NCBI RefSeq assembly: GCF_004331435.1
Contig: NZ_SJKA01000001.1
Span: forward strand, 1-64,000
DNA: 64,000 bases
Reading direction: 5' to 3'
Source of the DNA: Kribbella sindirgiensis
GTDB taxonomy: Bacteria > Actinomycetota > Actinomycetes > Propionibacteriales > Kribbellaceae
Shown here piece after piece: positions 1 through 64,000 of this stretch. The notes under the pieces were generated by a model. That model was not told the DNA's origin. It did no database searches and worked only from the letters and a program-made list of their open reading frames with translations. The position numbers and the translations under genes are program-made. Each line of letters begins with the position of its first letter. Position 1 is the stretch's first letter.

Positions 1-764
1 AGCTCTCGCGGCATCACAGTCAAACCGGCTTACCGAGCGGCCCACCCCATCTTCCCACCCCCGAGGAGTCGGCGAAGCAGACAAGAGCTTCTGATGTGTA
101 ACAGGGGTACGACTTCCCGGGGCCGCGGGCTCCCCGAACTGGTTTGGGGAGCCAGAGCAGCCACGGGGTGGAGGGTGCGGGGCGGTTCGACAGGGAGAGC
201 ATCGGCACCCATCGGCCTGGCCGCCGGCGGGACTGTTCGTCGCGGTCGCCTCGACAGTACGTATACGTCCACTGTCGGGCGATCCGGCCTGCGGCACGGT
301 GCGTGGTGGCGGGTAGTAGACGTATACGTACTGTCGAGATGCAGCTTCGGGGACTGCGTCTGCAGGTGAGTGTGGTTGGTCGGTTGGCGGGGGAAGAGAC
401 ACCCACCGGGGGCAGCGGACAGCGAATACCCGGTCCGAGCCCACCAGAACCTGTCGCACGGCCCCGGAGGGTGTCCACAGGTCCGTGAGACAAGCGCGTG
501 CGGCACCGCTGTCCGATCGAGCCGAGTTGGTGGTACGACGCATGCCGATGGAAGTTACGGGCTGTGATGTTGTTGCGGTGGATTGACATGTTGTCACGAG
601 ATGATTCACGCTCAGGATGCGCGATTCGGTAACGAAGAGTGTTTACTTACTCACTCGTAGTATGTGGGTTCTTCACACGAGAGTGATGACATCGTGCACT
701 ACGCCGACCCCGGTCGCGGCGCCCAAGATGTGGCGACGCACCAGGAAAGGGGGGTCGGACAGTC
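1..764. other. Gene-free leader region upstream of the class III lanthipeptide locus
   Basis: I see no convincing gene here. Open frames exist on both strands but they overlap one another, are rich in Arg and Pro, and resemble no family I know. The stretch holds a perfect inverted repeat (250-338, listed separately) and, closer to lanKC, an AT-richer segment around 640-690 that is a plausible promoter region for the lanthipeptide operon. The base composition there is distinctly lower in GC than in the coding DNA that follows. Confidence 0.5.
250..338. promoter_or_regulatory. Perfect 20-bp inverted repeat with ACGTATACGT cores
   Basis: The arms CTCGACAGTACGTATACGTC (250-269) and its exact reverse complement (319-338) are separated by 49 bp. 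Each arm contains the self-complementary core ACGTATACGT (259-268 and 320-329), so the arrangement looks like two operator sites for a dimeric regulator as much as a hairpin. No gene boundary lies within 400 bp except lanKC at 765, so the target is unknown. A mobile-element or recombination-site reading is also possible. Confidence 0.5.
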
Positions 765-3320
765 ATGCACGAGAGTTACGAGTTCTACTGCCTTGCGGAT
801 CGGCGGTTCTACGAGACGCCGGCCAACCGCGGCGCGCAGCATCCGGATTTCGCGATCACGCAGCGGCCGGTGCCGAGCGGCTGGCAGCACGTGCCGGGCG
901 AGCAGTGGATGCACTACGCGCCCGACGTCCTCCGGCTTCCCCAGCAGGGCTGGAAGATCCACGTCTCGGCCCGGCTCCAGGACGTCGAGCGGACGCTCGA
1001 GGCCGTGTGGGAGTACTGCGTCCCGCGTGGCATCGCGTTCAAGTTCCTGCGCAACGAGGCCGTCCTGGTGATGACGAACTCGAAGGCCGCTCCCCGCGGG
1101 TCGAGCGGCAAACTGGTGACGATCTACCCGACCGACGACACGCAGCTCGAGCTCGTGCTCAAGGAGCTCGACGAAGTCCTCCAAGGCGTCGAAGGCCCTT
1201 ATATCCTGAGCGATCTGCGCTACGCCGAGGGTCCGCTGTTCGTCCGGTACGGCGCCTTCGTCAGCAGGTACTGCCTGTCTCCGACCGGCGAGCGCGTCCT
1301 GGCGATCGAGGACGCCCAGGGCAATCTGGTCCCGGACCACCGCGGGCCGACCTTCGTCCTGCCGCCCTGGATCCAGCTCCCGGACTTCCTGCGGCCGCAC
1401 CTCGACGCACGCAACGCCGTCACCACCAACGACCTCGCGTACACGATCGACGGCGTCATCCAGTTCTCCAACGGCGGCGGCGTGTACCTCGGCCACCACA
1501 ACGAGACCGGCGACCGCGTCGTACTCAAGGAGGGTCGCCCGCACGCCGGTCTCGACATGGCGGGGCGGGACGCGGTCGCGAGGATCTCCCACGAGCGCGA
1601 CATCCTCGAGCAGCTGGACGGCCTGGACGCCGTACCGGCGACCCACGACTATCTGCAGCTGGGTGACCACCACTTCCTCGTGCAGGAGCACATCGACTCG
1701 GTGTCGCTCCAGCGCGAGCTGGTACGGCGTTATCCGCTGACGCATCCGGACGCGACCGAGGCCGACAAGGCGTCGTACGCCGAGTGGGCGACCGCGATGA
1801 TCGCCAAGGTCGGCGAGGCCGTCGGTCAGCTGCACGAGCGCGGCGTGGTGTTCTGCGACCTGCATCCGGACAACCTGCTGCTCGACGTGAACGGCAAGCT
1901 GACGCTGATCGACTTCGAGGTCGCGACCAGGGCCGAGGAGCACGCCCGTTCGACACTCGCCCATCCCGGGTACGCGGCTCCTCAGGACCGGCAGGGCGTC
2001 GACATCGACCGGTACGCGCTCGCCTGTATCGCGCTCGGAATGTACGCGCCGCAGGCGACGATCCTGCTGAATCTGCATCCCGGCAAGGCGTTCCAGCTCG
2101 CCGACATGATCGCCGAGACGTTCCTGGTGCCGCGCGCCCAGCTCGACGAAGCGGTCCGCACGATCGTCGGCTCCAACGAGAGCAATGTGCTGGCCGACCT
2201 GGCGCTACCCGGTCAGGCCGAGTGGACCGCGGTACGCGACGCGCTCACCAAAGCGATCGTGGCGAGCGCGACTCCGGAGCGCACCGACCGCCTGTTCCCC
2301 GGCGACATCGCGCAGTTCCGCGACGGCGGCGGCATCGACCTCGCCACGGGCGCGGCCGGCGTTCTCTACGCGCTCGCCAAGACCGGCGCCGGACGCTTCC
2401 CGGCGTACGAGGACTGGCTGCGGAAGCGAGCTCTCGACGCTGCTGCCGGCCCTGGCCTGTACGACGGTCTGCACGGCGTCGCGCACGTCCTCGACGAGCT
2501 CGGTCACCGGCAGGACGCACTTGACCTGGTCGACCGCACTCTCGCCGACGACTGGAGCTCCCGCGAGCTCGGGCTGCACTCCGGTCTGGCCGGCATCGGC
2601 CTGAGCCTCCTGCACTTCGACACCGAGCCGACGCTCCGCGCGAAGGCGGTCCGGGTCCTCGACCTGGTCGCAGATCGACTCGATCAGGACGTACCAGAGA
2701 TCAGTGGCGGCCAGCATGCGCGCGCCGGTCTGATGTACGGCGCCTCCGGTCCGGCACTGCTGTTCCTCAACGCGTTCGAGCAGCTCGGCGACACCGGTCT
2801 GCTCGACCTTGCGGAGATCGCGATCCGGCAGGACCTCAAGCGCACCGTGCTCACCGAGGACGGGATGCGCCAGGTCAACCAGGGCTGGCGGACCCTGCCG
2901 TACCTCGAAGAGGGCTCGGCCGGCGTCGCGCTCGTCCTCGAGCGCTACCTGCGGCACCGCCCGTCCGAAGAGCTCGCCCTCACGCTGCAAGAGCTCAAGC
3001 GGGTCACACACTGCTCCTACTACGTACAGCCCGGGCTGTTCATGGGTCGCGCCGGCATTCTTCTCACTGCAGCCGCCCTTGACGACCAGGTCGACGACCT
3101 GGTGCACGGCCTCGGCTGGCACGCGATGCCGTTCGAGGGCGGCCTCGCGTACCCGGGCAACCAGCTGCTCCGTCTCTCGATGGACCTGGCCACCGGATCG
3201 GCCGGCGTCCTGCTGGCTCTGGGAACGGCGCTGCACGACGCGCCGGTGTCCCTCCCGTTCCTCGGACCTCCCCAGTGGTCCGAGTCTTCATCCCGACGAT
3301 CTGCACCGAAGGAGGTGTAA
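765..3320 (+). CDS. lanKC: Class III lanthionine synthetase (LanKC type)
   Basis: This 851-aa enzyme should phosphorylate Ser/Thr of the precursor at 3324, eliminate phosphate and cyclise the peptide onto Cys (lanthionine or labionin). The order is the usual class III one: an N-terminal lyase domain (about 1-200), a Ser/Thr kinase-like domain (about 220-480) and a LanC-like domain (about 500-851). The kinase part shows a VVLKEG lysine, the catalytic loop FCDLHPDN (Asp365) and a DFE metal-binding motif. The cyclase part has LanC-type G-rich repeats such as HSGLAGIGL and MYGASGPAL but none of the zinc-binding Cys/CHG motifs, as is known for class III. ATG 765 follows a GGGGGG-rich ribosome site. 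Its stop codon lies 3 nt before the precursor start, and its last codons form that gene's Shine-Dalgarno. Confidence 0.93.
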   Translation: MHESYEFYCLADRRFYETPANRGAQHPDFAITQRPVPSGWQHVPGEQWMHYAPDVLRLPQQGWKIHVSARLQDVERTLEAVWEYCVPRGIAFKFLRNEAVLVMTNSKAAPRGSSGKLVTIYPTDDTQLELVLKELDEVLQGVEGPYILSDLRYAEGPLFVRYGAFVSRYCLSPTGERVLAIEDAQGNLVPDHRGPTFVLPPWIQLPDFLRPHLDARNAVTTNDLAYTIDGVIQFSNGGGVYLGHHNETGDRVVLKEGRPHAGLDMAGRDAVARISHERDILEQLDGLDAVPATHDYLQLGDHHFLVQEHIDSVSLQRELVRRYPLTHPDATEADKASYAEWATAMIAKVGEAVGQLHERGVVFCDLHPDNLLLDVNGKLTLIDFEVATRAEEHARSTLAHPGYAAPQDRQGVDIDRYALACIALGMYAPQATILLNLHPGKAFQLADMIAETFLVPRAQLDEAVRTIVGSNESNVLADLALPGQAEWTAVRDALTKAIVASATPERTDRLFPGDIAQFRDGGGIDLATGAAGVLYALAKTGAGRFPAYEDWLRKRALDAAAGPGLYDGLHGVAHVLDELGHRQDALDLVDRTLADDWSSRELGLHSGLAGIGLSLLHFDTEPTLRAKAVRVLDLVADRLDQDVPEISGGQHARAGLMYGASGPALLFLNAFEQLGDTGLLDLAEIAIRQDLKRTVLTEDGMRQVNQGWRTLPYLEEGSAGVALVLERYLRHRPSEELALTLQELKRVTHCSYYVQPGLFMGRAGILLTAAALDDQVDDLVHGLGWHAMPFEGGLAYPGNQLLRLSMDLATGSAGVLLALGTALHDAPVSLPFLGPPQWSESSSRRSAPKEV

Positions 3321-3323
3321 AAC

Positions 3324-3461
3324 ATGGCACTTCTCGACCTTCAGGGTCTGGAGACCCCGGGTTACGGCCACGGCGGCCACCACCACGGCGGCTCCACGCT
3401 GACCGTGCTGGGCTGCGCTTCGCAGACCCCGAGCAACCTGAGCCTGCTGCTCTGCCACTGA
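3324..3461 (+). CDS. lanA: Class III lanthipeptide precursor peptide (flavipeptin-like)
   Basis: A 45-residue peptide preceded by a textbook AAGGAGGTG site at 3309-3317. The N-terminus MALLDLQGLE carries the hydrophobic-x-x-LQ leader motif of class III precursors. The C-terminal half holds two ring motifs: S24-TL-T27-VLG-C31 and S37-NL-S40-LLL-C44, that is S-x2-S/T-x3-C, the spacing that gives labionin or (methyl)lanthionine. Between leader and rings lies a Gly/His-rich stretch, GYGHGGHHHGG, directly after Pro12, a logical cleavage point for the prolyl oligopeptidase encoded next. Pro36 lies inside the core. The layout and motifs resemble flavipeptin of Kribbella flavida. The final ring pattern cannot be read from the sequence. 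Confidence 0.92.
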   Translation: MALLDLQGLETPGYGHGGHHHGGSTLTVLGCASQTPSNLSLLLCH

Positions 3462-3487
3462 TACGGCACCTGTATGTCAGGTAGTGA

Positions 3488-3516
3488 GGCCCTGGGTGGG
3501 ATTCCCGCCCAGGGCC
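3488..3516 (+). terminator. GC-rich hairpin after the lanthipeptide precursor
   Basis: GGCCCTGGGTGGG and CCCGCCCAGGGCC form a 13-bp stem with one G-T pair and a 3-nt loop (3501-3503), beginning 27 nt after the precursor stop. No T-run follows, which is common in actinobacteria. It could act as a terminator or attenuator that lets the precursor mRNA accumulate above the peptidase and transporter genes. A second small palindrome, CGAGCCCGCGGGCTCG, follows at 3541-3556. Confidence 0.6.
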
Positions 3517-3572
3517 GACCTGTCTCCGAACCGGTAGCCCCGAGCCCGCGGGCTCGTTGTGTTGGTGGACAA

Positions 3573-3735
3573 GGTGCTGTCTGGTAGTCCAGCGCCGTAG
3601 CGAGGAGGTGCTCGGTGCGGTGCATCGGCGCGCGGGGGCGAAGGTCTCGATGCGGAGCATCGTGGCCTTCGGTCCCGTGCGGCGAGGTGCCGTGCCGAGT
3701 GCCCCGCAGTAGGCGCTGGACTACCAGACAGCACC
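3573..3735. repeat. 163-bp near-perfect palindromic element, copy 1
   Basis: The whole element folds on itself about a centre near 3655. The outer 24 bp (3573-3596 and 3712-3735) are perfectly complementary, with GGTGCTGTCT opposite AGACAGCACC. The middle arms pair with many G-T wobbles, and the apex is CGATGC-GGA-GCATCG. A second copy of the same length lies at 24924-25086. This copy fills most of the gap between the precursor and the prolyl oligopeptidase and ends 13 nt before the GTG start of the latter. It could be a small non-autonomous mobile palindrome or a structured RNA leader; no transposase is nearby. Confidence 0.85.
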
Positions 3736-3748
3736 TCGAGAGAGTGAG

Positions 3749-5572
3749 GTGATTGTCTCCGTGCAGTCGTATCCATGCGCCGAGCGTCTGACGCTCGTGG
3801 AGCAGGTGCACGGTTGTACCGTCGCGGACCCGTACCGCTGGCTCGAGGACCCGTTGGCGTCCGAGCGCTGGCTGAGGGACCAGGACGACCTGTGGCTGAC
3901 GTACGCCGCGTCGCTGACCAGCCGGTTCCGCTGGAAGAGCCGCGTCCGGCAGCTGTCCGACGTCAGCAGCGTGTCCACGCCTGTCTGGCGCGGTGGCCGC
4001 TGCTTCACCCTGCGCCGCGAGACCGGTCAGCAGTATGCCGTGCTGTACGTCGACGAGACACCGCTGCTCGACCCGAAGCAACTCGACCCGAGCGGTCTGA
4101 CCACGCTCGACGCCTGGCAGCCCTCTCCGGACGGCACCAAGCTGGCGTACCAACTCTCCCGCGGCGGCGACGAGCGCTCCGCACTGAGCGTCCTCGACAT
4201 CTCGAGCGGTCAAGTCATCGACGGCCCGATCGACGGCTGCCGGTACTCCCCCGTGGCCTGGCTCCCGGACAACGACACCTTCTACTACGTGCGCTTCCGT
4301 CAGGTACGCCGCCACCGCCTGGGCGACCCCGACGACGCCACGGTCCTGGCCGGCGAGGCGTCGTACGGGCTGGAGATCAGCGCGGACGGTCGCTGGCTGA
4401 CGATCTGCACGACGACCGATGTATGGCTCGCCGACCTGACGACGGACGCGCTGCCGAGGCACCTCCCGCAGGAGGCGACCACGATCATGTCGGTCGGTCC
4501 GGACGGCCGTTTGTACGTCGTCACGACGCAGGACGCGCCCACCGGCCGGATCTGCGTCGGCGACCCGACCGAGCCGACCGTCTGGCACGACTACATCCGG
4601 CCGACGGCACCACTGACCGGCCTGGCCGTCCTCGACGACGTGGTCCTCGTCAGCACGGCCACCGAGATCACCGTCCACGACCGGCTGACCGGCCGCCTGC
4701 TCCGGACACTCGAGCTGCCCGGTCACGGGTCTGTCGGCTCGCTCTCGGGGCACGGTCAGCGCGCTTGGTTCACCTACACCGACAGCGTCACGCCGCCGAC
4801 GGTCTGCTGCTACGACGCAGGCAAGGTACAGACCCCGCTCCGCCACGCAGAGCCCTCTGATACACACCAGCTGACAACCAGCTCCGGTGTCGAGCTGCGG
4901 GTCATCGGAAAACCGGGGCCGCGCCCAACGATCCTCTACGGGTACGGCGGGTTCGGGCAGGAGCTCACTCCGACGTACTCCGCGTTCGCGCTGGCCTGGG
5001 TCGAGGCAGGTGGCTCATTCGTCACTGCCACCCTCCGCACTCGCCACAGCAAGCAGGAGACCGTCGACGACTTCCTCGCCGCCGCCGAGCACCTGATCGC
5101 CGAAGGCTGGACCACTGCCGACCAGCTCGCCATCTGTGGTGAGTCGAACGGTGGTCTCCTCACCGCGGCCGCACTCACCCAACGCCCGGAGCTGTTCGCA
5201 GCCGCTGTCTGCTCCGCGCCGCTGACGGACATGGTCCGCTACGAGCTGTCAGGCCTCGGCGAACGCTGGACCGCGGAGTACGGCACAGCGCAGGACCCCG
5301 ACGACTTCAAGAACCTCCTGTCCTACTCGCCGTACCACCGCGTCGCCGACGGCGTGAAGTACCCGGCCGTACTGCTGACGGCGTTCGGCAACGACACCCG
5401 CGTCGATCCGCTGCACGCAAGGAAGCTGTGCGCGGCGCTGCAGCACGCGACGGCGAGCACCCGGCCGGTGCTGCTGCGGTTCGAGCCGGACGCCGGACAT
5501 ACGACCGGCGGCGTCAACCTGGCCGCCGACATCCTCGCGTTCGTCGCCCACCAGACGGGCCTGGACTCATGA
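3749..5572 (+). CDS. Prolyl oligopeptidase (S9 family), probable leader peptidase
   Basis: A 607-aa cytosolic-type S9 peptidase that should cut after proline. The N-terminal two thirds form a beta-propeller-like region (for example HGCTVADPYRWLEDP at the start); the C-terminal alpha/beta-hydrolase part has CGESNGG (Ser466), NDTRVDPLHARK (Asp) and DAGHTTGG (His). In K. flavida an enzyme of this kind removes the leader of a class III lanthipeptide after proline, and Pro12 of the peptide at 3324 fits that role. The start is GTG 3749 or the in-frame GTG 3761, which has a better-placed GAGG. The stop overlaps the next ATG (ATGA). Confidence 0.9.
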   Translation: MIVSVQSYPCAERLTLVEQVHGCTVADPYRWLEDPLASERWLRDQDDLWLTYAASLTSRFRWKSRVRQLSDVSSVSTPVWRGGRCFTLRRETGQQYAVLYVDETPLLDPKQLDPSGLTTLDAWQPSPDGTKLAYQLSRGGDERSALSVLDISSGQVIDGPIDGCRYSPVAWLPDNDTFYYVRFRQVRRHRLGDPDDATVLAGEASYGLEISADGRWLTICTTTDVWLADLTTDALPRHLPQEATTIMSVGPDGRLYVVTTQDAPTGRICVGDPTEPTVWHDYIRPTAPLTGLAVLDDVVLVSTATEITVHDRLTGRLLRTLELPGHGSVGSLSGHGQRAWFTYTDSVTPPTVCCYDAGKVQTPLRHAEPSDTHQLTTSSGVELRVIGKPGPRPTILYGYGGFGQELTPTYSAFALAWVEAGGSFVTATLRTRHSKQETVDDFLAAAEHLIAEGWTTADQLAICGESNGGLLTAAALTQRPELFAAAVCSAPLTDMVRYELSGLGERWTAEYGTAQDPDDFKNLLSYSPYHRVADGVKYPAVLLTAFGNDTRVDPLHARKLCAALQHATASTRPVLLRFEPDAGHTTGGVNLAADILAFVAHQTGLDS

Positions 5573-7221
5573 TCAGCTTCGGAGAGGTCGCGAAGCATGG
5601 GCGCGGGTGGTTGCCGGTGATCGGGGTCAACGCGCTGATCGGAAGCGCCGTCACGCTCGCACTGCCGACGGTCCTCGGCCGGTCGGTCGACTCGATCGTG
5701 GCCGGCACCGGCTACACGCGCTGGCTGGTCGTCGCGGCCGCGCTCATCGGGCTCGGCATCGCGGCGAGCATCGTGGACGCGTTCGCCGGCGCGGCCTGTG
5801 TCGCCGAGACCACTGCCTGGCTGCGCCATCGGCTGGTCCGGCACGTCGTCCGCGGCGGCCCCGGCGGCACGCGCGACTTCGAGACCGGCGACCTCGTCAC
5901 CCGCGTCTCGGCCAACGCCACCGACGCTGCTCAGGCCGGACCGGCCTTGGTGACCGCGATCGCCGCCATCGCCCCACCACTCGGCAGCCTCGTCCTGCTG
6001 GCGGTGATCGACCCCTGGCTGGCCGCCGCGTTCTTCGGCGGCGTGCTGCTCGTGATCCTGGTCCTCTGGACCTTCGCGAAGCGGACCGCCGATGTCAGCC
6101 TCGCCTACCAGGAGACCCAGGGCCGCATCGCCGCTCTCCTGTCCGAGTCGCTCACCGGCATCCGCACCATCACGGCCGCCGGTACGACGGAACGTGAGGA
6201 GCGCCGCATCCTCGGCCTGCTCCCCGAACTGCACCGCAACGGCGTCGTCACCTGGCGGATCCTGGCTCGCTCCGGCGCACAGGCCGCGGTCGTCGGCCCG
6301 CTCGTTCTGGTCGCCGTCCTAGCCGTCGGCGGGCTGCAACTCGTGGCTGGCAACATCACCGCGGGCGAGCTGTTCGCCGCTTCGCAGTACGCCGTGCTCG
6401 GCGCAGGGCTCGGCAACCTGACCGGTGTCCTCGGCGAGCTCGCCCGCGCCAAGGCCGGCGTCCAACGATCCGCCGAGGTGATCGCGGTCGAGCCCGTCGC
6501 GCACGGCACCTTGACCCTGCCGGCCGGTCCCGGGCAGCTCACGTTCGACGGGGTCAGCGTGGTCGCCGACGGGAACGTCCTGCTCGACAACGTAAATCTG
6601 GACCTCCCGGGTGGGATCACGATCGCGGTCGTCGGGCCGAGCGGTGCCGGCAAGTCGGTCCTCGCGGCGGTCGCCGCGCGGCTGCGAGACCCGTCGACGG
6701 GTCAGGTCTCGCTCGACGGCGTACCGCTGCAGGCTGTCAGCCGGCGCGCGCTGCGCAGCGCGGTCGGGTGCGCGTTCGAGCGCCCGCAACTGGTCGGACG
6801 GACAGTCGGCGAGGCGATCGACCCGCACGCGGTCAGCCCGATCCGTACCCTCGCCGCCGCCCGCGCCACGCACGCGCACGATTTCGTCAGCCGCCTGCCC
6901 GACGGCTACTTCACTTCGTTGCGCAAGGCACCGATGTCGGGCGGCGAACGGCAACGCCTCGGCCTCGCCCGCGCCTGGTCGGCAGGCCGCCTCCTGGTCC
7001 TCGACGACGCGACGTCGAGCCTGGACACCGCGACCGAACGCCAGATCAGCCGCACGCTCACCGAGGACCGGCATCACCGCACCCGCCTGATCGTCACCCA
7101 CCGGCCGGCCACCGCCGCGCGCGCGGACCTCGTCCTCTGGCTCGACCACGGCCAGGTCCAAGCCATCGCCCCCCACGCCGACCTCTGGCACAACACGTCG
7201 TACCGAGCCGTGTTCGGATGA
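5569..7221 (+). CDS. ABC exporter half-transporter (membrane plus ATPase domain)
   Basis: A 550-aa protein with a type 1 exporter membrane domain (about 1-320) followed by a nucleotide-binding domain containing Walker A GPSGAGKS, signature MSGGERQR and Walker B LLVLDDATSSLD. The residue after the Walker B Asp is Asp rather than the catalytic Glu, the pattern expected of the degenerate partner of a heterodimer. It overlaps the peptidase gene before it and the second half-transporter after it. The likely job is export of the processed lanthipeptide, or self-protection. Multidrug-type ABC exporters look the same, so the substrate is inferred from context. Confidence 0.88.
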   Translation: MISFGEVAKHGRGWLPVIGVNALIGSAVTLALPTVLGRSVDSIVAGTGYTRWLVVAAALIGLGIAASIVDAFAGAACVAETTAWLRHRLVRHVVRGGPGGTRDFETGDLVTRVSANATDAAQAGPALVTAIAAIAPPLGSLVLLAVIDPWLAAAFFGGVLLVILVLWTFAKRTADVSLAYQETQGRIAALLSESLTGIRTITAAGTTEREERRILGLLPELHRNGVVTWRILARSGAQAAVVGPLVLVAVLAVGGLQLVAGNITAGELFAASQYAVLGAGLGNLTGVLGELARAKAGVQRSAEVIAVEPVAHGTLTLPAGPGQLTFDGVSVVADGNVLLDNVNLDLPGGITIAVVGPSGAGKSVLAAVAARLRDPSTGQVSLDGVPLQAVSRRALRSAVGCAFERPQLVGRTVGEAIDPHAVSPIRTLAAARATHAHDFVSRLPDGYFTSLRKAPMSGGERQRLGLARAWSAGRLLVLDDATSSLDTATERQISRTLTEDRHHRTRLIVTHRPATAARADLVLWLDHGQVQAIAPHADLWHNTSYRAVFG

Positions 7222-8876
7222 GAAGAGAGCTGTCGTACGGCGCTGCTGCGTTGCGGAAGCGGGCCTCGGTCAAGTTGATCGGGTGGTCGGTTCCGGAGAT
7301 CCTGCCGACGGCGGTGTACGGGATCGCGGTGGCGCGGGCGACGGACAGTTTTCTCGACGGGCATGCGTGGCGAGGAATCGCCTGGCTGGGCGGGCTGGTC
7401 GCGACGGCTTGCCTGGGGGCGGCCGGCGCGCGGCAGGTGTATGGGCGGCTCGGTGAGTTGGTCGAGCCGTTGCGGGACGATCTGGTACGCCGGGTTGTCG
7501 GCGGCGCGCTCCGATCCGGGGACGACGGGGCGGTCGCGCGGCTGAACCGGCAGGTGGAGATCGTCCGCGATACGTTCGCGGGCCTGGTCCTTGTACTGCG
7601 CAGTTTCGCGGTCACGCTGTTCGGCGTACTGACCGGGTTGTTGTCACTCGCTCCGCTCGTCGCCGCGTTCGTCGTACCGCCGTTCTTGCTGGGGTTCGTG
7701 CTGTCGCTCGCGGTCCTCGGGATGGCGGCCGACCGGGTGCGCGCGTCACTGACCGCGGACGAGGAGCTCGCGGCGTCGGCCGGCATGGTGTTCGGCGGGG
7801 TGCGCGACATCTCCGCGGCCGGGACCGAGGAGTACGCCGAGTGGTTGGCCGGCCAGCCGATCGAGGCACACGCGGCGGCGGAGCGCGCGCTGGCGAAGGT
7901 CTCGGCGCTGCGGACGTTGTGTTTCGCGGTCGGCGGCTGGCTTCCGTTGCTGATCCTGCTCGCGGCGGGGCCGTGGCTGATCGGGCGGGGAGTCAGCACG
8001 GGCACGCTGCTCGGCGGGCTCACGTACGTCCTGATCGGCCTGCAACCGGCGCTGAACACGGTGATGAACGCTCTGGGGGACAGCGGCCTGCGGTACGTGA
8101 TCACGCTCGGCCGGATCCTCGACACCTCGACGCCGGCCGAAGAGTCCCGACCGGTCGCCGAACTGAACGGCTACCAGGTCCGGCTGCGTGGGTTGACGTT
8201 CGCGTACGGCCCGAAGGCGGAGCCGGTACTCGACAAACTCGACCTGACGATCCCCGAAGGTGAACACCTCGCCGTCGTCGGCCCGAGCGGCATCGGCAAG
8301 TCGACGCTGGCCGGTCTGGTCTGCGGCATGCTGATGCCGACCGGCGGTCAGATCCTGCTGGGCGGCGCAGCGCCGACGGAGGTGGCCACGGAGCGGCTGG
8401 CCGGGACGCGCGTGCTGATCCCGCAGGAGGCGTACGTCTTCACCGGGACCGCGCGCGACAACCTCAGGTATTTGTTGCCTGACGCAACAGATCATCAGCT
8501 CGAGCTCGCCGTCAAGACCGTCGGCGCGGACCAGCTCGTCGAACGCATCGGCGGCCTGGACGCCGAGGTCCGGCCGAGCGCACTGTCAGCCGGCGAGAAG
8601 CAACTGATCGCGCTGGTCCGCGCGTACCTGTCCCCCGCTCCGCTCGTCGTCCTCGACGAAGCGACCTGTTTCCTCGACCCCGAGGCCGAACGCCAGGCGG
8701 AGGAAGCGTTCGCCAGGCGCCCCGGCACGCTGATCGTGATCGCGCACCGGATCAGCTCGGCCCTGCGCGCCAAACGAATCCTGGTCCTCGACGGCAACCA
8801 GGCCACCCTCGGCAGCCACGCCGGCCTGATGCGGACGTCCCGCCTGTACCGCGATCTCCACGGCAGCTGGACCTAG
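7218..8876 (+). CDS. ABC exporter half-transporter, second subunit
   Basis: This 552-aa protein has the same layout as its upstream neighbour: a membrane domain (about 1-320), then Walker A GPSGIGKS, signature LSAGEKQ and Walker B LVVLDEATCFLD, with the catalytic Glu present. The pair therefore looks like a heterodimeric exporter with one consensus and one degenerate ATP site. ATG 7218 lies inside the end of the previous gene (ATGA overlap), so the two are translationally coupled. It is the last gene of the class III lanthipeptide operon on this strand. The substrate is inferred from context. Confidence 0.88.
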   Translation: MRRELSYGAAALRKRASVKLIGWSVPEILPTAVYGIAVARATDSFLDGHAWRGIAWLGGLVATACLGAAGARQVYGRLGELVEPLRDDLVRRVVGGALRSGDDGAVARLNRQVEIVRDTFAGLVLVLRSFAVTLFGVLTGLLSLAPLVAAFVVPPFLLGFVLSLAVLGMAADRVRASLTADEELAASAGMVFGGVRDISAAGTEEYAEWLAGQPIEAHAAAERALAKVSALRTLCFAVGGWLPLLILLAAGPWLIGRGVSTGTLLGGLTYVLIGLQPALNTVMNALGDSGLRYVITLGRILDTSTPAEESRPVAELNGYQVRLRGLTFAYGPKAEPVLDKLDLTIPEGEHLAVVGPSGIGKSTLAGLVCGMLMPTGGQILLGGAAPTEVATERLAGTRVLIPQEAYVFTGTARDNLRYLLPDATDHQLELAVKTVGADQLVERIGGLDAEVRPSALSAGEKQLIALVRAYLSPAPLVVLDEATCFLDPEAERQAEEAFARRPGTLIVIAHRISSALRAKRILVLDGNQATLGSHAGLMRTSRLYRDLHGSWT

Positions 8877-8884
8877 ATGTACGC

Positions 8885-9499
8885 CTAGATCCAGCCCGCG
8901 TCCTGGGCCTTCCGGATGGCCTCGATGCGGCTGCGGGATCCGGTCTTGGCGAGGATCCGGGACAGGTAGTTCCGCACGGTGCCCGCGCTGAGGCTGAGCG
9001 TGCGGGCGACCTCCTGAGCCGTCGCGCCGGTGGTGACGTGCCGCAGTACCTCGCACTCACGATCGGTCAGCGGGTTGTCACCGGCCTTCAACGCCGCCAC
9101 AGCGAGTCGTACGTCGACCACGGGCAGCCCCTTCGCGACATCGCGCACCGCCTGCACAAGGAGGTCCGTGGTCGCGTCGGTGGCGATCAACCCGATCCGC
9201 GGCGCCTGCTTCACCAGTGCCAGGCTGGTCGCCGCGATCGCCTCGTGGTCGATCAGCACCAGCACGCCCCGTCCGGCGAGTTTGCGGCAGAGCTCCTCGA
9301 TCCGGATCCGGCCGGGGAGCTGCGGGTCGAGCAGGAACACGTCCGGACGCCGCCCGGCCACCTGGAGGACGTCCTCCGAGCGGTCCAGCTCGGCCACCAC
9401 GTCCAGGTCGTTCTCCCTTGCCAGCACCGCGGCCAGTGCACCACGCACCAACGTGCCGCGATGGCCGAGAGCCACTCGGATCACCGCTTCTGCCCCCAT
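8885..9499 (-). CDS. NarL/LuxR-type DNA-binding response regulator, atypical receiver
   Basis: A 204-aa protein with an N-terminal receiver-like domain and a C-terminal LuxR helix-turn-helix (NPLTDRECEVLRHVTTGATAQEVARTL cut here to its ends, and GTVRNYLSRI). The phospho-acceptor position is kept (FLLDPQLPG, Asp58), but the usual acidic pair near residue 12 is replaced by Gly-His (ALGHRG), so control by phosphorylation is doubtful. The start ATG 9499 is chosen because the receiver fold begins there; ATG 9517 is also possible. It converges on the ABC genes with only 8 nt between stops and is a candidate regulator of the lanthipeptide operon. No partner kinase is in view. Confidence 0.85.
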   Translation of the reverse strand: MGAEAVIRVALGHRGTLVRGALAAVLARENDLDVVAELDRSEDVLQVAGRRPDVFLLDPQLPGRIRIEELCRKLAGRGVLVLIDHEAIAATSLALVKQAPRIGLIATDATTDLLVQAVRDVAKGLPVVDVRLAVAALKAGDNPLTDRECEVLRHVTTGATAQEVARTLSLSAGTVRNYLSRILAKTGSRSRIEAIRKAQDAGWI

Positions 9500-9914
9500 C
9501 ACAATCCGTCGCCTCATCCACCGGAAGCCGCCCCCGATCGACGGCCGGCGGCACCCGTGTCTCGATAACGAGCGAACCGTCCGGACGACACGGGAAGCGC
9601 CGTCGACATGGTCGCGGCACGCGCATTTCGGGCGGTGGCAAACCGATCGGTTCCGCGCTTCGGTCATCGGCGTGTCGGGCCCGGAAACCGTTCTGTTGTT
9701 GGGGTTTCGGAATGTCAGACCATGGAAAAAGTTCGGGGCAGATCGGAATCGGGGGTTGCGTTTCCGCCGAACCTCGCACAGGATGACTCAGGTCGCGCCG
9801 TTACCGGGGCGTGACCGTTCGGACGCCGTCCTGTGACCTGTCCGAGTGCCCCTCCCCTGCACGGGGGGCCTGGTGCGTCCCACCATGCCCAAGCTCACAA
9901 GGAGCGCATTTCAG
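9500..9914. other. Long intergenic leader before the LysM/Rpf-like gene
   Basis: I see no gene in these 415 bp. The half nearer the LysM gene has self-complementary segments: CACAGGA (9777-9783) with TCCTGTG (9829-9835), and ACTCAGGTC opposite GACCTGTCCGAGT just inside and outside them. This suggests a structured 5' leader. Actinobacterial rpf/LysM genes often carry a ydaO (cyclic di-AMP) riboswitch, but I could not find the conserved core of that motif here, so I do not call one. Confidence 0.35.
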
Positions 9915-10535
9915 ATGTCCAAGGCCCGACATGCGCGCGCCCGGCGAAGCACTCGCCGGGTGGCCCGAACCCTCTCCATCGCCGGTCTGGGAGCCGGCAT
10001 CACCGCAGCAGGCGCCGGTGCGGCGTTCGCGACCGACTACCAGGTCAAGGCCGGTGACACCCTCTCCGAGATCGCCCAGGCCAACGGCGCCGACTGGCAC
10101 GAACTGGCCCGGATCAACAACCTGAAGGACCCGAATCTCATCCTGATCGGGCAGACCCTCTCGCTGGACGGCGTGAAGAAGGCCGCCACCCCGGCGCCGA
10201 AGAAGGTCACCAAGAAGTCCGAGGCGAAGAAGTCCGAGAAGACCGAGCGCAAGGCCCGGACCAGCCGTTCCGAGGACCGCCCGTCGACCGGCAAGGCCAA
10301 CCTGAGCGGCGCCTGGGCCAAGGTCGCGAACTGCGAGTCCAGCGGCAACCCGCGCGCGGTGAACCCGGCCGGCTACTACGGGCTGTTCCAGTTCGACCTG
10401 CAGACCTGGCGCAGCGTCGGCGGTTCCGGCAACCCGGCGAAGGCCTCCGCGGCCGAGCAGCTGATGCGCGCGAAGAAGCTCTACGCGCAGCGCGGCGCCT
10501 CTCCGTGGCCCGTCTGCGGCAAGTACCTCCGCTGA
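9915..10535 (+). CDS. Secreted LysM protein with transglycosylase/Rpf-like domain
   Basis: A 206-aa exported cell-wall protein. An Arg-rich N-terminus and hydrophobic segment form a signal peptide ending near AAFA-TDY (about residue 38). One LysM domain follows (YQVKAGDTLSEIA to LIGQTLSLDG), then a Lys-rich linker, then a resuscitation-promoting-factor-like domain with WAKVANCESSGNP, where Glu follows Cys as in the catalytic site, and GYYGLFQFDLQTW. It should bind and cleave peptidoglycan, aiding growth or exit from dormancy. ATG 9915 is chosen for its AAGGAG site at 9899-9904; ATG 9886 and GTG 9846 are in frame upstream but lack one. Confidence 0.9.
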   Translation: MSKARHARARRSTRRVARTLSIAGLGAGITAAGAGAAFATDYQVKAGDTLSEIAQANGADWHELARINNLKDPNLILIGQTLSLDGVKKAATPAPKKVTKKSEAKKSEKTERKARTSRSEDRPSTGKANLSGAWAKVANCESSGNPRAVNPAGYYGLFQFDLQTWRSVGGSGNPAKASAAEQLMRAKKLYAQRGASPWPVCGKYLR

Positions 10536-10542
10536 CCCGGCA

Positions 10543-10587
10543 GCCGGGCGGGTCGGTGGTAGACCGTCCTCCCGCCACCTGCCCGGC
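10543..10587 (+). terminator. Hairpin downstream of the LysM gene
   Basis: GCCGGGC (10543-10549) pairs with GCCCGGC (10581-10587), with further inner pairing (GGTC with GACC). It begins 7 nt after the stop codon of the LysM gene, so it is probably its terminator. There is no T-run. Confidence 0.5.
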
Positions 10588-10600
10588 ACCCCCCTGGACG

Positions 10601-10680
10601 CTTCCCGCCCATCGTGACGGGTTAGTGCGCAACTCATCCGTGAGCGCGATGGGTTGGGAAGCACCACCAGACAGGACCTA
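10601..10680. repeat. Imperfect palindrome plus partial end of the 163-bp element
   Basis: CTTCCCGCCCATCG (10601-10614) pairs with CGATGGGTTGGGAAG (10647-10661), and the inner part (ACGGGTTAGT with ACTCATCCGT) continues the stem. Directly after it, CACCAGACAGGACCTA (10665-10680) is identical to the reverse complement of the left end of the palindromic element copy at 24924. The tail supplies the TAG stop of the methyltransferase that converges on it. It may be a related or decayed member of the same palindrome family, and could serve as a bidirectional terminator. Confidence 0.5.
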
Positions 10681-11328
10681 AGTGCGGGTGATGACCAGCA
10701 TCTCGTCGGCGCCGACCTGGAACTCGTAGGGCACCTTGCGGATCTCAGAGGTCACGCCCTCGAGCGAGTCCAGCAGCTCCGGCAGCCAGGGGATCGACTC
10801 GCCGGCCCCCTGCAGCACCAGCGGGAAGATCCGCACCTCGGCGTTGCTGACGCGGATCAGCTCCCGCAGCGCGGCCTCGTGCCAGTCGCGGTCGTACTTG
10901 TCGGACCAGGTGAACAGCAGGTGCGAGCACAGCACCAGCTCGAACCGCCGATCACCGAACGGCAGGTCCGGCAGTCCCGCGGCGACGTACCGCTCCGGCG
11001 CGGCCGCGACGTCCTGCAGGAACCGGTCGGCCGCCTCGATCCGGTACTGGTCCTTGCGCTCCGGCGACCCGTACCAGTGCCAGACGAAGCTCCCTTCGTG
11101 TTCGCCGATGATCCCCGACGTCGCCGGCAGGCTGCGCCGGACGCTGTCGACGAGTTCGGGATGATCCAGCTCGTACGCCGGATCGACGGCGATCGCGTCG
11201 ACGCCACGGGCCGCAGCCTCGGCGGTGAAGCCGGCGCCGCCCGCGCAGCAGTCGAGTACGGAGTCGGGGAGTTCCTTCAGGTCGAACATCGCTTCGTACT
11301 CGGCGTACGAGCGCGAGGTCACCAGCAC
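10678..11328 (-). CDS. Class I SAM-dependent methyltransferase-like protein
   Basis: A 216-aa protein with the SAM-binding glycine motif LDCCAGGAGF (about residues 24-33), a following acidic strand end (AIAVDPAYE) and a later ELVLCSHLL segment typical of motif IV. The middle part (about 90-115) carries charged residues and no extra domain is visible. The substrate is unknown. It starts 4 nt after the stop of the upstream membrane-protein gene (11333-11974) on the same strand, so the two are probably co-transcribed. Its stop codon lies in the end of a palindromic repeat. Confidence 0.75.
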   Translation of the reverse strand: MLVTSRSYAEYEAMFDLKELPDSVLDCCAGGAGFTAEAAARGVDAIAVDPAYELDHPELVDSVRRSLPATSGIIGEHEGSFVWHWYGSPERKDQYRIEAADRFLQDVAAAPERYVAAGLPDLPFGDRRFELVLCSHLLFTWSDKYDRDWHEAALRELIRVSNAEVRIFPLVLQGAGESIPWLPELLDSLEGVTSEIRKVPYEFQVGADEMLVITRT

Positions 11329-11332
11329 GGGT

Positions 11333-11974
11333 CTACCTTTCGACGGTTGTCTTCCGGCGCAGGCGGCGATCGAGGGTGGTCGCCCCCGCCGCCAGAGCCA
11401 GGAACAGTACCGCCACCAGCAGACAGTTCAGTAGCACCCGCCCGTACCCGTGGTCGTCGACGTTCACGAACGGGTACGGATAGAAGTGCACGAACGCCCC
11501 GCGGATCAGGGTGAACGCGAGCCACAGCAACGGGAACACGATCGACCACCCGACGATCCGCCAGTCGGTCTGGTCCCGCGGTCCGAACAGCAGCCAGCCG
11601 AGTACGCCGACGACCGGGGCAATGGTGTGCAGCAGGAGGTTCGCCACCCACGCCCAGCCGCTCAGGTCGTCCAGCCCTGCCAGCGCCGTGTGGTAGACGA
11701 TCCCGGTCACCGCGATGCACAGCACGCCGTTCAGCCGCAGCGTCTTGAACAGCTCACCGTGCGAACGGCCCGGCCACAGCGCGAGCACGAGCGCCGTACC
11801 GCCGAGCAGCAGGTTCGACTGGATCGTGAAGTACGCGAACACGTTGAAGAAGCGTTCGGGCGCGGTGGAGAAGAAGCCCTCCTCGTTCTGCGCCGACAGC
11901 GGCAACTGAATCCCGATTCCCGCGACGACCACCGCAACGGTCAGCCACGTCCAGATACGCCCCGTCATCGTCAT
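11333..11974 (-). CDS. Pr6Pr-family integral membrane protein
   Basis: A 213-aa polytopic membrane protein with about six hydrophobic segments. The sequence features FFNVFAYFTIQSNLLLGG, VTGIVYHTAL and LLLHTIAPVVGVLGWLLFGP match the bacterial family usually named Pr6Pr membrane protein, whose function is not established. The C-terminus ends in a basic tail (DRRLRRK). It lies just upstream of the methyltransferase gene in the same direction. No promoter or binding site stands out before it. Confidence 0.75.
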   Translation of the reverse strand: MTMTGRIWTWLTVAVVVAGIGIQLPLSAQNEEGFFSTAPERFFNVFAYFTIQSNLLLGGTALVLALWPGRSHGELFKTLRLNGVLCIAVTGIVYHTALAGLDDLSGWAWVANLLLHTIAPVVGVLGWLLFGPRDQTDWRIVGWSIVFPLLWLAFTLIRGAFVHFYPYPFVNVDDHGYGRVLLNCLLVAVLFLALAAGATTLDRRLRRKTTVER

Positions 11975-12014
11975 AATCGCAATGTACGACGACCACGCCG
12001 CGCGCGTGGGGAGA

Positions 12015-12563
12015 TCAGACCGACTGCTTCTCCCGCGCCTCCGGCTCGGCGCCCTCGAACGAGTAGCTGAACGAGACGATCGCGTCGATCACCAGCACGA
12101 TGGTCCAGGTCCACGCCGGCCCGAGCGCCGCGTCGTACCCGCGGCCGGAGAGCAGGCCGAGGCCGACCATGATGCCGACACCGACGGCGTACGCGAGCAG
12201 GTGCCGGAACCAGCCCGCACGTTCGCGGCGGGCACGCTCCGGCCCCTTCTTCGGCGGCTTCACCGGACGCGGCGCACCTCCCATGTAGTGCGCGGCCCAG
12301 CCGTCCGCCCACTTCAGCGTCTGGTGCCCGAACCCGACACTGACGCCGATGAAGATCGCGGCCAGCGAGTGCTTGAACGCAGGCTCGCCCCCGCGATGGA
12401 TGTCCAGGACGCTCGCGACCAGCATCACGACGTCGACCAGCGGTACGCCGGCCAGCAGTACGAGACCGGCCTTCGGCTGCCGCAGCAGGTAGCGCGTCAC
12501 CATGCCGGCGGCGAGCAGGACCCAGAATCCGATCTCACACGCGGCGATCACAGCGATCAGCAC
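12015..12563 (-). CDS. Integral membrane protein of unknown function
   Basis: A 182-aa protein with about five predicted membrane spans: residues 1-22, 32-50, 65-80, 122-142 and 150-168 are strongly hydrophobic. A basic, Pro/Lys-rich cytoplasmic loop (VKPPKKGPERARRER) lies in the middle. I do not recognise the family with confidence. It is divergent from a TetR regulator at 12641, with a palindrome in the 77-bp gap, so it is the likely target of that repressor. Confidence 0.65.
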   Translation of the reverse strand: MLIAVIAACEIGFWVLLAAGMVTRYLLRQPKAGLVLLAGVPLVDVVMLVASVLDIHRGGEPAFKHSLAAIFIGVSVGFGHQTLKWADGWAAHYMGGAPRPVKPPKKGPERARRERAGWFRHLLAYAVGVGIMVGLGLLSGRGYDAALGPAWTWTIVLVIDAIVSFSYSFEGAEPEAREKQSV

Positions 12564-12597
12564 AGCGTTCCCCTCCCGAGAATGTTTTCAGTACGAC

Positions 12598-12621
12598 TGT
12601 GTTGTAAACGAGACTAACACA
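12598..12621. promoter_or_regulatory. Probable TetR operator
   Basis: TGTGTTGTAAACGAGACTAACACA spans 24 bp, here given by its ends: TGTGTT at 12598-12603 and AACACA at 12616-12621, exact inverted repeats. It lies between a membrane-protein gene and the divergent TetR gene, where an autoregulatory operator would be expected. Confidence 0.55.
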
Positions 12622-12640
12622 GATGTGCTAAAAAGGACGG

Positions 12641-13249
12641 GTGCCGAAGATCGTCGACCACGCCACCCGCCGCGAGGAGATCGCCGAGGCGCTCTGGCGG
12701 GTGGTACGCCGGGACGGGATCCGCGCGGCCTCGGTCCGTACCGTCGCCGCCGAGGCGGGCTGGTCGGCGGGCGCGGTGCGTTACTACTTCCCCGACCAGG
12801 ACGGGCTGCTCAGCTTCGCGATGGACCTGGTGTCGCGCCGGGTGACCGAGCGGATCAGCAAGATCGAGCACAAAGGCAGCGTGCAGACCATCGTGCTGCG
12901 CTACCTCGACGAGGTCCTTCCCTTGGACGCCGAGCGCCGAGCCGAGTTCGACGTCTGGCTGGCGTTCACCGCGCAGGCCCGTGCCGAATCCGACGCCGGC
13001 GCCCTGCAGGAGCACCTCGACACGGTCCACAACGGACTGCGTCAACTCTGCGAGTCACTGCTCCGCTCACTCGCCGATGCGGGCGTCCTGAGGCAGGGTC
13101 TCGATCTGCGCCGCGAGGTCGACCTGCTGCACGCCGTACTCGACGGCCTCGCACTGCACGCGGCGATCCAGCCCGCGCGCACCACGCCGTCGCGACTGCG
13201 GCAGTTGATGCGCCACCATCTGGAGTCGCTGATGGCCGAAAACCCCTGA
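12641..13249 (+). CDS. TetR-family transcriptional regulator
   Basis: A 202-aa repressor-type protein. Residues about 8-55 form the TetR DNA-binding domain: RREEIAEALWRVV, then ASVRTVAAEAGWSAGAVRYYFPDQDGLL. The C-terminal helical ligand domain (about 70-195) is of the TetR_C BetI-like kind. The start is GTG 12641. It is divergent from the membrane protein at 12015-12563, which it probably controls together with itself through the palindrome at 12598-12621. The ligand is unknown. Confidence 0.88.
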   Translation: MPKIVDHATRREEIAEALWRVVRRDGIRAASVRTVAAEAGWSAGAVRYYFPDQDGLLSFAMDLVSRRVTERISKIEHKGSVQTIVLRYLDEVLPLDAERRAEFDVWLAFTAQARAESDAGALQEHLDTVHNGLRQLCESLLRSLADAGVLRQGLDLRREVDLLHAVLDGLALHAAIQPARTTPSRLRQLMRHHLESLMAENP

Positions 13250-13321
13250 CAAACCTGGGGTTTTCGGAGAAGAATCGCCGAGACCGGACTAAAACCTCGC
13301 GGCACGTGGCACGATCACCGC

Positions 13322-13834
13322 ATGGAGTCCGAGGGGGTGATCGTCGTCAGTGGAATCATGGCGGCGGGGAAGTCGTCGGTGTCCCAAATGCTCGCCGAGA
13401 GATTCCAGTACGGCGTGCATCTTCGGGGGGACGTTTTCCGGCGAATGATCGTCAGCGGTCAGGCCTCGATGGCCGACGACGTACTCGAGGCGCAACGGCA
13501 GTTGCAGTTGCGCTACCGGCTGGCCTGCAAGGCCGCCGACGAGTACGCGAACGCCGGTTTCACGGTGGTGCTGCAGGACGTGGTGATCGGTGAACTGCTG
13601 CGCGAATTCCTGGACGGCATCCAGACCCGGCCGCGCTACCTCGTCGTCCTGACGCCGCGGCCGGAGGTCATCTCGACCCGGCTCGGCGGCGCGCATCATC
13701 TGGTCGACGAGCTCGACTACGAACTGCACGCGTTCAGTCCGCGGCGCGGCTTGTGGCTGGACAACTCCGATCTGTCGGTCGGCGAGACCGTGGACGCGAT
13801 CCTCGGGCGTCTCGACGAGGCACGCTTCGACTGA
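13322..13834 (+). CDS. P-loop kinase / phosphotransferase-like protein
   Basis: A 170-aa small NTPase with a Walker A loop, SGIMAAGKSSVSQML (about residues 10-24), LHLRGD-like substrate-loop sequence HLRGDVFRRM, and a C-terminal DNSDLSVGETVDAI segment. Size and motifs match the AAA/zeta-like or chloramphenicol phosphotransferase-like kinase group, which phosphorylate small molecules or act as repair kinases. The actual substrate cannot be read. It sits alone between TetR and the molybdopterin oxidoreductase, 34 nt from the latter. Confidence 0.7.
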   Translation: MESEGVIVVSGIMAAGKSSVSQMLAERFQYGVHLRGDVFRRMIVSGQASMADDVLEAQRQLQLRYRLACKAADEYANAGFTVVLQDVVIGELLREFLDGIQTRPRYLVVLTPRPEVISTRLGGAHHLVDELDYELHAFSPRRGLWLDNSDLSVGETVDAILGRLDEARFD

Positions 13835-13868
13835 TGCGGCCCGCGCTACCCGAGGGTAGTTTGAGTGG

Positions 13869-15971
13869 ATGACCGTACGGCGGACGTCCTGCAATCTCTG
13901 TGAAGCGATCTGCGGTGTCCTGGTGACCGTCGAGGACGGGCGCGTCACCGACATCCGCGGTGACGAGTCCGACCCGCTGTCGCGCGGTCACATCTGCCCG
14001 AAGGCGGTCGCGCTGCGCGATCTCCAGGAGGATCCCGACCGGTTGACCACACCGGTACGCCGGACGCCGGACGGCTGGCAGGAGATCGGCTGGGACGCGG
14101 CGTACGAGCTCGTCGTCGGCAAGCTCACCGGGATCCAGCGCGAGCACGGGCGGAACGCGGTCGGCGTGTACCTGGGGAACCCGAACGTGCACAGTCTCGG
14201 CGCGCTCACCCACCTGCCGACGATGGTCCGGCAGTTGCGGACCCGGAACCGGTTCAGCGCGACGTCGATCGACCAGTTGCCGCACATGCTCGCGTCGTAC
14301 CTGCTGTACGGGCACCAGTTGATGGTCGCGATACCGGATATCGACCGGACGTCGTACCTGTTGATGCTCGGGGCGAACCCGTTGGCGTCGAACGGGAGCA
14401 TGATGACCGCGCCCGGGTTCGGAAAACGGTTGAAGGAGTTGCGGAAACGCGGCGGAAAGCTGGTCGTCGTCGATCCCCGCCGGACCGAGACTGCAGCGGT
14501 TTCCGACGAGCACCATTTCGTCCGTCCGGGCACGGACGCGGCGTTTCTGCTCGCGGTCATCCACGAGGTGATCACGCAGGGCTTCGCGCGGCCGGCGGCG
14601 TACGTCGACGGGTTCGAGGCCGTGGAGGCTGCGGTCGAGGCGTGGACGCCGGAACGGGCCGCGGGCGTCACCGGCATCCCGGCGGACGTGATCCGGCGGA
14701 TCGCCCAGGAATTCGGCGCGGCCGAGCGGGCGGCCTGTTACGGGCGGGTCGGGGTGTCGACGCAGCAGTTCGGCGCGATCTGCCAGTGGGCGATCCAGGT
14801 GCTGAACATCATCACCGGAAACCTCGACCGGCCCGGCGGGACGATGTTCCCGCGGCCGGCCGTGAACCCGTTGCTCGGGCTCGGACGCGGGCATGTCGGC
14901 GTCTGGAAGAGCCGGGTGCGCGGGTTGCCGGAGTTCGGCGGTGAGCTGCCGGTGTCGACGATGGCCGAGGAGATCCTGACGCCGGGCGAGGGCCAGATCC
15001 GCGCGATGGTCACGGTCGCCGGGAACCCGGTGCTGTCGACACCGGACGGACGGCGGCTGGACGAGGCGCTCGGGTCACTGGACTTCATGGTCGCGGTGGA
15101 TCCGTACATCAACGAGACGACGCGGCACGCCGACGTGATCCTGCCGCCCGCGCCGCCCCTGGAGCGGGACCACTACGACATCGTGTTCCATCAACTGGCG
15201 GTGCGGAACACGGCGCGCTGGAACGACGCCGTACTCCCGAAACCCGCATCGGCGCGGCACGACTGGGAGATCTTCCGCGATCTCGGGCTCGCCTTGGTAC
15301 GACGTACTCCGTGGAGCCGGCGCCGGGTCGAGACGACGGTGCGGCTGCGGTTGTCGCCGCGGCGGATCGTGGACGCGGGGCTGCGGATCGGGCCGTATCG
15401 GCTGTCGGTCGGGAAGTTGCGGCGTTCGCCGGGCGGGATCGACCTGGGGCCGCTGCAGCCGGCACTGCCCGGGGCTCTGCACAAGAAGTCGAAGCGGATC
15501 GATCTTGCGCAGCGGATGATCCTGGACGATCTGCCGCGACTGGACGCGTTGACCACCGTCGCGGTCGACGAGCTCCTGCTGATCGGCCGCCGGCACCTGC
15601 GGAACAACAACTCCTGGATGCACAACTCCGCGCGGCTGGTGAAGGGGAAGCCGCGCCACCAGCTCCTGATGCATCCGCACGACCTGGCCGACCGCGACCT
15701 CGCCGACGGCCAGCTGGTGACCGTCACCTCCGCGGCCGGCTCGATCGCGGTAGAGGTTGCCTCCAGCAACGACATCATGCCGGGGGTGGTCAGCCTGCCG
15801 CACGGCTTCGGCCACAACCGGCCCGGCACGCAGCTGACGATCGCCAACCGTGTCGACGGATCGAGCGCGAACGACATCACCGACGCGGCCTTCATCGACC
15901 CCACGGCAGGCACCGCGGCCGTCAACGGAGTCCCCGTCACGGTCACCGCGGGGCAGAGCTCTCCCGAATGA
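13869..15971 (+). CDS. Molybdopterin-dependent oxidoreductase (FdhF/DMSO reductase superfamily)
   Basis: A 700-aa enzyme carrying a bis-pterin molybdenum cofactor and one [4Fe-4S] cluster. The N-terminal cluster motif is visible as CNLCEAICG (Cys9, Cys12, Cys16), with the fourth Cys in GHICPKAV. Cofactor-binding segments follow (LMLGANPLASNG, VVVDPRRTET, QWAIQVLNIITGNLDRPGG by its ends), and the C-terminal beta-barrel domain has LMHPHDLADRDLADG. No partner electron-transfer or membrane subunit is adjacent, so it may be a soluble single-subunit enzyme. The substrate (formate, nitrate or another) is not decided. Its end overlaps the convergent LacI gene by 29 bp. Confidence 0.85.
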   Translation: MTVRRTSCNLCEAICGVLVTVEDGRVTDIRGDESDPLSRGHICPKAVALRDLQEDPDRLTTPVRRTPDGWQEIGWDAAYELVVGKLTGIQREHGRNAVGVYLGNPNVHSLGALTHLPTMVRQLRTRNRFSATSIDQLPHMLASYLLYGHQLMVAIPDIDRTSYLLMLGANPLASNGSMMTAPGFGKRLKELRKRGGKLVVVDPRRTETAAVSDEHHFVRPGTDAAFLLAVIHEVITQGFARPAAYVDGFEAVEAAVEAWTPERAAGVTGIPADVIRRIAQEFGAAERAACYGRVGVSTQQFGAICQWAIQVLNIITGNLDRPGGTMFPRPAVNPLLGLGRGHVGVWKSRVRGLPEFGGELPVSTMAEEILTPGEGQIRAMVTVAGNPVLSTPDGRRLDEALGSLDFMVAVDPYINETTRHADVILPPAPPLERDHYDIVFHQLAVRNTARWNDAVLPKPASARHDWEIFRDLGLALVRRTPWSRRRVETTVRLRLSPRRIVDAGLRIGPYRLSVGKLRRSPGGIDLGPLQPALPGALHKKSKRIDLAQRMILDDLPRLDALTTVAVDELLLIGRRHLRNNNSWMHNSARLVKGKPRHQLLMHPHDLADRDLADGQLVTVTSAAGSIAVEVASSNDIMPGVVSLPHGFGHNRPGTQLTIANRVDGSSANDITDAAFIDPTAGTAAVNGVPVTVTAGQSSPE

Positions 15972-16950
15972 GCAGCAGCGGCGTCGAGTACAGGTGCGCC
16001 TGCGGTTGCGCGCCCGCCAGGACATCCAGCAGGCGGTGCATCACCTCGGCGCCGTAGCCGACCACGTTGTGACTCAGGGCCGTGAGGGTCGGATGCGTGA
16101 TCCGGCACAGCGGCGAGTCGTCCCAGGCGACCAGCGTGATGTCGTCGGGGATGCGCAGGCCGAGCGCCTGAATGACGGCCAGTCCGGCGACCGCCATCAG
16201 GTCGTTGTCGTAGATGATCGCCGTCGGCCGCGGGATCGCGGCCAGTACGTCGCGGGTCGCGTCGGCACCTTGTGTCGCCGAGAAGTCGGTGTGATGGACC
16301 ATCGCTGTCAGCGCGAGCCGCCGGGCGGCCACGTCGTACGCCTGGTCACGGATCCAGACGTCGCCGAACTCGGGCGGACCGGCGATCCGCGCGATCACCC
16401 GGTGCCCGAGCGACTCCACATGATCGAGCGCCGCGGTCATCGCCGCGGTGGCGTCCGTCCAGACGCACGGCATCCCGTCCGCGAGCGCGGGATCGCCGAC
16501 CAGAACGGCCGGCAGACCGAGTTTGCGCAGTACCGGGATGCGCGGATCGGCGACCCGGAGATCGACGACGATCACTCCGTCGACGCGACGCTCGGCGGCC
16601 CACTTCCGGTACGTCGCGACTTCCTCGTCCAGGTCGGCGACGACCTGCAGGGCGAGCGCGAACGACTTCTCCGACAGGACCGATTCGACGCCGCCGACGA
16701 AGCCCATGAAGTACGGCTCCTCGATCAGCGTCTGCGCGGATCTGGCGAGTACCAGCCCGAACGTCTCACTGCGCGCGGCGGACAGTTGCCGCGCGGCCCG
16801 GTTCGGCACCCACTCCAGTTCGGCGGCGACCTTCAGCACGCGCGCCCGGGTCGCCTCCGACACCCCGGGCTGGTTGTTGAGCGCGTACGACACCGCTCCT
16901 TGGGAGACCCCACAACGCCGGGCGATCTCCTTGATGGTCACACGAGACAC
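15943..16950 (-). CDS. LacI-family transcriptional regulator
   Basis: A 335-aa repressor with an N-terminal LacI helix-turn-helix (VTIKEIARRCGVSQGAVSYALNN by its ends, residues about 4-26) and hinge, followed by a periplasmic-binding-like sugar domain (TFGLVLARSAQ to RESSAPR). GTG 16950 is chosen because it sits at the start of the HTH and has GGAGGG upstream; longer in-frame starts up to 17049 exist. It is divergent from the sugar isomerase, dehydrogenase, SGNH and beta-mannosidase genes, and two AACCGGTT sites there are of the kind LacI proteins bind. Sugar-induced derepression is the likely mode. Confidence 0.9.
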   Translation of the reverse strand: MSRVTIKEIARRCGVSQGAVSYALNNQPGVSEATRARVLKVAAELEWVPNRAARQLSAARSETFGLVLARSAQTLIEEPYFMGFVGGVESVLSEKSFALALQVVADLDEEVATYRKWAAERRVDGVIVVDLRVADPRIPVLRKLGLPAVLVGDPALADGMPCVWTDATAAMTAALDHVESLGHRVIARIAGPPEFGDVWIRDQAYDVAARRLALTAMVHHTDFSATQGADATRDVLAAIPRPTAIIYDNDLMAVAGLAVIQALGLRIPDDITLVAWDDSPLCRITHPTLTALSHNVVGYGAEVMHRLLDVLAGAQPQAHLYSTPLLLIRESSAPR

Positions 16951-17056
16951 GACGACACCCTCCTCACGGGCGGCCGGATCGCTGACGGTCGATCCAGCAC
17001 CCTTCAGTGTTGCGCCGTTTCCACCCTCTGTCATCACCTGGGCACACAAAGTGACC

Positions 17057-17068
17057 GTTTGATCAAAC
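17057..17068. promoter_or_regulatory. Palindrome GTTTGATCAAAC upstream of the LacI gene
   Basis: A perfect 12-bp palindrome lies 106 bp upstream of the chosen LacI start. It lacks the central CpG usual for LacI-family operators, so it may bind another regulator or be part of the lacI promoter region. Confidence 0.35.
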
Positions 17069-17175
17069 CTCTGCCCCGCGGGCGAAAACCGGGGATTTCG
17101 GGCTTGGTGACCGCCCAGTCGTTGGGCGGAGGGTGGTGTGGACCGGGGCGGTTGGGATACGGTTTCCTTCGTTAC

Positions 17176-17187
17176 TTAACCGGTTCG
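17176..17187. promoter_or_regulatory. Probable LacI-family operator upstream of the sugar operon
   Basis: TTAACCGGTTCG contains the palindrome AACCGGTT (17178-17185) with a central CpG, typical of LacI-family operators. It lies 61 bp before the isomerase start. The same core recurs at 19739-19746 before the beta-mannosidase gene, supporting a shared regulon under the LacI protein at 15943. Confidence 0.65.
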
Positions 17188-17248
17188 GCTTATCAGTCGG
17201 CGTCCACCCCAGGGCAGCGGGTCACGGCGCCGCCGACAAGGAGAAACC

Positions 17249-17998
17249 ATGGTCGCAAAGGACCACCTGTCCCTCCAGCTCTACACGGTCCGGGGCAAGC
17301 TCGAAGAGGACTTCGACGGCACCCTGGCCCGGATCGCGGAGATCGGCTACACCAAGGTCGAGCCCTTCGGTGTCACCGCCTACGCGGACCGTCTGGCCGA
17401 GGCGCTGCCCAAGCACGGACTCTCGGCCCCGACCACGCACGCCGGCCTGCTCAAGGACGACAGTGCGCCGATCTACGCCGCCGCCGAGCGGCTCGGCATC
17501 ACCACGGTCATCGACCCGCACACCGACCCGGCGCGCTGGCAGTCGGCCGACGAGATCAAGGTCATCGCCGACGGGCTGAACAAGGCCGCGGTCGAGGCGG
17601 CGGCGCACGGCATCACGGTCGGCTACCACAACCACCAGTTCGAGCTCGAGTCGAAGATCGGCGGCGTGCACGCGCTCGAGATTCTGGTCGACAACCTGTC
17701 CGACGACGTGATCCTCGAGGTCGACACGTACTGGGCCGCGGTCGGCGGCGCCGACGTACCGGCGCTGCTGAAGAAGTTCGGCGACCGGGTCACCGCGATC
17801 CACGTCAAGGACGGCGACGGCACGCTGAACAACAAGGCGCAGGTCGCGGTCGGCGACGGCACCATCGCGGTCCGGGACATCCTGGCCGCCGCGCCGCAGG
17901 CGCTCCGGGTGGTCGAGCTGGACGACTTCACCGGCGAGATCCTCGACGCGGTCGCGGGCAGCTACGCGTTCCTGACCGGAGAGGGTGCACCTGAATGA
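17249..17998 (+). CDS. Sugar phosphate isomerase/epimerase family protein
   Basis: A 249-aa xylose-isomerase-like TIM barrel. Visible features are the N-terminal LQLYTVRGKLEEDF, metal-binding segments VGYHNHQFE and ILEVDTYWAAVGG, and AIHVKDGDG near the C-terminus, all typical of the AP-endonuclease-2-like sugar isomerase group (IolE-type enzymes). ATG 17249 follows an AAGGAGAAACC site. The stop overlaps the next start. With the dehydrogenase downstream it probably processes an oxidised sugar or inositol-like compound released by the locus's glycosidase. The exact reaction is not known. Confidence 0.87.
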   Translation: MVAKDHLSLQLYTVRGKLEEDFDGTLARIAEIGYTKVEPFGVTAYADRLAEALPKHGLSAPTTHAGLLKDDSAPIYAAAERLGITTVIDPHTDPARWQSADEIKVIADGLNKAAVEAAAHGITVGYHNHQFELESKIGGVHALEILVDNLSDDVILEVDTYWAAVGGADVPALLKKFGDRVTAIHVKDGDGTLNNKAQVAVGDGTIAVRDILAAAPQALRVVELDDFTGEILDAVAGSYAFLTGEGAPE

Positions 17999-19092
17999 CG
18001 GCAGTCGGTGTTGGTGTGGTCGGCGCCGGAGTGATCTCCGACGCCTACATCAAGAGCATGCAGAGCTTCCCGGACCTGAAGGTCGTCGCGATCGGCGACC
18101 TTCGGCCGGAGGCCGCCAAGGAGAAGGCCGAGCAGTACGGCATCGAGACCCACGGGGGTCCCGAGGCGGTGCTGAGCAACCCGGACGTCGAGATCGTGGT
18201 CAACCTGACCATCCCGGTCGCGCACGTCGAGGTGGCCCTCGCCGCGGTGGCCGCCGGTAAGCACGTCTGGAGCGAGAAGCCGTTCTCGCTCGACCAGGAG
18301 AGCGGCCTGAAACTGCTGGCGACGGCACAGGACGCGGGCGTGCGGCTGGGCTGCGCACCCGACACCATCCTGGGCCCGGGTCTGCAGGAGTCCCGCCGGA
18401 TCATCGAGCGCGGCGACATCGGTACGCCGCTGACCGCGCTCACCCTGATGCAGTCCCCCGGTCCGGAGTCCTGGCACCCGAACCCGGCGTTCCTGTTCCA
18501 GGAAGGCGCGGGTCCGCTGTGGGACATCGGCCCGTACTACCTGACCACGCTGGTCCAGCTCTTCGGCCCGGTCGCCGCGGTCGCGGGGATCGGCTCGAAG
18601 TCGAAGGACAAGCGCACGATCGGCTCCGGTCCGCTGGCGGGGACCGACTTCGACGTCACCGTGCCGACGCATGTCAGCGCGATCGCGAAGTTCGAGTCGG
18701 GGCAGTCATCGCAGAGCATCTTCAGCTTCGACTCGCCGCTGTCGCGGGGTGGGTTCGTCGAGATCAGCGGCTCGGAGGCGACGCTCGCCGTCCCGGACCC
18801 GAACGGTTTCGACGGTGCGATCAAGATCCATCGCCGCGGTGCGGAGGACTGGGAGACGATCGCCGAGACGAAGGCGGTCGCGCAGCGCGGTACCGGCGTC
18901 CTCGAGATGGCGCGCGCCATCCGGGCCGACCGGCCGCACCGGGCGACCGGGGCGCTGGCGTTCCACATCGTCGACGTGATGGCCTCCATCACCGACTCGA
19001 TCGACACCGGCGCATTCGTGGACGTGAAGAGCACGGTCGAGGTCGCGGCGATCCTGCCCGACGACTGGGACGTCACGGCGGCCACCCTGTGA
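17995..19092 (+). CDS. Gfo/Idh/MocA-family oxidoreductase
   Basis: A 365-aa NAD(P)-dependent dehydrogenase. The N-terminal Rossmann fold shows GVVGAGVISDAY and VVAIGDLRPE, followed by the family's KHVWSEKPF (the EKP motif, Lys near the nicotinamide), and a C-terminal beta-sheet domain with PLWDIGPYYLT. It should oxidise or reduce a sugar or cyclitol. ATG 17995 overlaps the isomerase stop and its own stop overlaps the GTG of the SGNH gene, so the three are one translationally coupled unit. Confidence 0.9.
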   Translation: MTAVGVGVVGAGVISDAYIKSMQSFPDLKVVAIGDLRPEAAKEKAEQYGIETHGGPEAVLSNPDVEIVVNLTIPVAHVEVALAAVAAGKHVWSEKPFSLDQESGLKLLATAQDAGVRLGCAPDTILGPGLQESRRIIERGDIGTPLTALTLMQSPGPESWHPNPAFLFQEGAGPLWDIGPYYLTTLVQLFGPVAAVAGIGSKSKDKRTIGSGPLAGTDFDVTVPTHVSAIAKFESGQSSQSIFSFDSPLSRGGFVEISGSEATLAVPDPNGFDGAIKIHRRGAEDWETIAETKAVAQRGTGVLEMARAIRADRPHRATGALAFHIVDVMASITDSIDTGAFVDVKSTVEVAAILPDDWDVTAATL

Positions 19093-19694
19093 GCATTCTC
19101 CTTGATCCCCGGCGGACCGTGGTGTTCGCCGGGGACTCGGTGACCGACTGCGGCCGCCGGACCGATCCCGACGGGCTCGGCGACGGCTACGTCCGCAACT
19201 TGTACGACGATCTCGGCGAACGCCGGCCGCGGATCGTGAACGCCGGTATCAGCGGCAACCGGGCGGTCGATCTGGCCGCCCGGTGGTCCGCCGACGTCCT
19301 GGCGCACAACCCGGCGCTGGTGTCGATCCTGATCGGGATCAACGACACCTGGCGGCGGTACGACGAGGACGACCCGACGACACCCGAGGACTTCGAGGCG
19401 TCGTACCGGTCGTTGCTCGACCCGCTGTCGTGTCCGGTGGTCCTGATGGAGCCGTTCCTGCTGCCGGTGAAGGACGGGCAGGAGGAGTGGCGCGAGGACC
19501 TGGACCCGAAGCTCGACGTGGTCCGGAAGCTGGCCGTCGAGTACGGCGCGATCCTGGTTCCCCTCGATGTCGAGCTGACCAAGCACGCAGCATCCGTCGG
19601 GCCGGCGGCGCTCGCCGGCGACGGCGTACACCCGTCCGCCGCCGGACACCGTGCCCTCGCCGATCTGTGGCGACGGTACGTGCTGGACGCCTGA
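19089..19694 (+). CDS. SGNH/GDSL-family hydrolase
   Basis: A 201-aa esterase of the SGNH fold. Block I is VVFAGDSVTD (Ser nucleophile near residue 16), block II has the Gly in NAGISGNRA, block III is LIGINDTW with the Asn, and block V is DGVHPSAAGH with Asp and His. No signal peptide is visible. It probably removes acetyl or other acyl groups from sugars or oligosaccharides entering this pathway. GTG 19089 overlaps the stop of the dehydrogenase. A hairpin follows 4 nt after the stop. Confidence 0.9.
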   Translation: MSILLDPRRTVVFAGDSVTDCGRRTDPDGLGDGYVRNLYDDLGERRPRIVNAGISGNRAVDLAARWSADVLAHNPALVSILIGINDTWRRYDEDDPTTPEDFEASYRSLLDPLSCPVVLMEPFLLPVKDGQEEWREDLDPKLDVVRKLAVEYGAILVPLDVELTKHAASVGPAALAGDGVHPSAAGHRALADLWRRYVLDA

Positions 19695-19698
19695 CCTT

Positions 19699-19727
19699 CA
19701 CCGCTCCTCGTTTCGCCGGGAGCGGTG
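19699..19727 (+). terminator. Terminator hairpin after the SGNH gene
   Basis: CACCGCTCC (19699-19707) and GGAGCGGTG (19719-19727) form a perfect 9-bp stem with an 11-nt loop. It sits between the SGNH stop and the beta-mannosidase start and would separate the two transcripts. Confidence 0.65.
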
Positions 19728-19736
19728 CCGTTCTAC

Positions 19737-19748
19737 TAAACCGGTTCA
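19737..19748. promoter_or_regulatory. Probable LacI-family operator before beta-mannosidase
   Basis: The palindrome AACCGGTT (19739-19746) repeats the core seen at 17178-17185. It lies 18 bp before the mannosidase start, close to the ribosome-binding region, so a bound repressor would block transcription directly. Confidence 0.6.
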
Positions 19749-19764
19749 CCTCTGGAGCCCGACT

Positions 19765-22197
19765 GTGACCTCGCTCAAGACCCTCGACCTGACCACCGAC
19801 GGCGGTGCCGCCTGGACCGTGCAAGCGGTCGACGGTCCGGCGCCCGACGGCCTGATCGGACGCGCCGTGGCCGCGACCGTGCCGGGCGAGGTGCACACCG
19901 ACCTGCTCGCCGCCGGTGAGATCCCGGACCCGTTCGACGGTGACAACGAGTCGGCGTTGCACTGGATCGGCCGGACCCGCTGGAAATTCCAGACAACGTT
20001 CTCCTGGGTTGCCGATGGCAACGAGCGGCAGGAGTTGGTGGCCGAGGGCCTGGACACGGTCGCGACGGTCTCAGTGAACGGCCAGGAGCTCGGCCGGACC
20101 GCGAACCAGCACCGCTCGTACCGGTTCGACGTCACCGGCGTACTGGTTGCTGGAGACAACGAGCTGGTGGTCGAGTTCGAGGGTCCGGTGGCGGCCGCCG
20201 AGGCGGAGCGGGCGAAGGTCGGCAGCTGGCCGCACACCAACCTGCACCCGTACAACGAGCTGCGGAAGATGGCCTCGAACTTCGGCTGGGACTGGGGACC
20301 GGACGTCGCCACCGCGGGGATCTGGCGGCCGATCCGGATCGAGTCCTGGTCCGGCGTACGCATCGACTCCGTCCGCCCGCTCGCCGGCGCCGACGGCGTT
20401 CTGAACACCTTTGTCTCGCTGATCTGGACCGACACCGCCGCCGAGTACGCCACCGTCACCGCGGAGGTCGGCGGGACAACACAGTCCACGAGCGTCAAGC
20501 CCGGCACCGACACCGCCGTCCTCACCAACCGGGTCCCCGCGGTGGACCTCTGGTGGCCACGCGGGCATGGCGAGCAACCGTTGTACGACGTGACGGTGAC
20601 GCTGGCCGACGACACGTGGACCGGCCGGGTCGGTTTCCGGGACATCAGCCTGAACGTTGCCCCGGACAACGACGGTACGCCGTTCGTACTGTCTGTGAAC
20701 GGCAAGCCGATCTACGTCCGCGGCGCGAACTGGATCCCCGACGACGCGTTCGTCACCCGCCTGAACGCGGACACCTACCGGACCAGCATCGAGGACGCGG
20801 TCGACTCCGGCATGAACCTGCTGCGCGTCTGGGGCGGCGGGATCTACGAGAGCGAGGACTTCTACGACATCTGCGACGAGCTCGGAATCCTGGTCTGGCA
20901 GGACTTCCTGTTCGCGTGCGCGGCGTACTCCGAGGAAGAGCCGCTGTGGAGCGAGGTCGAGGCGGAGGCGCGCGAGGCCGTCACCCGACTGAGCCGGCAC
21001 GCCAGCCTCGCGGTGTGGAACGGCAACAACGAGAACATCTGGGGGTACGTCGAGTGGGGCTGGCGGGTCCCGCTGGCCGGGCGGCCGTGGGGCGCCGGGT
21101 ACTACCTCGACCTGCTGCCGAAGATCGTCGCCGAGCTCGACCCGCGGACGCCGTACTCGGCCGGCAGCCCGTACTCGTTCGACCAGTTCATCCACCCGAA
21201 CGACGACCGGCACGGGACGATGCACATCTGGGACGTCTGGAACCAGGTGGACTACACGACGTACCGCAAGTACAAGCCGCGGTTCGTGTCGGAGTTCGGG
21301 TTCCAGGGGCCGCCGGCGTGGTCGACGCTGACGTCGGTCGTGCACGACGCGCCGTTGGACCCGTACGGGCAGCAGATGCTGGTGCACCAGAAGGCGTTCG
21401 AGGGTAACCTCAAGCTGGAGCGCGGACTGGGCGAGCACCTCCCGGTCTGGAAGGACATCGACGACTGGCACTGGATCACGCAGCTGAACCAGGCGCGGGC
21501 GATCGCCTACGGTATCGAGCACTTCCGCAGCCTGTTCCCGTTGAACACCGGCGCGGTCGTCTGGCAGCTCAACGACAACTGGCCGGTGGTCTCATGGGCG
21601 GCCGTCGACGGGCACGGGATCCGGAAGCCGTTGTGGTACGCGTTGAAGCGCGTGTACGCCGACCGGCTGCTGACCGTGCAGCCGCGCGAGGACCAGCTGG
21701 TCGTTGCCGCACACAACGACACCGACGCGGCCTGGTCGACCGAGGTGACGGTCACGCGGCGCTCGACGCTCGGCGACGACGTGCTGGCGCAGGAGACGTT
21801 CGCGATCGAGATCGCCGCCCGGTCGGCGGTCGTCAACGACCTCCCCGAATCCGTTGCGGTTGCCGGCAACCCGGCGGCGGAGTACCTCGAGGTGCGCGGC
21901 GCCGACGGCGTCACGGCGTACTCGTACTTCGTCGAGGACACCCAGCTGCAGCTCGCGGCGGACGCCTACACCGCCACGGTCACGCCGACCGAGAACGGAT
22001 ACGACGTCACAGTCATAGCGACCGCGCTGGCGAAGGACCTGGCGCTCTTCCCGGACCGGTTGGACGCGGCGGCCCGAGTGGACTCGTGCCTCGTCACGCT
22101 GTCCGCGGGCGAGAGCCACACGTTCCACGTCACCGGCGCAGCCGCTCCGGCGGACATCGCAGTACCGGTCTTGCGATCGGTGAACGACCTAGTCTGA
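19765..22197 (+). CDS. Beta-mannosidase (glycoside hydrolase family 2)
   Basis: An 810-aa exo-glycosidase that should release mannose from the non-reducing end of beta-mannosides. It has the GH2 order: sugar-binding jelly roll, immunoglobulin-like domain, TIM barrel and C-terminal beta domains. Catalytic residues are visible: the acid/base Glu423 in WNGNNENIWG and the nucleophile Glu510 in FVSEFGFQG; LLRVWGGGIYE is typical of the mannosidase subgroup. No signal peptide is present, so it acts on imported oligosaccharides. GTG 19765 has GGAG at 19754-19757. Its end overlaps the convergent TetR gene by 9 bp. No sugar transporter is in the window. Confidence 0.93.
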   Translation: MTSLKTLDLTTDGGAAWTVQAVDGPAPDGLIGRAVAATVPGEVHTDLLAAGEIPDPFDGDNESALHWIGRTRWKFQTTFSWVADGNERQELVAEGLDTVATVSVNGQELGRTANQHRSYRFDVTGVLVAGDNELVVEFEGPVAAAEAERAKVGSWPHTNLHPYNELRKMASNFGWDWGPDVATAGIWRPIRIESWSGVRIDSVRPLAGADGVLNTFVSLIWTDTAAEYATVTAEVGGTTQSTSVKPGTDTAVLTNRVPAVDLWWPRGHGEQPLYDVTVTLADDTWTGRVGFRDISLNVAPDNDGTPFVLSVNGKPIYVRGANWIPDDAFVTRLNADTYRTSIEDAVDSGMNLLRVWGGGIYESEDFYDICDELGILVWQDFLFACAAYSEEEPLWSEVEAEAREAVTRLSRHASLAVWNGNNENIWGYVEWGWRVPLAGRPWGAGYYLDLLPKIVAELDPRTPYSAGSPYSFDQFIHPNDDRHGTMHIWDVWNQVDYTTYRKYKPRFVSEFGFQGPPAWSTLTSVVHDAPLDPYGQQMLVHQKAFEGNLKLERGLGEHLPVWKDIDDWHWITQLNQARAIAYGIEHFRSLFPLNTGAVVWQLNDNWPVVSWAAVDGHGIRKPLWYALKRVYADRLLTVQPREDQLVVAAHNDTDAAWSTEVTVTRRSTLGDDVLAQETFAIEIAARSAVVNDLPESVAVAGNPAAEYLEVRGADGVTAYSYFVEDTQLQLAADAYTATVTPTENGYDVTVIATALAKDLALFPDRLDAAARVDSCLVTLSAGESHTFHVTGAAAPADIAVPVLRSVNDLV

Positions 22198-22761
22198 GGG
22201 GCGCAGGGCGGCCAGGTGGGTGTCCAGGATGCGGAGCTGTCGCTTGGGTGTGTAGGTCGTGGGGTCGAAAAGAGCCTGCACAACCAAGCCGTGCGCGAAC
22301 GCGGCCAGACCGGTCGCCAGGTCACCCGGGTCGCCGGGCGGCAGGTCGCCCACTGACTGGGCCTTGATCACGAGGGGACGAAGGCGGGTCCGCCAGCGGC
22401 GGTAGCGGGCCCGCTCCAGGGCGTGCAGCTCGGGTTCGGCGAGAGCGACGTCCCAGGAACTGACCCAGACCCGGCTGATCTCGGTCACTTCCGGTGTCGT
22501 CGGCAGCACTGCCGCCAAAGCCGTGCGCAGGTCGGTCACTTCCGGGATCGACGCACGGGTCCGGTCTTCGGCGAGCTCCAGGGCGTGCCTGATCAGCTGC
22601 TGCTTCGATCCGAAGTAGTGCGTCACGAGACCCGTCGACGCGCCCAGCTCGGCAGCGACCGAGCGTAGCGTGAGCGCACCGAACCCGCCCTCGGCGACGA
22701 CGCGCCAGACCGCGGCGGACACGTCGCGCCGCCGGGCGTCGTGATCGGTCTTCGCGGGCAT
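22189..22761 (-). CDS. TetR-family regulator (BetI-like)
   Basis: A 190-aa regulator with the helix-turn-helix LTLRSVAAELGASTGLVTHYF given by ends LTLRSVAAELG and GLVTHYFGSKQQL (about residues 30-55), and a C-terminal ligand domain of about 130 residues with RVWVSSWDVALAEPEL, as in BetI-type repressors. ATG 22761 starts at the conserved MPAKTDHDARRRDV segment; a longer frame upstream runs through the GNAT gene on the other strand and is not real. It is divergent from the acetyltransferase at 22831, and a direct repeat lies between them. Confidence 0.88.
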   Translation of the reverse strand: MPAKTDHDARRRDVSAAVWRVVAEGGFGALTLRSVAAELGASTGLVTHYFGSKQQLIRHALELAEDRTRASIPEVTDLRTALAAVLPTTPEVTEISRVWVSSWDVALAEPELHALERARYRRWRTRLRPLVIKAQSVGDLPPGDPGDLATGLAAFAHGLVVQALFDPTTYTPKRQLRILDTHLAALRPSD

Positions 22762-22776
22762 GGGCCGATGGTACCG

Positions 22777-22815
22777 AACGTTTGTTGTGTACAGTTGCGT
22801 AACGGTTGTTATGTA
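22777..22815. promoter_or_regulatory. Direct repeat between divergent TetR and GNAT genes
   Basis: AACGTTTGTTGTGTA (22777-22791) and AACGGTTGTTATGTA (22801-22815) match at 13 of 15 positions, with starts 24 bp apart. This is the only regulatory-looking sequence in the 69-bp divergent gap and probably forms the TetR binding region overlapping both promoters. Confidence 0.5.
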
Positions 22816-22830
22816 ATTGGAGGAGGGCTG

Positions 22831-23385
22831 ATGTTCGCAGTACAGCTCGGTGAGGGCGCCGAACTCGGACCACTGGAGCCCTGGCAGGCGGGTGAGTTCG
22901 CGGCGCACGTGGACAAGGCGCGCGAGAACATCTCGCCGTACATCCCCTGGGCCGACCTGGTGACCGACGAGGAGCAGGCCAGGAAGTTCCTGCAGCGGTA
23001 TGCCACCCGTCAGGCGGCGGACGAGGGCCGGATCTACGGGATCCGGCTGGACGGTGAACTCGTCGGCGGGTTGCTGTTCCGGGTGTTCGAGGCGAACTTC
23101 GGCGCGTGCGAACTCGGCGTCTGGCTGTCGGCCGAGGCGGAGGGACGCGGCCTGATCACCCGCGCCGGTCGCCTGCTCGTCGACTGGGCGATCGGGACCC
23201 GCGGGCTGAACCGGGTCGAGTGGCGGTGCGCGGTCGGCAACACCCGGAGCGCGGCCACGGCACAGCGACTCGACATGGTCCTCGAAGGCACGCTGCGGCA
23301 GGCGTTCCCGTACCGCGGCACGATCCACGACCTCCAGATCTGGGCAATCACGAAGGACGACTGGACCCACAGATCCTGGGCCTGA
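22831..23385 (+). CDS. GNAT-family N-acetyltransferase (RimJ/RimL-like)
   Basis: A 184-aa acetyl-CoA-dependent acetyltransferase. It shows the family pattern with LVGGLLFRVFE, GVWLSAEAEGRGLITRA (the acetyl-CoA pyrophosphate loop, R/Q-x-x-G-x-G/A variant EGRGLI) and GLNRVEWRCAVGNTRSAATA. Such proteins modify N-termini, antibiotics or small amines; the substrate cannot be told. ATG 22831 has GGAGGAGGG directly upstream. The gene is divergent from the TetR regulator and probably controlled by it. Confidence 0.88.
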   Translation: MFAVQLGEGAELGPLEPWQAGEFAAHVDKARENISPYIPWADLVTDEEQARKFLQRYATRQAADEGRIYGIRLDGELVGGLLFRVFEANFGACELGVWLSAEAEGRGLITRAGRLLVDWAIGTRGLNRVEWRCAVGNTRSAATAQRLDMVLEGTLRQAFPYRGTIHDLQIWAITKDDWTHRSWA

Positions 23386-23456
23386 CTTACGCCGACACCT
23401 TGACGTCAGTCGAACTTCCAGCTTCCCACTGAGCCGGCCGCCACTCTGAAACCTGT

Positions 23457-24911
23457 TCAGTCGACGTTGATTGCGACGTACTTGACGTCCAGGTACTCGT
23501 CGATGCCGATGGCGCCGCCCTCTCGGCCGAGGCCGGACTGTTTTACGCCGCCGAACGGGGCGGCGGGGTTGGAGACGATGCCCTGGTTGAGGCCGATCAT
23601 GCCGGCCTCGAGGCGTTCGGAGACGCGGAGTGCACGGCTCAGATCCCTGGTGAACAGGTAGGAGACCAGGCCGAACTCCGTGTCGTTGGCCATCCGTACG
23701 GCCTCGTCCTCGGTGTCGAACGCGGTCAGCGGCGCGACCGGGCCGAAGATCTCCTCTTTCTGCAGCCGGGCGCTCTGCGGTACGTCGGCCAGCACCGTCG
23801 GCTGGAAGAAGTACCCGTTGCCCTCAGCAACCGATCCGCCGGTCAGCGCGCGGGCGCCCTGCGCGATCGCGTCCGCGACCAGATCGGCCACCTTGTCCCG
23901 CTGCTTGGAGTCGATCAGCGGGCCGACGTCGACGCCGTCCTCGGTGCCGCGGCCGACCTTCAGTGCGGCCATCCGCTCGGTCAGCCGGGTCGCGAACTCG
24001 GCCATCACCGACGACTGCACGTAGATCCGGTTGGCCGCCGTACAGGCCTCACCGCCGTTGCGCATCTTGGCCAGCATCGCGCCTTCGACGGCCTTGTCCA
24101 GGTCGGCGTCCTCGAACACCAGCAGCGGCGCGTTCCCGCCGAGCTCCATGCTGGTCCGCAGGACCTGCTCCGATGCTTGCTCGAGCAGCTTGCGGCCGAC
24201 CGGAGTCGAGCCGGTGAAGGAGAGTTTGCGCGCGCGGCCGTCACGGATCAGCGGTTCCATCACGCCGCCCGCGTCGTGCGTGGTGACCACGTTGAGGACG
24301 CCGGCCGGGAGCCCGGCCTCGGTCATCAGCTCGGCCAGCTTGAGCATCGACAGCGGCGTCTGCGCGGCCGGCTTGATCACCATCGTGCAGCCGGCCGCGA
24401 CCGCCGGGCCGATCTTGCGGGCACCCATCGCCGCGGGGAAGTTCCACGGCGTGATCAGCAAGCACGGGCCGACGGGCCGGCGCATCACCAGGAAGCGGCT
24501 CGCACCGTTCGGCGCGATCTGGTAGCCACCGTCGATCCGGACCGCTTCCTCGGCGAACCAGCGGAAGAACTCGGCCGCGTAGGCGATCTCGCCCTTGGAC
24601 TCGGCGACCGGCTTACCCATCTCGAGCGTCATCAGCAGCGCGAGGTCGTCGGCCCGCTCGGTCATCAGCTCATAGGTGCGGCGGAGGATCTCGCCACGTT
24701 CCCGCGGCGCCGTCGCGGCCCAGTCGGCCTGTGCGGCGACCGCGGCGTCCAGAGCGGCCATACCGTCCGCCGGGCGCGCATCAGCGACCTCGCAGAGCGT
24801 CGTACCGGTCGACGGGTCCTCGACGGCAAAGGTCCTGGAGGCCGCCACCCATTTACCGCCGATGAACAACTCGGTCGGACACGCCTCGACAACTTCGCGC
24901 TCTCGTGACAT
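23457..24911 (-). CDS. gabD: NAD(P)-dependent succinate-semialdehyde-type dehydrogenase
   Basis: A 484-aa aldehyde dehydrogenase of the GabD group, converting succinate semialdehyde (or a close aldehyde) to the acid. Visible are TPWNFPAAMGARKIGPA with MVIKPA for cofactor binding, FTGSTPVGRKL, the general-base Glu256 in MELGGNAP and the nucleophile Cys290 in GGEACTAANR. The C-terminal GLNQGIVSNPAAPFGGVKQSGLGREGG is given by its ends GLNQGIVSN and GLGREGG, typical of SSADH. It lies alone; the palindromic element copy 2 begins 12 nt upstream of its start and so forms its 5' untranslated region. Alpha-ketoglutarate-semialdehyde is an alternative substrate. Confidence 0.88.
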   Translation of the reverse strand: MSREREVVEACPTELFIGGKWVAASRTFAVEDPSTGTTLCEVADARPADGMAALDAAVAAQADWAATAPRERGEILRRTYELMTERADDLALLMTLEMGKPVAESKGEIAYAAEFFRWFAEEAVRIDGGYQIAPNGASRFLVMRRPVGPCLLITPWNFPAAMGARKIGPAVAAGCTMVIKPAAQTPLSMLKLAELMTEAGLPAGVLNVVTTHDAGGVMEPLIRDGRARKLSFTGSTPVGRKLLEQASEQVLRTSMELGGNAPLLVFEDADLDKAVEGAMLAKMRNGGEACTAANRIYVQSSVMAEFATRLTERMAALKVGRGTEDGVDVGPLIDSKQRDKVADLVADAIAQGARALTGGSVAEGNGYFFQPTVLADVPQSARLQKEEIFGPVAPLTAFDTEDEAVRMANDTEFGLVSYLFTRDLSRALRVSERLEAGMIGLNQGIVSNPAAPFGGVKQSGLGREGGAIGIDEYLDVKYVAINVD

Positions 24912-24923
24912 ACACCCAGACTA

Positions 24924-25086
24924 GGTCCTGTCTGGTGATCCAGCGCCGTCGCGAGGAGGTGCTCGGTGCGGTAGCTCGGCGTGCGGGGGCGAAGGTCTCG
25001 ATGCGGAGCATCGTGGCCTTTGCACCCGTGCGGCGAGGTGCCGTGCCGAGTGCCCCGCAGTAGGCGATGGATTGCCAGACAGGGCC
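24924..25086. repeat. 163-bp near-perfect palindromic element, copy 2
   Basis: Same length and sequence class as copy 1 (3573-3735). Its outer arms GGTCCTGTCTGGTGATCC and GGATTGCCAGACAGGGCC pair with G-T wobbles. Compared with copy 1, two base pairs changed on both sides (outer position 4, G-C to C-G; position 15, G-C to A-T), so the stem is kept although sequence drifted. It exactly fills the gap between the LLM gene, whose TAA begins at its right end, and the aldehyde dehydrogenase start 12 nt from its left end. A mobile palindrome or a structured RNA leader are the main readings. Confidence 0.85.
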
Positions 25087-26160
25087 TTAGGCCGTGGCGA
25101 TGAGAGGCGGTGCGGACCTCGGGACCGTGCGGACGACCCGGGTCAGGGCGGACGCGACGTTGCGCAGGATCGATGACCGGATCAGTCCGTCGAAGGCCAG
25201 CGGGACGAGCATGAGCTCGTCGGCGGTCGTCTCGACGACCAGCCCGCCCAGGGCGGCCGCGACGGTCGCACGGGAGCCGACGATGTGCCCCGGATAGTCC
25301 AGCAGCCGTTCGGCTTTACCGCGCTCACGACCGGTCAGCGGGGGCTCCAGCAACGCCATGAGCTCCCCCGGCGTCGCGCGCGCTCCAGCAGCGGCCAGGC
25401 GGCTCTGCACGCGGACATACTCGGCGAACCGGATGAGCGCTTCCTCGTCCGAGTCCGCCGCCACCACTCCGACCGTCGCAGCGATGTACGGCCGCGTTTT
25501 CGGCCCGGTCGGCTCGAAGTGCTCGCGGTACGCCGCCATCGCGGCAGGTGTCGTCGCCGCCGCGCAGTGATGCGCCAGGAACACAGGCAGCCCACGTGCA
25601 GCGGCTGTCATCGCAGCAGCCGGGCGATCGGCCAGTACGAACACAGGTGGTGCCTGGCCGGCCAGCGACAGCCGTACGTCGCCTACCGGCGCCCGCCCCG
25701 GCGTACCGTCGCGCAGGAACCCGCACAACTCGTCGAGCCGCTGCGGAAACGTGTTGCGCGCACCACTCGCGAGTGCAGCCGCAGTACTGGGCGCAACGGT
25801 GCTCTGCTCCGCGACACCGAGGTCGATCCGACCCGGGTACGCCGCAGCGAGCGCAGCGAACTGCTCGGCAACGACCAGCGGCTGGTGGTTGGTCAGTAGG
25901 AGCCCGCCGGCCCCCAACCGGATGCGATCCGTTCGTGCAGCCAGGACGGCTGCCAGTACCGCCGGTGCTGCACCGCCGACGCCTCGGACACCATGCTGCT
26001 CCCCTATCCAGAACCGGCGGTACCCGAGGTCATCAGCGGCCAGTGCGACCTCCGCCGTCTCCCGGAGCGCGGCCGCAGCCGACTGACCGGGCAGCTGCGG
26101 TACGACGTCCAGCACAGAGTGAGCCGAGACAGTCAAACCGGGAACAGGTGGAGTGAGCAC
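25087..26160 (-). CDS. LLM-class flavin/F420-dependent oxidoreductase, possible dehydroamino-acid reductase
   Basis: A 357-aa luciferase-like TIM-barrel oxidoreductase. Family features are VLDVVPQ at the start, ALAADDLGYRRFWIGEQHG, IRLGAGGLLLTNHQPLVVAEQFA given by its ends IRLGAGG and VVAEQFA, and PVFVLADRPAA. GTG 26160 is chosen because the conserved barrel begins there; a longer frame upstream has no family similarity. It is divergent from lanM. F420-dependent LLM enzymes called LanJC (for example LxmJ of lexapeptide) reduce dehydroalanine to D-alanine in lanthipeptides, so that role is attractive here, but it is inferred from position only. Confidence 0.8.
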   Translation of the reverse strand: MLTPPVPGLTVSAHSVLDVVPQLPGQSAAAALRETAEVALAADDLGYRRFWIGEQHGVRGVGGAAPAVLAAVLAARTDRIRLGAGGLLLTNHQPLVVAEQFAALAAAYPGRIDLGVAEQSTVAPSTAAALASGARNTFPQRLDELCGFLRDGTPGRAPVGDVRLSLAGQAPPVFVLADRPAAAMTAAARGLPVFLAHHCAAATTPAAMAAYREHFEPTGPKTRPYIAATVGVVAADSDEEALIRFAEYVRVQSRLAAAGARATPGELMALLEPPLTGRERGKAERLLDYPGHIVGSRATVAAALGGLVVETTADELMLVPLAFDGLIRSSILRNVASALTRVVRTVPRSAPPLIATA

Positions 26161-26193
26161 CAGCCCACGGTCGCAGCGACGGGCCCGATCCGC

Positions 26194-26374
26194 ATGGGGG
26201 TTCGCCCCCCATCTTCCGGCAGTTATGCCCCCATCCGCCGGGGTGTTTCCGCAGCGTGAATTTGGGTGTTCGGAGCTCTTGTTCCGGACCGTACTGCGCA
26301 GGCATCGTTCCGGTCCACCGGCCTGCTGCCACCACAGTCCGTCTAGGTGCCGATCACAGCGCAAATATGGGGGC
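26194..26374. promoter_or_regulatory. ATGGGGG boxes in the LLM-lanM divergent region
   Basis: The 223-bp divergent gap holds four copies of ATGGGGG or its complement: ATGGGGG (26194-26200) opposite CCCCCCAT (26205-26212), forming a hairpin with a TTCG loop; GCCCCCAT (26227-26234); and ATGGGGGC (26367-26374) just before lanM. Such clustered, oriented boxes suggest binding sites for the cluster regulator, or a structured leader on the LLM transcript. Confidence 0.45.
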
Positions 26375-26383
26375 TGACTACCC

Positions 26384-29362
26384 ATGCCCGGGCCCAGGGG
26401 GCGGTGGCAGCCTGAGCGCGTGCTCAACTCCGCGATCCGCACCGGCCAGCCAGATATCTGGTGGTCCGCGGGCCTGCGGCAGCACGAGCAGATCCACGCC
26501 CTCACCCGGTCCGCGCCGGCCTGGGCCGAGTACGTGGAACGCAGCATCTCTCTCCCACCGAGCGCGCCTGCCGCCGGTCGAGACCCTGCAGGGACCGGTG
26601 TCACCGGCGGCCACACTTCAGGTGGGGCGGCCGCGACAGCGGATGGGTCCGGCACGGACTGGCGGCAGGCGCTCATGCGTTGCCTGGAGCCGTTGCTGGA
26701 TTCGGCTCGCCAGGATCTGGCCGCGGCCGGTCATACCGGAGCCGTCACCGAGGAGTTCCTGCAACGACTCGGCCTCCGGTTGGTGACGTTGGCCGCTCGC
26801 ACGCTGGTCCTGGAGCTCGCCCGAGCCCGGGACCGCGGCGAGCTGGCCGGCGACACCCCGGCCGCGCGCTTCCTGGACTTCACGCACCGGCTCGTCGGAG
26901 GGAGCGAACTGGCGGAGCTTCTGGCCGCCTACCCGGTGCTTGCCCGGGTCCTGGGCGAGTCGTGCCGGCAGAGCGTCGAGGGACACCTCGAGCTACTGGC
27001 ACGGCTCGCCGAGGACCGCGAGTCTCTCGTCACCGGACTGCTGGACGGCCAGGACCCTGGTGCGCTGACCGCGATCGAGCCCAGTGGCGATCCGCACCGG
27101 GGCGGACGCTGCACCGCCATCCTCACCTTCGCGGACGGCCGACGGGTGGTCTACAAGCCCCGGCCGCTCGAGCTGCACCAGCACTTCAACACCTTCGTGG
27201 ACTGGCTGAACACCAAGGCGTCGCTGGGCATCCGCACGGTCCGGCTACTCACCTGCGACGGCTACGGCTGGCTGGAGTACGTCGTTCACGAGCCCTGTTC
27301 TGACGTTGCCGGCGTACGGCGGTTCTACCAGCGGCAGGGCGCGTTGCTGGCGTTGCTCTACGTGCTCGACGGCACGGACATGCACGTCGAGAACCTGATC
27401 GCCGCAGGCGACCAGCCGGTACTGGTGGATATCGAGACCCTGTTCCACCCCAGTCCGGTGCCGGTGTCCGCGTTGGCCCTCGATCCGGCGCACCGAGCGC
27501 TCGACCGATCGGTGTACCGCACGGCACTGCTGCCGCTGCTCGTGCCGGGTGAGCACGGTGTCTCGGACGTGTCCGGGCTGGGCGGGCACACCGGCTCGCT
27601 AACAGCCGCGAGCGTGGCCGACTGGGCCGACGCCGGCCTGGACTCGATGCACCTGGTCCGGCGACCTGGGCAGACGCGGAGCGCTGCCAACCGTCCGATG
27701 CTCGACGGACAACTGATGGAGCCGCGGGATCACGAACCCGCCCTGCTGAGCGGATTCCGGGCCGCGTATGAGGCGATCGCCTGGCACCGCGACGAGTTGC
27801 TCGGGCCGGACGGGTTGCTGGCGGCCTGTGCTGCCGACCAGATGCGGTTCGTGGCCCGCCCGACGAGCCTGTACCGGACCCTGCTGGACGAGTCGACGCA
27901 TCCCGACGCGTTGCGCGACGCGGCCGGCCGCAGTCAGCTGCTCGACCTGCTGTGGGACGCGGACGAATCGCTGCAGGCGATCGTCCCCTGCGAGCTGGCC
28001 GACCTGTGGGCGGGCGACGTACCGCTGTTCACTGCGCGCCCGGACAGCCGGGACCTGTGGGCGTCCGACGGCACGCGTGTCGCCGATGTCCTTGCCACCG
28101 AAGGCCTGGCCGCGGTCCAGGCGAAGGTCGCGAGCCTCGGTGACATCGATGAACACCGCCAGGCGTGGTTGGTCTCCGCATCGCTCGCCACCCGCCCGGG
28201 CCCGATCACCCACACCGGTGCGGCCACCCGGCCACACGTGGGGGCGACCGCACCGGACCCGGAGGAGATGCTGGCCGCGGCCGTGGACATCGCCGACGAA
28301 GTCATGGCGCAGGTGATCAGCGAGCCCGGCGGCCTGGCCAACTGGCTCGGCCTCGAACTGCTCGACGACCGCTACTGGGCCGTCCGTCAGATGGGCGCCG
28401 GCCTGTCCAACGGTTACACGGGTACGGCGCTCTTCCTCGCACAGGTCGGCGTACTGACCGGAGCCGGCAAGTACTGCGAGCTGGCCCGCGATGCGATCCG
28501 CCCGATCCCGCAACTGCTCGAAGCCCTCTCGGGTGACCTGGAGTCCGCTCAGCTGATCGGCCCCGGGTTCCACGGGCTCGGCGGCATCAGCTACGGCCTC
28601 AACCTACTCTCGGCGCTCCTCGGCGACAGTGACCTCACCACCTGGCTGGCCGCGTCCCTGGAGCTCAGCGAGCAGGTCGCACTGGACCCCACCGACTTCC
28701 CGTCGTACGCCGAAGGCGCGGCGGGTGGACTGGCCGCGATGCAAGCAATAGCAGGCCTTCCGGCCGCCGGCCGGCTGGCCGAGCGGTATGCAGACCTCCT
28801 GGTAGCCACAGTCGAGAGCGGGCTCCGTGGCCGAGTAGCAGCGGTCCGCGGCTTCGCTCGTGGCTACCAGGGCATCGCGTGGTCGCTCGGGCACTTCGGC
28901 GTACCTGGTGACAGGTACGCCGACGCCGCCCGAGCGGCCGCCGATCTGGACCGCCGGGATGTTCCGGGCGGCCACGGGTGGTGCTCGGGTGACGCCGGCA
29001 CCGCTTTGGCCCGGGCGGCGGCAGGAGTACCCGCGGACCTCACCTCCTATCTGAGGACCGCGACAGAACGGCCGGTGCTCGCCGATCTGAGTCTGTGCCA
29101 CGGCGAGCTCGGCGCGGTGGAGTCACTCGTGTGGCTCGCCGAACGTGAGCACCCAACTGCAGAGGCGGCACGGCGACGTCGTGCCGGGTTGGTGCTCGCG
29201 GCAGTACAGCAGTACGGACCGCAATGCGGGACACCTAACGCCGTACCGTCTCCAGGCCTGCTGACCGGTCTGGCAGGGATCGGGTACGGGCTGCTCCGAC
29301 TTGCGTTCCCCGAACGGGTTCCGTCCGTGCTGTTGCTGGAACCAACCACCGGGCCGCGGTGA
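26384..29362 (+). CDS. lanM: Class II lanthionine synthetase (LanM) with altered cyclase site
   Basis: A 992-aa bifunctional synthetase. The N-terminal dehydratase (DUF4135) phosphorylates and dehydrates Ser/Thr; it shows VVYKPRPLELHQHF, DGTDMHVENLIA and LVDIETLFHP, so its kinase-like site looks complete. The C-terminal LanC-like domain keeps zinc ligands Cys867 (GWCSG) and Cys905-His906 (LCHGELG). However, the conserved catalytic His of the HG motif seems replaced by Arg826 (GFARGYQGI). Cyclisation may therefore be weak or absent. ATG 26384 is used; the first 20 residues are Pro/Arg-rich and the true start could be a little further in. The small peptide gene follows 41 nt downstream. No LanT transporter or protease lies beside it. 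Confidence 0.9.
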   Translation: MPGPRGRWQPERVLNSAIRTGQPDIWWSAGLRQHEQIHALTRSAPAWAEYVERSISLPPSAPAAGRDPAGTGVTGGHTSGGAAATADGSGTDWRQALMRCLEPLLDSARQDLAAAGHTGAVTEEFLQRLGLRLVTLAARTLVLELARARDRGELAGDTPAARFLDFTHRLVGGSELAELLAAYPVLARVLGESCRQSVEGHLELLARLAEDRESLVTGLLDGQDPGALTAIEPSGDPHRGGRCTAILTFADGRRVVYKPRPLELHQHFNTFVDWLNTKASLGIRTVRLLTCDGYGWLEYVVHEPCSDVAGVRRFYQRQGALLALLYVLDGTDMHVENLIAAGDQPVLVDIETLFHPSPVPVSALALDPAHRALDRSVYRTALLPLLVPGEHGVSDVSGLGGHTGSLTAASVADWADAGLDSMHLVRRPGQTRSAANRPMLDGQLMEPRDHEPALLSGFRAAYEAIAWHRDELLGPDGLLAACAADQMRFVARPTSLYRTLLDESTHPDALRDAAGRSQLLDLLWDADESLQAIVPCELADLWAGDVPLFTARPDSRDLWASDGTRVADVLATEGLAAVQAKVASLGDIDEHRQAWLVSASLATRPGPITHTGAATRPHVGATAPDPEEMLAAAVDIADEVMAQVISEPGGLANWLGLELLDDRYWAVRQMGAGLSNGYTGTALFLAQVGVLTGAGKYCELARDAIRPIPQLLEALSGDLESAQLIGPGFHGLGGISYGLNLLSALLGDSDLTTWLAASLELSEQVALDPTDFPSYAEGAAGGLAAMQAIAGLPAAGRLAERYADLLVATVESGLRGRVAAVRGFARGYQGIAWSLGHFGVPGDRYADAARAAADLDRRDVPGGHGWCSGDAGTALARAAAGVPADLTSYLRTATERPVLADLSLCHGELGAVESLVWLAEREHPTAEAARRRRAGLVLAAVQQYGPQCGTPNAVPSPGLLTGLAGIGYGLLRLAFPERVPSVLLLEPTTGPR

Positions 29363-29403
29363 GGCACAGCACCAGAGCCCCACACTGTGACAAGGGGAAC
29401 AGC

Positions 29404-29613
29404 ATGACCGCCCAGCACCACGATGTTCAGCACGAAACTCCGGTGGACGAGCAGCACCCGACGCCGGACCGCACCGACCCGCTCGGCCCGATCACGTTGC
29501 CGAAGCTGCACAAGGTCGGCGCCCGGGCGATGGCCCTCGCCGGGGTCGTCGGCATGAGCGCCGCGGCGGTCGCCGTCATGGCCCCCGACGGCTGGCCGAA
29601 CGGCTCGCTCTAG
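29404..29613 (+). CDS. Small peptide after lanM, candidate Cys-free precursor
   Basis: A 69-aa peptide with an AAGGGG site upstream. Residues 1-27 are hydrophilic, rich in His, Asp, Glu and Pro, like a leader. Residues 39-60 are a hydrophobic Ala/Val/Gly helix (ARAMALAGVVGMSAAAV), and the tail is DGWPNGSL. There is no Cys anywhere; modifiable residues in the C-terminal half are only Ser52 and Ser68. Position directly after lanM makes it the best precursor candidate, giving at most dehydrated or D-Ala-containing products rather than lanthionine. Alternatively it is a small membrane protein, such as an immunity peptide. A terminator follows. Confidence 0.7.
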   Translation: MTAQHHDVQHETPVDEQHPTPDRTDPLGPITLPKLHKVGARAMALAGVVGMSAAAVAVMAPDGWPNGSL

Positions 29614-29622
29614 GGCCAACGA

Positions 29623-29649
29623 TTCGCTGGACGATGCCAGCGAACGTTT
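29623..29649 (+). terminator. Terminator after the lanM-associated peptide gene
   Basis: TTCGCTGG (29623-29630) pairs perfectly with CCAGCGAA (29637-29644) around a 6-nt loop, followed by CGTTTG. It starts 10 nt after the stop codon and closes the lanM-peptide transcript before the LuxR gene. Confidence 0.65.
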
Positions 29650-29735
29650 GACCGAGTGGCCGGCCGCTCGCCTGATCGGCCGGTCACCGGCGAACTTCCT
29701 GCGCTGACAACCATCAGTCGTTACAGTTGGCAATC

Positions 29736-32660
29736 ATGCAGACCCGTTCGCCTAGGGTGGTCGGCCGAGACCAGGAGCTCGAGAGCCTTGACCGCCTGCT
29801 GGCCGGAGCCCGCGACGGCCACGGCGGTGCGATCTTCCTGGTCGGCGAGCCTGGCATCGGCAAGAGCCGACTGGCCGCGACCGCCACCTCCCAGGCCCTC
29901 GACGCCGGTATGACGATGCTGCGCGGACGGGTCGGCGCGATCGGAACGATGGTTGCGTTCCGCCCGTTCACCGAGGCTCTGCTCTCGTTGATCCGGCGCG
30001 GCGAGATGCCCATGACGGACAGCCTCGGCCCGTACCGGCAAGTTCTCGGCCGGCTCGTGCCGGACTGGGACGACGGCAGCGCACACGACACGGCTGCGTC
30101 ACCCGTCGTGCTCGGTGAGGCAGTGCTGCGGCTGCTCGCTCTGGTCGGCCGGGACCACGGTTGTCTGCTGGTTCTCGAGGACCTGCACGGCTCCGACCCG
30201 GAGACGCTCGCGGTGATCGAGTACCTGCTCGACAACCTGGACGAGCAGCCTATCTCTCTGGTGGCGACGATGCGGTCCGAGATCTGCGCGGCGTACGAAA
30301 TGGCGCAACTGTCGGCCCAGCGCGGTGCGGCGGAGCTGATCGAGCTGCGCCCGTTGGATCGGAGCGAGGTGGCGGAGCTGGCCGCGGGCTGTCTGGAGGT
30401 TCCGGTCGACGGCGTGCCGGAGCAGCTGGCAGACCAGCTGTGGAGCGACAGCGCCGGAATCCCCTTCATCGTCGAGGAACTGCTGCAAGAGGCGAACCGC
30501 AGCGGACAACTGGTGTCCGGGCCGGACGGCAGCGTGCAGGTGGTCGACGACCTGCAGACGAACGTCCCGCCGGCTGTGGTCCGCAGTATCAGCAGCCGTA
30601 CCGCCCAACTCGGACCGCAGTCGCGGGACATTCTTGTGCTGGCGGCTGTCATCGGGCACCGGTTCCCGCTGACCGTGGTCCGCAAGGCGACCGGAACCGA
30701 TGAACGCTTGCTGCTGGCAACTCTTCGGGCCGGCCTCGCCGCTCAGCTAGTCGGTCCGGACGAGCCGGCCCCGGACTGGTACGCGTTCCGGCACCCGCTG
30801 ACCGCCGAGTCGCTGCTCGCCGGCCTGACACCGACCGAGCGCTCGGACTTGGCCCGGCGCTGCGCGGACGCGGTCGAGGAACTGCATCCCGGTCTGCCGG
30901 GCGAGTGGTGCCCGATGGTCGCCGAACTCGCCGAATCCGGCGGCGACACGATCCGCGCCGGCCGGTTGTTCGCCCTGGCCGGACGGCGGTCGTTCGAGGA
31001 GGGCTCGACCGGGTCGGCGGCCAACCTGCTGGACCGCGCGAACACCCTGCTCGCCGGCGATCCCGACATCGGCCACCGGGCCGAGGTCCTCGGCTCGCTG
31101 CTGCTCGCGCTCAGTGCGACCGGAGGCTTCGAGCACATCGCCGCGCACACCGCGACCGTCGACGAACTGGCCGACCGCAACCTCGACAGCCGCAAGCTCG
31201 CCGCTCTGTACGTCCAGCTCGCGAACGCAGAGATGATGGCGGGACGCTCGTCGGTCGCGTTCGGCCATGTCGCGGCCGCTCGCTCGTTGCTCGGCACAGA
31301 CCCCGAGGACGCCGACCTCGCGCCGGTCGACGGGGTCGCCGCGAACCTCGAGCTCGCCCGCCAGAGCCCTCGGCGGATCCAGGCCGCGACCGAGCTGGCC
31401 ACCCGCGCGGCCGCGGCGGCCGAACGCGCGGAGCTGCCCGAGGTGGCCTGCGAAGCCCTGCAATTACTGGGGATCCTGGCCCGCGAGCACGACCCAGATC
31501 AGTCGATCGACTACTTCCATCGGGCGCGACAGATCGCCGAAGACCATGGGATGACGTTCCAGCGGGTCACCTCGCACTTCTTCCAGGCCGGCACCATCTG
31601 CCTCGCGAACGGCAGCATCGTCGAGCTCGAGCGGGCCCGGCAGCAAGCACTGCGGATCGGCGCGATCCCGCTGATGTATGAGGTGGACAGCATCCTCGGC
31701 CAGCAAGCGATCCTGCGGTCCGAGTACGCGCGGGCCGACGAGATCATCGCCGAGGGTGTCCGGGTCACCCGGCGACTGCGGATGGGTCGGCCCGCGACAT
31801 ACTTCCTGACCATCAAGGCAACGCTGGAAGCGCATCAGGGCCGGCGGTCCGCGATGGAGGCGACCCTGACCGAGGTCGCGAGCTGGGGCGGCGAGCGGGC
31901 GTCATACGAGCTCCCGTACTCCTATGGACTGGCGCGGACGTTCTGCGCGTTGCTGGAGGAGAACCGCGAGCTGGCCGACTCTGAGCTGGCGCAGGCGCTC
32001 GCCTACGACGCTCAGAACCCGACCACCTTGCACCTGACAGGCAAGAACGGTCTCGCGCTCCTGCTCGGCGTGCTGTCCGGGCGGAACGGCTGGGCGCACT
32101 TCGAGGTGGTCACTGCGACTGCTGCCAGTGGCATGCGGTGGAACAAACAGTTCGTCCAGCTGGCGCACGCCGTACTGCTCGGACGCGACGGTCAGGTGGA
32201 GGCGGCGAACGAGATGGTGCTCGCAGCGGCGGAGACCGCGTCGCTGTACCCGATGGCGCACCACCTCGGCCTCCGGCTGGTGGCTGAGCCCGCTCACGCG
32301 GACGGGTGGGGTGAACCGGTCGCCTGGTTGCGGCAGGCCGAGGACTACTTCCACAACGCCGACATCCAGGCGGTGGCGAGTGCGTGTCGCAGCCTCATGC
32401 GGCAGTTCGGTGCGACAGTGTCACAACGGCGGAGCGGTTCGGAACAGGTTCCGGCGTACCTCAGGCAGATGGGCGTCACCACGCGCGAGTACGAGGTGTG
32501 CCGGTTGCTGGTGGACCGGATCGGGAACAAGTCGATCGCATCCCGGCTGCACATCTCGCCGCGAACCGTCGAGAAGCACGTGGCCAGCCTGATGACCAAG
32601 ACCCAGCAACCGGACCGGGAGGCCCTGAGCAGTTTCGCCAGGACCGTGCTTCAGGACTAA
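29736..32660 (+). CDS. Large LuxR-family regulator with AAA ATPase domain (LAL type)
   Basis: A 974-aa regulator. The N-terminus has VVGRDQELESL and a Walker A loop GEPGIGKSRLA (about residue 40), a Walker B-like CLLVLEDLHGSDP, then a long helical tetratricopeptide-like middle region, and a C-terminal LuxR helix-turn-helix (TTREYEVCRLLVDRIGNKS by ends, ISPRTVEKHVASLM). Such ATP-dependent activators often control one natural-product cluster. It follows the lanM locus after a terminator in the same direction, so it is the natural activator candidate. ATG 29736 is used; TTG 29727 is possible. Confidence 0.9.
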   Translation: MQTRSPRVVGRDQELESLDRLLAGARDGHGGAIFLVGEPGIGKSRLAATATSQALDAGMTMLRGRVGAIGTMVAFRPFTEALLSLIRRGEMPMTDSLGPYRQVLGRLVPDWDDGSAHDTAASPVVLGEAVLRLLALVGRDHGCLLVLEDLHGSDPETLAVIEYLLDNLDEQPISLVATMRSEICAAYEMAQLSAQRGAAELIELRPLDRSEVAELAAGCLEVPVDGVPEQLADQLWSDSAGIPFIVEELLQEANRSGQLVSGPDGSVQVVDDLQTNVPPAVVRSISSRTAQLGPQSRDILVLAAVIGHRFPLTVVRKATGTDERLLLATLRAGLAAQLVGPDEPAPDWYAFRHPLTAESLLAGLTPTERSDLARRCADAVEELHPGLPGEWCPMVAELAESGGDTIRAGRLFALAGRRSFEEGSTGSAANLLDRANTLLAGDPDIGHRAEVLGSLLLALSATGGFEHIAAHTATVDELADRNLDSRKLAALYVQLANAEMMAGRSSVAFGHVAAARSLLGTDPEDADLAPVDGVAANLELARQSPRRIQAATELATRAAAAAERAELPEVACEALQLLGILAREHDPDQSIDYFHRARQIAEDHGMTFQRVTSHFFQAGTICLANGSIVELERARQQALRIGAIPLMYEVDSILGQQAILRSEYARADEIIAEGVRVTRRLRMGRPATYFLTIKATLEAHQGRRSAMEATLTEVASWGGERASYELPYSYGLARTFCALLEENRELADSELAQALAYDAQNPTTLHLTGKNGLALLLGVLSGRNGWAHFEVVTATAASGMRWNKQFVQLAHAVLLGRDGQVEAANEMVLAAAETASLYPMAHHLGLRLVAEPAHADGWGEPVAWLRQAEDYFHNADIQAVASACRSLMRQFGATVSQRRSGSEQVPAYLRQMGVTTREYEVCRLLVDRIGNKSIASRLHISPRTVEKHVASLMTKTQQPDREALSSFARTVLQD

Positions 32661-32706
32661 GTTGTCGACTCACGCACCGGTATCCGCCAATCGATGCGGT
32701 CAATGG

Positions 32707-32739
32707 ACAGTATTTACGAACGCTCGCTATCTATACTGT
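32707..32739. promoter_or_regulatory. Inverted repeat before the ROK regulator
   Basis: ACAGTAT (32707-32713) and ATACTGT (32733-32739) form exact 7-bp inverted arms 19 bp apart in the AT-richer DNA ahead of the ROK gene. This is a reasonable place for an autoregulatory operator or promoter, 25 bp before the start codon. Confidence 0.4.
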
Positions 32740-32764
32740 GCGGGTGGCAAGCAAGGGGTCGGAC

Positions 32765-33994
32765 ATGAGCAAGGGAACGGTCGGCGGCGGCGGTACGACG
32801 ATGCTGCGGCGGATCAACGTGGCCGCGGTCCTGGACGCGGTACGCCGCTCCGCGCCCGCACCGTTGCGCGTCGCCGAGCTGGTCGAACGGACCGGCCTGG
32901 CCAGGCCGACGGTCGCGCAGGCCGTCGACGAGCTGCTCGACGCCGGCTGGCTGCAGCAGCACGGCCCCGACTCCGCGGACCGCTCGCTCGGCCGCCCGGC
33001 GATCCGCGTCTCACTGCGTGGGCGTGCGGCGCCGGTGCTCGGACTCGACGTCGGCCCACACCGGGTCACCGTCGGCGTCTCCGACCTGGCCGGCCGCAAG
33101 CTGTCGCTGGTACGTCGCTCCGGACCCGGATGGACCGCACAGGAGCTGCTCGGCGTCATCGGTGAGGTCATCAACGAGGCCCTGGCCGAGGCCGAGGTGC
33201 CGGCCGAGGACATCGCCGCCGTGGTCGCCGCGAGCCCTGGCATCGTCGACGAGCACACCGGCCGGGTCCAGCTGGTCCCGAGTGTGCCGGGCTGGTCGGC
33301 GATCGACCTGATCAAGCACGTCCGCGGGCTGCTCGACTGCCCGGTCATGCTGGACAACGACGCCAACCTCGCCGCACTGGCGATCGCCGCCGCGCGTGGC
33401 GGTACCGGGACGCTGCTGGCGGTGCAGTGGGGTGAGCGGCTCGGTGCGGGCATCGTCATCGACGGCCGGCTGCACCGTGGCACCGGCGCGGCCGGTGAGA
33501 TCGGCTTCATCGCCACCGACACGGACGACGTGATCAACCCGGAGGACAGCCGCGGACCGCTCGAGCGCGCGGTCGGTTCGGAGGCGATCGCGGCACTGGG
33601 TCGTCAGGCCGCGCTGGACAACCCGAAGTCGCGGCTGGCCGAGCTGGGTGGCGAGCAGCTGGACACCGCGGACGTGTTCGCCGCTGCGGCGGAGCGTGAC
33701 CCGGTAGCGCAGGCCGTCGTACAGCAGGTCGCCCGGACGTTCGCGCGCGCACTGGCTCCGTCTGTGCTCGTACTCGACCCGACCGCGGTGGTGATCGGTG
33801 GCGGTGTCGCCCGCGCCGGCGCCGTACTGCTGGACGCCATCTCGGACCAGCTGCGCCTACTGACGCTCAATCACCCGAAGCTGGAGCTCTCTGCCCTGGC
33901 CGAGGACGCTGTGGTGACCGGTGCGATGCGCATGGCCCTCGACGAGGTCTGGCAACGCAAGCTGCCCACACCGGCGATGACCAGCACTACCTAG
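32765..33994 (+). CDS. ROK-family transcriptional regulator
   Basis: A 409-aa repressor. The N-terminal winged helix (LRRINVAAVLDAVRR, then VAELVERTGLARPTVAQAVDEL by its ends) precedes a ROK sugar-kinase-like domain: GLDVGPHRVTVGV for phosphate binding, ASPGIVDEHTG, MLDNDANLAALA and GAGIVIDGRLHRGTGAAGEIG by ends. The Zn-binding Cys cluster usual in active ROK kinases is not seen, which fits a regulator rather than a kinase. ATG 32765 has AAGGGG at -7. No sugar genes are adjacent, so the target is unknown. Confidence 0.88.
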   Translation: MSKGTVGGGGTTMLRRINVAAVLDAVRRSAPAPLRVAELVERTGLARPTVAQAVDELLDAGWLQQHGPDSADRSLGRPAIRVSLRGRAAPVLGLDVGPHRVTVGVSDLAGRKLSLVRRSGPGWTAQELLGVIGEVINEALAEAEVPAEDIAAVVAASPGIVDEHTGRVQLVPSVPGWSAIDLIKHVRGLLDCPVMLDNDANLAALAIAAARGGTGTLLAVQWGERLGAGIVIDGRLHRGTGAAGEIGFIATDTDDVINPEDSRGPLERAVGSEAIAALGRQAALDNPKSRLAELGGEQLDTADVFAAAAERDPVAQAVVQQVARTFARALAPSVLVLDPTAVVIGGGVARAGAVLLDAISDQLRLLTLNHPKLELSALAEDAVVTGAMRMALDEVWQRKLPTPAMTSTT

Positions 33995-34163
33995 CCGCCA
34001 CAGGCCCTTTCACGACCTTCACACCGGGCGCACCACACCAGCAGGTGTAGGTGAGCTCGTAGAGCACCTGTCCCGCCAGATCAACCCGGCGGTCCAGCCC
34101 CGTCACCATGCTCATCGGCAGCAACATGCGCCGATCACACACCGAGCACGTAATGACGATCAC
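33987..34163 (-). CDS. Small zinc-ribbon-like protein
   Basis: A 58-aa protein with two Cys pairs, TCSVCDRR near the start and YTCWCGAPG near residue 41, spaced as in a minimal zinc ribbon. The rest is short beta-prone sequence. GTG 34163 is chosen because the Cys motif follows at once and upstream residues look random. The gene converges on, and overlaps by 8 bp, the ROK gene. I do not recognise a family or function. Confidence 0.5.
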   Translation of the reverse strand: MIVITCSVCDRRMLLPMSMVTGLDRRVDLAGQVLYELTYTCWCGAPGVKVVKGPVAAR

Positions 34164-34700
34164 CAGGCACCCCAGCTGTACGCGCGGCTCACGTACAGCC
34201 GATGAATCCGCCGCCAGTGCGCCCCGACATCTTCGAGAAACCATGTCCACCGATAACTCATTGTGCCCACCCACTACAGAAAATCACTGCCACGACTGTT
34301 TCAGTGGAGCGAGCGTACGACACCCAGGGGGCGGAGCGGAAGAGGCTTGCTTCCGGGCAACACCACGAGCCTTACGAGTACTTCGTGGCCCCCACCGCAA
34401 GTTCGTCGAGAGCCGCCCATGACGCCCGACCCGGGGGAGCTGGGTAACTATTCGCCACTGCGTGACGAATTCTTTCCCAACCCCGACGGCTGGTGCGGCC
34501 AGATGGTTGCGAGTCGGTTCCTGGAGCAGGGCACCGAGGCGGCCGGTGCAGGAGGAACCGTTGTCGACCCCCGACGAACTTACGGCCCAGACCGCTTCGG
34601 TGCCGATATCGGCAAAATAGTGCCGCTATCGGGGCTGTAGTGACATTCGTGGCGGCTACTTTCGCCGTACTGCCAAGTTGCTGCTGTAAACGCACTCCAG
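34164..34700. other. Gene-poor stretch with palindrome TGCCGATATCGGCA
   Basis: No convincing gene lies in these 537 bp; the plus-strand frame 34263-34640 has no recognisable domain and changes composition along its length. The DNA is less GC-rich than the surroundings. It contains a perfect 14-bp palindrome, TGCCGATATCGGCA (34601-34614), followed by the near copy GTGCCGCTATCGG (34620-34632). These may be operators, although the nearest gene on the left reads away from them and the hydrolase on the right converges on them. Confidence 0.4.
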
Positions 34701-35450
34701 CTATCGGCGGACGGCGGTGGCGATCGCATCGGGGCGGTCCAGGTGGACCAGGTGGGCTGAGTCGGGGAGGACCTCGACTGTTGCGTGCAGGGCGTTGGCC
34801 AGGTGTTGTTGGCCTGCTAGCCAGGATTTGGCGGTGGGGCGGGAGGTGCCGCCGGTTGCTACCAGGAGGGTTGTCGGGGCGATCGTGCTGACCGGGCCGG
34901 CGGTCAGCTTGGCCACCTCTGCGGCCAATTCCCAGCTGCTTGCGAGCTCGTCCCAGAAGAGGAGCCACGACGTGGCCTCGCCGTACCGGGCCTTGGCTGT
35001 TGCCTTTGACAACAGGTCGTGGTTCGACGTGCTGCCGAGCCGCACGATCAACCGTCGGAGCGCGGGACCGAGCAGCTGCGGTACGCCGACCCGTCCGAGG
35101 AACCGCGCCACCGCGCGAACCGCTCGGTCGCCCCGCGTCCCGGGATAGAACGCACGCCATCCCGTTTCCGACGTGAGGCTGCTGTCGACCAGCACCAGTC
35201 GGGTGACCTCGAGCGGCCGAGTCAGCGCCCAGCGCAGGGCCGCGAGTCCACCGATCGAGTGCCCGATCAGCCCGATCTCCGCATCGGGTCGCACCCCGGC
35301 AGCCGCCCGCAGCGCGTCGACGTCCGACGCGATCGGCGTACGCCACGGGTCGATGACGCGAACGTCCTCGTCCGGGAGCAACTCGACAAGCCGGCCGAAC
35401 TCCTCCGGAGTCTCAGCCAGCCCGGGCACCACGATCCACGTCACGGTCAT
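34701..35450 (-). CDS. Alpha/beta hydrolase
   Basis: A 249-aa hydrolase with VVPGLAETPEEF near the oxyanion strand, the nucleophile elbow GLIGHSIGGLAALRWAL (Ser near residue 81) and a terminal His in HLVHLDRPDAI. No signal peptide is present. The substrate cannot be told; esterases, thioesterases and peptidases share these motifs. ATG 35450 is chosen because it overlaps the stop of the upstream DUF998 gene (ATGA), so both are translated together. A longer frame upstream is not homologous in character. Confidence 0.83.
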   Translation of the reverse strand: MTVTWIVVPGLAETPEEFGRLVELLPDEDVRVIDPWRTPIASDVDALRAAAGVRPDAEIGLIGHSIGGLAALRWALTRPLEVTRLVLVDSSLTSETGWRAFYPGTRGDRAVRAVARFLGRVGVPQLLGPALRRLIVRLGSTSNHDLLSKATAKARYGEATSWLLFWDELASSWELAAEVAKLTAGPVSTIAPTTLLVATGGTSRPTAKSWLAGQQHLANALHATVEVLPDSAHLVHLDRPDAIATAVRR

Positions 35451-36121
35451 CGAGATAAAGCGTGCCTCAATGCTGGTAACACTGTCCCCAGCATTAAGCA
35501 GACGAGTGCGACCGAGACGCGCTGCAGGATGCCCGGGGCATCCAGTTCGTTGCCGGTGAGGACGTCGCTCCCGGTCTGGAGACCGAGCCACGTCTGGGTC
35601 ACAGCGACCGCTCCGGCCAGTACGGCGACTGCCTTACCCCACGGACCGCCCCAGCCGTTCTTGCGGAGTACGAGGACCGCGAAGACGCCCATGGCGATGC
35701 TCCCGAGACCTGCGAGCGTCGACGTCACCTCGTGGAGCACCAAGGCCACCCCGACCTGGCCGTTCGCCTCAGATGCTCGGCACGCCGCACTGGCCGACGG
35801 CGCGCAGTCCATCGGCGAGAACGAGTCGAACAACGTACCGAGCCCGAACACCGCCGTACTGATCAGCAACCCGGTCAGCTCCCGTTGCGCTCGCGCTACC
35901 GGCCTGGCCAGCAGTACGGCGACCAGCAGCAACACACCCGTGGCCAGGTCCATCCCCCGCGCGTAGAGACTCGTGGACTGGTCCCGCGCCCCCAGCTCGC
36001 TCAGAAAGGAGCTGTGGACATCCAGCGGGAACCCGGCGGCCGCCTCGAGCAGCAGGCTGCAGTAGAGCACGCCTGCGGCAAGCATGAGGTTGCGGATGAG
36101 GCGGTAAGGGACGGTGGCCAT
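35447..36121 (-). CDS. DUF998-type integral membrane protein
   Basis: A 224-aa polytopic membrane protein with about six hydrophobic helices. YCSLLLEAAAGFPLDVHSSFLSELGARDQ by its ends (YCSLLLEAA, FLSELGARDQ) and FDSFSPMDCAPSA match the DUF998 family, whose function is unknown. ATG 36121 is preferred over a TTG two codons earlier. It is the first gene of a two-gene unit with the alpha/beta hydrolase and is divergent from lysX, with about 110 bp between them. Confidence 0.8.
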   Translation of the reverse strand: MATVPYRLIRNLMLAAGVLYCSLLLEAAAGFPLDVHSSFLSELGARDQSTSLYARGMDLATGVLLLVAVLLARPVARAQRELTGLLISTAVFGLGTLFDSFSPMDCAPSASAACRASEANGQVGVALVLHEVTSTLAGLGSIAMGVFAVLVLRKNGWGGPWGKAVAVLAGAVAVTQTWLGLQTGSDVLTGNELDAPGILQRVSVALVCLMLGTVLPALRHALSR

Positions 36122-36230
36122 ACACAAGACCCTCCCACGTCAACCAAAGTATTGACTGTGGCGTCAGCTGTACTGTCGAGGTAGTGCTAGGTCGACCGAA
36201 GTCGCAGCGAACTAGTGGGATGATCGGCTG

Positions 36231-39200
36231 GTGCGGTCGGAACAAGCAGCAGTGATCCCGGTGTGGCAGCAGCGGGCCGCGGTCTGGGTCGGCCGCGTCG
36301 TCGTGCTCGCCTCGGTGTGGTCGTTCATCGCCATCCCGCTGCATGTCGCGGCTCCGAGGTTCGTCAGGCACGTCGACTTCGCGTTCGACTTCGTCGGCAT
36401 CCCGGCCGGGCACACGGTCTTCTCCGCCGTCTACCTCGCGGTGGTCGGCAGCGCCTTGCTGCGCGGTAAGCGAGCTGCCCTGCTCTGGGTGCTGTGGGTC
36501 TTCGAAGCGCTCTGGTTCCTCGCGCAGGTCGCCGGGATCGCGTTCACCAGCGTCCGGCTGGCCAACCCGACCGACGCGGACCTGCTCCGCGATTTCGGGC
36601 CGGCCACCGTCGCGGACCTGGAGTGGGGCATCGTCCAGGCGATCGTGGTGGCCGCGATCGTCGTTCTGCTGTGGAAGATCCGGGGCGCCTTCCCGGCCCG
36701 GCTCGCGCCCGGTAGCCGGCGGCTCGCGATCGGCGCGCTGGTGTTCGGCATGCTGATCTCGATCGCGGTCAGCATCACCCTGACCCAGATCTTCCCGCGC
36801 ACGCTCAGCGGGCAGCGGCAGAAGATCGGCTGGGCCGTGATCGCCGCGCTCGGCCAGTCGCGCAGCAAGATGGGCGGTCACGAGGGCCACGGCTGGATCG
36901 GTCTGACCGTCGGCGCGATCTCGGCGGCCTCGCTGGTGCTGGCGTTCTGGATCTTCCTCCGCTCGGTCCAGCGGGTCCGGTACCTCACCCAGCCCGAAGA
37001 ACTCGAGGTACGGCGCCTGCTCCTGCTGCACGGTGAACGGGACTCTCTCGGATACTTCGCGACCCGCCGGGACAAGGCAGTCGTGTTCGCGCCGGGCAAC
37101 GACGCCGCGATCGCGTACCGGGTGGTGAACGGCGTCAGCCTGGCGAGTGGTGATCCGCTCGGCGATCCGGTCGCCTGGCCGGCCGCGATCCAGCGCTGGC
37201 TCGAAGAAGCCCGCCGGTACGGGTGGTCCCCGGCGGTCCTGTCGGCCAGCGAGGAGGCGGCCCAGGCGTACGTCGACGCCGGCCTCCGCGCGCTGTCGAT
37301 GGGCGACGAGGCGATCATCGACGTCGCGGACTTCACCCTCGAAGGCCGCACGATGCGACCGGTGCGCCAGGCCGTGACGCGGGTCCAGCGCGCCGGGTAC
37401 CACGCCGAGGTCGTCCGGCACGGAGACCTGTCACCGGACACGCTGGCGCAGTACGTCCACCTCGCGGAGAAGTGGCGCGGGGCCCGGACCGAGCGCGGGT
37501 TCTCGATGGCGCTCGGGCGGCTCGGCGATCCGGCCGACGCGCGCTGCGTGATGGTGATCGCGCGGGACGCCGACGGCGTCGTCCGCGGGCTGCTGTCGTT
37601 CGCCCCGTGGGGTGTCCGGGGTGTGTCGCTGGACCTGATGCGGCGCGATCCCGAGTCCGTGAACGGGTTGATGGAGTTCATGGTGACCTCGCTGATCGAT
37701 GCCTGCGGCGACCTCGGGGTGCATCGGATCTCGCTGAACTTCGCGATGTTCCGGGAGATCTTCAGCGACGCCGAACGGGTCGGCGCGGGACCGGTACTGC
37801 GGCTCACGAACGCGTTGCTGACCGCGGGATCGCGCTTCTGGCAACTGGAGAGTCTGTACCAGTCGAACGAGAAGTACCTGCCGCGCTGGTCGCCGCGGCT
37901 GATGTGCTACTCGCGCGGCGCGTCGCTCGCGCAGGTGGTCCTGGCGGCCGGTACGGCGGAAGGCTTCCTGCCGGCGCCGCGGCCGTGGACCCGCGTCGAC
38001 AGTGTCGAGACGGCGGAGCGGCACGCGATCATGGCCGCGGACGGTCGCGCGTTCGCAACCGCCGTACAGGAACAGGAAGTGGAGTTGCTGCGGCCGGCGT
38101 TGCCGACCCGGAAACTCACCGAGCAGGAGCAGATCCGGCGTACCAAGCTCGCCGAGCTCGTTGCCGCAGGCATCGATCCGTATCCGGTCGAGGTGCCGCG
38201 GACGGAGACCCTGGAACGGGTCCGGGAGCTGTACCCGAACCTGCCGCCGGACCATCGCACCGGGCACACGGCGTCCGTGACCGGCCGGGTGCTGCGGATG
38301 CGGAGCCACGGCGGCCTCGCGTTCGCGCAGTTGCAGGACGGGCTCACGCAACTGCAGGTGATGCTGACGGCCGAGTCCTGCGGCGACGTACCGCTGGACC
38401 GATGGCAGCGACTCGTCGACATCGGCGACCACGTGAGCGTCACCGGCGAGGTCGTCACGAGCCGTCGAGGTGAGCTGTCGATCGCCGCGACGTCCTGGGT
38501 GATGGCGGCCAAGTGCCTGCACCCGCTGCCCGACAAGCGGAAGGGATTCACCGACCCCGAGGCGCGCGTCCGGCAGCGGCACCTCGACCTCGTGATGAAC
38601 CCGGACTCGCTGCGGATGATGCAGCAGCGCAGCGCCGCGGTACGGGCCCTGCGCAACGGTTTCGAGACGCGCGGGTTCATCGAGGTCGAGACGCCGATGC
38701 TGCAGGCGGTGCACGGCGGCGCGAACGCGCGGCCGTTTGTCACGCACATCAACGCCTACGACACCGAGCTGTTCCTGCGGATCGCGCCGGAGCTGTACCT
38801 GAAGCGGCTGAGCGTCGGCGGGATGGGCAAGGTCTTCGAACTGAACCGGAACTTCCGCAACGAGGGCGCCGACGCGACCCACAACCCGGAGTTCACCTCG
38901 GTCGAGGCCTACCAGCCGTACGCCGACTACCACGTGATGCGCGAACTCACCCGCGAGCTGCTGATCGAGGCCGCCACCGCGGTCTACGGCAAACCCGTCG
39001 TCCGCCGGGACGGGGAGGAGATCGACATCTCGGGCGAGTGGCCGGTCGTCACCGTCCACGCCGCGGTCGGCGCGGCCGCCGGTACGGTGATCGACTCGGA
39101 GACCCCCGCGGACGAGCTCCGGGCGTTGTGCGCGGAGCACGGCGTCCACACGACCTTCGAGATGTCGGCCGGTGAACTCGTCCTGGAGCTGTACGACGAA

Positions 39201-39587
39201 CTCGTCGAGCCGAACACCACGCTGCCGACGTTCTATACCGATTTCCCCCTCGAGACGTCGCCGCTGACCCGCAACCACCGGACGAATCCACGGCTCGCGG
39301 AGCGCTGGGACCTGGTCGCGTTCGGGGCCGAGATCGGTACGGCGTACTCCGAGCTCGTCGATCCGGTCGAGCAGCGCCGGCGCCTCACCGAGCAGTCCCT
39401 GAAGGCCGCCGCCGGCGACCCCGAGGCGATGTCGCTGGACGAGGACTTCCTGTCGGCGCTCGAGTACGCGATGCCTCCGACCGGCGGCCTGGGCATCGGC
39501 GTCGACCGGGTGATGATGATGCTCACCGGCCAGAACATCCGCAGCACACTGGCGTTCCCGTTCGTCCGTCCCGCACCACGGGACTGA
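36231..39587 (+). CDS. lysX: Bifunctional lysylphosphatidylglycerol synthetase / lysyl-tRNA synthetase
   Basis: An 1118-aa fusion. Residues 1 to about 230 contain several membrane helices; about 240-590 form the MprF-like transferase domain (LLLHGERDSLGYFATRRDKA by ends, GMDxAI-type GDEAIIDVADF). From about 620 a complete class II lysyl-tRNA synthetase follows: an OB-fold anticodon domain, motif 2 ELNRNFRNEGADATHNPEF by ends, and motif 3 GLGIGVDRVMMML. It charges tRNA with lysine and transfers the lysine to phosphatidylglycerol, lowering negative surface charge and giving resistance to cationic peptides. GTG 36231 is the start. Such fusions are known from mycobacteria and other actinobacteria. 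Confidence 0.94.
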   Translation: MRSEQAAVIPVWQQRAAVWVGRVVVLASVWSFIAIPLHVAAPRFVRHVDFAFDFVGIPAGHTVFSAVYLAVVGSALLRGKRAALLWVLWVFEALWFLAQVAGIAFTSVRLANPTDADLLRDFGPATVADLEWGIVQAIVVAAIVVLLWKIRGAFPARLAPGSRRLAIGALVFGMLISIAVSITLTQIFPRTLSGQRQKIGWAVIAALGQSRSKMGGHEGHGWIGLTVGAISAASLVLAFWIFLRSVQRVRYLTQPEELEVRRLLLLHGERDSLGYFATRRDKAVVFAPGNDAAIAYRVVNGVSLASGDPLGDPVAWPAAIQRWLEEARRYGWSPAVLSASEEAAQAYVDAGLRALSMGDEAIIDVADFTLEGRTMRPVRQAVTRVQRAGYHAEVVRHGDLSPDTLAQYVHLAEKWRGARTERGFSMALGRLGDPADARCVMVIARDADGVVRGLLSFAPWGVRGVSLDLMRRDPESVNGLMEFMVTSLIDACGDLGVHRISLNFAMFREIFSDAERVGAGPVLRLTNALLTAGSRFWQLESLYQSNEKYLPRWSPRLMCYSRGASLAQVVLAAGTAEGFLPAPRPWTRVDSVETAERHAIMAADGRAFATAVQEQEVELLRPALPTRKLTEQEQIRRTKLAELVAAGIDPYPVEVPRTETLERVRELYPNLPPDHRTGHTASVTGRVLRMRSHGGLAFAQLQDGLTQLQVMLTAESCGDVPLDRWQRLVDIGDHVSVTGEVVTSRRGELSIAATSWVMAAKCLHPLPDKRKGFTDPEARVRQRHLDLVMNPDSLRMMQQRSAAVRALRNGFETRGFIEVETPMLQAVHGGANARPFVTHINAYDTELFLRIAPELYLKRLSVGGMGKVFELNRNFRNEGADATHNPEFTSVEAYQPYADYHVMRELTRELLIEAATAVYGKPVVRRDGEEIDISGEWPVVTVHAAVGAAAGTVIDSETPADELRALCAEHGVHTTFEMSAGELVLELYDELVEPNTTLPTFYTDFPLETSPLTRNHRTNPRLAERWDLVAFGAEIGTAYSELVDPVEQRRRLTEQSLKAAAGDPEAMSLDEDFLSALEYAMPPTGGLGIGVDRVMMMLTGQNIRSTLAFPFVRPAPRD

Positions 39588-39637
39588 TGCTTTACCCTTG
39601 ATTCTCACGGGTTGGGGACCTGGGGGTTGGGGTGGGG

Positions 39638-40555
39638 ATGAAGTGCTGGGTTGCGCTGTGTGCTGGGCTGTTGCTGGTGGCGGGTTGCGGTGGGGAGCAG
39701 GAGCCTGCCCCGAGTCCTGTCGCGACCTCTTCGAGTAATGCCGCACCGGCGCCGGCGTCTTCGGTGCCGGCCGCGGGTCCGTTGGGTACGACGGCTTATC
39801 AGGCCGAGCTGACCCGGATCGACCAGGTGCTGGCCGGGCCGGCGCGGGCGCTGACCCGGGTCCGGACGCCCGAGGGTCTGAGCGACGCGGTGAGCACGCT
39901 CGCGGAGTCGCTCAACACGGTCGCGGTCCGGTTGTCCGCGCTGACGGTGACGTCCCGGCTGACCGCCGTACACCCGCTGCTGCAGGAGCGCATCGGCGTG
40001 GCGGCGACGCGGCTGACGAGTTCGGCGGAGAAGACCGAGGAGGACGCGCGCTGCGGCGGTACGGCGTACACCTCGCAGCAGGTGCAACGGCAACTCCGTG
40101 CCGACCTCGGCGCCGCGCTCGTGCAACTGCAGCGGCTCAAGCTGACGTTCGGCCGGACGCTTCCCGATCCGGGTCCCGCGCCGGAGCAGGTGCGACCCGA
40201 CAACGGCGACGTCCTGGTACGGCGTGACCCGGAAGGGATGGGACGGCTCAAGATCACCAACGGTACGGCGAAGGACGTCGCGATCTCGATCGTCAGCGAC
40301 GGGAAGCCGCCGGGGACTCCCCAGGTGATGGTGTATCTCCGGGCGACCGAGTCCGCGACCGTGAACCGGATCGGCGGCGCGTACCGCCTGTACTTCAAGA
40401 GTGGCGCGGACTGGGACGCGGAGCACCGCAGGTTCCGGTCGGGCTGCTCGTTCAAGAAGTTCGACCAGACCTTCGGCAAGAACCAGGCCTGGCAGGTCAA
40501 CCTGCAACCCCGCCCAGGCGGCAACGCCGACACCACCGAAGTCGAGGCGTACTAG
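39638..40555 (+). CDS. Putative lipoprotein
   Basis: A 305-aa exported protein. The N-terminus MKCWVALCAGLLLVAGCGGE is a lipoprotein signal with lipobox LVAGC (Cys17). A Pro/Ala/Ser linker follows, then about 120 residues of helical sequence and a C-terminal beta-rich part (about 195-290). Paired Cys (one near residue 142, one near 270) may form a disulfide. I do not recognise a family. ATG 39638 is preferred over the GTG two codons upstream. It stands alone after lysX. Confidence 0.75.
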   Translation: MKCWVALCAGLLLVAGCGGEQEPAPSPVATSSSNAAPAPASSVPAAGPLGTTAYQAELTRIDQVLAGPARALTRVRTPEGLSDAVSTLAESLNTVAVRLSALTVTSRLTAVHPLLQERIGVAATRLTSSAEKTEEDARCGGTAYTSQQVQRQLRADLGAALVQLQRLKLTFGRTLPDPGPAPEQVRPDNGDVLVRRDPEGMGRLKITNGTAKDVAISIVSDGKPPGTPQVMVYLRATESATVNRIGGAYRLYFKSGADWDAEHRRFRSGCSFKKFDQTFGKNQAWQVNLQPRPGGNADTTEVEAY

Positions 40556-40560
40556 AGCCC

Positions 40561-40995
40561 TTAGAGGTCGTCAGGAAACAATCTGAACGACTTGTGCGGG
40601 GTCAGTGGTCGGAGCGCGCGGAAGTCACGCCGATCGAGCGTCAGAACCACGTCGGTACGGTAGTCGGCAGCCAGTGCGACAGTCACCGCGTCGGCGAGAT
40701 CGAGATCCAGATCGGCATATCGGCTCATCACGGCGAGCGCGGCCGTCAGAGTCTCGGCGCCGATGTCCGCCACCTGGAAGCGCATCCTTCGCACCTGGGT
40801 GGTCAACAGTTCGAGGATCGTCGAGCGCGCTGCCGCACCGAGCCGGGCCCGGGCGAGATGATCCACCTCCGCGAGAACCAGCGGCGACAAGATGACGGTC
40901 CCGGCGTTCTGCAGAAGCTGCCTGCAGGACGGCCCCTCCGGTGCGTTGCGATCGAAGGCCGCGATGATGCCGGAGGTGTCGGCGACAAGAATCAC
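40561..40995 (-). CDS. vapC: PIN-domain ribonuclease toxin (VapC-like)
   Basis: A 144-aa PIN-domain RNase. The first acidic residue is in VADTSGIIAAFD (Asp6), further acidic positions are LAEVDHLAR, DLDLADAVTV and TLDRRDF, matching the metal-binding set. It is expected to cleave specific RNAs and to be held inactive by the protein encoded just upstream. GTG 40995 overlaps that gene's stop (GTGA). Its own stop lies 5 bp from the convergent lipoprotein gene's stop. Confidence 0.88.
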   Translation of the reverse strand: MILVADTSGIIAAFDRNAPEGPSCRQLLQNAGTVILSPLVLAEVDHLARARLGAAARSTILELLTTQVRRMRFQVADIGAETLTAALAVMSRYADLDLDLADAVTVALAADYRTDVVLTLDRRDFRALRPLTPHKSFRLFPDDL

Positions 40996-41228
40996 TGGTC
41001 GGTACGACGCGCGAACTCGGCGCGGATCTCCTCCTTCGTCACCGGCTCACCGGTGCCGTCGAAGGTCGGCCAGTCGAGTGGCTCGTCCCACACCCGGTTC
41101 GCCATCGCGGCCAGGTGGATGCCCTCGCGGATGATTTCCGCCTCCGGGATCCCGCGCCGCCGAGAAGCGTCCTTGATCAGCGCCAGATCCTCCGGATCGG
41201 CGTACACGTTCGTGCGCTTCATCGACAT
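40992..41228 (-). CDS. vapB: Ribbon-helix-helix antitoxin (VapB-like)
   Basis: A 78-aa antitoxin. The N-terminal KRTNVYADPEDLALIKDAS with GIPEAEIIREGIHLA is a ribbon-helix-helix DNA-binding domain; the C-terminal half, with GTGEPVTKEEIRAEFARR, is the toxin-binding part. It should neutralise the PIN toxin and repress the pair's promoter. ATG 41228 is used; ATG 41222 is two codons in. The stop overlaps the toxin start, the usual arrangement for translational coupling. Confidence 0.88.
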   Translation of the reverse strand: MSMKRTNVYADPEDLALIKDASRRRGIPEAEIIREGIHLAAMANRVWDEPLDWPTFDGTGEPVTKEEIRAEFARRTDQ

Positions 41229-41259
41229 GTACCAACCCTAACACACGTACATTCGAAAC

Positions 41260-41904
41260 CTAGAGGCCGAGTTTGTCCAGGAGGGAGCCGAGGATGCCGC
41301 CCAGGCCTCCGGGGTTGTCAGGGGTGGTGGGAGTGGTGGGTGGCGGGCTCGGGGTGGTGCTGGTGGGTGGCGGTGCGGTGGGGGTTGTTGACGTGGTGGG
41401 ACGCGCCGTTGGCGTGGTGGTCGGGTTCGTGGGCGGCGCGGTCGGCACGGTGGGAGGGCGCTTGGTGGCGACCGGGATGGTCGGGTCGGTGGTCTCGACG
41501 ATCTGCGGTGTCGGTGTGCCTGGGACGAGCGTCGGGTACGGCGTACTGGTGGTACCGACCGGTCGCTGCGTCTCGCCCGGCATGGTTGCTGTCGGCAACG
41601 GGGTCGCTACGGCGGTGGCGGTGGGGAGCGCGCCGGGTGTGGCGGCCGGCGTGGGGGTGGTGCGCGGCGGGAGTACCGCGACGTTCTGGGTCGGCTCGCC
41701 GGGCTGCGGGCCGGCGATCGGGGCGGCCGGTTTCGGGCCGCCGCCCGGTAGCGGGATGAACCCGGCGCCGATCCGCGGGCCGCCGAGCAGAGCCACGAAG
41801 AACAGCACGGCGTAGCCGAGCAACAGGACGCCGGCACCGGCGGCTGCCTGGCGGCGATGCCGCGGGTTCTGCCAGGGCGGGCGGCGGGAAGCCTTGGCAG
41901 GCAT
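41260..41904 (-). CDS. Single-span membrane protein with Pro/Thr-rich tail
   Basis: A 214-aa protein. A short basic N-terminus (SRRPPWQNPRHRRQAA) precedes one membrane helix (AGVLLLGYAVLFFVALLGG, about residues 24-42), and the remaining 170 residues are Pro/Thr-rich and low in complexity, ending in GGLGGILGSLLDKLGL. The order suggests an inside-positive anchor with an extracellular, possibly glycosylated stalk. Direct TTP/TPT-like repeats account for the skewed codon use. ATG 41904 is chosen; the longer frame to 41949 also exists. Function is unknown. Confidence 0.65.
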   Translation of the reverse strand: MPAKASRRPPWQNPRHRRQAAAGAGVLLLGYAVLFFVALLGGPRIGAGFIPLPGGGPKPAAPIAGPQPGEPTQNVAVLPPRTTPTPAATPGALPTATAVATPLPTATMPGETQRPVGTTSTPYPTLVPGTPTPQIVETTDPTIPVATKRPPTVPTAPPTNPTTTPTARPTTSTTPTAPPPTSTTPSPPPTTPTTPDNPGGLGGILGSLLDKLGL

Positions 41905-42091
41905 CGGATTCACAAGACTCGGAGAGTATCGGGTGATGAGTCGTTTCAAACAGCCCTTGGAAGAAATTCCACGCCAGAACGTAATGGTCTAGTAATTCTG
42001 AACCATTTACGCATTCGTAGGAATGCAGTGCGTTAGCTGACAACGCGCCGATCCGCCCACCGCATCGCTGTTCCTCTGCCAACCTGCTCTC

Positions 42092-42772
42092 ATGGCGAAT
42101 CTGGTACTGCTGCACGGTCTCGGAGCCAACGGCCGCGTCTGGTCCTCCTGGCCGCAAACCAACCACGCTCCGGACCTCGCGGGCCACGGCACAGCCGCCC
42201 CGCTCCCGTCGTACACCTTCGCCGCCCTTGCCGCAGCGGTCGCAGCGGATCTCCCGGTACGCCGCGACGTCGTCCTGATCGGCCACTCACTGGGTGGCGT
42301 GGTGGCACTCGAACTGGCGAGCGGACGGTACGACGTCACCGTCAACCGCGTCGTCGCGCTCGGGGTGAAGGTGACCTGGACCGCGGACGACCTGGGTCGG
42401 GCGAACGCGCTGGCCCAGAAGCCGGTCGCCTGGTTCGACACCCGCGACGAGGCAGCGGCGAGATTCCTCAAGGTTTCCGGCCTCCAGGGACTCGTGGACC
42501 CGGCCGAGCCCGTCGTCGACCACGGCCTGCGCGAGGAGGACGGCCGGTGGCGCCTCGCCATGGACCCCGCGACCTTCGGCGTCGGCGCTCCGGACCTGGC
42601 CGCACTGATCGCGGCGAGTCAGGCCGACGTGGTGCTCGCTCGCGGTGAGCGGGACCCGATGAACAGCGACGCCGAACTGCACGCTCTGCACGACCAGGTC
42701 GTCACGCTTCCCGGCCTCGGGCACAACGCCCAGGTCGAGGACCCCTTGGCGGTTGCGGTCCTGATCAGGTGA
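42092..42772 (+). CDS. Alpha/beta hydrolase
   Basis: A 226-aa hydrolase with LVLLHGLGANGRVW (oxyanion strand), the elbow VVLIGHSLGGVVALEL (Ser near residue 66), a late Asp in ARGERDPMNS and His in GLGHNAQVED. It is cytoplasmic, and its substrate is unknown. ATG 42092 opens directly into the conserved core. The 3' end overlaps the convergent XRE regulator by 8 bp. Confidence 0.85.
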   Translation: MANLVLLHGLGANGRVWSSWPQTNHAPDLAGHGTAAPLPSYTFAALAAAVAADLPVRRDVVLIGHSLGGVVALELASGRYDVTVNRVVALGVKVTWTADDLGRANALAQKPVAWFDTRDEAAARFLKVSGLQGLVDPAEPVVDHGLREEDGRWRLAMDPATFGVGAPDLAALIAASQADVVLARGERDPMNSDAELHALHDQVVTLPGLGHNAQVEDPLAVAVLIR

Positions 42773-43595
42773 GCGCCTGCAGCCCGATCACCGACAGGAG
42801 CCGGAGCTTCTCGGCGGCCTCGGTGTTCGGGGCGGCGGTGTAGACGACCATGCGCAGGTCACTGCCCGGGATCGCGAGCACGTCGCAGTCGATGTCGAAA
42901 GTGCCTACCTCCGGGTGCCGGATCGTCTTCTGCTCGCTCTGGTGGAAGCCGACGACGGGCTGGTCCCACAGTCGCGCGAAGTCGTCGTACCCGGCACGGA
43001 GTTCCTCGATCAACGCCCGAAGGTCCGGATCGCGGGGATACCGGGCGAGGGACGCGCGCAGGTCGGTGACCATCGCGGCCCGGAAGTTCTGCTGCTGATC
43101 CGGTGTCATCACGACGCGGTCGCCCGGGTCCACGAAGTGCCGGTAGATGATGTTCCGCCACCGCCCCTGCCACGGCGACGGGTCGCCGATCAGCGCCGCG
43201 AACAGCGGGTTCCAGGTGATCACCGTCCAGGCGGCGTCGGTGACGCACAGCGGCGCGCCCGCCAACTGGTCGACGATCCGCTGCACGCCGGGTGGAAGGT
43301 ACGCCGACATCCGCCCGGGCGACGGCAGCACCTCGCCGGCGAGCACGAACAGATGGTTGCGCTCGGCATCGGACAACCGGAGCGCACGGGCCAGCGCGGT
43401 CAGTACCTGGACCGACGGCGAGTCCGACCGGCCCTGTTCCAGCCGGACGATGTAGTCGACCGACAGCCCGGCGAGGTGTGCCAGCTCCTCACGCCGGAGG
43501 CCCGGCGCCCGCCGTTTCCCTCCGGCCGGCAGGCCGACCTCCGCAGGCGTCACCCGGTCACGCCACGCGTGCAACGTCCTGCCGAGCTCGCCCAT
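42765..43595 (-). CDS. XRE-family regulator with MmyB-like ligand domain
   Basis: A 276-aa regulator. The N-terminal helix-turn-helix spans about residues 5-65 (LRREELAHLAGLSVDYIVRLEQGRSD by ends LRREELAHLAGLS and IVRLEQGRSD). The rest, with DAAWTVITWNPLFAALIGDPS by ends and FDIDCDVLAIPGSDLRMVVYTA, is the MmyB-like ligand-binding domain, a PAS-like fold reported to bind fatty-acid-type ligands. Such proteins often control a neighbouring redox or hydrolase gene; here the convergent alpha/beta hydrolase is nearest. Confidence 0.9.
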   Translation of the reverse strand: MGELGRTLHAWRDRVTPAEVGLPAGGKRRAPGLRREELAHLAGLSVDYIVRLEQGRSDSPSVQVLTALARALRLSDAERNHLFVLAGEVLPSPGRMSAYLPPGVQRIVDQLAGAPLCVTDAAWTVITWNPLFAALIGDPSPWQGRWRNIIYRHFVDPGDRVVMTPDQQQNFRAAMVTDLRASLARYPRDPDLRALIEELRAGYDDFARLWDQPVVGFHQSEQKTIRHPEVGTFDIDCDVLAIPGSDLRMVVYTAAPNTEAAEKLRLLSVIGLQALT

Positions 43596-43643
43596 GTCCC
43601 CAGTATCCCGGGCGGCGGGCGGTTCAGCCTGGTACTGGTGTTA

Positions 43644-45017
43644 CTAGCATTCGATGACGTTGACGGCGAGGCCGCCGCGGGACGTCTCCTTGTACTTGAT
43701 CTTCATGTCGGCGCCGGTCTCGCGCATGGTCTTGATGACCTTGTCGAGGGTGACCACGTGCACGCCGTCGCCGTGCATCGCCATCCGGGTCGCGTTGATC
43801 GCCTTCACCGACGCCATCGCGTTCCGCTCGATGCACGGGATCTGCACCAGCCCGCCGACCGGGTCGCAGGTCAGGCCGAGGTTGTGCTCCATCGCGATCT
43901 CGGCGGCGTTCTCGACCTGTTCCGGCGTACCGCCGAGCACCTCGCACAGGCCGGCGGCGGCCATCGAGCAGGCGGAGCCGACCTCGCCCTGGCAGCCGAC
44001 CTCGGCGCCGGAGATCGACGCGTTCTCCTTGTAGAGCACGCCGATCGCCCCGGCGGCCAGCAGGAACCGGACCGCACCGTCCTCGGTCGCCCCGGGCACG
44101 AACCGCCGGTAGTAGTGCAGGACGGCGGGAATGATGCCGGCGGCACCGTTCGTCGGGGCGGTGACGATCCGGCCGCCGGACGCGTTCTGCTCGTTGACCG
44201 CGAGCGCGAACAGGTTCACCCAGTCCATCACCTTGAGCGGATCGACCGACCACGGATCCTGGCTGAGCTTCTTGTGCAGGGCGTGGGCGCGCCGCGGCAC
44301 CTTGAGCCCGCCGGGCAGGATGCCCTCGGTCTCGCAGCCTTCGCGGACGCAGTCCTGCATGACCTGCCAGATGTGCAGCAGACCGTCCTTGACCTCGTCC
44401 TCGGTCCGCCAGGCGAGTTCGTTCGCGAGCATCACCTCGCTGATCGAGAGCTGCGACTCGCGGCACCGGTCGAGCAGCTCCGCGCCGGTGGTGAACGGGT
44501 ACTTCAGCGGGGTCGTGTCCGGCACGATCCGGTCGCCCGCGGCGGCCGTCTCGTCGACGACGAATCCGCCGCCGACCGAGTAGTAGGTGCGCTCCCGCAG
44601 GACGGCGCCGGCGGCGTCGCGGGCGACGAAGATCATCCCGTTCGGGTGGTACGGGAGCGCCTTGCGGCGGTGCATGAGCAGGTCGGTGTTCTCGTCGAAC
44701 CCGATCTCGTGGGTACCGGCCAGCAGGATCCGGCCGCGTTCGCGGATCGTCTCGACGCGGGCGTCGACCGAGTGCGTGGCGACCGTCTCCGGGTCGGCAC
44801 CCTCGAGGCCGAGCAGGACGGCCTTGTTACTGCCGTGCCCGTGCCCGGTGGCGCCGAGGGAGCCGAAGAGCTGGGCCTGGACGGTCGTCGTCGCGGCCAG
44901 CAGGCCGTCGTCGGCGAGACCGCGCGCGAACGTGCGGGCCGCACGCATCGGTCCCACGGTGTGGGAGCTCGACGGGCCGATCCCGATACTGAACAGGTCG
45001 AAGACGCTGATCGCCAT
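43644..45017 (-). CDS. sdaA: L-serine ammonia-lyase, iron-sulfur dependent, single chain
   Basis: A 457-aa enzyme converting L-serine to pyruvate and ammonia using a [4Fe-4S] cluster. The beta domain is N-terminal ([20 protein letters not shown] by ends SVFDLFS and SSSHTVGP) and the alpha domain C-terminal ([31 protein letters not shown], with cluster cysteines). Upstream lies a glycine riboswitch (45055-45184), so expression should rise with glycine, which is interconverted with serine. ATG 45017 is preceded by GGAAGGAA. Confidence 0.95.
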
Positions 45018-45054
45018 CGTGTGGAGGTTCCTTCCGGTCGTCGTTGACCGTTTG

Positions 45055-45184
45055 GTGTCCTCCCCGCTCTGTCAGGCGGATGCCTTCCAGAGGTGCCTCG
45101 CCCGCGCGGTGAAGGTGCCTGAGAGATTCTTGGGGAGAGTTGCTCCTACGGCGCCCGGATCGTGTCCGGGTCTCTCCCGCACGG
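45055..45184 (-). promoter_or_regulatory. Glycine riboswitch (gcvT motif) upstream of sdaA
   Basis: Read on the minus strand, the sequence begins GGGAGAGACCCGGAC, continues with GCCGTAGGAGCAACTC and AATCTCTCAGGCACC, and ends GGGGAGGACACC. These are the conserved blocks of the glycine aptamer, in the right order and spacing. It lies 37 nt before the sdaA start and begins 2 nt after the stop of the DUF3817 gene, so transcription probably starts inside that gene. One aptamer is clear; the 3' part may be a degenerate second one. Glycine binding is expected to switch on serine/glycine breakdown. Confidence 0.88.
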
Positions 45185-45186
45185 GT

Positions 45187-45540
45187 TCATGCGGCTGTTG
45201 AATTGACTGACGTCTGGGACGGTACGGCGGTCTCACCACCGACGTCAATCCGGCCGGTACGGACCGCCCAGATCTCGAAGAACCAGGTGAACAGCGGGGG
45301 AATGCCGGCCGCGAGGGCCGCCAACGTGACCGGCCACGACCACCGCAACGGCCCGCGCACCGCCAGCACGGTGATCACGTAAGCGATGAAGATGCCGCCG
45401 TGGATCGGGCCGAAGATCTGCACCCCGATCTCGTTGTCGGACAGCACGTACTTGAACAGCATCCCGATCAGCAATCCGGTCCACGAGACCGCCTCGGCGA
45501 TCGCCACCGCCCGGAACCACGCCGCATGTCTGGTAATCAT
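45187..45540 (-). CDS. DUF3817 membrane protein
   Basis: A 117-aa protein with three membrane spans. AVAIAEAVSWTGLLIGMLFKY by ends AVAIAEAVSW and LLIGMLFKY and FGPIHGGIFIAYVI match the small DUF3817 family of actinobacterial membrane proteins, of unknown function. ATG 45540 is chosen; the longer upstream frame is the shadow of the peptidase gene on the other strand. It lies upstream of the sdaA riboswitch in the same direction. Confidence 0.85.
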   Translation of the reverse strand: MITRHAAWFRAVAIAEAVSWTGLLIGMLFKYVLSDNEIGVQIFGPIHGGIFIAYVITVLAVRGPLRWSWPVTLAALAAGIPPLFTWFFEIWAVRTGRIDVGGETAVPSQTSVNSTAA

Positions 45541-45637
45541 CAACGCCGACCCTAACAATCCCCCCAAGCCGCGTTCGGGGTCGCCCGAGGGCGGCTCCCT
45601 GATGCCGGTAGCAAGCGATTGCCGAAGGATCGGCGGC

Positions 45638-47053
45638 ATGACGTTCACCCAGCGCGCCGTCACCGGCGCCGTACTGCTCGGCGTCGCAGCCGCCGGGCTG
45701 ACAACTCTGCCCACAGCTGCCACCACGACCGGGGTGCAGTGGACCGACTGCAAGCCCGAGGGCAAGGACGACCCCGCCGAGGTCCGCGGCTCGCAGTGCG
45801 CGACGCTCCGGTTGCCGGTCGACTGGCGTGATCCTGGCGGCGCCACGTTCGAGCTGGCGATCGCGCGCCGTCCGGCGAAGGTGCCGAGCGAACGCGTCGG
45901 CGTCCTGGTGTTCGGGCCGGGCGGTCCCGGGGACTCGGGAGTCGACCGGATCAAGACTGGCATCGACCGGTTCAGCACCGATCTGCAGAACCGCTTCGAC
46001 ATCGTCAGCTTCGACCCGCGCGGAGTGGCGCGCAGCAACCCGGTGCGCTGCTCGGCCGACCTGCTGAACAAGCAGCCGTCGCCGATCATCAAGAACTCCG
46101 CGGAGTTCACCGCCACAATCACCTACAACCGGCGGCTCGCGACGGACTGCCGCGAGCACACCGGGCCGCTGTACGACCACATCGACACCTGGCAGACGGT
46201 CCGCGACGTCGACGCCGTACGGCGAGCGCTCGGTGAATCCACGATCTCATTCCACGGCAGCTCGTACGGGACTGTGCTCGGCGCGCAGTACGCCGAGACT
46301 TACCCGCACCGGGTCCGCGCGATGGTGCTGGAGAGCGTGAGCGACCACAGCTCGTCGAGTACTGGTGACTTCCTCGATGACCAGGCGGCCGCGGTACAGG
46401 ACTCGTTCGACGAGTTCGTGAAGTGGTGCAACGCCACAACGGCCTGTGCGCTGCACGGTCGCGACATCCACGCGCTCTGGGCGGATCTGCTCGCGAAGTC
46501 GCCTGACCCGTTCACACTGAGCTTCGCCGTGTTCCGGGCGCTCTACGGACCACAGTGGTCTGCGCTGGCCGAGATGCTGAAGGTAGGTGTCACGCCCCCG
46601 AAGCCCGTGCAGACGGGAGTCGCGCCGTACCCGCTGGCGGTGTTCTGTCAGGACTGGAACCTCCCGGTCCGCAGCTACCGCGAGTACGCCGGACACCTCC
46701 AGCGGCTCGCACGGAACAACCAGGACCTGCGCTACCCGGGTCAGCTGATGGCTGTGTCGATCTGTCTCGGCTCACCGCCCGCGAACAACCCGCAGCACGT
46801 GCTGAAGGTCCGTGGGCTCAAGACGCCGGTACTGCTCGCCAACGCGATCCACGACCCCGCCACCGGGTACGCGTGGGCCCAGAGCGTTGAGCGTCAGCTC
46901 GGACGGTACGGCGTACTGCTGACGTACGAGGGGTGGGGACACGGGAGCTACTCGAAGAGCCCGTGCATGGAGAGCACGATCGACAACTACCTGATCGCGC
47001 GGGACGTACCGGAGCGCGGCAGCAGCTGCGCCGCCGTACAGCCCGCCGGGTGA
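45638..47053 (+). CDS. Secreted alpha/beta-hydrolase peptidase (tripeptidyl aminopeptidase-like)
   Basis: A 471-aa exported peptidase. The signal peptide (AVLLGVAAAGLTTLPTAA, about residues 10-27) has no lipobox. The catalytic domain shows VFGPGGPGDSG (oxyanion), the nucleophile in FHGSSYGTVLGAQYAETYP by ends, and the His in GWGHGSYSKSPC. Paired Cys residues suit an extracellular protein. Family members remove N-terminal peptides from extracellular proteins. ATG 45638 opens the signal peptide. It is divergent from the DUF3817 gene. Confidence 0.88.
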   Translation: MTFTQRAVTGAVLLGVAAAGLTTLPTAATTTGVQWTDCKPEGKDDPAEVRGSQCATLRLPVDWRDPGGATFELAIARRPAKVPSERVGVLVFGPGGPGDSGVDRIKTGIDRFSTDLQNRFDIVSFDPRGVARSNPVRCSADLLNKQPSPIIKNSAEFTATITYNRRLATDCREHTGPLYDHIDTWQTVRDVDAVRRALGESTISFHGSSYGTVLGAQYAETYPHRVRAMVLESVSDHSSSSTGDFLDDQAAAVQDSFDEFVKWCNATTACALHGRDIHALWADLLAKSPDPFTLSFAVFRALYGPQWSALAEMLKVGVTPPKPVQTGVAPYPLAVFCQDWNLPVRSYREYAGHLQRLARNNQDLRYPGQLMAVSICLGSPPANNPQHVLKVRGLKTPVLLANAIHDPATGYAWAQSVERQLGRYGVLLTYEGWGHGSYSKSPCMESTIDNYLIARDVPERGSSCAAVQPAG

Positions 47054-47057
47054 CGGG

Positions 47058-47285
47058 TCAGACCGGTACGCCGGTCACTTCGAGAACGCGGTCGAGGTGA
47101 TCACCACGGACCAGCCGGCCCGCCATCAGCCGGAGCTCGGCGCAGGCGCTCTCCAGCGCCTGTGCCTGGGTCCGGCAGTTGTCGACGTACCAGAACGGGT
47201 CGTCCGGTTGCGGATCGTCGGCGTCGTCGATGTCGGCGTACCAGTGCCGGCTGCCGCAGTTCATGACTCGCACTCGTAGGTTCAT
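47058..47285 (-). CDS. Small conserved-looking protein of unknown function
   Basis: A 75-aa protein, MNLRVRVMNCGSRHWYADI at its start, with an acidic, Trp-containing middle (DDADDPQPDDPFWYVDN) and a helical C-terminus. No motif is recognisable. ATG 47285 is preceded by GGGGAGTAG, a fair ribosome site; the longer frame upstream reads into a hairpin. It ends 4 bp from the convergent peptidase gene. Confidence 0.5.
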   Translation of the reverse strand: MNLRVRVMNCGSRHWYADIDDADDPQPDDPFWYVDNCRTQAQALESACAELRLMAGRLVRGDHLDRVLEVTGVPV

Positions 47286-47337
47286 GCTGACTACTCCCCG
47301 TGCCCAGGAATCCTGGGTCCCCCCTGGCCCCAGTTGA

Positions 47338-47401
47338 GGCCGACTCGGCCGGGCGCGTGATCCGCGGCCCCCCACTTGCCACGCGCCGGGCCGAGTCGGC
47401 C
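47338..47401 (-). terminator. Long GC hairpin downstream of pepP
   Basis: GGCCGACTCGGCCGGGCGCGTG (47338-47359) pairs with the arm at 47380-47401 over 21 of 22 positions around a 20-nt loop; the quoted arm is shown only as GGCCGACTCGG ... GGCGCGTG. It starts 64 nt after the pepP stop on the minus strand. A further perfect palindrome, CCCAGGAATCCTGGG, lies at 47303-47317. This is a strong terminator or a structured element. Confidence 0.6.
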
Positions 47402-47465
47402 CTCCCCCCGCCCTGTACATCGTCGGGCGGCGGCGAACGTTACTGTTCGTGACGGGTAATTTTGA

Positions 47466-48896
47466 TTACCTGGAGTTGAGGTGCGACCGGGTCCACTGCT
47501 CGAGACCGTCGGTCGTGATCGGGAGGTCCTCGGTGAGGATCTCGAGACGGTCCTGGTGGACGACGACGTTGTCCTCGATCCGGATGCCGATCCCGCGCAG
47601 CTCCGGCGGGACGGTCTCGTCGTTCGGGTGGAAGTACAGCCCCGGCTCGACCGCGAGTGCCATCCCGGCCTCGATGGTGCCGGCGAAGTACGCCTCCGGC
47701 CGGGACGCGTCGCAGTCGTGCACGTCGAGGCCGATGTAGTGACCGGTCCCGCAGACGATGTACCGGCGGTGCTGCTGCCCGTCCGGGCCGAGAAGCTCGT
47801 CGAGCGAGACGTCGAGCACACCCCAGTCCCGCAGCCCTTCGGCCAGCACCCGCAGCGCCTCGTACTGGAAGGCGCGGTACGGCGCTCCCACCTTGACCGC
47901 CTCCAATGAGGCGAGCTGCGCCTTGTGGACCAGGTCGTGCACCTGCCGCTGCGCCGCGGTGTACTCGCCGCTGGCCGGGAAGGTACGGGTCACGTCGGCG
48001 GTGTAGAGCGTGCGGGTCTCGACGCCGGCGTCCAGCAGGATCACGTCGCCCTCGTTCACGGCGCCGTCGTTCCGGACCCAGTGCAGCACCGGCGCGTGGT
48101 TGCCGGCCGCAACGATCGACGCGTACCCGACGCCGTTGCCCGCGGTCCGCGCGCGCCGGTCGAAGGTGCCCTGCAGCCAGCGCTCGCCGCCGCCGCGGAT
48201 CGCCTCCGGCAGCTCACGCGCCACGTCGCCGAACGCCAGCACGCTCGCCGCGACCGCCTCACGCAGCTGGTCGAGCTCCCACTCGTCCTTGATCCGGCGC
48301 AGCTCGGCGAGCGTCTGCCGCAGCGCGTTGCCGTCGGTGGGCGACGTACGGACCAATGCGTCCAGCATCGGCTCGACACCGGGCACCGACAGCATGAACG
48401 GGACCGCGCCCCGGACCGCGGCCGGCAGCTCCTCGATCGGGCGGCAGGCGATCTGCAACGCGTCCGACCAGTCCTTCAGCCCCGGTACCGGGCCGATCCA
48501 CAGCTCGCCGTCGCGCGCGTTCGAGAAGAAGTCCGCCTCGTCCGGCCCGGCCGTCTCGCGAAGGTAGAGCGTCGCGTCGCCGTCCGCCGAGATGACCAGT
48601 ACGGACCCCTCGGCCTGGCAACCGGTCAGCCAGACGAAGTCGCTGTCGGCGCGGAACTGGTAGTCGGTGTCGTTCGACCGGACCGGCGCACGACCGGCCG
48701 CGAGCGCGATCCGGCGACCCGGCAGCGCGGCGGCGAGCTTGCGCCGATGCTCCGCGGCCGCTTCCGCGAGCCCTTCCGGCACCGACACCGAACGGTCCAC
48801 AGGCCCCCAGCCACGCGAGATGAACTCCCGGAATCCCTTGGCGTCGATGGGGCGGTAGGACTTCGGCGTCTGGTCGGTCCGGTCGTCATCGGTCAT
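47466..48896 (-). CDS. pepP: Xaa-Pro aminopeptidase (M24B)
   Basis: A 476-aa metallopeptidase removing an N-terminal residue before proline. The N-terminal domain (about 45-190) is of the aminopeptidase P type, with FVWLTGCQAEGSVLVI. The catalytic pita-bread domain has all metal ligands: DVILLDAGVE, TADVTRTFPASG, GTGHYIGLDVHDC, LAVEPGLYF and IRIEDNVVV. It lies downstream of a GntR regulator on the same strand, next to 5-oxoprolinase genes, so the group may handle proline- or pyroglutamate-blocked peptides. Confidence 0.93.
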   Translation of the reverse strand: MTDDDRTDQTPKSYRPIDAKGFREFISRGWGPVDRSVSVPEGLAEAAAEHRRKLAAALPGRRIALAAGRAPVRSNDTDYQFRADSDFVWLTGCQAEGSVLVISADGDATLYLRETAGPDEADFFSNARDGELWIGPVPGLKDWSDALQIACRPIEELPAAVRGAVPFMLSVPGVEPMLDALVRTSPTDGNALRQTLAELRRIKDEWELDQLREAVAASVLAFGDVARELPEAIRGGGERWLQGTFDRRARTAGNGVGYASIVAAGNHAPVLHWVRNDGAVNEGDVILLDAGVETRTLYTADVTRTFPASGEYTAAQRQVHDLVHKAQLASLEAVKVGAPYRAFQYEALRVLAEGLRDWGVLDVSLDELLGPDGQQHRRYIVCGTGHYIGLDVHDCDASRPEAYFAGTIEAGMALAVEPGLYFHPNDETVPPELRGIGIRIEDNVVVHQDRLEILTEDLPITTDGLEQWTRSHLNSR

Positions 48897-48939
48897 GAGC
48901 TGAGCTCCCCTTTGCAGCTGACGTTGTCAGTTCATCAAC

Positions 48940-49689
48940 TCAGGTTGTCCTGGGGCTTTGCAAGCCCTTATCCCGGAACGCCGTGAGGATGCGTCGTTCG
49001 GAGTCGATCAGGTACTCGTGGAGGTCCGCGGCGGCCTCGTCGTACTTGCGGGCCTCGAGCAGTTCGAACAGGCTGCGGTTCCGCGCGATGTACGGCTCGT
49101 GCAGCTCGCGCGGGGTCGCGATCACGTGGAAGAGGAGCCGCAGCTCCGCGAGCAGCCGGCCGGTCATCGCGTCCATCCGCGCACTGTCGGCGAGCCCGAT
49201 CAGGTGCTGGTGGAAGCGCATGTTCGCCGTACCGACGGCCGGCCAGCGGTCCGCGCCGGCCGCCGCCTCGGCAGCTTCGACATCGTCGTGCAGGGGCTCG
49301 AGCCGGTCGGCCGGGAGCTCAGGGTCACGGTCGGCCAGGCCGCGGACGACATCCACTTCGAGGGCGCGACGCAGCCGGTACAGGTCGATCACGTCGTGCT
49401 CGTCGAGCTCCGGCACGAAGACGCCGCGGTGCAGCTTGTAGACGAGCAGGCCCTCGTGGGTCAGCAACCGGAAGGCCTCGCGCAGCGTGTTCCGGCTGAC
49501 CTCCAGGACCTCGGTCAGCTCGACCTCGGAGAGCTGGGCGCCGGGCGGCAACGCGCCTTCGGTAATACTGCGGCGCAGGATGTCCGCGGCGCGCTCGGCC
49601 GAACTGCTCCGGTCCAGTCGCGCGACATCGGCGGCGACGGTTCGCAGCCAGGACTGCCTGCCGGTCTCCTCGGCCCCACCCGTGCTCAT
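48940..49689 (-). CDS. GntR-family regulator, FCD subgroup
   Basis: A 249-aa regulator. The winged helix (AADILRRSITEGALPPGAQLSEVEL by ends ADILRRSIT and GAQLSEVEL, then VSRNTLREAFRLL) is followed by an all-helical FCD ligand domain with conserved metal-type residues (DLYRLRRALEVD, NMRFHQHLIGLA). It is divergent from pxpABC, and the palindrome GGATTGTTCAACAATCC between them is a fitting operator. pepP follows 43 bp downstream on the same strand. Confidence 0.9.
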   Translation of the reverse strand: MSTGGAEETGRQSWLRTVAADVARLDRSSSAERAADILRRSITEGALPPGAQLSEVELTEVLEVSRNTLREAFRLLTHEGLLVYKLHRGVFVPELDEHDVIDLYRLRRALEVDVVRGLADRDPELPADRLEPLHDDVEAAEAAAGADRWPAVGTANMRFHQHLIGLADSARMDAMTGRLLAELRLLFHVIATPRELHEPYIARNRSLFELLEARKYDEAAADLHEYLIDSERRILTAFRDKGLQSPRTT

Positions 49690-49737
49690 CTCCGCATCAT
49701 CTCAGCTGGGCAGGAAAAGTGGAACAAGCCTCTTGCA

Positions 49738-49754
49738 GGATTGTTCAACAATCC
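49738..49754. promoter_or_regulatory. Probable GntR operator between gntR and pxpA
   Basis: GGATTGTTCAACAATCC is a perfect 17-bp palindrome with a single central base. It lies 26 bp before the pxpA start and 48 bp before the GntR start, in the divergent promoter region, and resembles known FCD-GntR sites. Confidence 0.7.
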
Positions 49755-49780
49755 CTACGCTCGGGGCCAGGAGGTGGCGG

Positions 49781-50533
49781 ATGGACCTCAACGCGGACAT
49801 GGGTGAAGGATTCGGCTCCTGGTCGATGGGTGACGACTCGGCGCTGCTCGAGGTCGTGACCAGTGCGAACGTGGCCTGCGGCTTCCACGCCGGCGACCCG
49901 TCGATCATGCGCCGGGTGACGGCCGAGGCGGTCGAGCGCGGCGTCGCGATCGGCGCGCACGTCGGGTACGCCGACAAGGCCGGCTTCGGGCGCCGGCACG
50001 TGGACATCGAGCCGGCCACGCTGCGCGACGAAGTCCTGTACCAGCTGGGAGCCTTGGACGCGTTCGCACGGATCGCGGGCGACCGGGTGCGCTACGTGAA
50101 GCCGCACGGCGCCCTGTACAACACGATCGGCCACCACGTCGATCAGGCCACCGCGGTGGTGACCGCGGTGGCGGAGTACGACAGCACCCTCCCGGTCCTC
50201 GGGCTGCCGGGCTCGGCCTGGCTGCAGCTCGCGATCGAGGCCGGTCTGACCGCGGTCCACGAAGCGTTCGCGGATCGCGCGTACACACCGGCCGGCACGT
50301 TGGTGTCCCGGCGCGAGACCGGATCCGTGCTGCACGACGCCGACGAGATCGCGGCCCGCTGTACGGCGATGGCGACCGGGCAGCCGATCCAGGACGTCTG
50401 GGGCGGCACGCTGGTCGTCGAGGCCGCCTCGATCTGCGTGCACGGCGACACGCCAGGCGCTGTAGACATCGCCCGCCAGGTGCGGGGCGCGTTGGAGGGA
50501 GCGGGCGTCACGGTGCGCCCGTTCACCGGCTGA
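49781..50533 (+). CDS. pxpA: 5-oxoprolinase subunit A (LamB/YcsF family)
   Basis: A 250-aa subunit of the ATP-dependent enzyme that opens 5-oxoproline to glutamate. It shows the family start MDLNADMGEGFGSW, the metal-site segments ACGFHAGDP, IGAHVGYAD, and RYVKPHGALYN. ATG 49781 follows AGGAGGTGG. The stop shares its last base with the pxpB start, so the three pxp genes form one coupled operon. The divergent GntR protein probably controls it. Confidence 0.93.
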   Translation: MDLNADMGEGFGSWSMGDDSALLEVVTSANVACGFHAGDPSIMRRVTAEAVERGVAIGAHVGYADKAGFGRRHVDIEPATLRDEVLYQLGALDAFARIAGDRVRYVKPHGALYNTIGHHVDQATAVVTAVAEYDSTLPVLGLPGSAWLQLAIEAGLTAVHEAFADRAYTPAGTLVSRRETGSVLHDADEIAARCTAMATGQPIQDVWGGTLVVEAASICVHGDTPGAVDIARQVRGALEGAGVTVRPFTG

Positions 50534-51138
50534 TGCGCGTTCTCCCGTCCGGCGACCGGGCGCTGCTGGTCGAACTCGCCGATCTCGACGAGGTGCGCGG
50601 CTACTACGCGGCGCTGATCGCGGACCTGCCCACGGACGTCGTCGACGTCGTACCGGCCGCGCGGACTGTGCTGGTCACCACCGCCGGCAGCCTCCAAAGC
50701 CTGTCACGCACGCTTCGCGCGGTGTCGCCGGCCGTGGGCTCGCGGATGTCGGCCGACCTCGTCGAGATCCCGGTCCGCTACGACGGGGAGGACCTGGAGG
50801 ACGTGGCGGAGCTGCTCGGCTGTACGGTGCACGAGGTGATCGCGCGGCACACGGCCGACGAGTGGACGGTGGCATTCTGCGGGTTCGCGCCCGGATTCGG
50901 CTACCTGACGTCCCCCAGCACCTGGGAGATCCCGCGGCGTGAGTCACCCCGGACGAAGGTGCCGACGGGCGCCGTCGCGCTGGCCGGCGAGTTCAGCGGT
51001 GTGTATCCACGGGAATCGCCCGGCGGGTGGCAGCTGATCGGCCGGACGTCTGTGCAGATCTTCGACTCCGGCCGCGACCAGGCCGCTCTGTTGCACCCCG
51101 GGCGCCGGGTCCGGTTCGTCGACGCGGGTCGTGGATGA
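50533..51138 (+). CDS. pxpB: 5-oxoprolinase subunit B (KipI-like carboxyltransferase)
   Basis: A 201-aa protein of the KipI/allophanate hydrolase subunit 1 family. It shows ALLVELADLDEVRGYYAAL by ends, PVRYDGEDLEDVAELL, FCGFAPGFGYL and PRTKVPTGAVALAGEFSGVYP by ends. With PxpC it makes the part that phosphorylates 5-oxoproline before hydrolysis by PxpA. It overlaps both neighbours by short ATGA-type junctions. Confidence 0.93.
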   Translation: MRVLPSGDRALLVELADLDEVRGYYAALIADLPTDVVDVVPAARTVLVTTAGSLQSLSRTLRAVSPAVGSRMSADLVEIPVRYDGEDLEDVAELLGCTVHEVIARHTADEWTVAFCGFAPGFGYLTSPSTWEIPRRESPRTKVPTGAVALAGEFSGVYPRESPGGWQLIGRTSVQIFDSGRDQAALLHPGRRVRFVDAGRG

Positions 51139-51974
51139 GCAGCCTGACCGTTCTCGAACCAGGGCCCTTGGCAACGATCCAGGACCGGGGACGATCCGGC
51201 CAGGCCGCGCTCGGCGTACCGGCGTCGGGCGCGTGCGACCGCGCGTCCTACGCGCTGGCGAACCGGCTGGTCGGCAATCCCCTCGGCGCAGCCGCGATCG
51301 AGGCGACGTACGGCGGTCTGGTGGTGCACGCCGACACCGATCTCGTGGTCGCGATCACGGGAGCGCCGTGCACCGGCGTACCGCTCAACGCACCGACCAC
51401 ACTGCGTGCGGGGCAGGTGCTACGCCTCGGCGCACCGGCGAGCGGCCTGCGGACGTACGTCGCCGTCCGCGGCGGGATCGACGTACCCGAGGTCCTCGGC
51501 TCCCGCTCTACCGATCTGCTGTCCGGACTCGGACCGGCGCCACTGGTCGCGAACCAGACGCTGCCGATCGGGTCGTTGGTCGAACCCATGCCCGGCGTGG
51601 ACCTCGCGCCCGTCGCGCATCCCACCGGCGGGAGCGTCGTACTGCGGGTCACTCCGGGACCGCGCCGGGACTGGTTCACCGACGCCGGGTGGGCGGCGCT
51701 CGTGTCGCAGGTTTACACGGTGAGCAGCAACAGCAACCGCGTCGGCGTACGGCTCGACGGCGACCCACTCGAACGCGCCCGCACCGGCGAACTCGCCAGC
51801 GAAGGTATGACCCGCGGCGCCATCCAGATCCCACCCTCCGGCACCCCCGTCATCTTCCTCGCCGACCACCCCGTCACCGGCGGCTACCCAGTCATCGCGT
51901 ACGTCGCCGGAGCAGACCTGGACGCCTGCGCCCAAACCCGCCCCGGCCAGCCGGTACGACTGCTCAGTTCGTAG
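51135..51974 (+). CDS. pxpC: 5-oxoprolinase subunit C (biotin-dependent carboxyltransferase family)
   Basis: A 279-aa KipA-like protein, recognisable by VLEPGPLATIQDRGRSG, GVPASGACDRASYALANRLVGN by ends, YVAVRGGIDVPEVLGSRST by ends, and the C-terminal FLADHPVTGGYPVIAYV. It forms the PxpBC complex. ATG 51135 overlaps the pxpB stop. The last 11 bases overlap the convergent VOC gene. Confidence 0.93.
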   Translation: MSSLTVLEPGPLATIQDRGRSGQAALGVPASGACDRASYALANRLVGNPLGAAAIEATYGGLVVHADTDLVVAITGAPCTGVPLNAPTTLRAGQVLRLGAPASGLRTYVAVRGGIDVPEVLGSRSTDLLSGLGPAPLVANQTLPIGSLVEPMPGVDLAPVAHPTGGSVVLRVTPGPRRDWFTDAGWAALVSQVYTVSSNSNRVGVRLDGDPLERARTGELASEGMTRGAIQIPPSGTPVIFLADHPVTGGYPVIAYVAGADLDACAQTRPGQPVRLLSS

Positions 51975-52464
51975 TGCGCCTGCGCATCTCGTCGGCGAAG
52001 GTGTCCTGGGCGTGGCGCATTTTGGTGGCCTCTTCGGGGTTGGCGAACAGGGCCGGGATGGTGCTTGGGTCGACGTCTTCGACGTGCGTCTGGAGCCACC
52101 AGATGTTGCCCAGAGGGTCTCTGACGCGGGCGCCGCGGTCGCCGGTGATGCCGGAGTACATGAGGTCGGTCACGACGGTTGCGCCGGCGTCGATCGCTCG
52201 TTGGAAGGTCCGCTCGACGTCGTCGACGTACACGCTCAGGAAGCTTGGGGTGTCCGGCCAGTCCGGTGCCGCGTCGAACGTCATCAGGACCGACGCACCG
52301 ACGGTGATCTCGGCGTGGCCGATCGTGCCGTCCTGGTTCGGGAACCGCCCGCTCGTCCGGACCTCGAAGGTCTGCTCCACGAAGTCCAGGAACTTGTCGG
52401 CGCCCTTCACCACGACGTACGGCGTGATGGTCGACTTACCGCCCGGGATCTGCTGTGTTGTCAT
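51964..52464 (-). CDS. VOC-family (glyoxalase/PhnB-like) protein
   Basis: A 166-aa protein of the vicinal-oxygen-chelate fold in its PhnB-like form: TPYVVVKGADKFLDFVEQTF by ends, GHAEITVGASVLMTFD, SVYVDDVERTFQRAIDAGA by ends and RDPLGNIWWLQTH. Such proteins bind metals or bleomycin-type drugs, or act as dioxygenase-like enzymes; the reaction is not known. ATG 52464 opens the conserved part. It is followed upstream by the GlxA-like regulator gene on the same strand, 37 bp away. Confidence 0.85.
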   Translation of the reverse strand: MTTQQIPGGKSTITPYVVVKGADKFLDFVEQTFEVRTSGRFPNQDGTIGHAEITVGASVLMTFDAAPDWPDTPSFLSVYVDDVERTFQRAIDAGATVVTDLMYSGITGDRGARVRDPLGNIWWLQTHVEDVDPSTIPALFANPEEATKMRHAQDTFADEMRRRTTN

Positions 52465-52501
52465 GTCTTCAGTCTGGACTGGGTAGCGGACAGGTTCTGT
52501 C

Positions 52502-53506
52502 CTATACGTTCCTGAAACGGCGAAGGTACTCCGTCGGCGTCGCACCGAGGTGGCGGGCGAAGGCGCGGCGGAGGGTCTCGTCGCTTCCCAGTCCGCTGAG
52601 GCGGGCGGCCTTCGTGATGCTGTGGCCGTCGAGGAGGAGCTGCTGCGCGCGGTCCAGCCGCACACGTTCGACCCAGCGGCCGGGCGTGGTGCGGAACTCG
52701 TTCTGGAACAGGCGGGCCAGATGGCGAGGGCTGACCGCGGCCGCCGCGGCGAGATTCGGCAGCGTGTGGTCGCCGGCCGGGTCCGCGACGACCGTGTCGG
52801 TGATCCTGCGCATCACCTCGGTCCGCGCCGGCGGGGTCGCCATCGCGGTCGAGAACTGCGACTGTCCGCCCGGGCGCTGCATGAACACCACAAGCTCGCG
52901 CGCCACCGCCCTGGCCACGTCGGCTCCGTGATCCGCCTCGACCAGGGCGAGAGTGAGGTCGATGCCGGCGCTGATGCCGGCCGAGGTCACGTAGCGCCCG
53001 TCGGTGATGTGCAGGGCATCCGGAACAACCTCCACCTTCGGGTACTGCCGCGCCATCGCCCCCGCATGCCGCCAGTGAGTCGTCGCTTTCCGCCCGTCCA
53101 GCAACCCAAGCGCCGCCAACACAAACGCCCCACTACAAACCGAAGCCACCCGCCCAGCCTCGGCCACCAGCCCCGCCGTCACCTCTAGCACCTCGCCCGG
53201 CACCCCATCCACCAGATGATCAGCCCCCGCAACCACCACGGTGTCCACCACCCCAGCCTCCGCCACACCCCGCACCCCCGCCAACACCAACCCCGCCCCC
53301 GTCACAACCTGCCCACCAGTCGCGTCGGCCGACGGGGCGACCAGCACCGTCTCGTAGCGCCGCACGCCCGTCCGGCTCTCCGCCACCTGATTCGCCTGGT
53401 GCAGTACCTCCAAGGGACCGCTGACGTCCAGCAACGTCACCCCGTCGTACACGACGAAGGCCACCCGCTGTGTCCGAATCTGTGGTTCTCCTGGCGAAAA
53501 GGACAT
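52502..53506 (-). CDS. GlxA-family regulator (DJ-1/PfpI domain plus AraC helix-turn-helix)
   Basis: A 334-aa regulator. Residues about 12-185 form the DJ-1/PfpI-like domain (VAFVVYDGVTLLDVSGPLEVL by ends, and VASVCSGAFVLAALGLLDG by ends, with the Cys of the nucleophile-elbow position). The C-terminal 110 residues form an AraC DNA-binding domain (AAAAVSPRHLARLFQNEF and GSDETLRRAFARHLG). The VOC gene starts 37 bp downstream and is a likely target. Confidence 0.9.
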   Translation of the reverse strand: MSFSPGEPQIRTQRVAFVVYDGVTLLDVSGPLEVLHQANQVAESRTGVRRYETVLVAPSADATGGQVVTGAGLVLAGVRGVAEAGVVDTVVVAGADHLVDGVPGEVLEVTAGLVAEAGRVASVCSGAFVLAALGLLDGRKATTHWRHAGAMARQYPKVEVVPDALHITDGRYVTSAGISAGIDLTLALVEADHGADVARAVARELVVFMQRPGGQSQFSTAMATPPARTEVMRRITDTVVADPAGDHTLPNLAAAAAVSPRHLARLFQNEFRTTPGRWVERVRLDRAQQLLLDGHSITKAARLSGLGSDETLRRAFARHLGATPTEYLRRFRNV

Positions 53507-53541
53507 GGCATCAGCCTAACCTCCCCGCCGAACCTGGACCC

Positions 53542-54174
53542 ATGCCTGAAACCATCGCCGGCATCCACATCCCCGACAGCACCATCGCCCGCGAAGCGAC
53601 CGAACTCGTCCGCGACGCCGCCTCACCGCTGCTCTTCGACCACTCCCGCCGCGTCTTCCTGTTCGGCTCCCTCCGCGCCCAAGGCCTCGCGTACGACCCC
53701 GAACTCCTCTACGTCGGCGCGATGTTCCACGACCTCGGCCTGACCGAGCGCTACCGCCGTACCGACCAGCGTTTCGAGATCGACGGCGCCGACGAGGCCC
53801 GCCGCTTCCTGCAGCGGCACGGCATCACAGGCGACGCAGCCGACCGCGTCTGGACAGCCATCGCGCTCCACACCACTCCCGAGATCCCGCTGCACATGCC
53901 GCCCGAGATCGCCCTCGTCACCCGCGGCGTCGAACTCGACGTACTCGGCATCGGGTACGACGCCATCACCGAAGCCCAACGCACCGCCGTGACGACCGCC
54001 CACCCACGCCCCGGCTTCAAGAACCGCATCCTCGAGGCGTTCACCGAAGGCATCCAGGACCGCCCGGCAACCACCTTCGGCAACGTGAAGGCCGATGTCC
54101 TCGAACACTTCGTCCCCGGCTTCCACCGAACCGATTTCGTGGACGTCATCAAGAACTCTTCCTGGCCCGAATAA
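53542..54174 (+). CDS. HD-domain phosphohydrolase-like protein
   Basis: A 210-aa metal-dependent HD-domain protein with His in FDHSRRVFLFG, the HD pair in GAMFHDLGLTERYR and later His in TAIALHTTPEI, plus a late Asp in TRGVELDVLGIGYD. Family members hydrolyse phosphates or act on small molecules such as cyanamide; the substrate is not known. ATG 53542 begins the conserved part. It is divergent from the GlxA-like regulator. Confidence 0.83.
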   Translation: MPETIAGIHIPDSTIAREATELVRDAASPLLFDHSRRVFLFGSLRAQGLAYDPELLYVGAMFHDLGLTERYRRTDQRFEIDGADEARRFLQRHGITGDAADRVWTAIALHTTPEIPLHMPPEIALVTRGVELDVLGIGYDAITEAQRTAVTTAHPRPGFKNRILEAFTEGIQDRPATTFGNVKADVLEHFVPGFHRTDFVDVIKNSSWPE

Positions 54175-54223
54175 CCCGGGGGTTCCTTGTCCAAGGGTCT
54201 GGGGACGGGACAGGATGGGCGCT

Positions 54224-54577
54224 ATGACGGAGAGTTCTGGAACGCCAGGTATCGACAGCACAGTTCCCCCGAGCGGCACCGGATGCGTTGAGTGTTTGCA
54301 GGTCGACGGCTGGTGGTTCCATCTTCGTCGGTGTGCGCAGTGCGGTCATATCGGGTGCTGCGACTCCTCGCCCGCTCAGCACGCCTCCGGCCACGCCAGC
54401 CAGACCGGCCATCAGATCGTCCGCAGCTTCGAGCCCGGCGAGGACTGGTTCTGGCACTACGGCGAATCCCAGTACTACGACGGCCCCGACCTCGCCCCAC
54501 CAGCCTCCCGCCCCGAGACCCAACCCGTCCCCGGCGGCAACGTCCCCACCAACTGGCAATCCCAACTCCACCGCTGA
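54224..54577 (+). CDS. UBP-type zinc-finger protein
   Basis: A 117-aa protein with an UBP (ZnF-UBP) domain of the kind found in ubiquitin hydrolases: CVECLQVDGWWFHLRRC by ends, CAQCGHIGCCDSS, and His residues in HASGHASQTGHQIVRSF by ends. The set of Cys and His covers the expected zinc ligands. The C-terminus is Pro-rich. Such stand-alone fingers occur in actinobacteria; the partner is unknown. ATG 54224 is used, with ATG 54215 in frame. Confidence 0.8.
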   Translation: MTESSGTPGIDSTVPPSGTGCVECLQVDGWWFHLRRCAQCGHIGCCDSSPAQHASGHASQTGHQIVRSFEPGEDWFWHYGESQYYDGPDLAPPASRPETQPVPGGNVPTNWQSQLHR

Positions 54578-54594
54578 CCGTGCTGCTGGCGGCG

Positions 54595-55596
54595 CTACAG
54601 GACGAAGCCTGTGGGGAAGGGGTCGTCGGGGTCGAGGAGGTAGTTGGCGGTGCCGGTGATCCAGGCTCGGCCGGTGACTGTGGGGACTACGGCCTGGTGG
54701 GAGCCGACGGTGGTTTCTTCGATCAGGCGGCCGGTGAAGCGGGTGCCGATGAAGGACTCGTTGACGAAGTCGGTGTCGAGGGCGAGCTCGCCGCGGGCAT
54801 GAAGTTGCGCCATCCGGGCCGACGTACCCGTGCCGCACGGTGAACGGTCGAACCAGCCCGGGTGGATCGCCATCGCGTTCCGGGAGTCGGCGCCGTCGAG
54901 CCCGGGTGCGGTGAACTGCACGTGTTTGCAGCCGTTGATCCCCGGATCGAGCGGATGCACCGGACGGTCGGTGGCGTTGATCGCGTCCATGATGTCCAGC
55001 CCGGCCTTCAGGATCCGGTCCTTCTCCGCCCGATCGAACGGGATCCCGAGCTGCTCGAGCGGCAGGATCGCGTAGAAGTTCCCGCCGTACGCCATGTCAT
55101 AGGTGACACGCCCCAGCCCGGGCACCTCGACCGACGCGTCCAGAGCGTGCGAGTACGCCGGAACGTTGCGCAAGGTCACGTGCTCGGCGCGACCGTTGCT
55201 TACGGCAACGTCCACGACGACGAGGCCCGCCGGCGTGTCCAGCCGGACCTCGGTCACCGGCTCGGTCACCTCGACCATGCCGGACTCGACCAGCACGGTC
55301 GCGACCCCGATCGTGCCGTGACCGCACATCGGCAGCAGGCCGGAGACCTCGATGTACAGCACGCCCCAGTCCGCGTCGGCCCGGGTCGGCGGCTGCAGGA
55401 TCGCGCCGCTCATCGCCGCGTGACCGCGCGGCTCGTTCATCAGGAACAACCGCAGGTCGTCCAGGTGCTTGATGAAGTACTCGCGCCGCTCGGCCATCGT
55501 CGCACCCGGGACCACGCCGACCCCGCCGGTGACGACGCGGGTCGGCATGCCCTCGGTGTGCGAGTCGATCGCGGTGATGGTCCGGACGGACCTCAT
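54595..55596 (-). CDS. 4-hydroxyproline 2-epimerase (proline racemase family)
   Basis: A 333-aa enzyme of the proline racemase superfamily with two catalytic cysteines, Cys91 in MCGHGTIG and Cys254 in RSPCGTGTSA. The Cys-Cys pair points to racemase/epimerase rather than dehydratase (which has Thr). In context it should convert trans-4-hydroxy-L-proline to cis-4-hydroxy-D-proline, the first step of the operon. ATG 55596 overlaps the stop of the gene before it (ATGA). It is the last gene of the operon. Confidence 0.9.
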   Translation of the reverse strand: MRSVRTITAIDSHTEGMPTRVVTGGVGVVPGATMAERREYFIKHLDDLRLFLMNEPRGHAAMSGAILQPPTRADADWGVLYIEVSGLLPMCGHGTIGVATVLVESGMVEVTEPVTEVRLDTPAGLVVVDVAVSNGRAEHVTLRNVPAYSHALDASVEVPGLGRVTYDMAYGGNFYAILPLEQLGIPFDRAEKDRILKAGLDIMDAINATDRPVHPLDPGINGCKHVQFTAPGLDGADSRNAMAIHPGWFDRSPCGTGTSARMAQLHARGELALDTDFVNESFIGTRFTGRLIEETTVGSHQAVVPTVTGRAWITGTANYLLDPDDPFPTGFVL

Positions 55597-56510
55597 CCCC
55601 GCGCTCCACCACTCAGGGACTCCACTGCCTTCTTCATGTCCTGCTCCAGCTGCGCGACGTGCTCGGGAATCAGCGGTCCGCGCGGCGGCCGGCACGGTCC
55701 ACCGAACCGGCCGACGTAGTCCATGCCGTACTTGATCGCCTGGACGAACTCGGTGCGCGAATCCCACCGGAACGCGGCGACCAACGGCTCGTACAACGCG
55801 CGGGCCTCCTCCAGCTTGCCCTGCGTGGCGAGCTCGAACAACTGAACGGATTCCTTCGGGAACACGTTCGGGAAGCCGGCGAACCAGCCCGTCGCACCCA
55901 TCAGCAGCGCCTCGAGGGTCAGGTCGTCGGCGCCGGCGATCACGGCCAGGTCCGGCGCCAGCTCGCGGATCTCCAGGATCCGCCGGACGTCACCGGAGAA
56001 CTCCTTCACCGCGACGATGTTCTCGATCTGCGCGATCTCCGCGAGCAGGTCCGGGGTCAGGTCGACCTTGGTGTCGAGCGGGTTGTTGTAGACCATCACC
56101 GGCAGGCCGGCCTTCGCGACCTCGGTGAAGTGTGCGATCACCTCGCCGCGGTTCGCCCGGTACATGGTCGGCGGCAGGCACAACACACCGTCCGCACCGT
56201 CCTCGGCCGCCTTCTCCGCCCAGGCGCGGGCCTGGTGGGAACCGACGCCGTGGACGCCGATCACCACGACGCCGTCGTCACCGACTGCCTCGATCGCGGT
56301 CTTCGCGACGGCACGGCGCTCGTCGTCGGAGAGCGACGAGTACTCACCGAGCGACCCGTTCGGCCCGACACCACGGCAGCCGTTGTCGACCAGCCAGCGG
56401 CAGTGCTCGGCGTACTTGTCCAGGTCCGGACGCAATCCGGCCGGCGCCGACGCGTCCTCGGCGTACGGCAGCGCGGTCGCGACAATCACGCCGTCCAGCT
56501 TCTCGCTCAT
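55593..56510 (-). CDS. DapA-family enzyme, probable pyrroline-4-hydroxy-2-carboxylate deaminase
   Basis: A 305-aa class I aldolase-fold protein of the DHDPS family. The Schiff-base Lys169 is in NIVAVKEFSGD and the catalytic Tyr141 in VMVYNNPLD; GVGPNGSLGEYSSL is the substrate phosphate/carboxylate loop variant. Between epimerase and FAD dehydrogenase genes, it should deaminate the pyrroline intermediate to alpha-ketoglutarate semialdehyde. It overlaps both neighbours by ATGA. Confidence 0.88.
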   Translation of the reverse strand: MSEKLDGVIVATALPYAEDASAPAGLRPDLDKYAEHCRWLVDNGCRGVGPNGSLGEYSSLSDDERRAVAKTAIEAVGDDGVVVIGVHGVGSHQARAWAEKAAEDGADGVLCLPPTMYRANRGEVIAHFTEVAKAGLPVMVYNNPLDTKVDLTPDLLAEIAQIENIVAVKEFSGDVRRILEIRELAPDLAVIAGADDLTLEALLMGATGWFAGFPNVFPKESVQLFELATQGKLEEARALYEPLVAAFRWDSRTEFVQAIKYGMDYVGRFGGPCRPPRGPLIPEHVAQLEQDMKKAVESLSGGARG

Positions 56511-58294
56511 TGTTCCTCCATCGTGTCCAGCACGGTTTCCGGTGATTCCTCGGCGTTCGCCAGATCCCGCAGCCTCACTGGTACGGCGATCGGTCGTTTC
56601 ATGCTTGGTTTGGGTACCTCGCCCGGCGCGGCCAGCAAGGCTGCGACGGTGCGCGAACACACGCGGCCCTGGCACATTCCCAGGCCCGCGCGGCTGGTGA
56701 GCTTCATCGCTCGCCCGTCGTCGAGCCCGCGCTCCTGGGCGGCGGCTTCGAGCTGTCCGCGGGTCACTTCCTCGCAGCGGCAGACGAGTGTGTCCGCAGT
56801 GCTCCAGCTCTTCCACCCGTCCCGCACGGGATAGGCCCGGGCCAACGCCACAGCAAACCGCCGCCCCCGCTCAACAGCTCTCCGAGCATCTGTCGCACGG
56901 GAGTGGTCGACTGCCGTCGTGAGGGCGTGGTGGGCTGCGGTGGTGCCGGCGAGGGTGCCTTCTGCGGTGGAGAGGGCGGCGCCGCCGATGCCGGTGAGTT
57001 CGCCGGCTGCGAAGACGCCGGGGGTACTTGTTTGCTGGTGGTCATCGACGGCTACGGCTGGGCCCCCGTCGGGCCCGGTGGTGAGCGTGCAGCCGGCGGC
57101 GACTGCGAGCTCCAGGTTTGCGGTGAAGCCGAAGCCGACACAGACGGCGTCGACGTCGACCCGGCGTTCGCTGCCGCGGATCGGGTGCCAATCGCTGTCC
57201 AGGCGAGCGATCGTGGCCGCCTCGACGTGGTCGGTGCCGTGCGCGGCGATCACGGTCCAGCCGTGGCGGAGTGGGATGCGATGGCGGGCGAGCAACGCGC
57301 CGTACCCGACGGCTTCGCGGAGCTTGCTTGGGGCAACTAACGGGTCGGTTGACCAGCCTTTGCGGACAGTGGTCAGCGTGTTGGCTTCGAGGAGCGCGAT
57401 GACGTGTGCACCGACGCCGACCAATGACTCGGCGACCGGCAGCAGGAACGGGCCGGTGCCGGCGACGAGTACTTTGCGGCCGACGGCGATCCGCTGGCCC
57501 TTGGCGAGAGCCTGCGCGGCACCGGCGGTGTAGACGCCGGGGAGATCCCAACCAGGGAACGGAAGGACGCGATCGTAGGCGCCAGCCGCGAGCACGACGG
57601 ACTGTGCGTCGATCGGAAATGGTTGCCGGCCGCTGGCGTCTGCTGGACCGGTCTGGGCCCAGAGTCGGAGGCCTTCGATGGCCCACACCGACGTGTCGGA
57701 CAGGTAAGTGATCCGCGGATGGGCGGCCAGCCGGTCGCGCTGCTCGGCGAAGGCCTTCCACTCGTGTTGCAGGCGGTCCGGTCGCTGGGCGGCGAACTCT
57801 GTCGGCAGCTGCCGGTGGTACTGCCCACCAACCGCACGCCCGCTGTCAACAACCAGCACCTGAGCCCCTGCATCCCCAGCAGCAAGAGCAGCCGCCACCC
57901 CCGCAGGCCCAGCCCCCACAACCACAACCTCAACCACCCGAGCCGCCACCTGCGAGGAGACGGTCGGGGAGGTGGGGGTTGTTGGGAGGGTGGCGCCTGT
58001 TTGGGTGGTGATTTTGTCGCCGGGGGTGATTGTGCGTTGGCAGGCGCGGATGTCGGGGAGGCCGTTGAGGGTGACCAGGCAGTCCTGGCAGGCACCGATG
58101 CCGCAGAAGATGCCTCGGGGGCGGTCGTTGACGCGGGTGGTGCGCCAGGTGTCGCGACCGTTGGCGAGGAGTACGGCGGCTACCGTCTGCCCCGCGTGCG
58201 CCGCGACCGGGCGCCCGTCAACGGTCACGTCCACCGACGTCGGCGTACCGGGCTCGGCCGGGTCGCCCGACTGCGGGCGGAGGTAGGCGGTCAT
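56507..58294 (-). CDS. Fused HcnA/HcnB-like subunit of D-hydroxyproline dehydrogenase
   Basis: A 595-aa flavoprotein fusing two subunits that are separate in HcnABC-type enzymes. The N-terminal [2Fe-2S] ferredoxin domain has Cys64, 69, 72 and 85 (CGIGACQDC...IRAC). Next comes an FAD-binding fold (VVVVGAGPAGVAAALAAGDAG by ends) and a pyridine-nucleotide-disulfide-type body; near the C-terminus a second Cys set, LVCRCEEVTRGQ with GMCQGRVCSR, is a BFD-like [2Fe-2S] site. With the FAD subunit downstream-encoded at 58291 it should oxidise cis-4-hydroxy-D-proline. ATG 58294 overlaps the previous stop. Confidence 0.85.
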   Translation of the reverse strand: MTAYLRPQSGDPAEPGTPTSVDVTVDGRPVAAHAGQTVAAVLLANGRDTWRTTRVNDRPRGIFCGIGACQDCLVTLNGLPDIRACQRTITPGDKITTQTGATLPTTPTSPTVSSQVAARVVEVVVVGAGPAGVAAALAAGDAGAQVLVVDSGRAVGGQYHRQLPTEFAAQRPDRLQHEWKAFAEQRDRLAAHPRITYLSDTSVWAIEGLRLWAQTGPADASGRQPFPIDAQSVVLAAGAYDRVLPFPGWDLPGVYTAGAAQALAKGQRIAVGRKVLVAGTGPFLLPVAESLVGVGAHVIALLEANTLTTVRKGWSTDPLVAPSKLREAVGYGALLARHRIPLRHGWTVIAAHGTDHVEAATIARLDSDWHPIRGSERRVDVDAVCVGFGFTANLELAVAAGCTLTTGPDGGPAVAVDDHQQTSTPGVFAAGELTGIGGAALSTAEGTLAGTTAAHHALTTAVDHSRATDARRAVERGRRFAVALARAYPVRDGWKSWSTADTLVCRCEEVTRGQLEAAAQERGLDDGRAMKLTSRAGLGMCQGRVCSRTVAALLAAPGEVPKPSMKRPIAVPVRLRDLANAEESPETVLDTMEEQ

Positions 58295-59451
58295 GCGGCG
58301 ATCACCGCCGGGCGGTCGACGCGGAAGGGCAGCGGGTCGAGGTGCGGTGACAGGCCGAGGAACAATTCGGTGATCAGCCGACCGGTCGACGGGGCGAGAC
58401 CGATACCGGCGCCTTCGTGGCCTGTCGCGTGCCACAGCCCGTGGACCCGCGGGTCCGGACCGATGACCGGCAGGTGATCCGGCGCGTACGGGCGGAAGCC
58501 GCCGTACGTCCGCATCACCGGGACGTCGCCGAGGAACGGGAACAGGCCGACTGCCTTCCGCGCAAGCTCTCGCAGCACCCGCACGCGGACCGCGTCGTCG
58601 AACCCGATCCGCTCCCGGCTCGATCCGATCAGCACCGTCCCGGCCCGCGTCGACTCGACCACCGTGGAGGTCTGCAGGTCGGCGTCACCGCTGCCGACTG
58701 CTCCGACGTAGTCCGCGTCGTACACCTTGTGGCGCACGCATTCCGGCAGCGGCGCCGTCACGAGGATCATCCCGCGCCGCGGCAGCACCTCGATCGGTGC
58801 ACCGGCCGCGGCACTGAACGCGCCCGCCCACGGCCCGCACGCGTTGAGCACCGCACCGCAAGCGATGTCGCCGTCCGAGGTGTCCACACCGACGACGCGG
58901 CCTCGCGACTGCCGGATCCCGAGCGCGGTGACCCCCGATCTCACCTCGCCGCCGCGCTCGCGAACTGCTGCCAGCAACGCCGTCGCCGCCAGCACCGGCT
59001 GCACCTGCGCGTCGTCCGGGTAGTGCACCCCGACCGTCACCCTTGGCGTGACCAACGGCTCGAGCTCGAAGACCTCCGCGGGCGTGATCACGCGGGCGCT
59101 GACCCCGGCCGCGCGCTGCTTCGCCGCGAACGCCGTCAACGGCTCCGGGTCGCCGGTCGCCACCACGACGCCGCCCTTCGCCTCCCACTCCACGTCGGCA
59201 ACCCACTCGGGCAGCCGGCCACGGACGATCTCCCACTCGGCCCGGGACGCGACGGCGAGCTCCAGCTCCGGCCCCGGCTCCTTGTCCGACACCAGCACGT
59301 TGCCTTCGCCGGACGCCGTCGTACCGGCGGCCGGGCCGTCGCGGTCGATGACCACCACCCGCACGCCGGCTGCCGACAGCGCCTCCGCGCACGCGGCGCC
59401 GACCATGCCCGCGCCGACCACCACCACGTCGGGTGTCGCGGACCGGTGCAT
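58291..59451 (-). CDS. FAD-dependent D-amino-acid oxidase-like subunit (HcnC-like)
   Basis: A 386-aa DAO-family flavoprotein with VVVVGAGMVGAACAEALSAAG by ends at the N-terminus, and a C-terminal VMRTYGGFRPYAPDHLPVIGPD by ends with GHEGAGIGLAPSTGRLI, typical of the HcnC/glycine-oxidase-like subunit. It should hold the substrate site for D-hydroxyproline dehydrogenation, handing electrons to the fused HcnAB subunit. It is the first structural gene of the operon, with a palindrome upstream at 59471-59488. Confidence 0.9.
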   Translation of the reverse strand: MHRSATPDVVVVGAGMVGAACAEALSAAGVRVVVIDRDGPAAGTTASGEGNVLVSDKEPGPELELAVASRAEWEIVRGRLPEWVADVEWEAKGGVVVATGDPEPLTAFAAKQRAAGVSARVITPAEVFELEPLVTPRVTVGVHYPDDAQVQPVLAATALLAAVRERGGEVRSGVTALGIRQSRGRVVGVDTSDGDIACGAVLNACGPWAGAFSAAAGAPIEVLPRRGMILVTAPLPECVRHKVYDADYVGAVGSGDADLQTSTVVESTRAGTVLIGSSRERIGFDDAVRVRVLRELARKAVGLFPFLGDVPVMRTYGGFRPYAPDHLPVIGPDPRVHGLWHATGHEGAGIGLAPSTGRLITELFLGLSPHLDPLPFRVDRPAVIAA

Positions 59452-59470
59452 GGCAGGCCTCCTCGGCAGG

Positions 59471-59488
59471 CGTTCGCTAAAATGAACG
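59471..59488. promoter_or_regulatory. Probable operator of the hydroxyproline operon
   Basis: CGTTCGCTAAAATGAACG has exact outer arms CGTTC and GAACG. It lies 20 bp upstream of the first enzyme gene and downstream of the XRE/cupin regulator gene, in AT-richer DNA, so it probably overlaps the operon promoter and binds that regulator. Confidence 0.6.
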
Positions 59489-59561
59489 ATACCGAGCGTA
59501 CGCGTGCTCCGGGCGGCCGGTCAATGCACGCAACCGGACCTCATCCGGACCTTTGGAGGAA

Positions 59562-60146
59562 CTATCCCGGCAGGTGCGGCCCGCCGGCCGCCGTCGGATA
59601 GACATCCGGCGGGTACTCGAGCAGCAGCACCGACCGCACCGGCCCGTCCACGGCCTCGTACGAGTGCGGCCCGGCCGCCCGGAACGCGAGGTAGTCACCG
59701 GGCCCGAGGTCCTCGATCTGCCCGTGAGCATTGATCCGCAGGCATCCGGACAAGACGATATGGTGCTCGGTCCCGGGATGCCCGTCGGAGTGCTGGACCG
59801 CGTCCGGCCGGATCTCCTGGTTGTAGATCTCGAACAGCCCGCCCGGGTGCTCCAGCCGCCGCAGCATCCGCAGGTCGATCGCGTCGCCGGACAGTACGTC
59901 GACGTCCGCGGACCGCACGAGCACCACGTCGGAGGCCGGCGTATCGGCCAGCAGCGCAGACACCGGTACGCCGAGAGCGTTCGACAAACTGAACACTGTC
60001 TCGATCGTCGGGTTGCCCGCGCCGGACTCGAGCTGTGACAGCGTGCCCTTCGCGATCCCGGACCGCCGGGCGAGCTCGGACAGGGAGATGCCCTGCTCGT
60101 CCCGCCGCGCCCGCAGGTTCGTCCCGAGAAGTTTTCCCGCACCCAT
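59562..60146 (-). CDS. XRE-cupin transcriptional regulator
   Basis: A 194-aa regulator with an N-terminal helix-turn-helix (NLRARRDEQGISLSELARRSG by ends, GTLSQLESGAGNP) and a C-terminal cupin domain (GTEHHIVLSGCLRI, LGPGDYLAFRAAGPHSYEA by ends) that would sense a small molecule. ATG 60146 is the likely start; ATG 60167 is in frame. It reads in the same direction as the hydroxyproline genes, 110 bp upstream of the first, and is their most likely regulator. Confidence 0.88.
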   Translation of the reverse strand: MGAGKLLGTNLRARRDEQGISLSELARRSGIAKGTLSQLESGAGNPTIETVFSLSNALGVPVSALLADTPASDVVLVRSADVDVLSGDAIDLRMLRRLEHPGGLFEIYNQEIRPDAVQHSDGHPGTEHHIVLSGCLRINAHGQIEDLGPGDYLAFRAAGPHSYEAVDGPVRSVLLLEYPPDVYPTAAGGPHLPG

Positions 60147-60169
60147 CGCCGTCACAGCCCGGAGCATGC

Positions 60170-60401
60170 CACATCGAGGCGGCGTACGGCGCGGAACCAG
60201 TTCTACGGACTCAGCAACGGGACGGTGCGCCGCTGGGTCATCAACTCGTTCGGCTGGACCCGACCGTCCGGCTGCCGCTGACCAGGACGATGACGCCCGT
60301 GGTCAAGCAGGTCCGTTCGCGCACCTGGCAGGCGTTCGACTACCTGATCGCCCAGCGGTGCGGTCAGCCGCACCAACGGGACCTATCTTCGCGGCGAATG
60401 A
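60170..60401 (+). other. Unassigned stretch, possible fragment of a decayed gene
   Basis: The plus-strand frame reading about 60182-60409 (VRLDPTVRLPLTRTMTP, then WQAFDYLIAQRCGQ) has coding-like codon use but no start or known domain and is cut off at both ends. I cannot name it. It could be the remnant of a deleted gene between the regulator at 59562 and the SDR gene, or chance. Confidence 0.25.
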
Positions 60402-61454
60402 TCACGGTATGACGCGACGCCTGCGCAGGTCGGCGAAGATGCCGTAGAACATCTGCTCGGTGTCGACGTACTCGTGGAAGCCGGCCCGGCGGGACTTCGA
60501 GGCGTCGGCGAAGAAGTCGTAGTCCCACCCGAACACGAAGTCGGCGAACGGCCACGACGACACCTCGGCGAACGACGTCGAGGTCAGGCCGTGGGACACC
60601 TGCAACTGCTTCCAGACCGGCTCCTTGTCCGCCATCACGTCCTGCAGCGACATGTGCAGCGGCGGCGCGACCTCCAGCCCGAACCACGCGCCGAGTTTGG
60701 GCCACAGCTCGCTCCACCGGAACAGGTCGCCGTTCGTGATGTTGAACGCCTGGTTCGCCGCGGCCGTTGCGGTCGCGGCCCAGACCGTTGCCTTCGCCAA
60801 CAATCCGGCGTCGGTCAGCTCGAGCAACGAGTGGTACGCACCGGGCTTGCCGGGAAAGCGCAGCGGTACGCCGAGTTCCTTCGACAGCGACGCGTAGACG
60901 GCGATCGCGACCGCGAGGTTCATCGGGTTGCCGAGCGCGGATCCACCGACGACGGAAGGGCGCAGCGCCGACCACGTCCACGCCTTGCCCTGCTGACGTT
61001 CCTCCAGGAAGCGCTGCTGGTCGACGTTGAACTCCGGCGGCAGGTGCGGCGGATCGTCCTCGCGGGCCGGCGTCTTGAACGGCCCGAGATGCGCGCCGTA
61101 CACCTTGTAGCCCTGCATCAGGCTGATGTGCCGCAGCCCGCGCGCGACCGGCTCGATCGCGTCGACGACGTTGACCAGCATCGCCAGGTTCGGCGCGACG
61201 AGCTCGGCCCACGTCGGCCGGTCCTGGTACGCGACGTAGAACACGTGCGTCACGTCGGTCAGCCCGGACAGCTTGTCCCGGGTGTCGTCCGGGTCCAGCA
61301 GATCGACCGCGACGTGCCGCACCCGCCCGGGTACGTCGGTACCGCCGCGGCGCGACAGCCCGATCACCCGCCAGTCGGGCAGCGACGCCAGATGCTCGAC
61401 CAGATTCGTCCCGATCACACCGCGGGCACCGACCACCAACGCAACGTTTTCCAT
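60402..61454 (-). CDS. NAD(P)-dependent SDR-family oxidoreductase (PRISE-like)
   Basis: A 350-aa short-chain dehydrogenase of the extended type. The Rossmann motif is VVGARGVIGTNLVEHL at the N-terminus; HISLMQGYKVYGAHLGPF with its Tyr-x3-like site and LRPSVVGGSALGN follow. The pattern resembles the progesterone-5-beta-reductase/iridoid-synthase-like (PRISE) group, which reduce enones. The natural substrate is unknown. It is divergent from a LysR regulator, with a TTGC-N6-GCAA site between them. Confidence 0.85.
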   Translation of the reverse strand: MENVALVVGARGVIGTNLVEHLASLPDWRVIGLSRRGGTDVPGRVRHVAVDLLDPDDTRDKLSGLTDVTHVFYVAYQDRPTWAELVAPNLAMLVNVVDAIEPVARGLRHISLMQGYKVYGAHLGPFKTPAREDDPPHLPPEFNVDQQRFLEERQQGKAWTWSALRPSVVGGSALGNPMNLAVAIAVYASLSKELGVPLRFPGKPGAYHSLLELTDAGLLAKATVWAATATAAANQAFNITNGDLFRWSELWPKLGAWFGLEVAPPLHMSLQDVMADKEPVWKQLQVSHGLTSTSFAEVSSWPFADFVFGWDYDFFADASKSRRAGFHEYVDTEQMFYGIFADLRRRRVIP

Positions 61455-61463
61455 ACCGACCAG

Positions 61464-61481
61464 CCTTGCTGACCTGCAAGG
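61464..61481. promoter_or_regulatory. Probable LysR binding box
   Basis: CCTTGCTGACCTGCAAGG is an inverted repeat (CCTTGC and GCAAGG, 6-bp arms), fitting the T-N11-A LysR consensus. It lies between the SDR gene and the divergent LysR gene. A second inverted repeat, AAAAC and GTTTT, lies at 61484-61502. Confidence 0.6.
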
Positions 61482-61525
61482 ATAAAACCAACGCATAGTT
61501 TTCACCGATCTCATAAGCTGAGAGC

Positions 61526-62419
61526 ATGGCAACGCTCCGGCAGCTCGAGTACCTCGTCACCGTGGTCGACCAGCGCTCGTTCACGAAGGCCGCCGAGCTC
61601 CTGCACGTCACGCAGCCCGCGCTCTCCCACCAGATCCGCACCCTCGAACGGTCGGCCGGCGGACCGCTGCTCGAGCGACTCCCCCGCGGTCTCCGCCTGA
61701 CGCCGACGGGCCGAGCGATGCTTCCGCACGCCCGCGCCGCGCTGGCCGACGCGGAACGAGCACGGTGCGCCGCCCGCCAGGCCGCCGGACTCGAGGTGGG
61801 CGAGCTGCAGATCGCGACGCTCTACTCGATCACCTTGGGCGTCCTGCCGGCCGCGCTCCGGGAGTGGCGACGGACCCGCCCGAACGTCGGCATCCGCCTG
61901 TTCGAGCACCGGCACACCGACGAACTCGTCGACGCGATGAACGCCGGCGAGGCCGATCTCGCTGTCGGCCCCGAGCCGTCGAACTGGCCCGGTGTCACCC
62001 GCGTACTCGGCACCGAGGAACTCGTCGTCGTGGTCGCCGCCGACGATCCCGCCGCGACCGGAGACACCGTCAAGCTCAACGACCTCGCGGACCGCTCCTG
62101 GGTCCACTACGCACCAGGTCACGGCCTCGCCGACGTCCTCGACAACGCTTGCGCACAAGCGGGATTCGAGCCGCGCATCGCCGTACGGACCGAGCAGACC
62201 GCGGCCGCGCCCGCGCTGGCTGCGGCAGGTCTCGGGCCCGCGTTGGTCCCCTACAACATCCTGCCGAAGGACTTCGACGGCCACGTCCTGCACCCTGAAC
62301 CGGCGGTACGCCGGACGCTCACGGCGTACACGCGTGGTACACCAGACCCGCTCGCCGCCGCCTTCATCGACGTCCTGTTTCGATCCGCGGGCATCCGGGC
62401 ACGCGAAGGTGATGCCTGA
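61526..62419 (+). CDS. LysR-family transcriptional regulator
   Basis: A 297-aa regulator. The N-terminal winged helix spans LRQLEYLVTVVDQRSFTKAAELL by ends to LERSAGGPLLERLPRG by ends; the C-terminal two-domain sensor (about residues 90-295) is typical. ATG 61526 starts directly at the HTH. It is divergent from the SDR gene, which it probably activates in response to a ligand. Its end overlaps the start of a broken transporter gene. Confidence 0.92.
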   Translation: MATLRQLEYLVTVVDQRSFTKAAELLHVTQPALSHQIRTLERSAGGPLLERLPRGLRLTPTGRAMLPHARAALADAERARCAARQAAGLEVGELQIATLYSITLGVLPAALREWRRTRPNVGIRLFEHRHTDELVDAMNAGEADLAVGPEPSNWPGVTRVLGTEELVVVVAADDPAATGDTVKLNDLADRSWVHYAPGHGLADVLDNACAQAGFEPRIAVRTEQTAAAPALAAAGLGPALVPYNILPKDFDGHVLHPEPAVRRTLTAYTRGTPDPLAAAFIDVLFRSAGIRAREGDA

Positions 62420-62690
62420 CGAAGAGTCGGACGTCACAGTCCTCCTGGCCGGTACGGCGAATCTCGCGATCGCGATCGCGAAGGTCGTCGCCGCTGCGCA
62501 CTGTCGTCCGGTTGCGGCGCGAGGCCCGCGCGGCAGGCATACCGCTCAGCAAGCAGCTGCGCGTCGCCGAGCCTGCCGTGAAGACGGTCGCCTTCGAGGA
62601 CTCGGCCGCCCTGATCGGTCTCCTGATCGCCGGGGTCGGCGTCACCATGGCTCTGGTCTCTATCTCGACCCGACCCCCGCCGACGCGCGT
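62412..62690 (+). pseudogene. Remnant of a cation diffusion facilitator transporter
   Basis: The start frame gives VLLAGTANLAIAIAKVVAAA, like the first membrane helix of CDF metal exporters. The sequence then shifts by one frame and continues as LRREARAAGIPLSKQL, PAVKTVAFEDSAALIGLLIAGVG by ends, which matches the later CDF region just before helix IV. Most of the gene between and after is missing. This fits a CDF gene decayed by deletion and frameshift. It overlaps the LysR stop and ends at the small membrane-protein gene. Confidence 0.65.
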
Positions 62691-62878
62691 CAGCGTTTGT
62701 CGTGACCCCAGTTCGCGACGATGGCGGCGATCGGGGGCAGTACGGCGGCGACTGCGCTCATCCCGACGGCCGCCGGGATCGAGAACAGGCGCACGACGAA
62801 CCACGCCAGGATGATCAGCGTCAGGCAGCTGCCCATCAGCAGGATGTAGAGCTTGCGGTTGTCGTAGCGGCGGGCCAT
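62690..62878 (-). CDS. Small membrane protein (DUF3099-like)
   Basis: A 62-aa protein with two membrane helices (KLYILLMGSCLTLIILAWFVV by ends, then AAVGMSAVAAVLPPIAAIVAN by ends) and a short basic tail, GHDKR. Size and the start MARRYDNRKLYILLMG fit the small DUF3099 family, of unknown function. ATG 62878 lies 1 nt after the stop of the MarR gene, in the same direction, so the two are co-transcribed. Confidence 0.65.
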   Translation of the reverse strand: MARRYDNRKLYILLMGSCLTLIILAWFVVRLFSIPAAVGMSAVAAVLPPIAAIVANWGHDKR

Positions 62879-62879
62879 G

Positions 62880-63329
62880 TCACACCGTCAGCGGAAGCTT
62901 CCCCAGCGCGGTGACCAGCGGGGACAGCTCAGGTAGCTCGGCGGCACGCTCCAACGCGGACGTCAGTACGGCGTCGTGGGTCGGCTGCGCCTGGTCGAGC
63001 AGCTCACGGCCGGCCTCGGTGACCTCGGTGTAGATGCCACGGCGATCTGTCGGGCACAGGTACCGCTGGAGCAGGTTGCGGTCCTCCAGCCGGTTGACCA
63101 GGCGCGTAGTAGCGGACTGGCTGAGCACCACCGCGTTCGACAGCTGGTTCATCCGCAGGTGGTAGTCGTCCTGCCGGGCCAGCACGTCCAGCACGCTGTA
63201 CTCGCTCACCGACAGCCCGTGCTGCTTCTGCAGCGCGCGCTCCAGCTCGTCCTCGATCCGGGCGTGCAGCGCCGCGAGAGTCCGCCAGCCCTGCGCCCGC
63301 GCCTCCGCGGCGTCATCCGGTAGTCCCAC
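62880..63329 (-). CDS. MarR-family transcriptional regulator
   Basis: A 149-aa winged-helix regulator: GLSVSEYSVLDVLARQDDYHL by ends, LSNAVVLSQSATTRLVNRLED by ends, and the wing YLCPTDRRGIYTEVTEAGREL by ends. It is divergent from the MFS transporter at 63448, and GTGCAA-type repeats fill the gap, so it probably represses that transporter and itself. GTG 63329 is the start. Confidence 0.92.
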   Translation of the reverse strand: MGLPDDAAEARAQGWRTLAALHARIEDELERALQKQHGLSVSEYSVLDVLARQDDYHLRMNQLSNAVVLSQSATTRLVNRLEDRNLLQRYLCPTDRRGIYTEVTEAGRELLDQAQPTHDAVLTSALERAAELPELSPLVTALGKLPLTV

Positions 63330-63350
63330 GACACCTCCACTTGAACATCA

Positions 63351-63405
63351 CGCTTGCATGCGCAATCATAGCGCTTGTGCAATAGCCCGCGTGTGCAACT
63401 ATCGC
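63351..63405. promoter_or_regulatory. MarR operator region
   Basis: Three related boxes are seen: GCGCAATCATAGCG (around 63360), TTGTGCAATAGCC (63375-63387) and GTGTGCAACTATCG (63391-63404). They share TGCAA-like cores about 20 bp apart in the divergent gap between marR and the MFS gene. Confidence 0.5.
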
Positions 63406-63447
63406 GCACGCCGGTAACAGTCTTCAGACTACATTCAAAGGAGCGTC

Positions 63448-64000
63448 ATGCCAGCGGCCCTGCTCGCACTCGCCATCGGTGCGTTCGGCATCGGGACCAC
63501 CGAATTCGTCATCATGGGCCTGCTGCCCGAGGTCGCCACCGACTTCGGCGTCAGCATCCCGTCCGCCGGACTGCTCATCTCCGGCTACGCGCTGGGGGTC
63601 GTGGTCGGCGCCCCGCTGCTCACCGCGATCGGCTCGAAGGTCTCCCGCAAGACCGTGCTGATCGCGCTGATGGGCGTCTTCATCGCCGGCAACCTGGTCT
63701 CCGCGGTCGCTCCGTCGTACGGCGTTCTGATGACCGGGCGGATCGTGGCGGCGCTGTCGCACGGCGCGTTCTTCGGCGTCGGGTCCGTGGTCGCGGCGTC
63801 GCTGGTTCCGAAGGCGAAGCAGGCCAGTGCGATCGCATTGATGTTCACCGGACTGACGGTCGCCAACGTGCTCGGCGTACCGGGTGGGACCGCGCTCGGC
63901 CAGCAGCTCGGCTGGCGGTCGACGTTCTGGGCGGTGACCGCGCTCGGTGTGATCGGGCTGCTCGGCATCGTGTTCCTGGTGCCGCGGCAGAACACCGCGG
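63448..64000 (+). CDS. MFS drug-type transporter, cut by the window edge
   Basis: The first 184 residues of a major facilitator transporter. It starts LALAIGAFGIGTTEFVIMGLLP by ends, with SAGLLISGYALGVVVGAPLL by ends and GRIVAALSHGAFFGVGSVVAAS by ends, a pattern of the DHA1/AraJ-type efflux group. Five to six membrane helices are visible before the sequence ends. ATG 63448 follows AAAGGAGCG. The divergent MarR regulator suggests drug- or toxin-induced efflux. The gene continues beyond the window. Confidence 0.9.
   Translation, partial: MPAALLALAIGAFGIGTTEFVIMGLLPEVATDFGVSIPSAGLLISGYALGVVVGAPLLTAIGSKVSRKTVLIALMGVFIAGNLVSAVAPSYGVLMTGRIVAALSHGAFFGVGSVVAASLVPKAKQASAIALMFTGLTVANVLGVPGGTALGQQLGWRSTFWAVTALGVIGLLGIVFLVPRQNTA

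Follow-up and report, generated by a model that had tools for sequence, protein, structure and literature searches.

The 64-kb window analysed here, by which we mean the whole stretch of DNA, comes from a Kribbella genome of 8.9 Mb in 54 contigs, whose close relatives are named Kribbella species. It contains, in this order, genes for an aldehyde dehydrogenase (ALDH) and an LLM-class oxidoreductase on the minus strand, followed on the plus strand by lanM, a small peptide gene (lanA), a gene for a LAL-type regulator and one for a ROK-family regulator (Table 1). The reading frame 25087-26676, taken as the LLM gene in an earlier sequence-only reading, is too long, as homology begins only at ~26154 and GTG 26160 is the likely start. 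For lanM, GTG 26420 is the likelier start, because ATG 26384 overlaps a conserved candidate operator and because the sister species L059 carries an in-frame stop just past the equivalent position. A search for sigma-70 promoter and terminator signals in the divergent region between LLM and lanM returned none. Two more LanC-like matches are found in the same genome (G000:C19:65791-66918 and G000:C22:764401-765000).

Table 1. Features of the lanM cassette and its borders (positions in the window).
Feature	Position	Strand	Remark
Aldehyde dehydrogenase (ALDH)	23457..24911	-	left border, outside the unit
LLM-class flavin-type oxidoreductase, MsnO8 family TIGR03558	25087..26160	-	Kribbella-specific accessory gene
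Candidate operator, LLM promoter	26194..26212		exact ATGGGGG-N5-CCCCCAT, ~34 bp upstream of GTG 26160
Candidate operator, lanM promoter	26367..26385		ATGGGGG-N5-TACCCAT, 2 mismatches, overlaps ATG 26384
lanM, class II synthetase	26420..29362	+	intact dehydratase, no acid/base pair in the cyclase; frame already open from ATG 26384
DUF4135 dehydratase domain	26930..28036	+	KPR, D-M-H-x-E-N, D-I-E-T and R...T...Y motifs kept
LanC-like cyclase domain	28391..29335	+	AlphaFold model matches LicM2
Ser774 codon	28703..28705	+	NisC Asp141 position
Arg826 codon	28859..28861	+	NisC His212 position
Cys867 codon	28982..28984	+	zinc ligand retained
Cys905-His906 codons	29096..29101	+	zinc ligands retained
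lanA, Cys-free precursor	29404..29613	+	leader DPLGPITLP..., tail APDGWPNGSL
LAL-type regulator, AAA_16 ATPase + LuxR HTH	29727..32660	+	likely start ATG 29736
ROK-family regulator	32732..33994	+	right border, outside the unit

The LanM protein is a full-length member of TIGR03897 (NCBIfam lanti_2_LanM, 722 bits against a cut-off of 304), and Pfam scores for the frame 26384-29362 were 418 bits for DUF4135 and 82 bits for LANC_like. Its dehydratase motifs are retained, as the sequence-only reading had said. That reading had also placed Arg826 at the catalytic His position of the cyclase and regarded the zinc ligands as present, and both points held in alignments: HMMER sets GFARG opposite GFSHG/GFGHG (LicM2 6st5, CylM 5dzt), and Cys867, Cys905 and His906 align with the ligands of LicM2 and CylM. 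A second loss, which had escaped it, affects the position of NisC Asp141, occupied here by Ser774. Of the characters that define a class II synthetase, the window LanM has the domain fusion, the dehydratase motifs and the zinc ligands and lacks the Asp141/His212 pair. An AlphaFold model of residues 630-992 (pLDDT 91) preserves the LanC toroid, and the closest structure is LicM2 (Z 37.2, rmsd 2.7, 349 aligned), with ThurKC at Z 28.0. In NisC, the exchanges H212N, H212F and D141N leave zinc in place and abolish cyclisation (PMC7296275). In the class III enzyme ThurKC, the two positions are occupied by Ser and Asp, with Arg610 nearby, and labionin is nevertheless formed without metal (PMC10604976); thus, loss of the Asp/His pair does not prove that cyclisation has been lost.

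Of the 38 Kribbella genomes, 36 carry the unit lanM-lanA-LAL, each time flanked by the same ALDH and ROK genes; LLM accompanies it in 34 of them, whereas in L038 and L040 only LLM is missing. The sequence-only reading had asked for the three-gene set in other genomes, and lanM-lanA with LLM was indeed recovered from these 34 Kribbella loci. LanM itself is present in 37 of the 38 genomes. G028 has a divergent lanM-LAL pair (53-59% identity) and no LLM between these flanking genes, and G030 (L139) has an empty site, where 225 bp separate the start of ALDH from that of ROK and LLM, lanM, lanA and LAL are absent as a block. The recurrence of the same unit in 36 of the 38 genomes argues against local decay as the source of the Cys-free peptide and the altered cyclase site. 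In line with this, LanM, LLM and LAL are under purifying selection, with pairwise dN/dS values mostly of ~0.1-0.25; one LanM comparison (L059) was disregarded, since it was mis-threaded by the upstream in-frame stop.

Phylum-wide sampling yielded few relatives, and genus-level sampling of Streptomyces was needed to find more: 21 of 101 Streptomyces genomes have a related LanM at E values up to 1e-100. In the L124 genome both LanM matches are canonical and do not belong to the family, and 20 Streptomyces loci were taken into the analysis. With few exceptions these carry lanM, the small peptide gene and the LAL gene on one strand; in L122 the LAL gene is reversed, and L114 ends at a contig end. 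A LanT-like ABC exporter was found in none of the 58 fetched family loci, compared with 12 of 17 control loci, the controls being LanMs without the cassette association. Many control loci have candidate Cys-rich precursors, some of which we take to be of the cinnamycin and two-component types.

All 59 family LanMs form one clade (support 99) in a phylogeny that uses only the dehydratase domain and is hence independent of the cyclase residues. None of the 59 has Asp and His together, in contrast to all 17 scorable controls, where the Asp141 position is Asp in 16 and Glu in one (a Glu-His pair). The loss maps to a single change on the tree and is older than Kribbella. The zinc ligands are present in 54 of the 59 and were lost by one further change in five Streptomyces members, and their retention suggests that the site still does something. 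Moreover, the dehydratase motifs are retained in nearly the whole clade, the exception being L074, a Kribbella homologue from another species, with Gln at one of the two elimination-motif Arg positions. The residue at the His212 position varies across the clade (R, E, D, G, T, N, H): L060 and L075 have His there, with Asp still absent, and L122 has Asp together with Arg for His.

The small peptide is 69 aa long and has no Cys at all, exactly as first read. A single Cys-free 69-mer is by itself unremarkable, and the evidence lies in the family, with a homologue in 35 of the 37 other Kribbella genomes. A Cys-rich precursor nearby, a possibility the sequence-only reading had held against itself, was also looked for: the only match to the peptide family in the window's own genome is the known peptide, with no second copy. 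Cys-bearing frames in the LLM-lanM gap were set aside as coding sequence, as their matches to many Kribbella fall simultaneously in more than one frame and on either strand, a pattern that points to conserved regulatory DNA without amounting to a formal exclusion. The leader motif is common to Kribbella and Streptomyces (DPLGPITLP, AGGITL, HPAGQISL, followed by an Arg-rich RARAxxL). No Pfam model matched the four peptides tested, and NCBIfam gave no match for five of six precursors tested and two weak matches far below the cut-off for the sixth.

Among the 57 loci with a recognised precursor, Cys is absent from the tail (the last 16 residues) in 37 and present once in 20; a second core Cys occurs only in the outlying Kribbella locus L074. 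Ser and Thr are retained in most tails, e.g., STWPTI, PWTTM and DTSVSAP, and many Kribbella tails have a C-terminal His. In the window's subclade the tail contains a single Ser, and that of the window itself is free of Cys, His and Lys; some sisters (L062, L064 and L068) have no more than one Ser/Thr within their last ~10 residues, and some sister tails end in PWVVGG and offer little or nothing to dehydrate. Two residues had been put forward as modification sites: Ser52, which sits in a hydrophobic segment, is conserved among the close relatives of the window, but Ser68 is not, and some of these relatives end in VVGG. The tail-Cys state changed at least seven times on the tree, compared with once for the Asp/His pair. 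Arg826 had been read as coupled to the loss of Cys, and we reject it as either cause or mark of that loss, since Arg is found in almost all Kribbella LanMs, including those with the Cys-bearing tail CSTWPTI. Thus, the exchange at the catalytic His and the presence of a tail Cys are to be treated separately, and because the Asp/His loss is one event, its association with the absence of Cys is not statistically independent.

LanA evolves fast (dN/dS 0.6-1.9, from few sites), and the tails of the window and L058 differ by 9.3 nonsynonymous and 1.7 synonymous changes. In L045 and L051, one cassette encodes three tandem precursors, of which some have a Cys in the tail and some do not, and several other Kribbella have two tandem copies. 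In precursors of Kribbella and of Streptomyces group A, a basic stretch precedes a hydrophobic segment, an arrangement that resembles a signal or membrane sequence and that Streptomyces group B lacks. In G027, an orphan Cys-free peptide of the family (L053 6738-6944, DPIGPPELP...TSTGTPTTRY) with a partial LAL-like match and no lanM looks like a remnant.

Comparison of upstream regions revealed the inverted repeat ATGGGGG-N5-CCCCCAT. Four of the five ATGGGGG/CCCCCAT heptamers in the window lie between LLM and lanM, and a pattern search of the 38 Kribbella genomes found the exact repeat 11 times, at most once per genome and always at the cassette, while the reversed pattern gave no match in the same genomes. 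Allowing two mismatches, a copy lies ahead of lanM in all 36 Kribbella cassettes and in 19 of the 20 from Streptomyces, and 27 of the 34 LLM-bearing Kribbella also have one upstream of LLM. The two Kribbella loci without LLM lack the second operator copy as well, which indicates that LLM belongs to the unit where it occurs. Given this specificity of the repeat for the cassette, the LAL protein is the likely binder of the candidate operator.

The LLM protein falls into the luciferase-like family PF00296, and its gene lies beside a lanthipeptide-type synthetase gene. TIGR03558 (MsnO8 family) is the only family in which it scores above the cut-off (256 bits against 167), and its scores are far below the cut-offs of the F420-LLM families. 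The nearest solved structures are two chains of 4us5, a luciferase-like monooxygenase that we take to be MsnO8. As no LLM gene is found in the 20 Streptomyces cassettes and two Kribbella also lack it, LLM is not part of the core chemistry, and the conserved chemistry would be the LanM step. By analogy with the LLM of birimositide a reduction of dehydro-residues is possible, and oxidation equally so. In birimositide, an LLM enzyme is credited with the conversion of Ser to D-Ala, the case for which LanJC was named (PMC7268733). An LLM gene of the lacticin-like two-component control loci, sought as a yardstick for LanJC, was not present within the fetched loci.

From gene order, homology, the residue losses and the absence of Cys, we infer a self-contained RiPP cassette of LAL regulator, short precursor and LanM. 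The kinase/lyase half of LanM would phosphorylate and eliminate Ser/Thr near the C terminus of the precursor to yield dehydro-residues, and the LanC half, its acid/base pair gone, probably persists for structural reasons or to bind the substrate, as in CcaM. Without this ring-closing pair, the product would be a dehydrated peptide with no, or largely no, lanthionine. Binding of the LAL protein to ATGGGGG-N5-CCCCCAT would activate lanM and, in most Kribbella, also the divergently oriented LLM gene. The LLM flavoenzyme would then probably modify the dehydrated peptide further and might do so by reducing it. That this LanM lineage dehydrates Ser/Thr without closing thioethers is the reading we favour, with moderate confidence. 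The sequence-only reading had arrived at dehydration without rings for the window alone, and this core of it agrees with the nearly clade-wide dehydratase motifs, the loss of the acid/base pair in 59 of 59 LanMs and the mostly Cys-free tails; its link between Arg826 and Cys loss has to be given up, and its Ser68 is not conserved. As a counterpoint, the 20 loci with one tail Cys mean that some members could form a ring.

Such a ring is the starting point for an unlikely alternative, in which LanM still cyclises by an altered, class III-like mechanism, with Arg826 or the Glu/Asp of Streptomyces as the new acid/base, so that Cys-bearing members would make one small thioether ring and Cys-free ones a non-thioether ring, e.g., by addition of His or Lys to a dehydro-residue. 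ThurKC, in which Ser and Asp stand in place of the pair and Arg610 lies close to the His212 site, is a precedent; the widely retained zinc ligands, the single Cys in about a third of the tails and the many Kribbella tails that end in His also agree with it, a His-butyrine crosslink being known from noursin. However, the residue at the His position drifts without any single replacement having settled, five members have lost the zinc ligands, and the window tail offers no Cys, His or Lys as nucleophile. That LanM dehydrates Ser52 and Ser68 and LLM reduces both to D-Ala, giving a linear D-amino-acid peptide, we regard as unlikely. The activity credited to the birimositide LLM enzyme (PMC7268733), the operator copy that LLM has of its own and loses with the gene, and the conservation of Ser52 would fit, but Ser52 is part of a hydrophobic segment, Ser68 is not conserved, the enzyme groups with MsnO8-type oxidoreductases far below the F420-LLM cut-offs, and neither the Streptomyces cassettes nor two of the Kribbella ones encode it.

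The rapid change of the precursor between window and L058 and the sister tails poor in Ser/Thr could also be read as decay of an ancestral one-ring lanthipeptide pathway in the window lineage, with a precursor that lost Cys and most Ser/Thr and an enzyme that followed. This is quite improbable in view of the purifying selection on LanM, LLM and LAL in the same species, the maintenance of operators, gene order and precursor frame in 36 genomes, and an Asp/His loss older than Kribbella. Finally, the small peptide would be a co-encoded regulator or leader peptide, with the true LanM substrate encoded elsewhere, if one gave most weight to its short and variable tails and to the lack of an exporter near the cassette; this we consider very improbable, as a homologous peptide follows lanM directly on its 3′ side in almost all loci, in some as two to three tandem copies, two genera have the leader motif in common, and the window's own genome holds this one peptide and no second copy.

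Dehydration without lanthionine, the reading preferred here, has its nearest precedent in CcaM of the dehydrazoles (carnazolamide), which carries out LanM-type dehydration and needs its attached cyclase domain for it (PMC10676384). Like the window LanM, CcaM (LanMbC) is a LanM-type dehydratase fused to a cyclase domain, which in CcaM makes no lanthionine, so that the product has dehydro-residues only. In contrast, the CcaM domain is class III-type and zinc-independent, while ours has zinc ligands and a model closer to LicM2 than to ThurKC; moreover, CcaM works with a YcaO protein and needs azoles, whereas the family described here has a conserved leader-like motif and no YcaO partner was found among the unit genes or the scanned flanking genes of the window. 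Our literature search, of partial coverage, for Cys-free or lanthionine-free LanM systems returned the CcaM precedent and nothing on this family. With the canonical class II enzymes LicM2 and CylM, the window LanM has in common the DUF4135 dehydratase and LanC-like domains, TIGR03897, the LanC fold and the zinc ligands, but its clade lost the catalytic Asp and His, its precursor is encoded downstream of lanM and is mostly Cys-free, no LanT-like exporter occurs in the loci, and a LAL gene is attached. Lanthipeptides are defined by thioether rings, for which the precursor has to supply a Cys able to form Lan/MeLan; the window peptide has none and some relatives have one. The highly promiscuous synthetase of the prochlorosins also has Cys-lacking peptides among its substrates (PMC11251773); it is a cyclase with a CCC zinc site and broad specificity, in contrast to a whole clade without the acid/base pair.

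LanJC enzymes (the birimositide LLM and LxmJ of lexapeptide) are likewise PF00296 oxidoreductases adjoining a lanthipeptide-type synthetase gene, but LxmJ is described as F420H2-dependent and the window LLM falls into TIGR03558, a contrast drawn from the description of LxmJ. Bicereucin is a mixed two-component system that contains D-amino acids. Its LanM system reportedly combines dehydration with subsequent reduction. Conceptually it would be the closest product if both steps occur here as well, whereas no known J-type reductase was identified at our locus and the window cassette encodes no Cys-bearing partner peptide.

LanM proteins are usually read as ring makers, and Cys-free precursors are discarded in genome mining; one pipeline drops ORFs without a core Cys (PMC7268733). 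In a clade that has lost the ring-closing residues and whose peptides are mostly Cys-free, such mining would have missed many precursors. We tentatively suggest, with slightly more doubt than belief, that the clade represents a RiPP class that is widespread in actinobacteria and has no name in Pfam or NCBIfam. Its LanM would act as a pure dehydratase of Cys-free Thr/Ser tails, with added tailoring by a flavoenzyme in Kribbella and with expression under a dedicated LAL/operator switch, and its products would be dehydropeptides free of thioethers whose role is conserved and probably physiological. That the cassette is nearly core in one genus and has no exporter nearby suggests such a role and speaks against a typical antibiotic. 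The idea of a cyclase fold kept only as a scaffold for dehydration is testable, and each cassette would be a compact source of dehydropeptides that already comes with a candidate regulator and operator. The clade reaches nearly all Kribbella and ~20 percent of the sampled Streptomyces. Among the latter, zinc-less LanM cassettes lie near a Lant_dehydr_N (LanB-like) gene in L111 (14632-16959) and in the same area of L107, L112 and L115, possibly within a larger hybrid cluster; L111 also has a peptidase S51, a phosphopantetheinyl transferase and an MFS gene.
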